Source of the DNA: a virus
IMG/VR virus record: IMGVR_UViG_3300030117_004994
Location: 1-38,089 of that record
Reading direction: 5' to 3' (one strand)
DNA length: 38,089 nucleotides
In this document: piece by piece, positions 1 to 38,089 of the stretch
Layout: each line of letters starts with the position of its first letter
How positions within the stretch are numbered: position 1 is the first letter of the stretch
The notes under the pieces: model-generated
The model's database searches: none
Told to the model about the DNA's origin: nothing
The model's input: only the letters and a program-made list of their open reading frames with translations
Position numbers and translations under genes: made by a program

Positions 1-791
1 TTAACTTGTGGAAATGCTTTATTAAATGTTTTTCTACCTGTAAATGTTTGGTCTGTAGTAAGATGTGCAGTATCTGCATCTAAATATGCACTCGCTATTA
101 CATCTCCATTCCATTCTGCATTTGTAATAGTTCCACTTATATCAACATTAGCATTTATATCTACTGTTGTAGTATTTATTTCTATTTCATTAGCACCATT
201 TTCAGAAGCACTTATAATCAGTCTATCTAAATCATTGTCAATACCAATAAATGCTCGTCTTGTTCCATCATTTTGTAAGAATTGCATATATGCCCAAGAA
301 TCATCTGCTGTTTTAAAATTTAATTGTGCATCTGTTGCAGTATGTATTGTAACTGCACTTGAAAAAGTTTTAAGTCCTGCTATTGTTTCAGTACCTGTTA
401 ATCCTACTTTAGTTGCTAAACTATTAGTAATAGTAGTAGAAAAACTTGCATCATCATTTAGTGCAGCAGCAAGTTCATTAAGTGTATCTAAAGCAGCAGG
501 TGCAGAATCTACAAGAGCATCTATCTTTGCTTGTGCTAGTGTATTGACTTCATCATCAAAGTCATAAATTAAATCGTGTGATAGTTTGGTTTTTAGTGTA
601 CCTGTAATATCTAGGTCGCCATTAACTTTAAATAAACCATTATCACTACCATCAGGTAAAGGGTGGGAGATTTCTATTACAGAAGCCTCCCCACCTATTT
701 TTAATGGTTGTAAATCATTAGACAAAGGGTAGCCATCACCTAAAGTGATTTCATTAACTAATCTACCTTCTTTTGTCTTTTGATATGGCAT
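1..791 (-). CDS. Tail fibre / receptor-binding-type structural protein, N-terminal part (runs off the left edge)
   Basis: The reading frame starts at ATG 791-789, overlapping the stop of the upstream gene (TAATG), and stays open to base 1, giving about 263 residues. It is rich in Thr, Asn, Asp and Ala and contains stretches such as AHLTTDQTFTGRKTFNK, a style common in beta-rich phage tail fibres. Joined to the right edge of the window, the frame continues for 93 more codons and stops at 37807, for a total of 357 aa. It follows the lysis genes and precedes a small coiled-coil protein, so it belongs to the late operon. The role in host recognition is inferred from composition and position; the exact family was not recognised. 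Confidence 0.7.
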   Translation of the reverse strand, partial: MPYQKTKEGRLVNEITLGDGYPLSNDLQPLKIGGEASVIEISHPLPDGSDNGLFKVNGDLDITGTLKTKLSHDLIYDFDDEVNTLAQAKIDALVDSAPAALDTLNELAAALNDDASFSTTITNSLATKVGLTGTETIAGLKTFSSAVTIHTATDAQLNFKTADDSWAYMQFLQNDGTRRAFIGIDNDLDRLIISASENGANEIEINTTTVDINANVDISGTITNAEWNGDVIASAYLDADTAHLTTDQTFTGRKTFNKAFPQV

Positions 792-1069
792 TAATCTACT
801 CGTAAACCTCTTATGAATCCTCTTACTGCTGACCCTACAAAGTTATCTAATAAATCAATAAACCAAGGTTCTATTGTTTTGTTCCATATATTTTTTGTAA
901 ACTTCCATTGAGATAGACCTAAAGTCATAAATCTACCTGCTACAAAAGCAAAACCTTCTACCCAACCACAAATTTCTTTGTTTGGTATTTTTTTAAGGAT
1001 GTAAAGAACAATTCCTCCACCTGTTCCACCCATTAATAAATTTGCATTATTTGTTATAAAATCTAACAT
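791..1069 (-). CDS. Small membrane protein, holin candidate
   Basis: This 92-aa protein has a glycine-rich hydrophobic segment near residues 10-27 (LLMGGTGGGIVLYILKK) and a second weakly hydrophobic stretch around 38-52 before a Trp-rich and basic C-terminus. It sits two genes downstream of a T4-type endolysin and the start is preceded by a good AGGAGAAGTAAT leader. Size, membrane segment and neighbourhood fit a holin or holin-associated protein, but there is no family signature I can name. The stop overlaps the fibre start, so the two are probably translationally coupled. Confidence 0.5.
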   Translation of the reverse strand: MLDFITNNANLLMGGTGGGIVLYILKKIPNKEICGWVEGFAFVAGRFMTLGLSQWKFTKNIWNKTIEPWFIDLLDNFVGSAVRGFIRGLRVD

Positions 1070-1070
1070 A

Positions 1071-1211
1071 TTACTTCTCCTTTTCTAAAATAAGTTTTAT
1101 CTTGGAAACCTCATTTTTGAGTTCCTCTATATCTTCTTTGATTGTTTTTAAATGGAATTTTTTAACTACAGCTTTTAAAACAGCTTCGATAATCATTTTC
1201 TGTACTAACAT
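1071..1211 (-). CDS. Small amphipathic protein (46 aa)
   Basis: This short gene begins at ATG 1211-1209, sharing bases with the TGA stop of the phosphoesterase gene (TGATG), and ends at TAA 1073-1071, one base before the next ATG. The product starts MLVQKMIIEAVLKAVVKKF and continues into a charged helix (EDIEELKNEVSKIKLILEKEK) with the heptad look of a coiled coil. Its place between endolysin/phosphoesterase and a holin candidate suggests a lysis accessory role, which is only inference. Confidence 0.6.
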   Translation of the reverse strand: MLVQKMIIEAVLKAVVKKFHLKTIKEDIEELKNEVSKIKLILEKEK

Positions 1212-1987
1212 CACACATTCCCATCTATCAACTCTCCCCACAAAGAAGTTCTACCATTAATAATTTCTACTATTTCAACTACAAAATTTCCATTAGGATA
1301 AAAATGTATTATTGCAAACCCGTGATTCCAATTAGTTAAACTGCCTCTTAACCAATCTTCGTCTGCTTCTATATCTTTTAAACAACCTAAACTCCAAGCG
1401 CTTATTGTGCCTCCTCTATGAGTTTTAGTATGTCTTTGTAAATCGTGAGTATGGCCATACATAATGCTTTCGCCATATACATCTAAATGTTTATAAGAAT
1501 GATATTTAGAGGTAAATTTTCCGTGAGTAAAATTAAGTTTTCCTATCTTTAAACCTTTTTGCCTATTATAAGGATGATATTTATATCCTCTTTTTTTTAA
1601 GTTTAAAGCATTATAAGTCATATACTCATCTAAGTAAGGGTATCTCGTAACAAACTTATCTAACCATACTTCGTGATTACCTTGAACAAAATGTCTTTCT
1701 TTGCAACCTACATCATTTAGTGCTTCATCAATTTCATCCATTCCTTTATTAACCGCTTTAACATCTTTATTTAATAAGGGAATTAAATCTTCCATTGGTT
1801 TGGCCATTCTGCCTTTCCAATAATGTGTGCTAAAATGCTCCCATTCTCCCGTATCGCCTAAATCAATATAAATATTACATTTTACCTTGCGAATTGCTTG
1901 GCAAACAACATTAATTGCTTTTTGGTCGTGTAAAGGAAAATGTTTATCAGGTGTAACTATCGCTCGTTTTACAACACCTTTGGACAT
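1211..1987 (-). CDS. Calcineurin-like metallophosphoesterase
   Basis: The 258-aa product shows the metal-binding motifs of the calcineurin-like phosphoesterase fold in order: PDKHFPLHD (DxH-type, residues 13-21), IDLGD (41-45), GNHE (about 104-107), a histidine in FTHGKF (about 153) and GHTH (about 178-181). Such enzymes use two metal ions to hydrolyse phosphomonoesters or diesters; in phages the substrate is often unknown. The gene starts a few bases after the endolysin stop and overlaps the next gene by TGATG. A lysis-cassette position for a phosphoesterase is unusual, so a role in nucleotide or RNA end processing is equally possible. Confidence 0.85.
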   Translation of the reverse strand: MSKGVVKRAIVTPDKHFPLHDQKAINVVCQAIRKVKCNIYIDLGDTGEWEHFSTHYWKGRMAKPMEDLIPLLNKDVKAVNKGMDEIDEALNDVGCKERHFVQGNHEVWLDKFVTRYPYLDEYMTYNALNLKKRGYKYHPYNRQKGLKIGKLNFTHGKFTSKYHSYKHLDVYGESIMYGHTHDLQRHTKTHRGGTISAWSLGCLKDIEADEDWLRGSLTNWNHGFAIIHFYPNGNFVVEIVEIINGRTSLWGELIDGNV

Positions 1988-1992
1988 TTATC

Positions 1993-2403
1993 TTAATGTA
2001 CCTCTTGTACTCTATTACTTAATTCTTTTGCTCTATTTGGTGTTTGTTTAGCCCATAAACTATCTAACATCTCTATAGAAGCGTTTTTAAAATCTTTATC
2101 TTTTAAATACATAATAGTTTTAGCAAATTTAGAAAATCCTGTTACGCCTAATTGATAACACATTTCAATTACTACATTTTGTATTTCTGTTGGCATATAT
2201 GGAAACCAACCAAACTTACTGTTGATTCTATCTTCTAGAGCTTTTAGTTTGCGCTCTAAAATTATTTCACATATATCTTCATCTAATTCTAAATCTTTAA
2301 TTGCAAAACCATATCCTATGGTATCTATACCTAAAGAATCTTTGTAGACTATTCCTACATAGCCTTCGTGTTCTTTTATGCTTTTAATTAATTCTTTGGT
2401 CAC
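1993..2403 (-). CDS. Endolysin, T4-type lysozyme (GH24)
   Basis: This 136-aa protein has the catalytic spacing of T4 lysozyme: Glu13 in EHEG, Asp22 in YKDSLG and Thr28 in DTIGYG (E-x8-D-x5-T, as in T4 E11/D20/T26). The remaining helical domain contains the usual PTEIQNVVIEMCYQLG region. It would cleave the peptidoglycan glycan strand. The start is GTG at 2403-2401, overlapping the TGA of the preceding small gene (GTGA). No signal peptide is visible, so export should depend on a holin, for which 791-1069 is the candidate. Confidence 0.9.
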   Translation of the reverse strand: MTKELIKSIKEHEGYVGIVYKDSLGIDTIGYGFAIKDLELDEDICEIILERKLKALEDRINSKFGWFPYMPTEIQNVVIEMCYQLGVTGFSKFAKTIMYLKDKDFKNASIEMLDSLWAKQTPNRAKELSNRVQEVH

Positions 2404-2531
2404 TTTTTAGCCTTTTTTTTAGTTTTTGCACCCATAGGCTTCCAACCTAATTCTTTTGCTGAATCTACGTCTTTATCGGCAAATTCTTTTATTAAAGTTG
2501 TGCCGTCTTCTTTTTTAATAGTTAATTTCAT
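2400..2531 (-). CDS. Small basic protein of unknown function (43 aa)
   Basis: The gene starts at ATG 2531 behind a clear Shine-Dalgarno (AGGAGAAATT) and ends at TGA 2402-2400, overlapping the endolysin GTG. The product begins MKLTIKKEDGTTLIKEF and ends in a lysine-rich tail (KTKKKAKK). Tight coupling on both sides supports it as a real gene. The function is not recognised. Confidence 0.65.
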   Translation of the reverse strand: MKLTIKKEDGTTLIKEFADKDVDSAKELGWKPMGAKTKKKAKK

Positions 2532-2544
2532 AATTTCTCCTATT

Positions 2545-2570
2545 TATAGGGGGCGCTAAGGCCCCCTATA
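2545..2570 (-). terminator. Perfect 10-bp GC-rich stem-loop after the capsid gene
   Basis: TATAGGGGGC and GCCCCCTATA form a perfect 10-bp stem with a 6-nt loop, 20 nt downstream of the major capsid stop on the minus strand. There is no U-tract immediately after it, so it may act as a partial terminator or as a 3' stabiliser of the abundant capsid mRNA, rather than as a full terminator. Confidence 0.55.
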
Positions 2571-2589
2571 TTATTTAAGTTACTACTTA

Positions 2590-3669
2590 CTATGAAGCAG
2601 GACTTACAAGTGCGAATACTTTTTTGTTACCTGAAGTTGTACTTCCTGTAATTAAGCATCCATATACACTGTCTGCTACGAATCTAGTAGATAGTGAAGG
2701 TAAGTGATAATCACTTTGAACTCTTGCTTTCATTCCTGAAGCATATGCAATGTGCATAGCCTCTTTATGAATCAAGTAGCCTAGTAATTTTTCACTTTCA
2801 TCACTCACTCCGTTAGCACTAAAGTTACCAACAGGTGAAGATGATTGTGCAGCACTAGCTGAAGCAGCACCATAGTGCATAAAGTTATTAGAAACAATAA
2901 CTTCTACTCCACCTAATTTTCCTGCATAACCACTAATGAAAGGAACTTCACTGCCTTGCGAATTACCTATAGCGTCATATCTAGCAAAGTCAGCTAATTT
3001 GAATAAGCTACTATATGTTGCAGGTGTTAGAACCATAACATAATCATCAATGTTTGAATCATTTGTGTAGATTGCTTCTAACATATTTGCAACACCTGCT
3101 GCGATAATATCTGTTGAGTCGTGTGTTGTATTTAACTCAATAGTATTACCTGCTTGGCCACCATCAGATGTACCATTAGCATAGTTAAAGCCTATTTCTT
3201 GAAATAGTTTTGTTGCTAAGTATTGGTCTATTTTTTTAGCTAGTGCATAACCTAGTTTTTGAGTATAAAGATTCATAACATCGTATGAAGATTGTACTTT
3301 TGCTAAGTCTGTAATTGCAATAGCACTATGGATAGCTCTATCGATATCAAGTGTGTATTCACCTTCATTTCCTGTAGATTTAGCAAATGCTAAATTAGAA
3401 TCAATCAAAGTTTCTACTGCTTGAGTTCCACCACCATAAGTGTCGCTAGCTGTTAGTTCTGTATGTTTTGGTAAGTGGATTCTGTCGCCACCACTTGCCA
3501 CCATACCTGATAAGTCATTTGCTAGTGCTCCGAATACTAGATTCTTTTCCATATAATCCATAATGGACGCACCCCAAACCTCAGGTATGAAATTTTGTAA
3601 AGTAGCCTCTACGCCTGTATCTCTAATACCACCGGCTAATGCTACATTATTTGTTCCTGCTAAAGCCAT
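2590..3669 (-). CDS. Major capsid protein (HK97-fold type)
   Basis: The 359-aa product lies directly downstream of a coiled-coil scaffold gene, behind a strong AGGAGACTTAA leader. Features typical of HK97-fold major capsid proteins include an N-terminal arm (ALAGTNNVALAGG), a segment with ASGGDRIHLPKHTEL, the helix YALAKKIDQYLATKLFQE, and the late region YVMVLTPATYSSLFKLADF followed by GKLGGVEVIVSNNF. No delta-domain protease is nearby, so the separate scaffold presumably directs assembly. The assignment rests on motif style, length and position. Confidence 0.85.
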   Translation of the reverse strand: MALAGTNNVALAGGIRDTGVEATLQNFIPEVWGASIMDYMEKNLVFGALANDLSGMVASGGDRIHLPKHTELTASDTYGGGTQAVETLIDSNLAFAKSTGNEGEYTLDIDRAIHSAIAITDLAKVQSSYDVMNLYTQKLGYALAKKIDQYLATKLFQEIGFNYANGTSDGGQAGNTIELNTTHDSTDIIAAGVANMLEAIYTNDSNIDDYVMVLTPATYSSLFKLADFARYDAIGNSQGSEVPFISGYAGKLGGVEVIVSNNFMHYGAASASAAQSSSPVGNFSANGVSDESEKLLGYLIHKEAMHIAYASGMKARVQSDYHLPSLSTRFVADSVYGCLITGSTTSGNKKVFALVSPAS

Positions 3670-3688
3670 TTAAGTCTCCTAAGTTTTG

Positions 3689-4198
3689 CTATCTCTGTTT
3701 GGCTTTGAAATCGTAGTATGCCCTTTTTTCATCCTCGTTCATATCTTTCCAAGGTTTTGTTACAGAAGGGGTTGCTACTTTTGCTCTACCAACTACATCA
3801 GAGTCAGCGGGTTTACTAATTTTGTTTGTTACATACTCAAGAGTTTCTAAATCTAATTTAGATAAAGATTCTCTTTCGTCTTCAGGATGACGCTCAAGTA
3901 ATGTGTTTCTTTTATTAGACTCATAAGATTTCCATCTTTCTGCATCTTTTGAAAGAGCTTCATTTTTGTTTGAAACTTGTTCATAAAGAGTTTTAAAGTC
4001 CTCTTTTTCTTTTAAACGAGCTTCATCTTGTGCTGCTATCTGTTTTTTTAGTTCAGACAACTCACTTTCAGCGTCTTGTGCTCTTCTTCTATACTTTTTG
4101 CTTTCTGCTATGTACTCATTTTGAGCGTTATCTTGAGTAACATTCTCTGTACCACTATCCACTGCTGTTTCGTTTGATACTTGCGTTTCTTCGGACAT
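3689..4198 (-). CDS. Capsid scaffold protein
   Basis: This 169-aa highly charged protein is mostly predicted coiled coil from about residue 30 to 105 (YRRRAQDAESELSELKKQ and following). It has an acidic N-terminus and a C-terminal WKDMNEDEKRAYYDFKAK motif often seen at the end of phage scaffolds. It starts behind AGGAGGG and is the first gene of the leftward late operon, followed 20 nt later by the major capsid gene. That pairing and the composition are classic for a scaffold. Confidence 0.8.
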   Translation of the reverse strand: MSEETQVSNETAVDSGTENVTQDNAQNEYIAESKKYRRRAQDAESELSELKKQIAAQDEARLKEKEDFKTLYEQVSNKNEALSKDAERWKSYESNKRNTLLERHPEDERESLSKLDLETLEYVTNKISKPADSDVVGRAKVATPSVTKPWKDMNEDEKRAYYDFKAKQR

Positions 4199-4245
4199 AC
4201 TGCCCTCCTATATGTTGTGTAATTTGTGTAACAAGATACTATATC

Positions 4246-4274
4246 TTGCATTTGTCATATATCGTAAGTTAAAT
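4246..4274 (+). promoter_or_regulatory. Candidate promoter for the terL operon
   Basis: TTGCAT (4246-4251) and TTAAAT (4269-4274) are spaced by 17 bp in the 91-bp divergent gap between the scaffold and terL. The same -35 hexamer and spacing recur at 9638-9666. Transcription would start about 9 nt before the terL ATG, which has no Shine-Dalgarno, so a very short leader is implied. Confidence 0.4.
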
Positions 4275-4289
4275 TAGAATGGTAGAATA

Positions 4290-5600
4290 ATGCAACATAT
4301 AAATAATTACAAGCAGAAATGGTTTGATTTTTTAGGTTATAAACCACACGAAGGACAAAAAAAGTTGCACTTTCCTACAAAAACTACAGCAAGATTTTTT
4401 GTAATGGTTTGTGGGAGGCGTTTTGGGAAGACTACGGCATCGGCAATGGAAGCGGCGTTCTACGCCTCCCTGCCGAACAAACGCATTTGGCTAGTAGGCC
4501 TTTCTTATGATAAGGCTGATTTAATGTTTAGAGAAATTTGGCAACTAATGGTAGTTGGACGTTCTAATGACATTATTAAAGCTTCAGAAAAAGAAAGATA
4601 TATAAAATTTAAATGGGGTACTACCGTAGAAGCTAAGTCTGCAGACAACCCTGACTCACTTGTAGGTGAAGGTTTAGACTTACTTATTGTAGATGAGGCT
4701 GCTAAGGTAAAACCAAGAATATGGGATATGTATTTATCCCCAACACTTTCAGATAGAAAAGGTAAAGGGATATTCATATCAACACCTGAAGGGTTTAATT
4801 GGCTTTATGATTTATTCTTACTTGGAAAAAGTGATGAACTTTGGGAATCGCATCAAGCGCCAAGTTGGGATAATGAGTTTGCTTTCCCTGAAGGTAAGAA
4901 TGACCAATTTCTTGTCGAGAGAAAAAGGAATATGTCTAAAGAGCTTTTTGACCAAGAATATGGTGCTCAGTTTACAAGTTTTGAGGGTAGGGTTTATCCT
5001 TTTGACAGAAATCTTGATGTTGGCTATTATCCTTATAACCCCTATCTTCCTGCTTTTTGTAGTATTGATTTTGGGTACAGGATGCCTTCTGTTGGATGGT
5101 ATCAAACGTACAGAGTAAATGGTGAGTGGCATATAAATATGATAGATGAGATAATTCATCAGACAAACATTAAAACTGATGAACTAGCTCAAATGATAAA
5201 AGCAAAACCTTATAATGTAATGAGATATTATGGTGACCCTGCAGGTTTGCAGGCGCAAGGACAATCAGGTGTAGGAGATATAGAGATTTTTAGAAGAAAC
5301 AGCATAAATGTAACCACTATAACAGATAAACCTTCAAGAAGTATTTCTGCAGGAGTTAATCACGTTAGAGGTTTTATAGAAAATGCTAATGGGGAAAGAT
5401 ACTTACACTTAAACAATAATTGTATAGGCATGGCAGAAGATTTAGAAAGTTACAGATACCCTGAAGTACAAGAGGGTAAACAACTAAAAGCGGAGCCTAT
5501 TAAAGACGGTTATCACGACCACGGTTGTGACCAACTAAGATATTTTTTTATTAATCATTTTCCAATTAAAAACAGAGAGATAAAGGTGAGAAACAGATGA
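4290..5600 (+). CDS. terL: Terminase large subunit (packaging ATPase and nuclease)
   Basis: The 436-aa product has a Walker A motif GRRFGKTT (about residues 42-49), a Walker B motif LLIVDEAAK (about 131-139), and a C-terminal RNase H-like nuclease with acidic motifs SIDFGY (about 258) and YGDPAG (about 313), plus a late DHGCDQLRYF segment. This is the two-domain motor that translocates and cuts DNA at the portal. The gene opens the rightward head operon; its 3' end overlaps the portal start (ATGATG at 5597). TerS is not adjacent upstream but encoded on the other strand near 9 kb. Confidence 0.95.
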   Translation: MQHINNYKQKWFDFLGYKPHEGQKKLHFPTKTTARFFVMVCGRRFGKTTASAMEAAFYASLPNKRIWLVGLSYDKADLMFREIWQLMVVGRSNDIIKASEKERYIKFKWGTTVEAKSADNPDSLVGEGLDLLIVDEAAKVKPRIWDMYLSPTLSDRKGKGIFISTPEGFNWLYDLFLLGKSDELWESHQAPSWDNEFAFPEGKNDQFLVERKRNMSKELFDQEYGAQFTSFEGRVYPFDRNLDVGYYPYNPYLPAFCSIDFGYRMPSVGWYQTYRVNGEWHINMIDEIIHQTNIKTDELAQMIKAKPYNVMRYYGDPAGLQAQGQSGVGDIEIFRRNSINVTTITDKPSRSISAGVNHVRGFIENANGERYLHLNNNCIGMAEDLESYRYPEVQEGKQLKAEPIKDGYHDHGCDQLRYFFINHFPIKNREIKVRNR

Positions 5601-6931
5601 TGTATAGTGCAGACGAAGTAATTAAAGAAAGTTTAGAATATCTTAAGGTATTCAATCATAGGGAAAGAGAGTTTTATGTAAACAAGCTTATTGATTATTA
5701 TAATGGTAATAATACAGACCAATACATAATTAAGAAATTTGATTTAGACGCCTTTAGAGAAGTTCCCCCATATCAAGCCAATATAACTAAAAAATTTATT
5801 AATAAAATGTCTAGAGTTTATACTGTTGGTGCTGATAGAAATGTAAGTGGAAGATACAATGAACTTACTATGTTAAAAGATTCTAAAATGAAACATATTG
5901 AACGTATGACTAGGTTAGTTGGCACTATAGCTACAAGAGTTAAGATTGTTGAATATGAAGATGTACCTTACTTTGATTACCAACCCGTTTATTATTTTCA
6001 CCCTTTCTTTGGAGAAGACCCTTTCAAACCTATTGCAATATCATATCCCTTAATGCAAAATACAGCAGAGTCTACAAATACTGACGAAATGCAATATATT
6101 CATTGGAATGATAAAGAATATATGATATTTGACGAAGATGGTAATATTTTAGACCAAAAAGAACATAATTTAGGTGTTTTACCATTTATGTTTACTCATA
6201 AAGAGCATCAATGTGATGATTTTTATGTAGAAGGGGCAAATGACATAATAAATGCTAATGAACACATAAATATCACAATGACAGAGATGCAATTAGGTCT
6301 TAGATTCCAAATGTTTGGACAACCTGTGGTTACAGGCGCTGATTTAGGAAATAGACAAAGATTTGGTTCTGATGTTATACTAGAACTACCTTCTGAGGCC
6401 CAATATGACATAAAATCACCTTCAGGAGATATTGAAAAGGTTATAGAGAATGTTAAGTTTCAAATGGAGCTTGTAGCACAAAATAATCACTTATCAGTTC
6501 AATTTGCACAAGACGGTGGAGAAACACCTAGTGGTATCGCTTTAAAAATTAAAGACTTAGAAAGTTTTCAAGATTATCAAGATGATTTAGCTTTATGGAC
6601 TTTATATGAACATAAGTTATATAATGTTGAAAAATATGTGGCTTCTGCTTATAATATTGGTTTACCTGAAAAATTAAAGCTTGATTTTAATGAGCCTGAC
6701 TATCCAATGACTGTTCAAGACCAAATATTGCTTGATAATCATAGATTACAGTTAAATTTAGTGTCAGAAGCAGAATTAATGGTAGAATACAATAAAGACT
6801 TAACATTACAAGAAGCGGAGCAAAAAATTGTCCAAAATAAACAAAAAAACCAAAAACTCTCAATCTTTAGCCAAATACGTGAAGAAACTCAAGAAGATTC
6901 AGGAACTGAACCTGAAATTGCCGAAGAGTAA
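5597..6931 (+). CDS. Portal protein
   Basis: The 444-aa protein directly follows TerL with a 4-nt overlap, as portals usually do. The N-terminal half has the pattern of SPP1-type portals (KLIDYYNGNN near residue 26, then PPYQANITKKFINKMSRVYTVG), and the C-terminal region is long and helical (QMELVAQNNHLSVQFAQDGG, then the EHKLYNVEKYVASAYN helix). It forms the dodecameric channel used for packaging and ejection. The Glu/Gln-rich tail overlaps the next ORF. Confidence 0.88.
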   Translation: MMYSADEVIKESLEYLKVFNHREREFYVNKLIDYYNGNNTDQYIIKKFDLDAFREVPPYQANITKKFINKMSRVYTVGADRNVSGRYNELTMLKDSKMKHIERMTRLVGTIATRVKIVEYEDVPYFDYQPVYYFHPFFGEDPFKPIAISYPLMQNTAESTNTDEMQYIHWNDKEYMIFDEDGNILDQKEHNLGVLPFMFTHKEHQCDDFYVEGANDIINANEHINITMTEMQLGLRFQMFGQPVVTGADLGNRQRFGSDVILELPSEAQYDIKSPSGDIEKVIENVKFQMELVAQNNHLSVQFAQDGGETPSGIALKIKDLESFQDYQDDLALWTLYEHKLYNVEKYVASAYNIGLPEKLKLDFNEPDYPMTVQDQILLDNHRLQLNLVSEAELMVEYNKDLTLQEAEQKIVQNKQKNQKLSIFSQIREETQEDSGTEPEIAEE

Positions 6932-7076
6932 CGTAGGAAATATTATAGATAACCCAAAAAAGTGGGCAGAAAGAACTGCTGAGCAGTTTTTAAAAGAAAA
7001 TATTACAGGAATCAATAAAGCGTTGAATTTAGGTGAAGCTTTCGCCAAATCTTTAGAAAGAGATACAGATGATTAG
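6828..7076 (+). CDS. Small head-operon protein of unknown function (start uncertain)
   Basis: This ORF fills the 137-bp gap between portal and the gpG-like gene and ends in an ATGA-type overlap with it (7069). Read from TTG 6828 it is 82 aa and overlaps the portal end by about 100 nt in another frame. A later non-ATG start near the portal stop is also possible. The C-terminal part (NPKKWAERTAEQFLKEN, then a short helix) is helical and charged. Position suggests a head or connector accessory. No family is recognised. Confidence 0.45.
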   Translation: MSKINKKTKNSQSLAKYVKKLKKIQELNLKLPKSNVGNIIDNPKKWAERTAEQFLKENITGINKALNLGEAFAKSLERDTDD

Positions 7077-7551
7077 AAGAGTAGAGATAAATTTTAATTT
7101 TAACAAACTTGCAGAAGCACTAGGCAACGACCAAGCGTTAACAGCTGATGATAAATTGGCAATTAATAAAAGGTTAGTAGCAAATGCTAGACAAAGACTA
7201 ACAAAAGGTACTGTTGGGCCCGCTCTAGAGGAATCTACTGTATCTATTAGAAACAGACTTAAAAAAGGTATTGTAACTAGAAAAAATCCATTATATGCGA
7301 CAGGGCAATTGTACGATAGTTTAGAAGCTACACCTTCAGGCATTAAAATGGTTGACTATGGTTGGAAACATCAAAACGGTTATTACCAAGAACAGACCAC
7401 ATTTATGGAAAAATTAAATATACCTCCACAAAACATAAGAGCAAGGCCTTTTATTCCTACTACAGACCAAATAAAATTGCCTGATTCAATAATGGCTAAA
7501 CTTATTCGTACTTTTGAAAATATTTCTAAGGTAAAACCAAGAAAGAGGTAA
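7069..7551 (+). CDS. Mu gpG-like virion morphogenesis / tail completion protein
   Basis: The 160-aa product matches the plan of the phage virion morphogenesis family. It has an N-terminal helical region, then NPLYATGQLYDSL (residues about 83-95), a short segment with the DYGWKHQNGYYQEQ theme, and the C-terminal IRARPFIP signature (about 136-143) followed by a basic tail. Relatives join head and tail during assembly. It is translationally coupled to the gene before it and precedes a MuF-like gene, a common pairing. Confidence 0.7.
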   Translation: MIRRVEINFNFNKLAEALGNDQALTADDKLAINKRLVANARQRLTKGTVGPALEESTVSIRNRLKKGIVTRKNPLYATGQLYDSLEATPSGIKMVDYGWKHQNGYYQEQTTFMEKLNIPPQNIRARPFIPTTDQIKLPDSIMAKLIRTFENISKVKPRKR

Positions 7552-7555
7552 AGAG

Positions 7556-8038
7556 GTGGCTAATGGCAAAAAAATATCGAAAGAACTTGAAAAAATACTC
7601 GAATTTACGTCAAAGAGGCTCTCAGATGCGACTGAAACGTTTACTCAAGAGCTTAGACGAGAAATTAGAGCTCTTAAACAAGCGGGAATTGGAGAAAGAG
7701 AAGTATTTAGAATCATCAGCGCGGATTTTGATAGACGAGGCCCAATATTCGGAAGATTTGTTAATAATGTTAAGCGAGGAATTGTATCAGGAGTTATGCA
7801 AGCATATAGGGTCGGACAAGATAGGATTTATGGGGATAGCGTAAGAATGAAGTGGGTAAGCGTTGGTTCGCCACGTATATGTATAGATTGTAAAGAAAGA
7901 ATAGGTAGAATCAAGACTTGGAATGAATGGGAAAGCGTAGGATTACCTGCAAGTGGCTTTTCTGTATGTAAAGGATATTGTTATTGTCAATTAATACCAA
8001 CTAATATACAGGTTGATGACAAGGTTATAATAAAGTAA
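7556..8038 (+). CDS. MuF-like minor head protein
   Basis: Starting at GTG 7556, the 160-aa protein ends in the cysteine-bearing core of the Mu gpF family: SPRICIDCKERIGRI (about 103-117), then WESVGLPASG and CKGYCYCQLIPT. These minor head proteins are injected or stay near the portal. At 160 aa it is shorter than classical Mu gpF and essentially an N-terminal helical lead plus the core. It begins 4 nt after the gpG-like gene. A second frame (7563-7844) is open here but is a shadow. Confidence 0.78.
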   Translation: MANGKKISKELEKILEFTSKRLSDATETFTQELRREIRALKQAGIGEREVFRIISADFDRRGPIFGRFVNNVKRGIVSGVMQAYRVGQDRIYGDSVRMKWVSVGSPRICIDCKERIGRIKTWNEWESVGLPASGFSVCKGYCYCQLIPTNIQVDDKVIIK

Positions 8039-8047
8039 TGAGGAAAA

Positions 8048-8431
8048 ATGGAAAAAGAATTAGAAGCGGTAGCGCAGGATTTTTTAGGAAATTATGGTTG
8101 GATGTTGATTGTTGGTATAGCGGTTTTTACTTTTCGTTCGGCAATAGAAGGTATAGTTGAAGGATTAAAAGTATTTTTAGGAAATGATTTAAACACTGAT
8201 GACGTTGTAACAATAGATGATAGGCCCGCAAGAATAGTAAGAGTAGGAATATTTAAGACTATTTTCTTTGTTTATAACATTGGGTGTGTTAAAGGCAAGC
8301 CTTATATAAAAGGTGGTAGTAAAATGGCAATACAAAACGATAAACTTAAAGAACACAGTATAGAAAAACCTTTACCAATGTTAGATTTAACTAAATGGGA
8401 AGAAGAATGTGAAAGAGAAGGTGAAAAATGA
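8048..8431 (+). CDS. Membrane protein with MscS beta-domain-like segment
   Basis: The 127-aa product has one transmembrane helix (about residues 18-34, WMLIVGIAVFTF). A segment follows that resembles the small beta domain of MscS mechanosensitive channels: NDLNTDDVVTIDD, then RPARIVRVGIFKTIFF, and later IQNDKL, echoing the (V/I)PN pattern after the beta domain. It lacks the rest of an MscS channel. It is in the head operon with the next gene overlapping by ATGA. A role in superinfection, lysis timing or membrane protection is conceivable but unproved. Confidence 0.6.
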   Translation: MEKELEAVAQDFLGNYGWMLIVGIAVFTFRSAIEGIVEGLKVFLGNDLNTDDVVTIDDRPARIVRVGIFKTIFFVYNIGCVKGKPYIKGGSKMAIQNDKLKEHSIEKPLPMLDLTKWEEECEREGEK

Positions 8432-8679
8432 TAGATAAAAAGATTTCAGTAGGCTCAATACTTACAATAGTAACCGCAGCAACAACAGTTGTGTATATGC
8501 ACGCTCAAGATAGTACAAAATTAGAAAATTTAGAGATAAAACAAGAACAAACAGTTAAAAGAGTCCAAAAAACTGAAGAAGATATAGTAAATTTAAAGGT
8601 TGGGGTAGCTAAAATAGAAACTCAACTTGATAATAGGTTTGATAGGATAGAAGAATTACTCTTCGAGCTTAGCGACTAG
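8428..8679 (+). CDS. Small single-pass membrane protein with coiled coil
   Basis: The 83-aa protein has an N-terminal hydrophobic helix (about residues 7-25, VGSILTIVTAATTVVYMHA) followed by a heptad-rich coiled coil to the C-terminus. This layout is seen in phage lysis accessory and membrane-anchored proteins. It overlaps the preceding gene by 4 nt, and its 3' end overlaps by 24 nt the 3' end of the leftward TerS gene. Function unknown. Confidence 0.6.
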   Translation: MIDKKISVGSILTIVTAATTVVYMHAQDSTKLENLEIKQEQTVKRVQKTEEDIVNLKVGVAKIETQLDNRFDRIEELLFELSD

Positions 8680-9324
8680 TTTTTCAGCGGCAATTATTTG
8701 ATTTTTCCACTCTTCCCTCTGTCCGGGTGTAGGTCTACGGTTTTTTAAAGGCTCAACACCTACTTTTTTAGCCCTTTTACGCCAATTATACCACTCTTTC
8801 TGCTTTTTATTGTACTCTTGACGCTTAATCTCATCTTTTATACTTTTATTTAACTCTTTTTTCTCTTTTTTCGCACGTTTTGCTTGATTTTCTTCATTTC
8901 TAGGTGGTAAATCGTGATTTTCCGGCAACTCTTCTACTATATCTACTATAACATCATCTTCTACTATCTCTGCGTCCTCTATATTTTCTACTTTCTTTAA
9001 AAACTTCTCAAAAGGACTATCTACAGTAACATTTATATTCTTTACAAGTTTACCACTATGCTCTAATACTAATCTACCTGCCTGTACATTACCTGCTTTA
9101 GCCTCACGTATCATAGCAGTGAGAACGCTCGGCAACTCTCCACCAAACTCTAACATATACCTATCATATATAGCATCTATAAAATTAGGGTCTCTACGCC
9201 AATGCTTAACACTATCTATAGATACACCTACAGTATTAGACACTTCTTCATTGGTTATACTAGGTATAGAAGCATATAGCTCTATAGCCTTAACTTTAGC
9301 GGGTGATTTGATTATATTGCTCAT
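8656..9324 (-). CDS. Probable terminase small subunit
   Basis: The 222-aa product begins with a homeodomain-like helix-turn-helix (ITNEEVSNTVGVSIDSVKHW, about residues 22-41), as in phBC6A51-type small terminases. An acidic middle (about 125-140) and a very basic coiled C-terminal half (KRAKKEKKELNKSIKDEIKR) follow. TerS binds the packaging site and feeds DNA to TerL. Here it is separated from terL by seven genes and lies on the opposite strand. A transcription regulator is the main alternative. The ATG lies only about 5 nt after a predicted -10 box and has no Shine-Dalgarno, so translation may be leaderless. Confidence 0.65.
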   Translation of the reverse strand: MSNIIKSPAKVKAIELYASIPSITNEEVSNTVGVSIDSVKHWRRDPNFIDAIYDRYMLEFGGELPSVLTAMIREAKAGNVQAGRLVLEHSGKLVKNINVTVDSPFEKFLKKVENIEDAEIVEDDVIVDIVEELPENHDLPPRNEENQAKRAKKEKKELNKSIKDEIKRQEYNKKQKEWYNWRKRAKKVGVEPLKNRRPTPGQREEWKNQIIAAEKLVAKLEE

Positions 9325-9329
9325 ATACT

Positions 9330-9359
9330 AATATACAAATTTTTCAAAGTTATTTTCAA
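9330..9359 (-). promoter_or_regulatory. Candidate promoter for the TerS gene
   Basis: On the minus strand TTGAAA (9359-9354) and TATATT (9335-9330) are separated by 18 bp. The expected start site falls at about the first base of the TerS ATG (9324). The -35 box lies inside one of the three TTTCAAAGTT repeats, so a repeat-binding protein could control it. Confidence 0.45.
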
Positions 9360-9393
9360 AGTTTTTTTGGAAACGGGAAAAAGTTTCAAAGTT
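9342..9393. repeat. Three copies of TTTCAAAGTT
   Basis: Direct repeats occur at 9342-9351, 9354-9363 and 9384-9393, spaced 12 and 30 bp start to start. They overlap the predicted TerS promoter and sit next to the probable small-terminase gene. They are candidates for operator sites, for TerS-binding (pac) sites, or for origin iterons; sequence alone does not decide. Confidence 0.6.
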
Positions 9394-9436
9394 CCATTTT
9401 ACATTTTGTGCGATTCACGACGGGGGACACACTGAT

Positions 9437-9535
9437 ATTTGGCTATCCGGTGCAGGGGGGTGCGCAAGTTCTAAAAAGCCAAATGCGGGCCGTGGTTGCC
9501 CTTTTTAGGGCCAAAAGTGTAAGCACCTGAACTTG
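9437..9535. other. GC-rich nested inverted repeats in the control region
   Basis: ATTTGGC (9437-9443) pairs with GCCAAAT (9478-9484) and CAAGTTC (9465-9471) pairs with GAACTTG (9529-9535). Two alternative short hairpins use GGGC/GCCC (9487-9501) and GCCCT/AGGGC (9498-9511). GGTGC/GCACC words recur. This GC-rich block stands out in an AT-rich intergenic stretch. It may be a packaging site, replication origin or structured RNA. Nothing protein-coding is evident between 9325 and 10168. Confidence 0.4.
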
Positions 9536-9637
9536 GGTATAGGTAGAAAAAAAGCACCGTGAAACAGGCCGTGAAACAACTCTTCAATTTTTGCACGTTT
9601 TGCACGCAAAAAAACTTAATGATATGTAAAAGAATGT

Positions 9638-9666
9638 TTGCATAGAAGTTTAAAAAGTGATATATT
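9638..9666 (+). promoter_or_regulatory. Candidate promoter for the ribozyme-punctuated operon
   Basis: TTGCAT (9638-9643), a 17-bp spacer and TATATT (9661-9666) predict a start near 9672, exactly where a stem-loop begins (AATGTC/GACATT). The -35 hexamer and spacing match the candidate terL promoter. It is the best promoter before the plus-strand genes that begin at 10169. Confidence 0.55.
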
Positions 9667-9671
9667 CTTTT

Positions 9672-10014
9672 AATGTCGACGATGACATTGTTGCTTTTTG
9701 AGACAAATATTAAGAGATTTAGAGAAAATATCCGTCGAGAGACGGGGATTAGGGGAGCAGATGAAAAAAAGGTCAAAACGGAAATGGACAAATCTCAATG
9801 CCGAAAAACCAAATTACAGCAGATTGACACAAACACGGTAGAACAGCGGATATGACAGGTACGGAAAACCACCTTACCGACGGCGGAAAAGGTCTTAAGA
9901 TTAAATTAGCAACGATATAGAAAAGTTACTACCCCTTACGAGGGGGACAACCTAAACGCGAGGGCGAGGACAACCGGCAATGCCGATAGTAACCAAAGGT
10001 AACGACAAGTTACC
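9672..10014 (+). ncRNA. Candidate structured leader RNA upstream of the first ribozyme
   Basis: From the predicted transcription start the strand folds repeatedly. AATGTC/GACATT (9672-9689) comes first. CCGTC-GAGA-GACGG (9732-9745) has a GNRA loop. GAGATTT 9714-9720 pairs with AAATCTC 9790-9796. ACCTT/AAGGT encloses CCG/CGG (9871-9893). CCCCT-TACG-AGGGG (9932-9945) has a UNCG-type loop, and CGGC-AAT-GCCG spans 9975-9985. GTTACTA 9925-9931 pairs with TAGTAAC 9987-9993, enclosing the last two, and GGTAAC/GTTACC (9998-10014) follows. No convincing gene is present. Cleavage by the first hammerhead would release this leader as a separate RNA of about 445 nt. Helices were found by eye; no known RNA family was recognised. 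Confidence 0.5.
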
Positions 10015-10047
10015 GAGATAATATTTTTATTCTTTTTATTTTGTAAA

Positions 10048-10122
10048 GTTCAACTGATGAGACTTCAAGAGTCGAAACCGTCAAAGGCTACAACAACAGT
10101 ATAAACAACGGCGGTCTTGAAC
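10048..10122 (+). ncRNA. Hammerhead ribozyme 1 (type I)
   Basis: Stem I is GTTCAA (10048-10053) with TTGAAC (10117-10122). The core CTGATGA (10054-10060) and GAAA (10074-10077) flank stem II GACT-TCAAG-AGTC. Stem III is ACCGTC (10077-10082) with GGCGGT (10110-10115, one G-U pair). Cleavage is expected after C10116. It is unusual in having a 27-nt unstructured loop on stem III where the others have tight loops. The cut would leave a 52-nt leader before ATG 10169 containing CAAC repeats and two small hairpins. Confidence 0.9.
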
Positions 10123-10168
10123 AGTGCAACAACGCACAACAACAACAAACAACCGCAAACGCGGTAGA

Positions 10169-10681
10169 ATGGAAAATAAAATGATAAATAAGATAAATAA
10201 CTCTAAAGTTAACAAAGCAACTAAAACTATAGAAGCAAACTTAAACACAGTGATTGTATTGCCAAACGGTATTAAAATCACTTGTAGTGCCGTAACGAAT
10301 AGTTCTTCGGATATGTTCGGAAGCACTTCAACGGTAATAGGGTCTAGAGTCTACATAACAGAAAATAAAGACTCTTTAAAAGAATGCGGTTTGAGTTGGT
10401 CAGCCGGTCAGTGTGTCGAAGTTAGGCACAATATACAAGGGCTAGCGGAAAGGACACAAGTTGACTTGAGAGACCCGGAAAAGGTAAAACGTAACGAGGA
10501 CGGAACGTTTACAAAAACGGGGGAGCAAAGCACACACGCAATTACTACAGAAAAAGAGCGAGGTTGTACGGACGCACAGACAACTGTTAAAACTCGCGAC
10601 AATTTCACAAACACAAGCGGTGCGGGTGTGATACCGGAAAGAGTGGTCATCAACCATACAAAAGCCGGTAAACAGTCATAG
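10169..10681 (+). CDS. Unknown protein, first gene of the ribozyme-punctuated operon
   Basis: I choose ATG 10169 (170 aa), since the longer upstream reading from GTG 10124 would be translated from the CAAC-rich hairpin leader. ATG 10181 is another option; neither has a strong Shine-Dalgarno. The product is hydrophilic. It has a beta-rich core LPNGIKITCSAVTNSSSDMF around residues 33-52 and a Thr-, Lys- and Glu-rich C-terminal half that looks disordered. The stop TAG (10679-10681) shares its last base with hammerhead 2. Codons are rich in CpG, unlike the structural genes. No function recognised. Confidence 0.65.
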   Translation: MENKMINKINNSKVNKATKTIEANLNTVIVLPNGIKITCSAVTNSSSDMFGSTSTVIGSRVYITENKDSLKECGLSWSAGQCVEVRHNIQGLAERTQVDLRDPEKVKRNEDGTFTKTGEQSTHAITTEKERGCTDAQTTVKTRDNFTNTSGAGVIPERVVINHTKAGKQS

Positions 10682-10743
10682 TTCAACTGAAGAGACCTAA
10701 TGGTCGAAACACCGAATGTTGCGAAACGTGCGGTGTCTTGGAC
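10681..10743 (+). ncRNA. Hammerhead ribozyme 2 (type I, CTGAAGA core variant)
   Basis: Stem I is GTTCAA/TTGGAC (one G-U pair), stem II GACC-TAAT-GGTC, and GAAA is at 10706-10709. Stem III is ACACCG/CGGTGT, then a mismatch, then ATGTT/AACGT capped by a GCGA tetraloop. Cleavage is expected after C10737. The core reads CTGAAGA: only position 7 differs from consensus, and position 7 is the one hammerhead core position known to tolerate any base. The cut leaves 39 nt before ATG 10777. Confidence 0.9.
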
Positions 10744-10776
10744 AGGAAACAAAAACAACGTAAAGGAACATAAGAT

Positions 10777-11022
10777 ATGCAAATTACAAAACTACAGGCC
10801 GGAAACGGTAAAGCGGTAAATTTGAACACTCTCAATATTTCAGACGTACCGCAAGATAACATAACCGAAAACACGCTCGAGTTATTACGTAAGACGGCGG
10901 ACAATAAGTTATATTGGTATAGAAACGCAACAATCGTAGAAATTATATTCTCACGGTTATTTCGTAAGATTGGTTATATGCCTGTTATAACGGTAAAGAA
11001 GTTTAGACGCAAAAGTTATTAA
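10777..11022 (+). CDS. Small protein of unknown function (81 aa)
   Basis: It starts behind AAAGGAACATAAGAT, 39 nt after the hammerhead 2 cut site. The N-terminal half is polar (ITKLQAGNGKAVNLNTLN). The C-terminal half carries a hydrophobic and basic stretch (ATIVEIIFSRLFRKIGYMP) and ends KKFRRKSY, which suggests membrane or nucleic-acid contact. It is followed after 29 nt by a 27-aa gene on the same predicted RNA segment. Function not recognised. Confidence 0.65.
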   Translation: MQITKLQAGNGKAVNLNTLNISDVPQDNITENTLELLRKTADNKLYWYRNATIVEIIFSRLFRKIGYMPVITVKKFRRKSY

Positions 11023-11051
11023 TTATTACGTTAACAAAGGAAAGGAACACT

Positions 11052-11135
11052 ATGTTTGAATTTGTACTGATAAACCCGTTTACCTACGTTTTGGCGTTTT
11101 GGTTGGGGGTTGCTGTATATTCACAGTTCAACTGA
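11052..11135 (+). CDS. 27-aa transmembrane mini-protein whose stop lies inside a ribozyme core
   Basis: An ATG behind AAAGGAAAGGAACACT opens a 27-codon frame that is nearly all hydrophobic in the middle (FTYVLAFWLGVAVY), so a single membrane helix is likely. The frame reads through GTTCAA, the 5' strand of hammerhead 3 stem I, and stops at TGA 11133-11135 inside CTGATGA. Good ribosome binding site, size and hydrophobicity support a real gene. The overlap means that a terminating ribosome would cover the ribozyme core. Confidence 0.65.
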   Translation: MFEFVLINPFTYVLAFWLGVAVYSQFN

Positions 11136-11190
11136 TGAGCGGTTAAATACCCGAAACACGGAATGTTGCGAAATATACCGTGTCTTGAAC
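11126..11190 (+). ncRNA. Hammerhead ribozyme 3 (type I)
   Basis: Stem I is GTTCAA/TTGAAC and the core is CTGATGA (11132-11138) with GAAA (11153-11156). Stem II is GCGGT-TAAAT-ACCC with one unpaired base on the 5' arm. Stem III is ACACGG/CCGTGT, then A-A mismatch, then ATGTT/AATAT with a GCGA loop. Cleavage is expected after C11184, 36 nt before ATG 11221. Compared with hammerhead 2, ACACCG/CGGTGT became ACACGG/CCGTGT: both strands changed together. Confidence 0.92.
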
Positions 11191-11220
11191 ACTTGACAAT
11201 AAACAAAGGAGATTACGTAA

Positions 11221-11562
11221 ATGACGTACACACTCAAAAGGTATAAAAATAACTTGAAAATTAGCAAACACTTTATCTTTAGTTATAATACAGAAGTTGC
11301 GAAGATTGACATAAAGCACGCTCTTATAATTGTAGATAGAAAATTTTCACCAAGTACGACAAGACACATCAATTATGTTTTATCACAATTCCAAGCAAAT
11401 AATATCAAATTTGACGGAAAACCTGTAAAACCGATTATGTCGTTATGGAAGTGGAAAATCGTACATACGGCTGATTACTTTAAATCAAGTTATATTGATT
11501 ATACAAGTAAAGATACACCAATTACGCCTTATATGCGTGATTCTGTAACTAAACTTATATAA
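11221..11562 (+). CDS. Basic protein of unknown function (113 aa)
   Basis: It starts behind AAAGGAGATTACGTAA, 36 nt after the hammerhead 3 cut. The product is basic and aromatic-rich. A segment with YNTEVAKID (about residues 22-30) and STTRHINYVL (about 44-53) resembles short phage proteins with a Y-x-T-x-VA ... TT-x-x-H-I-N pattern that I recall but cannot assign to a function. It is followed by a long structured untranslated region and hammerhead 4. Confidence 0.65.
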   Translation: MTYTLKRYKNNLKISKHFIFSYNTEVAKIDIKHALIIVDRKFSPSTTRHINYVLSQFQANNIKFDGKPVKPIMSLWKWKIVHTADYFKSSYIDYTSKDTPITPYMRDSVTKLI

Positions 11563-11574
11563 TGTAAACTTACG

Positions 11575-11673
11575 CAGTTGCATGGTTACGTTTCCTTATA
11601 CGCACAAACGCAGTAATTATGTCGTTCGACATTCCTAATTACTCTTTCCTTTTCCATTGTAATTATGCAACTG
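11575..11673 (+). other. Structured 3' untranslated element between a gene and hammerhead 4
   Basis: CAGTTGCAT (11575-11583) and ATGCAACTG (11665-11673) form a perfect 9-bp closing stem. Inside it, GTAATT/AATTAC and ATGTC/GACAT form a second hairpin with a TCCT bulge and GTTC loop. No ORF of note is present. It ends 10 nt before hammerhead 4, so it would be the 3' end region of the preceding processed mRNA. Confidence 0.5.
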
Positions 11674-11683
11674 TTACGTTTTA

Positions 11684-11737
11684 GTTCAACTGATGAGTCC
11701 TGATGGACGAAACACGGTTAATTACCGTGTCTTGGAC
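11684..11737 (+). ncRNA. Hammerhead ribozyme 4 (type I, compact)
   Basis: Stem I is GTTCAA/TTGGAC, core CTGATGA (11690-11696), stem II GTCC-TGAT-GGAC, then GAAA. Stem III is ACACGGT/ACCGTGT, 7 bp with a 5-nt loop. Cleavage is expected after C11731, 39 nt before ATG 11771. This and hammerhead 7 are the most compact copies (54 and 52 nt). Confidence 0.93.
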
Positions 11738-11770
11738 AGATTACTTTAAACAAATGAAAGGACGCAAATT

Positions 11771-12190
11771 ATGATACATTCATCAATTCCTGAATATGAT
11801 TATAGCGAACGTATTACGTTTATACCTTCGCAAACCGGTAATATTTTACAAGAACGGTTAGAGTTATATCAGAACGAATGTTCCGATTTCCGGGCTAAAA
11901 ACATAGTTTCCGCAACTATTGAATGGGACGTAGTTATTTCACAAATGCGAAATCACTTTAAAAACCCGTTTATACAGTTACAATTCACTTGTTACAGACT
12001 TTACGTAGTAACAAACATTGGGACGAAAATACTGTTGCCGGTCGACAAATCGGAGTTTATATTTCCATTGATTGATTCCGTAGAACGGTTTATGGACGAC
12101 GGTGACGCAAACTTATCCGCGTTCCCGGACTTATGTATACACTCAATACATTATGATATAGACAAGAAATATGTAGAGATACGATTATAA
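11771..12190 (+). CDS. Unknown protein (139 aa)
   Basis: It starts behind GAAAGGACGCAAATT, 39 nt after the hammerhead 4 cut. The sequence is acidic and aromatic, with a region of alternating hydrophobic residues (FIQLQFTCYRLYVVTNIGTK, about residues 58-77) that suggests a beta-sheet domain, and ends YVEIRL. It reaches within 22 nt of hammerhead 5. No family recognised; CpG-rich codons match its neighbours in this operon. Confidence 0.65.
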   Translation: MIHSSIPEYDYSERITFIPSQTGNILQERLELYQNECSDFRAKNIVSATIEWDVVISQMRNHFKNPFIQLQFTCYRLYVVTNIGTKILLPVDKSEFIFPLIDSVERFMDDGDANLSAFPDLCIHSIHYDIDKKYVEIRL

Positions 12191-12212
12191 CAAATTTTTG
12201 TTTGTTGTTGTA

Positions 12213-12276
12213 GTTCAACTGATGAGTCGTTTATCGACGAAACACCGTACGTCGTGAGATGTGCGGTGTCTTGAAC
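12213..12276 (+). ncRNA. Hammerhead ribozyme 5 (type I)
   Basis: Stem I is GTTCAA/TTGAAC, core CTGATGA, stem II GTCG-TTTAT-CGAC, then GAAA. Stem III is ACACCG/CGGTGT plus ACGTC/GATGT with a GTGA tetraloop. Cleavage is expected after C12270, 59 nt before ATG 12330. The upper stem differs from hammerheads 2 and 3 in sequence but keeps length, mismatch position and GNRA loop. Confidence 0.93.
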
Positions 12277-12329
12277 AGAATTACGGTAGTAATTCATAAC
12301 TAAATAAAAAAAACAAATAGGAGATAAAA

Positions 12330-14210
12330 ATGCAAAGAATAAATAAACTTAGCATAAAAACCTTATATGCGAAACGTAACGAAGAGGGCTACATTAATAC
12401 TTTAGAGTTATCAAATGAAGAATTACCGCCCCCGCTCACCACTTTAATAGGTGTGAAATTGTGCTTAATTGAGCAAATATTTGATACAAACGGCACAGTT
12501 GCAGAGAACGTTTTGTGCAGTTCTGAGGTATTTACAACACACAAACAGTTTCAAAAGATTATCGCTGATTTAGTGTCAGAAGATGCTTTTGTTGAAGAAG
12601 TGCGTCATTTGAACAGTTATACGAATATCGTGAAGAGATTCAAAAAAGTTATTCGTTTATACAATTCAAGTAAATATGCAAAAGAACTTGTACACACTTA
12701 CTTTGCGCAACTTTCGTGCGGGCCGGCAAGCGGGTCAATATACAGACGTTATGGTTTTGATTTTGACATTCTTAACTTGCTTGAAAATTCGTACAAAAGC
12801 AGTGGAGGTGTAATTGGCTCAGTAGCAGTGAATAGACACGCGGGTTGGGCGCCTTGTCAAAAAGGCGAATATACCGTACCTTTTGTAAAAAGCGGTAAAT
12901 TCAACAAAATGACAAAAGCGTATATACCTCTAATGATGTTTAAAAACGCTAAGATTGAGTTTTACAAAGGTAAAGACTCAACCGACATCGTTCGCGACAA
13001 CATTATGTATGCGAGTTCAAATATGGCTCTTGCGATGCTTGACGTTTTACACGCAAAAGCAGATACTTTGTCTAGATACAGTAACAGATACGTTATGGCC
13101 GGGACTACGGCATATCAGTATTCTAACAGTACGTTTGTAGTAACTAGCAATGTAACGCACCCAACCAAAGAAGAGCGAGGTTTAGAGTATTGCGGTATGT
13201 GTACTTATTTGCGTGATGATTACCTTGATGATGAGGGTTGTTGTGAATCTTGTAAGGTTGACAATCTTGAAAATCTTATAATGGATTACAGTACAAAACC
13301 AACACCAAGGTATTTTCGCTCAATAAAAGGTAAAATACGTAGTTTTAGTGCGAATCAAGCAAAGTTTACTAAATACTCATATAAGGGGTTTGAACTTGAG
13401 GTAGAGTGCAAGCGTCATGTTTCATCTAAAATGCGAGATATCATAGCCGACGAGATAATGAACATTCGTAGTTCGGACGGATATAAACTGTTTTATGTAA
13501 AACGTGACGGAAGTCTTAATTATGGCTTTGAAATTGTGTCATATCCTATGACATACAATGCCTACAGAAATATCAACTTTAGCAGTATATTTGGTAGGTT
13601 TCAGAAATATTTGAAGTCATTCAATACTGAGACAGCAGGTATGCACTTACACGTTTCGCGTAATTCTATGTCATCTTTGGAGGCTTTCAAAGTTTTGAAA
13701 ATGACGTATGATTACCCGCATTTCACAATGTTGATTAGTCAACGTTCTGTCGACGAACAAAACGAATGGGCTAATTTGAGGTTGAATAACCTTAGTCGTG
13801 TAAAACGCGCAATATTGAGTTATTGGCGTGACGACAACTACAATCCTACACCATACCGTTCTTCGGTAACGAAGTACATTGACGCAACTAGCAACATAAA
13901 ATGCGTTAAGGGTGTTGGCGGCGATAGGGGTGCGTGGAACTTTCAAAACTCGTCAACCATAGAATGCCGTATATTCAAAGGTAATTTGAATCCTACGGCT
14001 TTTATGAAAAATGTCGAATATGTTGAGTCTTTGATAGATTACTGTAAATTAACGTCAATGAGTTCTTTGAGCCTTGGTACGTACGTTGGGTTTGTTAAGT
14101 CAAACACAGTAAAATACCCAAATCTCAACAAATATCTTATAGACCAACGAAAGTCTTTGGCTAAGAGTTTATCGAATCCAAAGCAAATTCCATACGGTCT
14201 TGATAGGTAA
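12330..14210 (+). CDS. Amidoligase (COOH-NH2 ligase, glutamine-synthetase-like fold) with zinc knuckle
   Basis: The 626-aa product has a unique N-terminal region, a four-cysteine zinc knuckle at about residues 288-310 (YCGMC ... CCESC), and then an amidoligase-type domain at about 350-590. Recognisable blocks are GFELEVECK (about 353), VKRDGSLNYGFEIVSYPMT (about 390), AGMHLHVSRN (about 436) and STIECRIFKGNLNP (about 542). These correspond to the ElE, DgSl..g.EivS, HvHv and EfRif.gtln patterns of Amidoligase_2 proteins. Such enzymes join carboxylates to amines using ATP, modifying peptides or proteins. It starts behind AGGAGATAAAA after hammerhead 5. The next gene encodes a class II glutamine amidotransferase, a known partner. 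Confidence 0.8.
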   Translation: MQRINKLSIKTLYAKRNEEGYINTLELSNEELPPPLTTLIGVKLCLIEQIFDTNGTVAENVLCSSEVFTTHKQFQKIIADLVSEDAFVEEVRHLNSYTNIVKRFKKVIRLYNSSKYAKELVHTYFAQLSCGPASGSIYRRYGFDFDILNLLENSYKSSGGVIGSVAVNRHAGWAPCQKGEYTVPFVKSGKFNKMTKAYIPLMMFKNAKIEFYKGKDSTDIVRDNIMYASSNMALAMLDVLHAKADTLSRYSNRYVMAGTTAYQYSNSTFVVTSNVTHPTKEERGLEYCGMCTYLRDDYLDDEGCCESCKVDNLENLIMDYSTKPTPRYFRSIKGKIRSFSANQAKFTKYSYKGFELEVECKRHVSSKMRDIIADEIMNIRSSDGYKLFYVKRDGSLNYGFEIVSYPMTYNAYRNINFSSIFGRFQKYLKSFNTETAGMHLHVSRNSMSSLEAFKVLKMTYDYPHFTMLISQRSVDEQNEWANLRLNNLSRVKRAILSYWRDDNYNPTPYRSSVTKYIDATSNIKCVKGVGGDRGAWNFQNSSTIECRIFKGNLNPTAFMKNVEYVESLIDYCKLTSMSSLSLGTYVGFVKSNTVKYPNLNKYLIDQRKSLAKSLSNPKQIPYGLDR

Positions 14211-14213
14211 TCA

Positions 14214-14278
14214 GTCCAACTGATGATGGGTTTAATACCCGAAACACCGAACGTCGTGAGATGTGCGGTGTCTTGGAC
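14214..14278 (+). ncRNA. Hammerhead ribozyme 6 (type I, stem I covariant)
   Basis: Stem I is GTCCAA/TTGGAC, a fully paired variant of GTTCAA/TTGAAC and so a compensatory change. Core CTGATGA is followed by TGGGT-TTAAT-ACCC, with one extra base on the 5' arm of stem II as in hammerhead 3, then GAAA. Stem III is ACACCG/CGGTGT plus ACGTC/GATGT with a GTGA loop. Cleavage is expected after C14272, 52 nt before ATG 14325. It begins 4 nt after the amidoligase stop. Confidence 0.93.
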
Positions 14279-14324
14279 AATGTAGTTCATAAATAAAATA
14301 AAACATAAATAAGGAGAAAATACA

Positions 14325-15179
14325 ATGTGCTTACTTACATTACAAAAACGTAACGCAAAAACACTTAACGAAGATATTCTTCAAACGTCGTTCGAAAACA
14401 ATAACGACGGAGCGGGCTTGGCTTACGCCGACAACGGTAAAATACACGTTCGAAAGTATCGTGACTTTACTACGTTCAATGACGATTATCAAAAGTTACA
14501 CAAAAAATACAGAAAATCTACCGCGTTTCTGTTACATTTCAGAATCGGGACGCACGGGTCATCTGAGGGTACAACGAATGTTCACCCGTTTTTTGTCAAT
14601 GACAACTTAGTTTTTGCTCACAACGGGGTAATCAACAATGTACGCGACGACAAGAAATTGTCAGATACTCAGGTATTCAACAACGATTACCTGAAACAGT
14701 TACCAAAGTTTTGGATTAAAAACAACGCAACTTTACGTTTGATTTCCGAGTTCATCGGTCATTCAAAACTTGCGTTTCTTGACAGTAACGGTGGATTCAA
14801 GATTGTCAACAAACATCTAGGACATTGGGACGGTAAAACTTGGTTTAGCAACAATTCATACAAGCCACACGTTTTCGACTTTGGCGGTTGTACTACAACA
14901 CGCGTTGGTTGGAACAGAAGTGCGGCTCTTGTGCAACAAAGCAAAAGTACTGCTACACCAAATTATTACGGTAGTATCGGGACTAACTACGGAAGCGGTT
15001 ACACTGATATCGAAGAGTTTAAGCCGGAAGTAAATCACGAAACGGGCTTTCACTGTAGATACGAAAAAGATAACTGTGACGAATGCGGTCAAGTATCACA
15101 CAAGTTACGTCAAAAGATGTACGATACGGACGATTCTTGGTACTGTGGTGTATGTTGGAAGGAACAGACAAGGACGTAA
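14325..15179 (+). CDS. Class II glutamine amidotransferase (Ntn hydrolase)
   Basis: The 284-aa protein starts Met-Cys, giving the N-terminal nucleophile Cys2 after Met removal. It then shows the class II amidotransferase pattern: NNDGAGLAY (about residues 26-34), LLHFRIGTHGS (about 69-79), NVHPFF (about 86) and FAHNGVINN (about 97-105). These enzymes take ammonia from glutamine. A C-terminal zinc ribbon (CDECG ... CGVC, about 253-278) is added. It starts behind AAGGAGAAAATACA after hammerhead 6. Beside an amidoligase it may supply ammonia or act on glutamine-derived amides; the actual substrate is unknown. Confidence 0.85.
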   Translation: MCLLTLQKRNAKTLNEDILQTSFENNNDGAGLAYADNGKIHVRKYRDFTTFNDDYQKLHKKYRKSTAFLLHFRIGTHGSSEGTTNVHPFFVNDNLVFAHNGVINNVRDDKKLSDTQVFNNDYLKQLPKFWIKNNATLRLISEFIGHSKLAFLDSNGGFKIVNKHLGHWDGKTWFSNNSYKPHVFDFGGCTTTRVGWNRSAALVQQSKSTATPNYYGSIGTNYGSGYTDIEEFKPEVNHETGFHCRYEKDNCDECGQVSHKLRQKMYDTDDSWYCGVCWKEQTRT

Positions 15180-15182
15180 ATA

Positions 15183-15260
15183 GTGGATATAGTGACAATA
15201 TTCATTGTTGTTGTCGTTATAGCAATGCTTAAGTTGGCTATCGACGCATTCAATGAATAA
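15183..15260 (+). CDS. 25-aa membrane mini-protein
   Basis: A GTG start at 15183, just after the amidotransferase stop and preceded by AAGGACGTAAATA, opens a 25-codon frame with a continuous hydrophobic helix (IVTIFIVVVVIAMLKLAI) and a short polar end. Size and design resemble the 27-aa protein before hammerhead 3. The assignment is by reading frame and hydrophobicity only. Confidence 0.5.
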   Translation: MDIVTIFIVVVVIAMLKLAIDAFNE

Positions 15261-15276
15261 CATAAATCTTGTATTT

Positions 15277-15300
15277 GGACGGCGATTCAGTTCGTCGTCC
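15277..15300 (+). other. 8-bp GC-rich hairpin before hammerhead 7
   Basis: GGACGGCG (15277-15284) pairs with CGTCGTCC (15293-15300) through one G-U pair, with loop ATTCAGTT. No U-tract follows, so it is not an ordinary terminator. It sits 11 nt before hammerhead 7 and may guard the 3' end of the processed amidotransferase mRNA. Confidence 0.5.
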
Positions 15301-15311
15301 ATTTACAGGCA

Positions 15312-15363
15312 GTTCAACTGATGAGCGGTGATTCCGCGAAACTTGGGAAGCCAAGTCTTGAAC
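15312..15363 (+). ncRNA. Hammerhead ribozyme 7 (type I, minimal)
   Basis: Stem I is GTTCAA/TTGAAC, core CTGATGA (15318-15324), stem II GCGG-TGATT-CCGC, then GAAA. Stem III is ACTTGG-GAAG-CCAAGT, with a completely different stem III sequence from the others but perfect pairing. Cleavage is expected after C15357, 41 nt before ATG 15399. This is the last copy; no further CTGATGA/GAAA arrangement was found on either strand. Confidence 0.93.
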
Positions 15364-15398
15364 ACTAAAGTTCAAATAAAAACGAAAAGGAGAATAAA

Positions 15399-15737
15399 AT
15401 GACAGAAGAAGAAAGAATGTTGATTCTGTATCAAATGGGTCAAATGTCAGAATATGATATTGTTGACAATTGGGCCGACCAAATCGCAATGGGTATGCAT
15501 GGCGATTACGAAGCACAAGAAACGTTAGATTTCGCCGAAAATGAATCTTTAACATTAGATGAGTTAGAAGACGAAAATGGTACAGGACAGTATGTTTCTG
15601 TAAATTTTGACGTAGACGGAGCAAGACAACTGCAAAGACGCAATGAACGTAATGAGCGTATAGCGTTGCAAAGTAGGTCAGTAGCGCCACCAATGAAAAA
15701 AGCGGCGGCCAAGAAAAGACCGACTGTTCAAGTCTAA
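15399..15737 (+). CDS. Acidic protein with basic tail, unknown function (112 aa)
   Basis: It starts behind AAAAGGAGAATAAA, 41 nt after the hammerhead 7 cut. The first two thirds are acidic (EEERMLILYQMGQMSEYD, later LTLDELEDENGTG); the end is basic and low-complexity (KKAAAKKRPTVQV). It is the last gene of the ribozyme-punctuated set and is followed after 24 nt by a very stable hairpin. No family recognised. Confidence 0.65.
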   Translation: MTEEERMLILYQMGQMSEYDIVDNWADQIAMGMHGDYEAQETLDFAENESLTLDELEDENGTGQYVSVNFDVDGARQLQRRNERNERIALQSRSVAPPMKKAAAKKRPTVQV

Positions 15738-15761
15738 TAACATTCCTTATGTTATGTTACA

Positions 15762-15804
15762 ATATCCCTGTAATTACCTGTTTTACAGGTGGTTACGGGG
15801 ATAT
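15762..15804 (+). terminator. Very strong 18-bp stem-loop ending the punctuated operon
   Basis: ATATCCCTGTAA (15762-15773) pairs with TTACGGGGATAT (15793-15804, one G-U pair). A 2x2 internal loop separates this from ACCTGT/ACAGGT (15776-15790) with a TTT loop. It lies 24 nt after the last punctuated gene. The downstream sequence has only a short TTTT, so it may be a terminator, an RNase III site or a 3' stabiliser. Confidence 0.55.
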
Positions 15805-15829
15805 GTTTTCCATCAGAAAATTTATTATA

Positions 15830-15970
15830 AATGAGAGTCAAGACATAAGTCTTGTTCAATGTTACAAGATTAGTACATTGATGAAAAATGGCGTAGAGAA
15901 CTTAATTGCTCACCTAAACCTCGTTCGACGAGACAGACTGACAACCATACAAGGCTAGTCGACTCTCATT
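15830..15970 (+). ncRNA. Candidate structured RNA closed by a perfect 10-bp stem
   Basis: AATGAGAGTC (15830-15839) and GACTCTCATT (15961-15970) pair perfectly over 121 nt. Inside are AAGAC-ATAA-GTCTT (15840-15853), CAATG(T)TAC/GTACATTG with a 7-nt loop (15857-15880), and CTCG-TTCGA-CGAG near 15926-15938. The region overlaps an open frame that has no Shine-Dalgarno and is better explained by the RNA fold. It lies between the operon hairpin and a gene with a strong ribosome site. No known family recognised; a tRNA or tmRNA does not fit. Confidence 0.5.
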
Positions 15971-16004
15971 AAATTTGAAAAATTACACAAAAAAGGAGTT
16001 ATAA

Positions 16005-16355
16005 ATGAGCAAAGATAAAGCAATATTTATTGTACAAGGTAAAATAACAGAAAATATGCATTATGACTTATCTAAGAAAATAAATGAGGTCGCTAAGAGT
16101 TTTGGCCTAGAATCTTACTTAGATGATGTTTGTGAGCATAACAACACTATAACTAACGAATGTTCAGATTGTAATGAACAAGAGTTATTAGACGTGTCTT
16201 TACGAAATACATTAAGAGAATTATATAATATGTGTTGTAACTGTCTTAGTGATATAGTTTGGGAACAATGTAAAGACTTACCTTGTTCAGATAAAAAACG
16301 CAATCAAATAGAAGAGCGTATAGAGAAAATTATATACAAAAGATTAGAAAAATAA
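16005..16355 (+). CDS. Cysteine-rich small protein, unknown function (116 aa)
   Basis: A strong AAAAAAGGAGTTATAA leader precedes ATG 16005. The product contains many cysteines and acidic residues: CEHNNT, CSDCNE, MCCNCL, EQCKDLPCSD. That suggests metal binding or a redox role, and it ends in a basic helix. Base composition returns to the AT-rich, CpG-poor style of the rest of the phage. No family is recognised. Confidence 0.65.
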   Translation: MSKDKAIFIVQGKITENMHYDLSKKINEVAKSFGLESYLDDVCEHNNTITNECSDCNEQELLDVSLRNTLRELYNMCCNCLSDIVWEQCKDLPCSDKKRNQIEERIEKIIYKRLEK

Positions 16356-16378
16356 CAGAATAAATCATAAATTATGTA

Positions 16379-16789
16379 ATGGAAACAGATAAAGTATTTG
16401 TATACGGCACTTTAAAGAAAAATCATTCTAACAGTCATTTGTTGGAATCGTCCGTTTATATTGGTGAAGCGGAATCGGTGTCAAAATTCAAAATGGTTAA
16501 TTTAGGCGGATTTCCTGCTATTCTTTATAATTCAGACGAAGGGTACAAAATTAGCGGTGAAATATACCAAATAACGCCAAACACACTACACGCGTTAGAT
16601 ATATTAGAGGGCGAAGGTACTTTTTATAAAAGAGTACTTGACGATTTCTTTATAATTAGCAATATACCTACAAAAAACGGGCAAAGTTATAAATGTTATG
16701 TTTATATTTTAAAAGATATGCCTAGTTTTTATGATTATAACAATATTTATATTAATACTAAGAACTTATTGACTTATGAGAGAATCTGA
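16379..16789 (+). CDS. AIG2-like gamma-glutamylcyclotransferase-fold protein
   Basis: The 136-aa product shows the hallmark VFVYGTLKK at residues 7-15, then YIGEAESVSKFKMVNLGGFPAI (about 27-48, split as YIGEAESVSKF and MVNLGGFPAI), GEIYQITPNTLHALDILEG (about 60-78) with the catalytic-type Glu region, and FYKR. This is the AIG2/GGCT fold, which releases 5-oxoproline from gamma-glutamyl amines. AIG2-like genes are known neighbours of amidoligase and class II amidotransferase genes, both of which lie 1.2-4 kb upstream here. The start has no clear Shine-Dalgarno. Confidence 0.85.
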   Translation: METDKVFVYGTLKKNHSNSHLLESSVYIGEAESVSKFKMVNLGGFPAILYNSDEGYKISGEIYQITPNTLHALDILEGEGTFYKRVLDDFFIISNIPTKNGQSYKCYVYILKDMPSFYDYNNIYINTKNLLTYERI

Positions 16790-16795
16790 GATTTT

Positions 16796-16840
16796 GGATA
16801 GAGGTTCCCTACCCCCACTAGAAGTAGAGTAACCTTATCC
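16796..16840 (+). terminator. Candidate terminator after the AIG2-like gene
   Basis: Three nested helices, GGATA/TATCC, GGTT/AACC and CTAC/GTAG, fold into one interrupted hairpin, followed by CTTTT. It begins 6 nt after the stop codon. A second short hairpin (GACC-TAC-GGTC) follows at once. Confidence 0.5.
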
Positions 16841-17047
16841 CTTTTGACCTACGGTCGAATCTTCAACTTGGATAACTGCTTACAAATGTTTATAAATCAG
16901 TCGAACAGTTATTTTTTCATCAACATTGACATATTAACGCACTCAACTGTTTTCGGTTTGTGCTGCGCTTATGTTAAAATCCCCTTTTAGTAGCGCTTTA
17001 TATTTCACCAATTCCCTAAAAGATTTAAGCCAAACGAAATTGGGCCA

Positions 17048-17174
17048 TTAATTTATGTTATACAGTTTATATTATACAAGCACTTTTTTATTTCTCTTTA
17101 TAAATTATAATTATTTTTGCTTTATTGCAAAAAATGTTTGGAATTAATGCAAAAAATGTTTTAATTTATGTTAT
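17048..17174. repeat. AT-rich repeat region, candidate origin
   Basis: Between 16841 and 17404 there is no gene. It holds two copies of TTAATTTATGTTAT (17048-17061 and 17161-17174) and two of TGCAAAAAATGTTT (17126-17139 and 17148-17161) in very AT-rich DNA just before the replication/recombination operon. Iteron-like repeats plus AT-richness suggest a replication origin or regulator sites. Confidence 0.45.
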
Positions 17175-17317
17175 CGTCAAATTAATGATGATTGTTTTTT
17201 GATTATAAGGTAGAGTTGAGAGCTGTAACCGTGAGGTCAGACGAGGTTATTTTATGTGGTTGTTTTGTTGTTTTGCATTGCCACTTCCTTATATAGCCTT
17301 TTTGAGACTCTGTTTAT

Positions 17318-17379
17318 AGACCCTTTGTTCAACAGGCGCGTTTTGTTTTCCTTTCTTTTACCGCGCCTGAGGGTCTTTT
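17318..17379 (+). promoter_or_regulatory. Two-part stem with U-tract before the recombination operon (attenuator candidate)
   Basis: AGACCC (17318-17323) pairs with GGGTCT (17371-17376), and inside it AGGCGCG (17334-17340) pairs with CGCGCCT (17362-17368). The 3' arm runs into TTTT (17376-17379). It sits 26 nt before the ATG of the annealing-protein gene. The form is that of an intrinsic terminator or attenuator in a leader. Confidence 0.55.
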
Positions 17380-17404
17380 AAGATTTAGTTAAATAGGAGA
17401 TAAA

Positions 17405-17977
17405 ATGAAATACAATGAAATATATGATGAATTTAAAAAAGTTGATACATCTAATATGGTAGAACAAAAGTTTGGGATATCGTATATATCTTGGGCTCAC
17501 GCTTGGAATGTTTTAATTACAAAGTTTCCAAATTCTACAATATCATTTACAGAATTTACTGATGCTAAAGGTGTCGAAAGAGATGTTATGTATTATCCGG
17601 ACGGTACCGCTATGGTACACTGCGCACTTGTAATTGAGGGTTGTGTTAGAGATATGTGGTTACCTGTTATGGACAACAAGTTTAAAGCAGTTTCAAACCC
17701 AACATCAAGACAAATATCAGACACTAAACAAAGGTGTTTTGTAAAATGTATGGGTTTATTTGGTTTTGGTTTAGAATTATGGATAGGTGAAGATTTACCA
17801 AAACAAGAAGAAGTTAAGTTAGCTACAGAAAAACAAATGATGTTAGTTAATAAATTATTACACGAAACAGGAAGTGAACCTCTAACAGAAGAAGAGTCTA
17901 AGTCAATGACAAAACAAGACGCTTCTGCTTTAATTGATAAGTTAGACAGTCTTCCAAAATTACAGACGGAGGTATAA
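17405..17977 (+). CDS. Single-strand annealing protein, DUF1071/Sak-type
   Basis: The 190-aa protein begins with the family-like YISWAHAWNVLITKFPN (about residues 27-43), continues with GTAMVHCALVIEG and MWLPVMDNKFKAV (about 97-109), and has PTSRQISDTKQRCFVKCMGLFGFG (about 114-137, here read as two adjoining blocks). This pattern belongs to DUF1071-type phage recombinases that anneal single strands. A variable tail follows. It starts behind TAGGAGATAAA and heads a tightly packed operon of recombination and replication genes. Confidence 0.8.
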   Translation: MKYNEIYDEFKKVDTSNMVEQKFGISYISWAHAWNVLITKFPNSTISFTEFTDAKGVERDVMYYPDGTAMVHCALVIEGCVRDMWLPVMDNKFKAVSNPTSRQISDTKQRCFVKCMGLFGFGLELWIGEDLPKQEEVKLATEKQMMLVNKLLHETGSEPLTEEESKSMTKQDASALIDKLDSLPKLQTEV

Positions 17978-18171
17978 TGAGCGTTAATGAAAAAATCAAA
18001 AAAGTAGATACTGATATACAGTATATAAAAAACACGCTTAGTAGATTAACTTTTGTATTAGAAGGTTATGTTAGATATACTACAAACGATAAAATGTTTA
18101 CTAAGATGTTAAATGAAATAGCTAATGATATGGATAAGGCTATTAAAGACAAAGAAAAGAGCGAAGAATGA
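17977..18171 (+). CDS. Small coiled-coil protein, unknown function (64 aa)
   Basis: It overlaps the preceding stop by one base (TAATG) and the next start by ATGA. The sequence is helical and charged, with heptad-like spacing (EKIKKVDTDIQYIKNTLSRL). It may be an oligomerising accessory to the annealing protein, but nothing more specific can be said. Confidence 0.6.
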   Translation: MSVNEKIKKVDTDIQYIKNTLSRLTFVLEGYVRYTTNDKMFTKMLNEIANDMDKAIKDKEKSEE

Positions 18172-18419
18172 GTTGGTTTTGCAATACTAAAGAAGCTAGA
18201 GAACATAAAGAAAACTGTACTAAAAACAGTTGGGAATGTGGTGAGTGTATTTGGATTGATGAATCATCTAATGCAATGGCTTCTGCTCACGAAGAAATGG
18301 AAATTAGAGAGTCCATAGAAAATCAGCCAATCGAACCTAAACTTGAGTATAATTATCAAATGAGAGGGTGGGTAGATGTCGCTAATAATAAGATAATGGA
18401 AGGGGATTACAATGGTTAA
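18168..18419 (+). CDS. Small cysteine-bearing protein (83 aa)
   Basis: This ORF is coupled at both ends by short overlaps. The N-terminal third carries FCNTKEAREHKENCTKNSWE and CGECIW, a likely zinc or disulfide cluster; the rest is acidic with a single MRGWVDV motif. No family recognised. Confidence 0.55.
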   Translation: MSWFCNTKEAREHKENCTKNSWECGECIWIDESSNAMASAHEEMEIRESIENQPIEPKLEYNYQMRGWVDVANNKIMEGDYNG

Positions 18420-18606
18420 TTCTGAACTTAAACAAAGAATAGTCGATTCCGGATTAAAACAAACCCACATAGCAAAAGTTATTGGGGTGCATTTCACAGA
18501 GGTTAGTCAGTGGATTGCCGGTAGAAGAAAACCTAATAAAGATAGACAGAAAAGTTTGGCTAAAATATTAAAATGTAAAATGTCAGACTTACATTGGGAG
18601 ATATAA
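18412..18606 (+). CDS. Cro/CI-type helix-turn-helix regulator
   Basis: The 64-aa protein is one lambda-repressor-like HTH domain: LKQRIVDSGLKQTHIAKVIG with the recognition segment HFTEVSQWIAGRRKPN, then LAKILKC. It overlaps the previous gene by 8 nt behind GGAAGGGGATTACA. With no integrase or second repressor seen, it is more likely a Cro-like regulator of phage genes than a lysogeny repressor. Confidence 0.85.
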   Translation: MVNSELKQRIVDSGLKQTHIAKVIGVHFTEVSQWIAGRRKPNKDRQKSLAKILKCKMSDLHWEI

Positions 18607-19016
18607 TGAAAATAGAAAAGTTAGAGAGGTCAGCAAAAGCTTTGACTGACTTTAAAGCAAAAAATATAGACGCTTGGGCTAAAGAGCTTTGTGACTTTTG
18701 GTTGCAAGGCAAATGGCATGATTGCTGTCTAGAAGAGTATTCTGTTTACAAATTGTGGGTACACTTATGGGGGCCCAATTATTTTGTAGAGTTAAAAGAA
18801 TATGTAGACAAAGAAACAAAAGAGGTAAATTCATTAGACTCTATTCAACACGACGCTTGGGTTATGTTTAAAGAAAGTATTGGTTGTGTAGAACAAGAAA
18901 GTATCTATGAAAGAATGGTAAATGCTATGGCTAGAGAATTTGGAATAGCTACACCAAAAGATGAAACTAATAGTTTACCTAAACATTTAAGAGAAATACA
19001 AGGAGGAATAGCTTAA
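18606..19016 (+). CDS. Unknown protein of the replication operon (136 aa)
   Basis: I use ATG 18606, which overlaps the preceding TAA and has GGGAGATAT in front, rather than TTG 18594. The product is Trp-rich and helical in the first half (KLWVHLWGPNYFVELKEY, about residues 51-68). The C-terminal region has YERMVNAMAREFGI. No family recognised; it sits between an HTH gene and the SSB-like gene. Confidence 0.6.
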   Translation: MKIEKLERSAKALTDFKAKNIDAWAKELCDFWLQGKWHDCCLEEYSVYKLWVHLWGPNYFVELKEYVDKETKEVNSLDSIQHDAWVMFKESIGCVEQESIYERMVNAMAREFGIATPKDETNSLPKHLREIQGGIA

Positions 19017-19297
19017 TGTCAGAATATATTGATTTTGGAAAAGCTACTATCTACGACAACGCGGACGCTACTGAAGAAAATAGAAGACCCAATTTGTCGG
19101 GAAAAATAGAAGTAACAAGAACCATACCTGCAGGAACAAAACTTAAGATAGCAGGTTGGTATAACAAACAAGGAACTGTAATTAAAAGTGTTGGAATGAA
19201 TTTAAGCGCTAAATCTGATGAGGTTGGTGTAGTTGAAAATTCTAACAGTACAGAACCATCACAGTCAACTGCTAAAGACGAGGACATCCCTTTCTAA
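19016..19297 (+). CDS. SSB-like protein with acidic DEDIPF tail
   Basis: The 93-aa product ends in KDEDIPF, almost identical to the C-terminal tip by which bacterial SSB recruits partner proteins. Before it is a Ser/Asn/Thr-rich linker (about residues 68-86) and a short N-terminal domain with basic and aromatic residues (VTRTIPAGTKLKIAGWYNKQ, about 33-52). Many phage single-strand-binding proteins have this three-part design. It is short for an OB fold but could hold a minimal beta-barrel. The position after the annealing gene supports the role. Confidence 0.65.
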   Translation: MSEYIDFGKATIYDNADATEENRRPNLSGKIEVTRTIPAGTKLKIAGWYNKQGTVIKSVGMNLSAKSDEVGVVENSNSTEPSQSTAKDEDIPF

Positions 19298-19774
19298 ATG
19301 CAGGTTTTAATAAGAGATAAAAAAGGTGCAGAGCCAAGATGGGTAGACCTTTCTGAGGTCTTGGGTAAGGGGACTAAAACCACCTATCGGCCTGCGCCTA
19401 CTCTTGAGTTTGAAAATTGGTATAACTTATACGATAAGAAAACTACCAAAAAAGAGGCGATTGCATATTGGAAGAGACATATTACTAAAGAAGATTATGT
19501 TAAAATTATGGCTCATACTAAAAAATATATAATTGATAGACCTAAAGTATATCGTAAAGACCCAATAAGATATTTAAAAAATAGAGTCTTTGAAGATGAG
19601 ATTATATCTACTGAAAAGAAGATAAACTTAGACGAAGATTATCCTCTAGACACTACAGGCAACTCTAGAAAAGGTCGGTGTAGTGCGTGTGGAAGAGTAG
19701 TATTAGGAGGTTTGTTTAAGATTCATAATGAAGATTCAAGTTGTTGTAAAACAAAAATAAACCCTTACAGATAG
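19298..19774 (+). CDS. Replication protein, helicase-loader-like C-terminal type, with zinc finger
   Basis: The 158-aa product contains the pattern FENWYNLYDKKTTKKEAIAYW (split FENWYNLYDKK and TTKKEAIAYW, about residues 38-58) and RKDPIRYLKNRVFEDEI (about 87-103). This echoes the W..YP.K..K..A...W ... P..WL...RW.DE element at the ends of phage O/DnaD-type replication proteins. A zinc finger, CSACGRV with H and CC (about 128-150), follows. It begins directly after the SSB-like stop. The initiator N-terminal domain of classical O proteins is missing, so it may be a loader or accessory. Confidence 0.6.
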   Translation: MQVLIRDKKGAEPRWVDLSEVLGKGTKTTYRPAPTLEFENWYNLYDKKTTKKEAIAYWKRHITKEDYVKIMAHTKKYIIDRPKVYRKDPIRYLKNRVFEDEIISTEKKINLDEDYPLDTTGNSRKGRCSACGRVVLGGLFKIHNEDSSCCKTKINPYR

Positions 19775-19782
19775 GAGATAAT

Positions 19783-20001
19783 ATGGAAGATTTACAAAAT
19801 CTTAAAGAAAATATTAAAAAAGTTAAAACTTATACAAAAGGCTTAACTACAATATCAAGCATTTCTGTTGAAGCTTTGTTAGCTATAACAGAAGTATCTT
19901 CTGACAATTCGCCTGCTTTTAAGATAGCGTGCGCAGCTTTAGACGGTATTGGAAAAATTGTAGTTAAAGGATTACAAGAAGGTGAAGAGTATGTCTCGTA
20001 A
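19783..20001 (+). CDS. Small helical protein, unknown function (72 aa)
   Basis: Starts behind ATAGGAGATAAT. The N-terminus is charged (LQNLKENIKKVKTYTKGL) and the middle is hydrophobic and helical (ISVEALLAITEVSS). Its 3' end overlaps the next gene by 11 nt. Nothing in it is diagnostic. Confidence 0.55.
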   Translation: MEDLQNLKENIKKVKTYTKGLTTISSISVEALLAITEVSSDNSPAFKIACAALDGIGKIVVKGLQEGEEYVS

Positions 20002-20209
20002 ATATGTAGTGCCGCCAAAAAATCGCAAATCTATAAATTTACAAGAAAACAGCAAAAAAGGTTATTTTATATGTACTAAATGCAACGAAGAAAAACCCGA
20101 GAGCGAATTTTATAGAAGCATGAGTCGTAAATCATATTGTTGTAAAATATGTTGGAAGCAATACTACAAAAAAAGACCTAAGAAAGTGAGTTATAATTCA
20201 TTATGGTAA
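19991..20209 (+). CDS. Small zinc-ribbon protein (72 aa)
   Basis: I prefer ATG 19991 to the GTG 9 nt upstream. The product is basic and has a zinc-binding set CTKCNEEKPESEF ... YCCKICWKQ (about residues 26-56), a common small phage zinc-ribbon pattern with the KPESEFY motif, then KKRPKKV. Probably DNA- or RNA-binding. The next start overlaps its end by 7 nt. Confidence 0.7.
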   Translation: MSRKYVVPPKNRKSINLQENSKKGYFICTKCNEEKPESEFYRSMSRKSYCCKICWKQYYKKRPKKVSYNSLW

Positions 20210-20451
20210 AAAAAGAATTACATTTTATATACATAACGTCTGATGGTTCTAAGTTTCTATACGAAGCCGAAGCAAAATTTTGGCAAGACCATTTAGACAG
20301 AATTGATACACAAATATTACAAAATTACGAACACCATACTGACGAAGTTGAGATTTCTGCAGAAGACTTAGATGATATGGAAAAACAGGAGAGAATATGG
20401 CGCCAAACAAAAGCAAAGCAAAGGGCAATAGATTTGAAAAAGAAATTGTAG
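20203..20451 (+). CDS. Small acidic/basic helical protein, unknown function (82 aa)
   Basis: ATG 20203 lies within the end of the previous gene. The protein begins with a short beta-like segment (KKELHFIYITSDGSKFLYEA) and continues as a charged helix to a Lys-rich end. Its last 55 nt overlap the resolvase-like gene, whose own Shine-Dalgarno (AGGAGAGAAT) is embedded in it. Confidence 0.6.
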   Translation: MVKKELHFIYITSDGSKFLYEAEAKFWQDHLDRIDTQILQNYEHHTDEVEISAEDLDDMEKQERIWRQTKAKQRAIDLKKKL

Positions 20452-20711
20452 ACACCTGCGAATTACACGAAATAAAAGCGGTTAGGGCTTGGGGCTCTAA
20501 CGGAAGAGCGTTAGGTTGTCATGAAGAAGTAGATGTTTTAATAGATGACAAAGTTAAAGTGCAGGCTAAAGTTAGAAAGAAAATACCTCAATGGTTAAAA
20601 CCGTCAGAACACGTCGATATACAAATTGTTAAAGAAGACCGAGGAAAACTATACTGTATCATTGAATTAAATGATTGGATAGTAGACTATAAAAAGAAAG
20701 AGAGTAAGTAA
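20397..20711 (+). CDS. Holliday-junction-resolvase-like nuclease (PD-(D/E)XK type)
   Basis: The 104-aa product shows GNRFEKEIVD (about residues 10-19), RAWGSNGRALGCHEEVDVLI (about 30-49) and VQAKVRKKIPQWL (about 55-67). This is the E ... (E)VDV ... QxK arrangement of archaeal-type Hjc and phage resolvases in the PD-(D/E)XK superfamily. Size and context in a recombination operon agree. It would cut branched DNA before packaging or during annealing-based recombination. Confidence 0.7.
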   Translation: MAPNKSKAKGNRFEKEIVDTCELHEIKAVRAWGSNGRALGCHEEVDVLIDDKVKVQAKVRKKIPQWLKPSEHVDIQIVKEDRGKLYCIIELNDWIVDYKKKESK

Positions 20712-20712
20712 T

Positions 20713-20817
20713 ATGAATTGGATTAATTTTATAATATATATAGGAATGTTTTTTATAGGTATTTCGTTTTGGTATGTATTCGTATACTATGTAATGGATT
20801 GGTTAAAATTATGGTAG
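20713..20817 (+). CDS. 34-aa transmembrane mini-protein
   Basis: ATG 20713, one base after the previous stop, opens a 34-codon frame dominated by aromatic and aliphatic residues (FIIYIGMFFIGISFWYVFVYY), a likely single membrane helix. Its TAG overlaps the next start (ATGGTAG). Real-gene status is inferred from tight packing and hydrophobicity. Confidence 0.5.
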   Translation: MNWINFIIYIGMFFIGISFWYVFVYYVMDWLKLW

Positions 20818-21077
20818 ATAGTAAAGATTACATTAAATATATAAAATCACATTATTGTTTAGTGTGTGGTAGCAGCCCTGTAGACCCCGACCATTTAGAA
20901 CATTTGGCTATGGGCGGAGCAAACAAAGACGGGCTCAAAGATTTTTCTTGTGTCCCTTTGTGTCGTAAACATCATCGCAAAAGACACGATATAGGAATGG
21001 CTAAGTTTGAGCAAATTTATAAGGTAAACCTATGGAAAGAAGCGTTTTATTTATTAAGGAGATATTTTACTAAATGA
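20811..21077 (+). CDS. HNH-type nuclease (Rap/NinG/YbcO-like)
   Basis: From ATG 20811 (88 aa) the product reads as one compact HNH module: CLVCGSSPVDPDHLEH (about residues 16-31), then FSCVPLCRKHHRKRHD (about 46-61). Two CxxC-type half sites and the DH ... HH core are present. The short length and DHLEH/CRKHH motifs recall NinG/YbcO/Ref-like recombination nucleases of lambdoid phages. The longer TTG reading from 20769 is unlikely. Confidence 0.75.
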   Translation: MVDSKDYIKYIKSHYCLVCGSSPVDPDHLEHLAMGGANKDGLKDFSCVPLCRKHHRKRHDIGMAKFEQIYKVNLWKEAFYLLRRYFTK

Positions 21078-21499
21078 GAGAAACATATGAAAATAAAAAT
21101 TCGTTAGAAAAAGAAAATGCATTTTCTCAAAAAATTGAAGGGTTTTGGGGTTGTAAATTACAAAAAATGCATAAACATCATATAATTGATTATATGGTTG
21201 TCAATAACAAAGCTGCAGTTGCTTGGTTAGAAGTGAAATGTTTAAATAGAACTTATAAACAATATCCACATTTTATATTATCTTATTCTAAGTATATGAA
21301 AGGTGTAGAGTATTATAGGACATCGAGACTGCCATTCTTATTTGCGGTTAGATTATATGATGGTGATTATTATTATAGATATGATAAAACAGATAATTAC
21401 AAAATAATTTGGGGCGGGAGAACAAAAAATACTCGTGATGAGTTTGATGTTGAGCCAATTATACAAATTCCAATTACAGAATTTAAGGAAATAAAATGA
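21074..21499 (+). CDS. PD-(D/E)XK-like nuclease, unassigned
   Basis: The 141-aa protein has IIDYMVVNNKAAVAWLEVKC (about residues 37-56), i.e. D ... ExK in the arrangement of the PD-(D/E)XK core, and an upstream acidic residue in QKIEGFWG. It is Tyr-rich and ends in an IPITEFKEIK strand. It overlaps neighbours at both ends by ATGA. It may be a VRR- or resolvase-like nuclease; the exact family is not clear. Confidence 0.6.
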   Translation: MRETYENKNSLEKENAFSQKIEGFWGCKLQKMHKHHIIDYMVVNNKAAVAWLEVKCLNRTYKQYPHFILSYSKYMKGVEYYRTSRLPFLFAVRLYDGDYYYRYDKTDNYKIIWGGRTKNTRDEFDVEPIIQIPITEFKEIK

Positions 21500-21642
21500 A
21501 CTGTTGGCATTGTGATACAAAAGTTATATGGCGTTGCGATTATCCTTTTGGTGATTTTGGATATCATGGCGAGGGTATAGTTAGTGTTTTTGATTGTCCT
21601 AATTGTGAGGCAGAATATGAAAGTAGGTGTGAAATAAAATGA
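21496..21642 (+). CDS. 48-aa zinc-ribbon protein
   Basis: ATG 21496 overlaps the previous TGA (ATGA), and the TGA at 21640-21642 overlaps the next ATG (21639). The product starts MNCWHCDTKVIW and later has DCPNCEAEY, two CxxC knuckles about 30 residues apart, which is a zinc ribbon. Small zinc-ribbon genes are frequent in phage replication operons; function unknown. Confidence 0.65.
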   Translation: MNCWHCDTKVIWRCDYPFGDFGYHGEGIVSVFDCPNCEAEYESRCEIK

Positions 21643-21995
21643 AATTCGCAGGCAAAATAAAACAAGGAAAATTAACACTATATGATTTAAGTGGTTTTAA
21701 GGACTATTTATACAATATTGAAGGTGATGTCGAATTAGAAATAAAAGGTGCCGAAAAAAGCAGTTCTCCGCAACAAAATGCGTATTATAGAGTTTTGGTA
21801 CGCACCTTAAGTAGTGAGTTAGGTTATACTGAAGATGAAATGCATAGAACTATCAAAGATTATTTTGGTTTAGAATCTACAAAACATTTAAACTCTGATG
21901 AATTTAAAGATTTTATAGATAACATTATAAGGTGGGCCTCTATAGAAATGGGCATTGTTTTACCCGAGCCTACCAAATCTCAGAAATCGTCATAG
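21639..21995 (+). CDS. NinB-like recombination accessory protein
   Basis: The 118-aa product resembles phage NinB-type proteins: a short beta start, SSPQQNAYYRVLVRTLSSEL (about residues 42-61), LGYTEDEMHRTIKDYFG, STKHLNSDEFKDFI, and the final WASIEMGIVLPEP. NinB relatives act with phage annealing proteins on single strands. It is the last gene of this operon, and its end overlaps the 3' end of the leftward tail operon by 26 nt. The tail of the protein is slightly short. Confidence 0.7.
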   Translation: MKFAGKIKQGKLTLYDLSGFKDYLYNIEGDVELEIKGAEKSSSPQQNAYYRVLVRTLSSELGYTEDEMHRTIKDYFGLESTKHLNSDEFKDFIDNIIRWASIEMGIVLPEPTKSQKSS

Positions 21996-23214
21996 ATACA
22001 GACCATACATTGTGTGCTACTTGGCTAAATTTAATTGTTTTGCCAACTACTTTACATAAAGCAAATTCGCTATCTACATCACCATTTTCATCATAAGTAT
22101 GGTTAGGACAAAATACAAAAGGTAATTGACCGCCTAATGTTAAACTTAAAAATCCTGTAATAGTATCGTTAGGTTTAAATGAGTTATGTTCTAATTCTGT
22201 AGTACTTTCGTTATGCCAAGAACCAAATGAAGAGTGCTTACCTTGTTTTGGGGTAAAAATGTCTGTGTTATCTACATAAGAAAACTTTAAATTCCAACTT
22301 CTTCTACCGGTTTGGCTAGTAGTGTCATAATTTGGGTATGGGAATTTAGAAACAGTAAAACAACCATAAGGGCCCCAACTTGGGGATTTGTAATTATATA
22401 TAGTTGTATAATCATAACCTGCTAATGTTTGCGTATTATTTATTTCTTTATGCTGATAATCTCTATTTATTGTTAAGTCCACGTTAGGAAAATCAAAATA
22501 TTTACCCACACTGAGAGCGCCTATATTAATGTTTGAACTTCTTGATGTTTGCTCTATTACTTCACCTTCTCTTGGAAAATAAAAAGGTTCTTCTTGTGTT
22601 CTAGAGCCTGTTCTGTCAGAGTTATCACCTTCATCATCAAATCCATAAATATTAAAAACTAAGTTAGAATATTTATACATACTATTATATGACATATCGT
22701 TAAATTTTATTTCCCACATAGAGAATCCATCACCCTCTTGTGTTGCTAAAGTTGGGTTATAAGATGTGTTTATAATATTTTTTATATAGTTAGCAGTAAT
22801 ATACTCATCAGTTTCAGAACCAACATCTTTACCATAAACTTCTACACTACACCCTAACGGAGACGTAGGGAAATCGCTGTTTTCAGCATTTTGACTAGAT
22901 TGTAAATTGTGACCTAATACTGCCGCATAGTTGGCGCTAGAAATTAATCCACAAAAATTGTAGTCAATATCACTTTCATAAGTATATTCGCCCTTTGATA
23001 AGTTAGCCACCCAATTCATTCTATCTGATTGTGTTGTAGTGTCGTTTGTATATTGATTATAATTATATGGAGACATAGTCCAAACCTTATGAGACGCTTC
23101 GCTTCTGCTATTATCAATATGGTTCATACCATAATTTCTTACTTTTCCAATAGCTTGCGCATATTGAACAATATCACAATAAATTCTTACGCTTCCTACA
23201 CTTCCTTGACTCAT
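21970..23214 (-). CDS. Distal tail structural protein (414 aa)
   Basis: The last gene of the leftward operon starts TAATG-coupled to the tail hub. The product is Ser-, Tyr- and Asn-rich and beta-strand-like (GSVRIYCDIVQYAQAIGKV at the start; SFGSWHNESTTELEHNSF later) with a final region SVSMTISEIW. Position after the tape measure and hub suggests a tail-tip or adhesion component. Family not recognised. Confidence 0.55.
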   Translation of the reverse strand: MSQGSVGSVRIYCDIVQYAQAIGKVRNYGMNHIDNSRSEASHKVWTMSPYNYNQYTNDTTTQSDRMNWVANLSKGEYTYESDIDYNFCGLISSANYAAVLGHNLQSSQNAENSDFPTSPLGCSVEVYGKDVGSETDEYITANYIKNIINTSYNPTLATQEGDGFSMWEIKFNDMSYNSMYKYSNLVFNIYGFDDEGDNSDRTGSRTQEEPFYFPREGEVIEQTSRSSNINIGALSVGKYFDFPNVDLTINRDYQHKEINNTQTLAGYDYTTIYNYKSPSWGPYGCFTVSKFPYPNYDTTSQTGRRSWNLKFSYVDNTDIFTPKQGKHSSFGSWHNESTTELEHNSFKPNDTITGFLSLTLGGQLPFVFCPNHTYDENGDVDSEFALCKVVGKTIKFSQVAHNVWSVSMTISEIW

Positions 23215-26200
23215 TAATATCTATCTCCACTTCTTGTAAATTTATTTAATTCATATATTCTATCTATTTTTTGTGCACTAGAGTGCGTACTTTTCCCAAC
23301 AAAATTGTTTGTCTGTACATTAACCTCATTTTCTACAAAAGATTTTTTAATACGCTCCTTTGTGGGGTTTGGGTGAGGGTGTGTAATAACTTGTTGGTCA
23401 ATAATTTCTGACTTACCACTTATGCTAGAAGTATCTTCTACTATTAACCCTAACTGACGTTCTACAGCAACAGACAGCCCTGATTTAATTAATTCACCAT
23501 TAAAATTAGTACATTTAAATCTTTTAAATTTAACATTACCAACATAATTAAACAAGTTGGTTGGAATTTCTACGTCTCCTATAGGCGTAATTACTATAAC
23601 ATTTTTGTAAACTCTAAACAACCAATTATCATTACAAGTTTTAGTTATTTTAATTTTACCTTTATAAGCTATTAAGATAACGCTAGGAATCCCGTCTGTA
23701 TCAACAAAAGCTTGTCCTCTATCAAAACTAAATAAAGCTCTAGTTGCTATAGGTTTGTTTTGCCAATCGTTTAAACTTCTTGCGTATTCTGATATATCTT
23801 TTGCATCTACAACGCCGTCTTTATTTAAATCATACATATCAAGTATATTTTTATTAAGTGTTTTATTGATATTTTTTGTCAAACAATTATCAATAAATTT
23901 AATGTAATTATCTTTATTTCTATTTACACTTGGAAAAAACCTACTAAACCTTTCTTGGTTGTAAACTTCGTTTATTGTTGGCCTTGATATTATTAATAAG
24001 GCTTGTTTGTCACCCGAATTGTTTGTTATTACAATTTTACTGTAACTGTTTTGATGTTTGTTTGGGGTATACAATACATTAGTTTGTTTTATGTTAATAT
24101 AATATCTATAATCATCAACAATATCAGTAGCAACTTCTTCATAATTTACTATTTCTCCACTTTCATTTATTACTTCATAAGAGTAAGGGGTTTTAGACAC
24201 AACTTCAAATGTAACAACTTCATCTGAATAAACGCTTTTAACTGCAGAACTTGTATCTACCCAACGAGCTGTTAAGTTTTCTGCAAAATCTACTTCTGTA
24301 GATTCTTTTCTAGAAACTTTTGGAAACCTATCATCAAACATATTTGGATATTTTTCCATTAAAGTGTTTACAAATATTCCATCAAGCAAACTAACAAAGT
24401 TTTTAGGTACCTGCATAACTTCAAGGCTTATTTTGTTTCTAGCTTTATTAGTTTTTGTAATTATAAAGTGCGGGAACATTAATTGGCCATTTATTATATT
24501 TTCTTGTGTATAATCTATACCATAGGGTTTTATACCTTCAACCAAAGAATCAAAAGATAAAACATCTCCAACCTCTAAATATATATATGAAATAGGTAAA
24601 TCAAATTTTAAAATTAATTTTTGATTCATATTAAAAGCTAAATGTTTTGCGTGCAACAAAGAAGCAGTTATAAAATCGCCAACATATTTCAGTTCTATTT
24701 CTTTTTTGTTGTTGTCGTCTAACTTGTAATAATCATTGTCATATTCAGTTCCAAATATTTCTTCACAATAATACTCAGCAGTTGTATATTCTTCGTCTAT
24801 ACTATTGTCTCTAGGGAACTGTTTTCTGTATGAATCTGAATAAACATCATAATCATATTTAACAACCAAATCTTTATAAACATCTTCAATTTTAGTTTTT
24901 TGATATGATATTTTATTTATATCTTTAGCTTTAATTTGAATTACTTCATTATCTTGATATTCTTTTATATAATCAACAATCAATTCATTTCTTTGATTGA
25001 ATCTATATATAAACCCAAAATCTGCAGACAGTCTCTGTAGTACAGTTTGTACATTTTCAATTTTATCTAAACCTATTCTAGCTTGAAATAATGTATCAAA
25101 AGTGTTTCCTGCAACTCTGTCAAGATAATCAGCAGTCCAATCATCATCAAAAAAATTTATTAAAGCGCTTTGTGGCATTGCTTCATAAAATTTTCTTACT
25201 TCAAAATATTTTTCCTCATTTAAAACACCTTTAATACCAACTTCTCTGTAAAGTATATCAACCAATACGTCTATTGGGTTTACTATTGCTGAATTAATAC
25301 CATCATCATATTCAAAAGAATCTACATATTCTTCCAAACCTGAGCCATCATAGTTTCTACCTAAAATATGGGCTGCAAATTTATTGGAAGCGTTTAAGTC
25401 GTATAATATTCTTTGATATATACCAAAATAATTTATAGCACACCCTTGAGTACTGTCTATCGTTTCAAAAGAATGAACTCTTCCTAAAATTACATTGTTA
25501 AACGCATCTGAACTAGGCCAACGTAAATTAGGTAATCTATAGAAAAATTGGTGGCCTGCTTCATCTTCATCTTCCGTAGGAAACGAGCTATCCCAATCAC
25601 CGCTACCATCTAAGCCCGGACTTATATAACCTTCCATAACTAACCAATCCCTTAGATTGATAGCCGACATTAAAGCCCCTTCTCTTATTGTGTTAACATA
25701 ATAAAAAAAGTTATTATCTTTATCACCAAGAACTAAACCATCCTCATTATCTGAACTGAATCTATCATCATAAGATTGAGCGGCTCCATAGTTTCCATTG
25801 TCGCCTGTTTGTGAATATGAATACCTACCATCGCTTCTGCTGTCACTAGAACTTAAAAAAACACCTTCTATTCTTGCTGTTGTAATACACCTACTACCGT
25901 TCCACCAATCTATACCCTTATCATCATCCCCTTCATTTTGTACTGAATTGTTCGTTCTATCAATTACGTGAGTTAATTGCCACCCTGTAAAATCACTTTC
26001 AAAAGATGGGTGAACAATTTTGTGTAATTTTTCTTGAAACAAACCTGATTTTGTGCCCATATCTAAAGCTCCATCAAAGCTTGGGTCGGGCCCGTAAGAT
26101 AAAGTGGTTTGATTAAAATATTCATCATAATAACGGCTTTTGCTGCTAACAGGAAAATCGTTAGGATTCCAACCAAGAATATTAAAGCTTCTAGCCACAG

Positions 26201-27383
26201 GAGGGATTTCTCTTTCGACTTCTATTTTTCCATAAGCAAATGAATTTAAGTAAAAATCTCTTACAGCATCGTCAGAACTATCATCATAAGCCGCGCTTAA
26301 AGATATTGTGCTATTTGTTTCGGCTTCAGGGTTTGGATATATTGGCCAATCGTGTGTATCATCAGGCAAGTTCATATCATATCCATATATTTGCTCTTCA
26401 TCAAAAAAGGCGCTTGTATATGGAACTCTTAAGTATTTAAAGTCTACTTGTGATTCCCTATCATTAATATCTCTAGAACGTGTTCCATCACCATTAGAAT
26501 CGTATAAATACAAAAACCCATATTTTGAACCTAATTTTCTGTGGTTTTCTTCAGACGTATTTGTTCCAACTTTATCTGTTGCAGTTAAAGGAAAAAGAAC
26601 ATTATCGTGAAAAACTTTAGTTATATTAATGTTTGGAGATTCTAAAGCAATATTAAGGCTAAATAACTTTTCAGTTAAATCGTCATCGCTTGTGTCAGAA
26701 TCATAATCTTCAGCTCCTCTACTGCTATAATTTATAGTAGGAGCGTATCTGTGATAACCATATATCATTGGATATGGCTCAAGCCTAGATTCGCTCAAAT
26801 AATCTTCAGTATCAGGGACTCTATTTGCAGGAATTTCATATTCTTGTAAAACAAATGTAGTTAAATCTTCCATGACTAAATCGCATTTATCAGTTGACAT
26901 ATCGTATCTCATACAAATACCTTGAAAAAAATACATAACATCTTCACTATTATTAGATAACACTTGATTACTTTGCATAAAAGTAGGTAATACATAATAA
27001 ATTCTAACTAATTTAGAATGAAGATTTCCTAAATCAGAAATTCTAAACAAATCTTTGCTTGCATTTTTAAAATTAATTGTCACACTTTGAATTTTGTGTT
27101 TATTATCTATAAAATCACAATTTTCTATATAGTTTGATATAAAATCTAAATTTGGAATGTAATTTTTGCTTGGAGTTTTAAAGTTTACAGTAGAAAAACC
27201 TATAAAATTTCCATTATTTTCTTGCTCTTCTAAATACGAGTCAATGTTTTCTTTACTTACAAAACCAAACTCATTAGTCGGTATATCTTTCATACCCGTA
27301 TTATTAAATATATGAACAACAGGAATGTAATTAGAAAAGTTGAAGTCTTTACTTTGTTTAAATTTTCTTTTTAATTGTAACAT
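23214..27383 (-). CDS. Tail hub / tail-tip protein with dockerin-like EF-hand
   Basis: The 1389-aa protein follows the tape measure with a TAATG overlap, where siphophages encode the hub or central tail fibre. The central part (about residues 690-1000) resembles tail-tip hub domains (SADFGFIYRFNQRNELIVDY, then KYDYDVYSDSYRKQ and YLEVGDVLSFDSL). Near residue 1185-1200 is DLNKDGVVDAKDISEYARSL, a calcium-binding loop of dockerin type (DxNxDGxVxxxD). The C-terminus is basic and may bind the next component. The product probably opens the tail and contacts the host; no enzymatic domain is evident. Confidence 0.65.
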   Translation of the reverse strand: MLQLKRKFKQSKDFNFSNYIPVVHIFNNTGMKDIPTNEFGFVSKENIDSYLEEQENNGNFIGFSTVNFKTPSKNYIPNLDFISNYIENCDFIDNKHKIQSVTINFKNASKDLFRISDLGNLHSKLVRIYYVLPTFMQSNQVLSNNSEDVMYFFQGICMRYDMSTDKCDLVMEDLTTFVLQEYEIPANRVPDTEDYLSESRLEPYPMIYGYHRYAPTINYSSRGAEDYDSDTSDDDLTEKLFSLNIALESPNINITKVFHDNVLFPLTATDKVGTNTSEENHRKLGSKYGFLYLYDSNGDGTRSRDINDRESQVDFKYLRVPYTSAFFDEEQIYGYDMNLPDDTHDWPIYPNPEAETNSTISLSAAYDDSSDDAVRDFYLNSFAYGKIEVEREIPPVARSFNILGWNPNDFPVSSKSRYYDEYFNQTTLSYGPDPSFDGALDMGTKSGLFQEKLHKIVHPSFESDFTGWQLTHVIDRTNNSVQNEGDDDKGIDWWNGSRCITTARIEGVFLSSSDSRSDGRYSYSQTGDNGNYGAAQSYDDRFSSDNEDGLVLGDKDNNFFYYVNTIREGALMSAINLRDWLVMEGYISPGLDGSGDWDSSFPTEDEDEAGHQFFYRLPNLRWPSSDAFNNVILGRVHSFETIDSTQGCAINYFGIYQRILYDLNASNKFAAHILGRNYDGSGLEEYVDSFEYDDGINSAIVNPIDVLVDILYREVGIKGVLNEEKYFEVRKFYEAMPQSALINFFDDDWTADYLDRVAGNTFDTLFQARIGLDKIENVQTVLQRLSADFGFIYRFNQRNELIVDYIKEYQDNEVIQIKAKDINKISYQKTKIEDVYKDLVVKYDYDVYSDSYRKQFPRDNSIDEEYTTAEYYCEEIFGTEYDNDYYKLDDNNKKEIELKYVGDFITASLLHAKHLAFNMNQKLILKFDLPISYIYLEVGDVLSFDSLVEGIKPYGIDYTQENIINGQLMFPHFIITKTNKARNKISLEVMQVPKNFVSLLDGIFVNTLMEKYPNMFDDRFPKVSRKESTEVDFAENLTARWVDTSSAVKSVYSDEVVTFEVVSKTPYSYEVINESGEIVNYEEVATDIVDDYRYYINIKQTNVLYTPNKHQNSYSKIVITNNSGDKQALLIISRPTINEVYNQERFSRFFPSVNRNKDNYIKFIDNCLTKNINKTLNKNILDMYDLNKDGVVDAKDISEYARSLNDWQNKPIATRALFSFDRGQAFVDTDGIPSVILIAYKGKIKITKTCNDNWLFRVYKNVIVITPIGDVEIPTNLFNYVGNVKFKRFKCTNFNGELIKSGLSVAVERQLGLIVEDTSSISGKSEIIDQQVITHPHPNPTKERIKKSFVENEVNVQTNNFVGKSTHSSAQKIDRIYELNKFTRSGDRY

Positions 27384-30300
27384 TAACTTACTCCAAAGTC
27401 GCTACCTCTACGAATAGCCTCTTTTATTGAATCTGCAAGTTCATTTTCTACAAAATCTTGCGTCATAACATTTCCGGAAACATTTACAACTATATTACCT
27501 GTATTTCCGCCCCTATTTAATTCTTCTAATGCATCTACCCCTATATTGTCTACAGCTTCTTTTCTCATAACAAATTCGCCACGTTCTGCTTCTATTACTG
27601 TACCACCTTGCCCGTGTGATTTTCCTCCAACTAAACCACCATATTGGAATAAATCGTATGATTTTCTTATTTGGTTTGCATTTGCAAGACCTATAGCCAA
27701 AGCGGTTGCTCTAGCAATATTAGCAGCTACAAGACCAAGGTCTGAATATCTTTCATATGCAGCACCTGCAGCAGCATATGCGTCAATGGTAGCCATGGTA
27801 AACTTAGACCAAGCTAAGCCTTTTGATGCCTTTTTTTCCATGCCCATAACCATACCAATATTTTTAACTTGGTCTCTTGCAAATTTAAGAGCTAAATTCA
27901 TTTCTTCTTCTTGCAAATCATTACTATTAGATTTATTTTTTGCAAGTTTAATATCAAGGTCAAGTAATTGAGCTTTAAATGTTATCTCATCTATTAACCC
28001 ATTATTAAAATCTTTTTGTAGTTGTAACTTACGATTTTCTATAACTTCTTTTTCTATAGCCAAATCCATAGCAGCCATTTCAAAACGTGTCATATTTTCA
28101 AAATTTGCCATTATATCTTGTTGAGTTTGGCCATATGTTTGACTTAGTACATTAAATCTGTCTTGCATATTAGCTCTATCAAGCTCTTCTTTTGATAAAG
28201 CTTTTTTAAGTTGAAGCTCTTTTAAATTTAGTGCATTTAATTTAATTTTTTGACTTACTTGGTCACCTTGATATACAAGACTGTCTTCAACCTGCTTTTT
28301 TTCCATAGCAAGCAATTTTAATTTATCTTTAGCAGATAAGTTACCGTCATCGGTTGCTAATTTAAGTCTTTCTGTACTAAGCGCTGATTGGTTAAACAAA
28401 GATTCATTGGTACCAAGTAGTGAGTTAATTTGACTTCTAATTCGTGCTAAATTGTTAAGTTTTTGTATTTGTTCCTCAGTATTTGTAGTTTGTATTCTAA
28501 GAATCTGCGCTTCTTGGTCTTGTAAAATATTAAGTTTTTGTTGATTTGTTGCGCCACCACTCGCTGCTAAATTGTAATTTTGTCTAGCTGTAGTTAAAGA
28601 TATAGACGCTAAAATACTTTCGTTTTCTAATTTGTTTATATCTGATAAAACTTGCGCTCTAAATTGCAATATTTCATTAGATGTATTTCCTAAGGCTATT
28701 TCTTGTTTTGCCCAAGTTAATTTTTGTTGCAGTATTTTGTTTTGACCTGCTGTCGTTTGAGAAAGCTCTAATGTAAAATCAACAGCGCCTGATTGCTGTT
28801 TGTTAAGCTCTTTCATTTGTTTGTTTAAATTGCCAAGTATCTCTTCTTTTTTACCTGCGGATATTTGTTCTGCGTTTAAACTGTTTATATAGTCTATATT
28901 TGATTGAACTAATTCTTTTTGATGACCTATTGACAAACCTAACAAACCGTTTAGTCTAGTATCTACATCAACAGTTTTTTCTAAATCATTATTTAAACTA
29001 ACCAATATTTGGTTGTATTGTTTAGTTGATGTAAATAACTCTTTATTATTTTTTACAAACTTAATATCTTCAATAATCAGTTGACGTTTAAAGTTAATAG
29101 ATTTATTAAGAAGTCTATCTCTTTTATTGTCTCTTTGTTCTAGTTTGTCTTTAAGCTTTGTTTCTTGGTCTAATAGTTTGACTAATACCTCAATTACTTT
29201 AGATTCTTTACCGTATGCGTCACCAAGTTCTTTTTTAATTTTTAATATTCTTTGTTCTACAGGGTCTTTTTCTTGTAGTACTGCTAATTCATTTCTTAAA
29301 TTAGAAACTATATCTGCAGCTTTTAACTGCCCTTGTTTTTGAATTATCTTATCTATAACTTTAGCATAAACAAGTTGTTTAGAGTTCATTTCATCAAAAG
29401 TTAGCCCTAAAGCTTGAAATGCCATCTTATCTCTATCAGTTGTTAAACCAAGCTTTTTTAACTCATTTTCTAATTTAGATATACCTTTTGCAAAGTCTAC
29501 TGACTTCTTGTTTATATCATCTAATATTTTGCCAACTTCAGCTTGTTTTTGTTTTTGTATATCTAATGTAGTGCCTACTTTTAATATAGCGTCCTCTACT
29601 CTATCGACATAATCAGTAAATGATTCGCCAACCTCCATAGGAACAGATAGGCTTTTAGCTATTTCCTCTTCATAATCACTAAATACATTTAATAAACTAC
29701 CTAATACTGCAGCTCCTCCTTGTTCAGATGTTTGAAGTAAACCAAGAAACGCTGTTCTTTCAAAAGCGGGCCCTTTTGCAGCTTCTAAATCAGATTTTAA
29801 ATTTTTAAGTTCATCTCTTAATGTTTTTAGTCTATTTTCACCTTCCTCAAGCTCTTTATTTAGTTCCATTTCAGTTTTGCCGCCAATACCTTTTTGCCAA
29901 GCGTCAAATCCTTCTTTAGCTTTTTGGGTAATATTTGCTAATTTTTCTTCTGTAACACCTAATCTTGAGTTGTCTACATCAAATAATTTTCCTAATGTTT
30001 TAAAAGCGGCAAATGCTCCGACTAATTTTGCTAATGCCATAGCAATTTTACCAAGACTGCCGGCACCAAGAGTTAAGGCAGCTTTTAAACCTTTAACTGA
30101 AAGTGTTGTTGCGTCAATTCCTGCTCTAGCTAATAACAGTTTAGCCGTCATAAACATTATAGCAGTTGTAAATACTCTTATTTCACCCGGAGTAAACACG
30201 CCTATCATAGCAGAACCCGCTCTTAACAAACCTGTAACAGAAGGTAATAACATATTACCAATAATTTCTGTTAATGTTTTTACTTCTGATTGAAATCTTT

Positions 30301-31105
30301 TAAGAGAGTTTACATATGAACCTTGAGTAAGTATAGCGTCACCAATAGCATCTGACGAATCGTTTTGTATGATAGCCAATCTTGCTTGTATTTTTTCTTG
30401 GTCACTAAGAGCTTGGCCAACTTGTGTGATACCTGTACGATAGGCAACAAGTTTCATTCTAGCTTCTGATATTACAATACCATATTTTCGTACTGTTTCG
30501 TGATTGCCTACAAGAGCAGAGTTAAAGTCTCTCATTACATCAGGTTCTAACCTATTGTTAAAAGAGGCTACATCTACTGCTAATTCTGTTATTTGTTTAG
30601 AAAGCATAGCCGCGTCATTACGGAAAATGCCAATAGGAACTAAAATATCTTGTACAGATGAAGCAAAAGATTGTAATTCTGTAGCACTTCTGCCTGTAGC
30701 GTCAGCAAAGCCTTCAGACCAATTACGTATCATAGTAGCGCTAGCGCCAAAAACAACATCCATTTTGTTTTGTTGTTCTTCTAAGTCTCCGGCAGCTCTT
30801 AAAAATGTATTAACAACACGAACAGCACCGCCTATAGCAAACGTATAAATAAGTAATCTAGAACGTACAACAGAGAGTTTCATAGCGGTTCCACTAGAGG
30901 AATCACCTAAATTTCTCATACCCCTTATAAGACCAAAAAGTCCTTGTTGCGCTTCTTGGTTGGCCTTAGCTAAATCACCTGTTGCTTTAGCAGCCTTTTT
31001 TGTAGTTGCAGTTACTTTTGCTCCTGCATTTGCTACTTGTCTTAAGCCATTTATTAACTTGGGGGTGCCTTTTCCTTCAAATTCTACTAATACTTTATTT
31101 GCCAT
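27383..31105 (-). CDS. Tape measure protein
   Basis: The 1240-aa, largely helical protein contains the typical tape-measure block near the N-terminus (RAAGDLEEQQNKMDVVFG, then ATELQSFASSVQDILVP, about residues 103-160). A hydrophobic zone lies around 300-360, long coiled coils with Lys, Gln and Leu follow, and a late LVAANIARATALAIGLANAN helix. By the usual 1.5 angstrom per residue, the tail would be about 180-190 nm. Its start overlaps the chaperone extension by 11 nt. It is the longest helical gene here and supports siphovirus-like morphology. Confidence 0.92.
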   Translation of the reverse strand: MANKVLVEFEGKGTPKLINGLRQVANAGAKVTATTKKAAKATGDLAKANQEAQQGLFGLIRGMRNLGDSSSGTAMKLSVVRSRLLIYTFAIGGAVRVVNTFLRAAGDLEEQQNKMDVVFGASATMIRNWSEGFADATGRSATELQSFASSVQDILVPIGIFRNDAAMLSKQITELAVDVASFNNRLEPDVMRDFNSALVGNHETVRKYGIVISEARMKLVAYRTGITQVGQALSDQEKIQARLAIIQNDSSDAIGDAILTQGSYVNSLKRFQSEVKTLTEIIGNMLLPSVTGLLRAGSAMIGVFTPGEIRVFTTAIMFMTAKLLLARAGIDATTLSVKGLKAALTLGAGSLGKIAMALAKLVGAFAAFKTLGKLFDVDNSRLGVTEEKLANITQKAKEGFDAWQKGIGGKTEMELNKELEEGENRLKTLRDELKNLKSDLEAAKGPAFERTAFLGLLQTSEQGGAAVLGSLLNVFSDYEEEIAKSLSVPMEVGESFTDYVDRVEDAILKVGTTLDIQKQKQAEVGKILDDINKKSVDFAKGISKLENELKKLGLTTDRDKMAFQALGLTFDEMNSKQLVYAKVIDKIIQKQGQLKAADIVSNLRNELAVLQEKDPVEQRILKIKKELGDAYGKESKVIEVLVKLLDQETKLKDKLEQRDNKRDRLLNKSINFKRQLIIEDIKFVKNNKELFTSTKQYNQILVSLNNDLEKTVDVDTRLNGLLGLSIGHQKELVQSNIDYINSLNAEQISAGKKEEILGNLNKQMKELNKQQSGAVDFTLELSQTTAGQNKILQQKLTWAKQEIALGNTSNEILQFRAQVLSDINKLENESILASISLTTARQNYNLAASGGATNQQKLNILQDQEAQILRIQTTNTEEQIQKLNNLARIRSQINSLLGTNESLFNQSALSTERLKLATDDGNLSAKDKLKLLAMEKKQVEDSLVYQGDQVSQKIKLNALNLKELQLKKALSKEELDRANMQDRFNVLSQTYGQTQQDIMANFENMTRFEMAAMDLAIEKEVIENRKLQLQKDFNNGLIDEITFKAQLLDLDIKLAKNKSNSNDLQEEEMNLALKFARDQVKNIGMVMGMEKKASKGLAWSKFTMATIDAYAAAGAAYERYSDLGLVAANIARATALAIGLANANQIRKSYDLFQYGGLVGGKSHGQGGTVIEAERGEFVMRKEAVDNIGVDALEELNRGGNTGNIVVNVSGNVMTQDFVENELADSIKEAIRRGSDFGVS

Positions 31106-31525
31106 TGCTAATCACCTTCTTCTCTTTATCTACCTTTATCTGTATTTTCTTCTTCATTGCGTGATTTATAATAAAAAATCTATCTACCCATCTTGCAGGG
31201 TGTTGCGTATAATCTCCCGGATATGCGGGTATATTGGCTTCTTGACAATAAATAAACCTTTGTATATCTCTCTTGTCTTGCTTTCTAATAATACAATTAG
31301 GACAACAAAAGAAATTTAACTGACTAACTATAGAAGAGGCTTCGTCAAAATCGTGCCCATTTAGGTTATGATTTCTAACCTCTTCCAATAGTTTGTCTAT
31401 TATGCTCCAAACGTCTTCTTTATTTTTGAAGACCATTTTTCCATATTTAGCTATGGGAGGATAAGCTTCGTATGGAAAATTATGGTATTTACAACCCTCA
31501 CACTCGTCAGCTAATACAGCTATTT
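31095..31525 (-). CDS. Tail assembly chaperone, -1 frame extension (T-like part) with zinc motif
   Basis: Immediately past the stop of the G-like gene the -1 frame is open back to the TGA in TCTGAG (about 31570) and forward through LADECEGCKYHNFPYEAYP and the ORF whose first ATG is at 31436, to 31095. That ATG has no ribosome site, so expression by a -1 frameshift giving a 237-aa fusion is likely, as in lambda gpG/gpGT. The extension contains CEGC and CCPNC, a plausible zinc-binding pair, and a basic end. It lies right before the tape measure, where the GT extension is expected. Confidence 0.7.
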
Positions 31526-31550
31526 TGAGTCTGAGGGCGTCTCTTCCCCC
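31520..31550 (-). other. Putative programmed -1 frameshift site
   Basis: Two slippery options lie in the only window where the -1 frame is open: GGGGG at 31550-31546 (ATG GGG GAA) and AAAA at 31526-31523 directly followed by the TAG stop (TCA AAA TAG). On the second, Lys-tRNA can move back one base onto AAA while the ribosome waits at the stop, continuing as ATA GCT. Confidence 0.55.
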
Positions 31551-31807
31551 ATAATAATCTCAGATTGCATTAAAGTAAATGCTTCGACTCTTTCATCAAA
31601 AGTTAATTTTTTGATAAATTCGTCAGAAACGTCACCTTCTAGACCTAATCTTAACCATTTAGTTATAGTTGAGTTCATTCTTTTAACCTTAAGAGGGTTT
31701 CCGTCCGCGTCCCATTCATACTCTATCGCATCCAACATTTCATCTCTCTCGTCAATAGAAACATCTTTCAACTTTAATTTTCTACCTGATTTGAGTTTGA
31801 TTTCCAT
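31520..31807 (-). CDS. Tail assembly chaperone (G-like)
   Basis: The 95-aa acidic protein sits between tail tube and tape measure, the standard place. It begins EIKLKSGRKLKLKDVSIDE and has a helical body (WLRLGLEGDVSDEFIKKL) like other short tail chaperones. It ends at TAG just after TCAAAA. Together with its -1 extension it would guide tape-measure folding and tube polymerisation. Confidence 0.8.
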   Translation of the reverse strand: MEIKLKSGRKLKLKDVSIDERDEMLDAIEYEWDADGNPLKVKRMNSTITKWLRLGLEGDVSDEFIKKLTFDERVEAFTLMQSEIIMGEETPSDSK

Positions 31808-31826
31808 TACTATGTTCTCCTATTTG

Positions 31827-32840
31827 TTATACTTCAGGTGGTATTCCTATTATAAAAAAGTCGTCTGTAGAAGTGTTACTTGCAACTGCTTTCATTGATA
31901 AATCTAAAGCCATTGTATCACCTTCAGCAAAAGCAACGTTTGTAAATATACTCTTTGGCATATCAAATCCAAATGAGTTGCTTGCTACATTATCTGTAGA
32001 CGCCATTTTTGTTCTTCCACTATCACCTGTTTGTGTTTGAAATGTGTTAATGAAAGGTTCTGTAATACTATCATACTTGACGTTAAAATCGCAAGTAACA
32101 GAAAATTCAGGTGCCCTTCCTATCATTTCGTGATTACCATTACTATCAATACCTTGGAAATATGCATCATTTTCTAATGTTAGTGAAAATGTGTTAACCA
32201 ACACGTGATTAACTCCTGCAATCATTCTTTTGTCAGAATCACCCCAAGTTGACATAAATATATCATTTGTTCCTATAGCTGTATCAACAGATTCAGAAGT
32301 TAATGATAGACTTACAGGTTTACTTCCTGTTTTGAATGTAGCAGAAAATTTAACTCTACCACCTTCAGCATTAGCATCACCTGTTAAGTTTAAAGATGTT
32401 ACCACACAATCTTTAAATACCATGTCTGAATTATTTACAGGACTTGTAATTACTATTGTGAATAATTTCATATCAGACAAAGTAGGTGTTGAACCTGTAC
32501 CTAAAGCAGTAGGCACATAACCTGCAGTGATATTATATGGCGCAGCACTGTCATCTGTTATGTTTTTAAGCAATAAGTCCATTACTGCGACTTTTGCTGT
32601 TCCTGATACAGAAATCTCTGTTATTTGAGCGTTTTGAGTTTGAAAAAAGTCATCAGCTCTTAAAACTCTTCCACCTGCTCTTACATCCATTACTGCGTTT
32701 GTCCCAAAACTAGGGAATCCTACAGAATCAACATCAACTGCATATAGAGCATTTAATAGTTGAGTTCCGTAAGCTGATTGTCCCCCTATAAGAAATTGAA
32801 ATTCTTTGGGAGAAAAAGCGCTTTGATTTATTGTAGACAT
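31827..32840 (-). CDS. Major tail tube protein
   Basis: The 337-aa product starts behind a near-perfect AAAGGAGG, as expected for an abundant protein. It is beta-rich with short motifs of tail-tube proteins (FLIGGQSAYGTQLLNALYAV at the start; LENDAYFQGIDSNGNHEMIG; FSVTCDFNVKYDS). It lies between the terminator/adaptor genes and the tail chaperone. The N- and C-terminal halves might be two tube-like domains. Identification by position, composition and translation signal. Confidence 0.78.
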   Translation of the reverse strand: MSTINQSAFSPKEFQFLIGGQSAYGTQLLNALYAVDVDSVGFPSFGTNAVMDVRAGGRVLRADDFFQTQNAQITEISVSGTAKVAVMDLLLKNITDDSAAPYNITAGYVPTALGTGSTPTLSDMKLFTIVITSPVNNSDMVFKDCVVTSLNLTGDANAEGGRVKFSATFKTGSKPVSLSLTSESVDTAIGTNDIFMSTWGDSDKRMIAGVNHVLVNTFSLTLENDAYFQGIDSNGNHEMIGRAPEFSVTCDFNVKYDSITEPFINTFQTQTGDSGRTKMASTDNVASNSFGFDMPKSIFTNVAFAEGDTMALDLSMKAVASNTSTDDFFIIGIPPEV

Positions 32841-33067
32841 TATTTTCCTCCTTTAAGGGAGCTTCCCTTATTTTCTATTTTTGTGTTTGTTGTTGTACCT
32901 AATGACACTACATACTGTTCAGCATCTTTTGGTACATTGTTTAATTCAATCGTATCGCCACGATTTAGTTTTTTCCAAGCCTCTAGGTCAATACCGGCGA
33001 ATTTACCATCAACAACATCTGTTCCGGAAATTCTTACAGGCTCATTTTTCAACTTTACTTTCATCAT
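32840..33067 (-). CDS. Small tail-region protein (75 aa)
   Basis: I choose ATG 33067 (behind AACAAGGAGATA) rather than 33127, because the longer form would start inside the preceding gene with no ribosome site. The product has MKVKLKNEPVRISGTDVVDG and GDTIELNNVPKDAEQY, a small beta-like protein. Its stop overlaps the tail-tube start. It may be a head-tail or tail accessory. Confidence 0.6.
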   Translation of the reverse strand: MMKVKLKNEPVRISGTDVVDGKFAGIDLEAWKKLNRGDTIELNNVPKDAEQYVVSLGTTTNTKIENKGSSLKGGK

Positions 33068-33077
33068 TATCTCCTTG

Positions 33078-33515
33078 TTATGATAAATTGCCTTGATGTT
33101 GTCCCTTCCATAAAAAATTGACAACATATTCGTTTTCTTGGTCTAAAGCATTTAGAGTTGTATTCTCTATACGACAATTAAAACATCTCGAACTATCCGC
33201 TAAGCCCATAGTAAGATTGTCGTGTATCAATGCTTCAATTCTAGATAACATTCTCAAAACATAATCAGTTGATGTTTTGTTCACGTTAGGGTCAGCAAAA
33301 AAGTATATCATATTTATTTCGAACTCTCTAATCTCGCCAAGAGTATTGTATTCAATCAATTCATTACCTATTGGCTCTAGTCGTAAATATTGACTACCTT
33401 CTATTTTGTCGTTTCTGCCTATATAAACAGGCAAAGACCCTTTAAATTCTGTTCTAAGTATACCCCTTAATTTATCAAGAATATTCTTAAAGTTGTTAGT
33501 AAAAGTTATAGGCAT
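33078..33515 (-). CDS. Tail terminator / tail completion protein
   Basis: The 145-aa product sits between the adaptor and tail-tube genes. It has the alpha/beta outline of tail terminators: an N-terminal helix (NNFKNILDKLRGILRTEF), a short strand with LPVYIGR, and REFEINMIYFFADPNVNK followed by a helix DYVLRMLSRIEALIHDN. The C-terminus ends in a strand NEYVVNFLWKG. Family inferred from size, order and secondary-structure pattern. Confidence 0.65.
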   Translation of the reverse strand: MPITFTNNFKNILDKLRGILRTEFKGSLPVYIGRNDKIEGSQYLRLEPIGNELIEYNTLGEIREFEINMIYFFADPNVNKTSTDYVLRMLSRIEALIHDNLTMGLADSSRCFNCRIENTTLNALDQENEYVVNFLWKGQHQGNLS

Positions 33516-34483
33516 TAGTAGTATAACCTCCCGTGTTTCCTAGTTCTAGTCATTTTAATAGACTTTCCACTAGAAGCATCTACTTCTTCATAAACACCAA
33601 AAACTTCTAATTCCCACTCATCATCTAAAACAGCTACTGCACTATCATCAGCCCCTGCAAACCTAATTTCTAAACCTCCAACCATTAATTGGTAGTCTCC
33701 TGTTATTACCTCATCGGTTACAACTTTGTTATTTTTTAGTTTTTCAGAATCTTTAACCCAAACTGAGTATGTTGCAGCTCCTAAAGCTCCGGCATTAGTT
33801 ATTTTAATTTTAACTAAGTCATAGCTTCCTGTCCATTCCCCTCTAGTGTCTACAGGTCTAATTTTACCTGCAGTATCATAAGTTACGTCTCTAATTACAC
33901 CTTGTGAAGAGTCTCTAGTAACTTGCCAACTTAAAGCGGCTTTACCTTGATTTATGTTATTTATGTTTAACATAGCCTCTTCCATTAATGCATTAGCAAG
34001 TTCACTATTAGGGTCTTGTGTTTTAATCATAAAATTAGCAGCAATAAGTGCTGTTGTTCTAATAATTAAATAGTCGTAGTTACCATTCTTGTCTTTCCAA
34101 GCTTCTTTTGGCATATTAGGGTCTAACATACTATCTAAGTATCTACTTGCATCAGTTCTAAACTGTGTAACCATAGCAGTAAATTCTTCACCTGCCTCCA
34201 TTAATTTGTCAAGAGGATTAGTAGCAGAATAATAATATAGCACATCTTCAGCAGAATTATAAAACCATTCACCTTCAACATTTAAATCAGTATGTGCAGA
34301 TTGAGCAGGCCCTAAGTCTTCGCCATTAGCAAATAATTGACTTACTAAACCACTATTATGTGCTGCATACTTATTGCTTGTAACTTCTGTCCAACCATAA
34401 ATTGCTTTTTTAGTATCAAAACTATCAATTTGTGGAAATACTCTTTTTAATTCCTTGTGTGTACAATATATTGGTGCTGCCAT
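33515..34483 (-). CDS. Head-tail adaptor / connector protein
   Basis: The 322-aa product begins with a helical connector-like region (CTHKELKRVFPQIDSF, later FRTDASRYLDSMLD and the helix LIIRTTALIAANFMIK, about residues 110-160). It ends in a beta-rich domain (YSVWVKDSEKLKNN and YQLMVGGLEIRFAG). It overlaps the basic protein gene upstream by one base and the terminator downstream. The order adaptor-terminator-tube supports the assignment. It is longer than usual, suggesting a fused C-terminal decoration domain. Confidence 0.65.
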   Translation of the reverse strand: MAAPIYCTHKELKRVFPQIDSFDTKKAIYGWTEVTSNKYAAHNSGLVSQLFANGEDLGPAQSAHTDLNVEGEWFYNSAEDVLYYYSATNPLDKLMEAGEEFTAMVTQFRTDASRYLDSMLDPNMPKEAWKDKNGNYDYLIIRTTALIAANFMIKTQDPNSELANALMEEAMLNINNINQGKAALSWQVTRDSSQGVIRDVTYDTAGKIRPVDTRGEWTGSYDLVKIKITNAGALGAATYSVWVKDSEKLKNNKVVTDEVITGDYQLMVGGLEIRFAGADDSAVAVLDDEWELEVFGVYEEVDASSGKSIKMTRTRKHGRLYY

Positions 34484-34728
34484 TACTTACCTCTCATCTT
34501 TCTTCTAACAGACTTAGAGTATCTAGCTCTTGTCTTACCTGCTTTAGTAGCTCTACGTTTTTTTCTATTTTCATATGCTTTTTGTGAAGGTGTAAGACTG
34601 TCTCTAACAGACTTAGGAAGATACCTACCACGTTTAGATTTAGGCTTCTTTTTGTCTTTAGGGTTTACGTAGCCCCATTTTTGAGAAGTCCACTTCTTTA
34701 AAGATTTCTGTGATTTTTTTAAAGCCAT
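34483..34728 (-). CDS. Small basic virion-operon protein (81 aa)
   Basis: Very Lys/Arg-rich with a repeated style: KSLKKWTSQKWGYVNPKDKK, then KSKRGRYLPKSVRDSL and ARYSKSVRRKMRGK. Similar KWTxQxWGY ... SKRGRYLP proteins occur in many phages; I recall the pattern but no function. It overlaps the adjacent genes by one base on each side. Likely a DNA-binding or capsid-internal protein. Confidence 0.7.
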   Translation of the reverse strand: MALKKSQKSLKKWTSQKWGYVNPKDKKKPKSKRGRYLPKSVRDSLTPSQKAYENRKKRRATKAGKTRARYSKSVRRKMRGK

Positions 34729-34916
34729 TATCTATATCCTCCACCCGCTTTTTTGTAAGCACGAGCAAGCATTTGCGCCTTACGAGCACTCCATACACCA
34801 CGAGGCCCGCCTTTACTTCCTGCTTTAATTCTGTAAAATAATCTTTTACGTAAAGTAGGTTTAGTATAATTGCCTGCTTTGTTTACTGTACTTTTTCTAC
34901 GTTTTTTTCTAGGCAT
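34728..34916 (-). CDS. Small basic virion-operon protein (62 aa)
   Basis: Lys/Arg/Gly-rich, with GNYTKPTLRKRLFYRIKAGS followed by GGPRGVWSARKAQMLARAYK and an end AGGGYR. This motif set recurs in phage proteins from environmental genomes (recollection). It is one of four such genes in tandem. No enzymatic feature. Confidence 0.7.
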   Translation of the reverse strand: MPRKKRRKSTVNKAGNYTKPTLRKRLFYRIKAGSKGGPRGVWSARKAQMLARAYKKAGGGYR

Positions 34917-34919
34917 TTT

Positions 34920-35177
34920 TTACCACATCTTACAAGACCAATACCTTGCAGTTGTTCTATCTTTAGCTGTGGCGCATCTATGTCTAGCTCTGAACGACTT
35001 TCTTCTGCCCGGTTGGTTCTTTTTAATTTTCATATTAGGGTCACCAAAAGCAACTCTTTTTACTTTACTGCCCGATTTAACAAAGACTTCAAACTTTTTT
35101 CTTCCATAACCGGGACGACCTTTTGTTATTCTTCTAGGTTTTCCAAGTCTAACTGACCTTCCTCTATATTTAGCCAT
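34920..35177 (-). CDS. Small basic virion-operon protein (85 aa)
   Basis: It contains the recognisable signature FGDPNMKIKKNQPGRRKSF (about residues 44-62) and RARHRC ... TTARYWSCKMW at the end, widespread in environmental phages though without a known function to me. Two Cys and a His could bind a metal. It is one of four consecutive highly basic genes. Confidence 0.75.
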   Translation of the reverse strand: MAKYRGRSVRLGKPRRITKGRPGYGRKKFEVFVKSGSKVKRVAFGDPNMKIKKNQPGRRKSFRARHRCATAKDRTTARYWSCKMW

Positions 35178-35178
35178 T

Positions 35179-35253
35179 TCACTTCTTCTTTCTACGTTTA
35201 GTCTTCTTCATTTTTTTCTTTTTGTTTTTGTTCTTATACATATATGCCGGCAT
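35179..35253 (-). CDS. 24-aa Lys/Arg peptide
   Basis: ATG 35253 opens MPAYMYKNKNKKKKMKKTKR and ends RRKKK before TGA 35181-35179. It is preceded by AAGGAGACGAA and runs into the next gene (TGAAATGG). Composition is more than 60 percent Lys/Arg. The good ribosome site supports translation. Confidence 0.55.
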   Translation of the reverse strand: MPAYMYKNKNKKKKMKKTKRRKKK

Positions 35254-35262
35254 TTCGTCTCC

Positions 35263-36864
35263 TTATTTTATCCCTATCACTTCTATACTAGTTGTTATTT
35301 TTGTATTTAAACTTCTTGCTTGTATTTGTTTAATACAATTAGCCCTGTTATTACTTTCATTAATTTCGTTACCACCACTATGAGCAGAACCGTAATTAAC
35401 TGTAACTACAAACTGAGCGTTAGCAGGCCCTGTAAAATCAACAGCCCCTGTTTCATAATTTATAGTCCCAACTGTTTGTTGATTCATTATTAATTGACCA
35501 TTACCATTGTCATACATAAAGTTATCAACATTAGGCATAGTAGCATAACTTTTATCATCATACAATAAATCATCAGGTAACCTTGTGGCTACAGCCCCTC
35601 TAATATTAGCAGGGAATCTACCTATTGTATTAGTTCCATCAAAAAACTCGTCTGTACCTGCTGTACCTGACGTTCCTGCTGTAATAGCTATAGTGCTAGC
35701 TTTTAGCCTAGCGTGATACCTAAATACTACGTCACCATTTTCAATAGAAACTGTAACTTTTTTGCTATACATATTTTTTGACGCATTGTAAAAGTTAGCG
35801 TCTAATTGGCCTTGTATTTTTTCTAAAACACCATTAGCTCCACCAAAGTTAAGGTTTGTAGCGTCTGTAGCAAAACTTATCTCATCGGCAGTTCCACCAT
35901 CTAATGCAACTTTAAAATAGTATGTAGTAGACGCTGAAAGCCCTGTGTGAGTATTAGAGCTAATATCACTAAGTCCTAAACTTTGTGTTGGTTGTGTATA
36001 AAATTTAATAGCAACACTGCCCGGAGTTATTCCATCAGCTACATTGTCTGCTCTTCTACCATAACCAAAAAAGTTTGTACATTTAAACTTTCCGTTTTTG
36101 CCTGTTTGTGTTTTACTAAATGTATCATAATCAAAATATTGATTAAATATAGGATAATAAACTCTTGCTCCACTTACAGCTCCATTAGTAGCATTTGTTT
36201 GAGAATCGCCATCTGCTATAGATGTTCCAAATAAACCTCTTTCAACAGTTAGGTTTGCTCCATCAATAGCAGTTACACGCATACACTCAATTCTAGTTGC
36301 GGTTGTATCATCGATTCCTATTTGAATTATATCTCCAACTTTAAAATAGTCTGAATCACTTACATCAAAATCTGTAAGAGTATCTTCTACTTTTTCTCCC
36401 AATGTAGCATTTGAGTAGACAACCATTGAGCTATCACCTCTTAATTGATTGTTTGCCACTGTTCCATACCCTGCCGCTGAATTACTTACGCTATAACCTA
36501 ACATTCTTAGATTAGGCATAACCATAAAATCTCCGGGTGTTATAATGTGGCTTGTTTGCTCATCTGAAGCGTGCGTATCAGGCGTTCCTGCAGTCCACTT
36601 ATCTAATAAAAACATAATTTCTGCAGCAGCATTACCTGTATTTCTAATAATAAGCATTTTTGCGTCATTTAAAGATGTTCTTGTTTTTCCTACACCAAGA
36701 GCTCCTGCCGCGTCTTTTTCTGAGTCAATTAAAATTGTATAAGCATCTTGCCCGTCTATATCTTGCCTTACTGTTATTGTTTCTGTATAATTACCAAGCT
36801 TAGAAGAAGTTATCTTGTCCCCTTTACTTGTATCTAATGTTAAGTTTGCTGTATAATTCGCCAT
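35263..36864 (-). CDS. Virion structural protein, beta-rich (533 aa)
   Basis: A large Thr/Ser/Gly/Asp-rich, beta-strand protein without hydrophobic segments. The N-terminal block (SKLGNYTETITVRQDIDGQD and later MVMPNLRMLGYSV) and the middle part (LTVERGLFGTSIADGDSQ) look like tail or baseplate sleeve repeats. It is next to another structural gene of similar composition and to the tail fibre through the circular junction. Exact role not recognised. Confidence 0.6.
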   Translation of the reverse strand: MANYTANLTLDTSKGDKITSSKLGNYTETITVRQDIDGQDAYTILIDSEKDAAGALGVGKTRTSLNDAKMLIIRNTGNAAAEIMFLLDKWTAGTPDTHASDEQTSHIITPGDFMVMPNLRMLGYSVSNSAAGYGTVANNQLRGDSSMVVYSNATLGEKVEDTLTDFDVSDSDYFKVGDIIQIGIDDTTATRIECMRVTAIDGANLTVERGLFGTSIADGDSQTNATNGAVSGARVYYPIFNQYFDYDTFSKTQTGKNGKFKCTNFFGYGRRADNVADGITPGSVAIKFYTQPTQSLGLSDISSNTHTGLSASTTYYFKVALDGGTADEISFATDATNLNFGGANGVLEKIQGQLDANFYNASKNMYSKKVTVSIENGDVVFRYHARLKASTIAITAGTSGTAGTDEFFDGTNTIGRFPANIRGAVATRLPDDLLYDDKSYATMPNVDNFMYDNGNGQLIMNQQTVGTINYETGAVDFTGPANAQFVVTVNYGSAHSGGNEINESNNRANCIKQIQARSLNTKITTSIEVIGIK

Positions 36865-36872
36865 TTCTTCTC

Positions 36873-37655
36873 CTATGCTATATGGTATTTGACTAATACC
36901 TTAATATTAATATCGTCTGTATTTGTTTCATTTTCTACAAAACAAGCAATAACTTTATTACTTGTTACACTTGAACTTTGTATTGTGCAATCTATTGTTT
37001 TAACTACACTTCTATTAACTGATGTTGCTTGTCCATCTGCTAATACTGTTCCATTTGATAAATTTCCATCATTTGATGTTCCATCATTAACCATATCATA
37101 ACTCATTAAGTGAACATTGCACACTGTATCAGTTACTGTATCAGTTGAAATTAAAACTTTTACTGCATCTATGGTCATATTGAACATAGCAGGAAATAAA
37201 AAGTTAGTAGTATAATCAGTATCACTTGTTTTATCTACTGAAGTATCAGGGTTTGTTCCTGTACCATTTGCTACTTCAGGATAATGTCCTGCAAATTCCG
37301 ATACTCCTTGTGGAACAAACATGTGTGTACCTGCCGATGTAGGTACTAATCTAAAAGCGTCAAATTGAAATAACTGTGTAGTAGCACTTACTTGTGATGT
37401 TCCTACTTTGACTAAATCGTTTGAAGTATCTACTGTAAATATATTGTTACCTGCTGATTTTTTAACTGCAAACCCTTCATTATTATCACTATTAGGTTTT
37501 ACTCTAAATTTATTAGCACTAACATCTAAACAAGTTGCAGACCCTTCACCATCTTCAATAATTGATGGAGTAGTAGTAACACCATTTGTTTCATCTGCTA
37601 CTTTTAATAAACTTTTATATGTATTTGCTAAACTTTTACCTGCTAAACTTCCCAT
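36873..37655 (-). CDS. Virion structural protein (260 aa)
   Basis: Thr/Val/Asn/Asp-rich product with GSLAGKSLANTYKSLLKVAD at the start, a central FDAFRLVPTSAGTHMFVPQG segment and a beta-like C-terminus ending VLVKYHIA. The start overlaps the stop of the small coiled-coil gene (TAATG). It stands between tail fibre and the 533-aa protein, so it is probably a tail or decoration protein. Confidence 0.6.
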   Translation of the reverse strand: MGSLAGKSLANTYKSLLKVADETNGVTTTPSIIEDGEGSATCLDVSANKFRVKPNSDNNEGFAVKKSAGNNIFTVDTSNDLVKVGTSQVSATTQLFQFDAFRLVPTSAGTHMFVPQGVSEFAGHYPEVANGTGTNPDTSVDKTSDTDYTTNFLFPAMFNMTIDAVKVLISTDTVTDTVCNVHLMSYDMVNDGTSNDGNLSNGTVLADGQATSVNRSVVKTIDCTIQSSSVTSNKVIACFVENETNTDDINIKVLVKYHIA

Positions 37656-37798
37656 TATTTATCCTTTTTTTCTTTTGGCTTTTCATTTTCAGCAATCAAT
37701 GATTGTACCATTTCCATAGCACCTAATGTTTTTAGTAGTGCAACTTCTAGTTGGTCTTTTTGTTTAGTTAATTGTTCTAGTTTTTCTTTGAGTTCCAT
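37655..37798 (-). CDS. Small coiled-coil protein (47 aa)
   Basis: ATG 37798 behind TAGGAGAATAA opens a 47-codon frame with a clear heptad pattern (LKEKLEQLTKQKDQLEVALL) and a Lys-rich end. Its stop overlaps the next start. It follows the tail-fibre stop by 8 nt, so an accessory or chaperone role for the fibre is conceivable. Confidence 0.7.
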   Translation of the reverse strand: MELKEKLEQLTKQKDQLEVALLKTLGAMEMVQSLIAENEKPKEKKDK

Positions 37799-37806
37799 TT
37801 ATTCTC

Positions 37807-38089
37807 CTATTTATCTAATGCAAACCAAGAAGTGCCATTACAATATAATGCCATTCCACCTCTTGTAGAAAGTTGAACATCACTACCACCACTTAAAAAT
37901 ATATCTTGATTACCTGTTCCTTCGTTATGTTCAATAATTATTCTTCCAAATCCTGAATCTACTTTTAATATATATAAAATTTGTCCTTGTACACCACCTG
38001 TTAATCCTCCAAGTCTATCAGTACCACTTGGTGTACATTCTACTACTGTACAACCTGATACATCTAAATCATCTGACGAATCAGTTAAT
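37807..38089 (-). CDS. Tail fibre, C-terminal part (continues from the left edge)
   Basis: From 38088 the frame that joins the left-edge fibre ORF is open for 93 codons and stops at TAG 37809-37807. It includes GGLTGGVQGQILYILKVDSG and ends RGGMALYCNGTSWFALDK, typical of fibre tips. The codon that spans the junction is AAA. That the frame holds across the edges is the best evidence that the window is a closed circle. Confidence 0.75.
   Translation of the reverse strand, partial: LTDSSDDLDVSGCTVVECTPSGTDRLGGLTGGVQGQILYILKVDSGFGRIIIEHNEGTGNQDIFLSGGSDVQLSTRGGMALYCNGTSWFALDK

Follow-up and report, generated by a model that had tools for sequence, protein, structure and literature searches.

Clusters of hammerhead ribozymes to either side of single genes, or of small groups of genes, in prophages were reported by Perreault et al. 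(2011), whose text proposes that they process transcripts to gene-length mRNAs; according to the same text, tandem arrays from prophages cleaved in vitro, and a triple array also did so in E. coli (PMC3088659). A review from 2017 repeats the link to phages and calls the role of prokaryotic hammerheads open (PMC6155905). Another self-cleaving class, the theta ribozymes of gut phages, processes phage transcripts (PMC10879173). The operon described here lies in a stretch of viral DNA of 38,089 nt (IMG/VR record IMGVR_UViG_3300030117_004994; the whole stretch is called the window below) and is an unusually complete example of the ribozyme clusters reported in prophages in 2011. An initial annotation of this DNA had read the elements as cistron separators and held such use to be undescribed. 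The claim of novelty was wrong in view of the clustered prophage hammerheads in the text of Perreault et al. The separator role itself, together with the identity of the elements as type I hammerheads, is well supported, as structure, covariation, position and the layout in unrelated phages agree.

Hammerheads and genes of the operon

The seven type I hammerheads (HH1 to HH7, Table 1) were recovered both by pattern matches and by a covariance model, at the positions and in the orientation given by the initial annotation. The CTGATGA form of the hammerhead pattern matched the window six times and gave no match in 100 shuffles. Allowing CTGAAGA, the core of HH2, which is permitted at position 7, yielded seven matches, and a reversed control pattern yielded none; judged by the shuffles and the reversed control, the chance expectation for the seven hammerheads is zero. 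The core CUGANGA ... GAA ... with a C at the cleavage site is present in all copies, as are the three helices, the open stem I and the A15.1–U16.1 pair in the model alignment. In six copies the 10.1–11.1 pair lies directly beside the core, HH3 retaining this pair with a bulge after it, and in HH6 an extra U is found between the core and stem II. HH3 and HH6 are the doubtful copies of the seven, because of the bulged C in stem II of the former and this extra U in the latter. Stem I of HH6 is GTCCAA/TTGGAC, and stem III of HH5 comprises 12 bp with a GNRA loop.

Hammerheads in the same orientation recur from one gene to the next along a single transcription unit. Every main ORF (at least 81 aa) between 10169 and 15737 on the + strand has one upstream, in agreement with the earlier description of a hammerhead before almost every gene; the exceptions are two small candidate ORFs (11053–11135 and 15182–15262). 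The distances from cut to next ATG reported earlier (52, 39, 36, 39, 59, 52 and 41 nt) were also borne out by the sequence and the ORFs, giving a spacing of 36–59 nt across the seven main genes. HH2 shares its first base with the gene 1 stop codon.

Table 1. Features of the hammerhead operon, in order of position in the window. Each cut is predicted to fall after the C at the first of the two positions given; R1 is the phage hammerhead covariance model described in the text.
Feature	Positions	Strand	Basis and remarks
Promoter-like site, extended -10	9637–9666	+	TTTGCA-18-TATATT, TG before -10; consensus scan, 9/12 matches
Leader RNA that would be released by HH1	9673–10116	+	Position; fold z-score -1.75
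HH1 hammerhead	10048–10122	+	Cut 10116/10117; R1 55.7 bits, E 3.9e-13
Gene 1, 170 aa, no assigned function	10169–10681	+	ORF
HH2 hammerhead	10681–10743	+	Cut 10737/10738; R1 45.0 bits, E 3.6e-10; RF00163 31.4 bits
Gene 2, 81 aa, no assigned function	10777–11022	+	ORF
Candidate 27-aa membrane peptide	11053–11135	+	Sequence; TGA stop inside HH3 core
HH3 hammerhead	11126–11190	+	Cut 11184/11185; R1 45.3 bits, E 3.1e-10; bulged C in stem II
Gene 3, 113 aa, PHROG 5643/4264, no assigned function	11221–11562	+	PHROG match
HH4 hammerhead	11684–11737	+	Cut 11731/11732; R1 47.5 bits, E 7.6e-11; RF00163 30.9 bits
Gene 4, 139 aa, no assigned function	11771–12190	+	ORF; Pfam and PHROG searched
HH5 hammerhead	12213–12276	+	Cut 12270/12271; R1 50.4 bits, E 1.2e-11
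Gene 5, 626 aa, distant relative of phage Amidoligase_2 proteins	12330–14210	+	tblastn
HH6 hammerhead	14214–14278	+	Cut 14272/14273; R1 47.0 bits, E 1.1e-10; extra U before stem II
Gene 6, 284 aa, class II glutamine amidotransferase	14325–15179	+	PF13230 24.6 bits, cut-off 23
HH7 hammerhead	15312–15363	+	Cut 15357/15358; R1 63.3 bits (HH7 in R1 training set)
Gene 7, 112 aa, no assigned function	15399–15737	+	ORF; Pfam and PHROG searched
Intrinsic terminator	15762–15804	+	20-pair stem, T-rich tail; directly after gene 7

A Shine-Dalgarno-like sequence precedes six of the seven main gene starts, the exception being gene 1, which has no clear Shine-Dalgarno sequence and no Pfam or PHROG match. 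Distant relatives of gene 3 were found at three viral loci (L239, L223 and L241). For gene 5, tblastn gave a match of 25.6% (E 3e-18) to an annotated amidoligase of phage MW202733; this relative matches PF12224, and the gene 5 protein itself had no Pfam match. The unit appears to be bounded by the promoter-like site at its 5' end and the strong intrinsic terminator at its 3' end. From its sequence, the former is the probable start of the operon; the consensus scan found 36 such sites in the region against 25 expected, so the match itself argues only weakly for it. Internal promoters are possible within the operon.

Covariance models, covariation and predicted folds

The search with Rfam that the initial annotation had suggested gave a divided outcome: no family reached its gathering score in the window, whereas R1, a covariance model built from 29 equal-length hammerhead-like elements collected from viral contigs, found all seven copies. 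R1 matched exactly these seven and nothing further in the window, with E-values of 3.6e-10 or better; its training set took in HH7 and left out HH1 to HH6. With RF00163, HH2 and HH4 (Table 1) stayed under the cut-off of 34 bits, and the other five copies scored lower, with weak matches or none to the Rfam hammerhead families. Ten other phage loci with such hammerheads likewise gave no Rfam call at the cut-off. The cut-off of RF00163 is a curator's threshold, and a miss is not decisive for these copies, because perfectly paired copies in other phages also fall below the gathering score. The curated cut-off thus misses this group of phages, and such arrays are therefore probably under-reported.

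Each of the 112 pair cells in the seven copies holds a standard pair, and in 21 of them both partners differ, compared with 6.4 in shuffles; the alignment of the 29 elements shows the same pattern of standard pairs with two-sided changes, and both alignments lean to structure in that their rows were selected by, or fitted to, the hammerhead fold. A feature that was not used for selection is the A that immediately borders stem I at either end; it was seen at both ends in all seven window copies and, among copies from other phages, in 43 of 49 on the 5' side and in 42 of 49 on the 3' side. The loop II pattern U-N-A is nearly invariant in the 29 aligned elements. Together, the flanking A...A and the U-N-A of loop II may form the tertiary contact required by natural hammerheads.

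The minimum free energy structure was the hammerhead fold for HH2, HH4, HH5, HH6 and HH7. For HH1, a competing fold of -12.1 kcal/mol was favoured over the hammerhead at -11.7 kcal/mol, a difference of 0.4, and for HH3 a non-hammerhead fold was favoured by 4.1 kcal/mol. In HH2, HH3, HH5 and HH6, stem III is extended, ends in a GNRA loop and differs in a compensatory way from copy to copy, a pattern indicating that these copies were duplicated and then selected for structure.

Layout in other phages and origin of the operon

The surroundings of 72 non-redundant phage hammerheads were surveyed with heuristic ORF calls rather than a gene finder. In 55 of 68 cases (control 18%), an ORF of 60 aa or more ended within -60 to +12 nt of the hammerhead; its stop codon lay anywhere from 10 nt inside the element to 19 nt ahead of it, and 19 of the 55 ORFs used the TGA of the catalytic core as their stop. 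On the downstream side, 63 of 71 hammerheads were followed within 100 nt by a start codon with a Shine-Dalgarno sequence before it (control 16%), almost all of these starts 21–38 nt after the cut (median 27). The downstream proteins fall into 51 unrelated families. Given these spacings, a phage hammerhead usually occupies the stretch that separates one gene's stop codon from the ribosome-binding site of the next. The operon in the window departs from this layout in its longer leaders of 36–59 nt, and HH4, HH5 and HH7 are placed 122, 23 and about 50 nt past the upstream stop.

Arrays of two to five hammerheads were found in other viral contigs, for example four in a stretch of about 3 kb on a 53.7-kb contig, and five in a 13-kb contig, the weakest member of which has an E-value of 8e-4. 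The seven in the window are the largest array found, in a comparison in which the contigs were mostly fragments and the search demanded a CAA/TTG stem I. In bacterial genomes, the GTTCAA form of the pattern had no match; a broader pattern matched mostly Legionella, and only part of these matches passed the structure filter.

The module has a GC3 of 0.374, compared with 0.234 for the other + strand genes and 0.188 for the - strand genes, and its codon choice differs from that of the other genes in the window. Its carrier is a marine-type phage. The module was not present in 35 contigs from related phages, whose terminase is 77–90% identical and several of which measure 30–36 kb, and no convincing hammerhead was found in them, the single weak match having an E-value of 0.007. 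In one of these relatives, L182, the flanks of the module (8400–9410 and 16700–17046 of the window) are both matched in the same order and lie 2.0 kb apart, compared with 7.3 kb in the window. A chimeric contig is unlikely, as both flanks are collinear with this one related contig. The module is known from a single metagenomic contig, and searches for close relatives found none, either in viral contigs through the 626-aa protein or in annotated phages through the DNA. Owing to its foreign GC3 and codon choice, its being missing in the relatives and the closer flanks in L182, the operon is to be regarded as a horizontally acquired insertion, moron-like and with its own control signals.

Relatives of genes 5 and 6 occur as a pair in phages MW202733 and MEP401, and phage Marvin carries a relative of the amidoligase-like protein; the stretches fetched from these three phages contained no hammerheads. 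None was found in L152, which has a relative of the gene 6 amidotransferase. A tie between the ribozymes and amidoligase or amidotransferase genes could be ruled out, since the hammerhead finder detected none in the L152–L155 regions with those genes.

Proposed processing of the transcript and comparison with known systems

The reading we prefer, with a probability of roughly 0.8, is that of a moron-like acquired operon with a single transcript running from about 9670 to 15804, which the seven hammerheads would split in cis into seven mRNAs of one main gene apiece, plus a leader. Every hammerhead would cut after its C ahead of the next start codon, leaving the downstream mRNA with a short 5'-OH leader that has its own ribosome-binding site and the upstream mRNA with a structured 3' end, consisting of stems II and III and a 2',3'-cyclic phosphate. 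The likely gain would be uncoupling: the 5' ends would be defined, neither sequence nor translation from upstream would read in, and each gene would have a stability of its own. The gains proposed in the initial annotation, namely 5'-OH ends, capped 3' ends and independent stability, might follow from the same cuts. The sequence, structure, covariation and position of the hammerheads, the terminator and the foreign composition are seen directly in the data, whereas we infer that these copies cut in the cell, that the promoter-like site drives the operon and that the cutting serves such a purpose. More tentatively, the type I hammerhead might serve phages as a standard element at gene junctions. 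Fitted in after a stop codon and ahead of the following ribosome-binding site, it would cut at a point just beyond the region that an initiating ribosome is likely to cover (21–38 nt before the start; 36–59 nt here) and turn polycistronic RNA into single-gene mRNAs, which here, with an interchangeable stem I, would possibly be circular. A hammerhead before every main gene, and a regular layout in dozens of unrelated phage contigs, make the cistron-separator idea testable with one construct.

A serious alternative or addition to cistron separation, somewhat unlikely as the main function, is that the ribozymes chiefly form the 3' end of the upstream gene: a ribosome at a stop codon overlapping stem I would hold the ribozyme open, and the cut would follow once the ribosome leaves. 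The high share of surveyed hammerheads at which an upstream ORF ends, often with the core TGA as its stop, fits this idea, as do the overlapping or adjacent stop codons of HH2, HH6 and possibly HH3. It is less easily reconciled with HH1, upstream of which there is no established gene, with the distances of HH4, HH5 and HH7 from the preceding stop, and with a downstream spacing that is at least as regular as the upstream one. It is improbable that the copies are remnants of duplication that have lost most or all of their activity, since the core residues are all kept in the seven copies, the stems have changed in a compensatory manner and the flanking A...A is retained throughout; the Rfam scores under the cut-off, the irregular stem II of HH3 and HH6 (an extra base beside or near the conserved 10.1–11.1 pair), the competing folds of HH1 and HH3, and the related stem III of HH2, HH3, HH5 and HH6 speak for such remnants.

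Circular single-gene mRNAs would arise if the excised units rebuilt stem I from their own ends (UUGRAC ... GUYCAA) and were religated by the ribozyme or a ligase. This is geometrically possible, with a stem I that is nearly identical in all copies and own-end pairing at 6/6 positions in five of the six internal units and 5/6 in the sixth, and retrozyme RNAs flanked by hammerheads do form circles (PMC6155905). It is not favoured, and we hold the chance to be slim: in other clusters (L073, L017, L087 and L100) the stem I of neighbours mostly differs and the feature is thus not conserved, four copies with a common stem III look duplicated, which explains a common stem I, and circular and spliced products of prophage arrays were sought and none found, according to the text of Perreault et al. 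(PMC3088659). Recombination sites of the integron attC type, lying between gene cassettes, were suggested by the palindromic elements between genes of the same direction and by a 5' end that fits RYYYAAC in all seven copies. They are ruled out by the defining GTT triplet, as the required GTTRRRY occurs in none of the seven, all of which have CTTGRAC at the 3' end; moreover, the residues of the catalytic core do not vary, an integrase was not noticed in the window, and the hammerheads of other phages mostly fail RYYYAAC.

The window copies share their core, three stems and open stem I with the hammerheads of RF00163 (Hammerhead_1), from which they differ in scoring at most 31.4 bits, in a 6-bp stem I flanked by A...A and, in four copies, in a long stem III. 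Retrozymes and viroid-like circular RNAs likewise have tandem hammerheads that cut out units of RNA, as is predicted for the window; here, in contrast, the units are protein-coding and belong to a DNA phage, no retroelement is involved, and circles are a geometric possibility only. Theta ribozymes have the processing of phage transcripts in common with the window hammerheads, but differ in their HDV-like fold and in acting on tRNA transcripts. The closest likeness is to the prophage clusters of Perreault et al., in which several hammerheads also surround single genes in phage DNA. The window differs from these in having seven copies in one bounded operon with different genes, a triple being the largest array in the text of that paper, whose figures or supplement may record larger ones. 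What goes beyond that text, where neither was found, is the seven-copy array and a quantified stop–ribozyme–start rule drawn from 72 phage hammerheads.

Composition and gene content of the module

The module region differed sharply from the remaining phage sequence in both GC3 and codon choice, with a preference for the codons ACG, CCG, GCG and CGT, and these deviations mark the stretch as a foreign insertion. Its amidoligase-like and class II amidotransferase genes lie near a gamma-glutamyl cyclotransferase gene (PF06094), which is located outside the module. A counterpart of the cyclotransferase (48% identity) is present in the related phage L182, which lacks the module, and in which relatives of the amidoligase-like and class II amidotransferase proteins were sought and neither was found. 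Elsewhere, three small and very Lys/Arg-rich proteins are encoded in succession within a gene run that also contains virion-like genes.

Coordinates of the features discussed, in window positions
Feature	Position	Strand	Note
Foreign insertion	9640-15810		
Hammerhead elements HH1-HH7	10048-15363	+	
HH1	10048-10122	+	
Possible small hydrophobic peptide	11053-11135		27 aa, on mRNA of upstream gene
Amidoligase-like and class II amidotransferase	12330-15179		
Possible small hydrophobic peptide	15182-15262		26 aa, on mRNA of upstream gene
Gamma-glutamyl cyclotransferase	16379-16789		
Lys/Arg-rich trio	34483-35177	-	

Candidate peptides and the fold of HH1

The stop codon of the 27-aa candidate peptide falls within the core of the third hammerhead, HH3. 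In the first, HH1, folding showed that UUCAAGA in the stem II loop region is complementary to UCUUGAA of the cleavage-site strand, a pairing predicted to be approximately equal in energy to the hammerhead fold, and this competing structure could act as a switch.

Likeness to known hammerheads and integron boxes

The curated Rfam search called hammerheads in none of ten other phage loci (L013, L020, L041, L073, L087, L129, L131, L133, L176 and L177), while at least one per locus was identified with R1, a covariance model built from 29 phage hammerheads, or with a structure finder. This phage group escapes the curated cut-off of Rfam. With regard to integrons, the 3' ends of the hammerhead elements did not match the R' box and the 5' ends of all seven matched the R'' box (RYYYAAC), the latter match being a coincidence.
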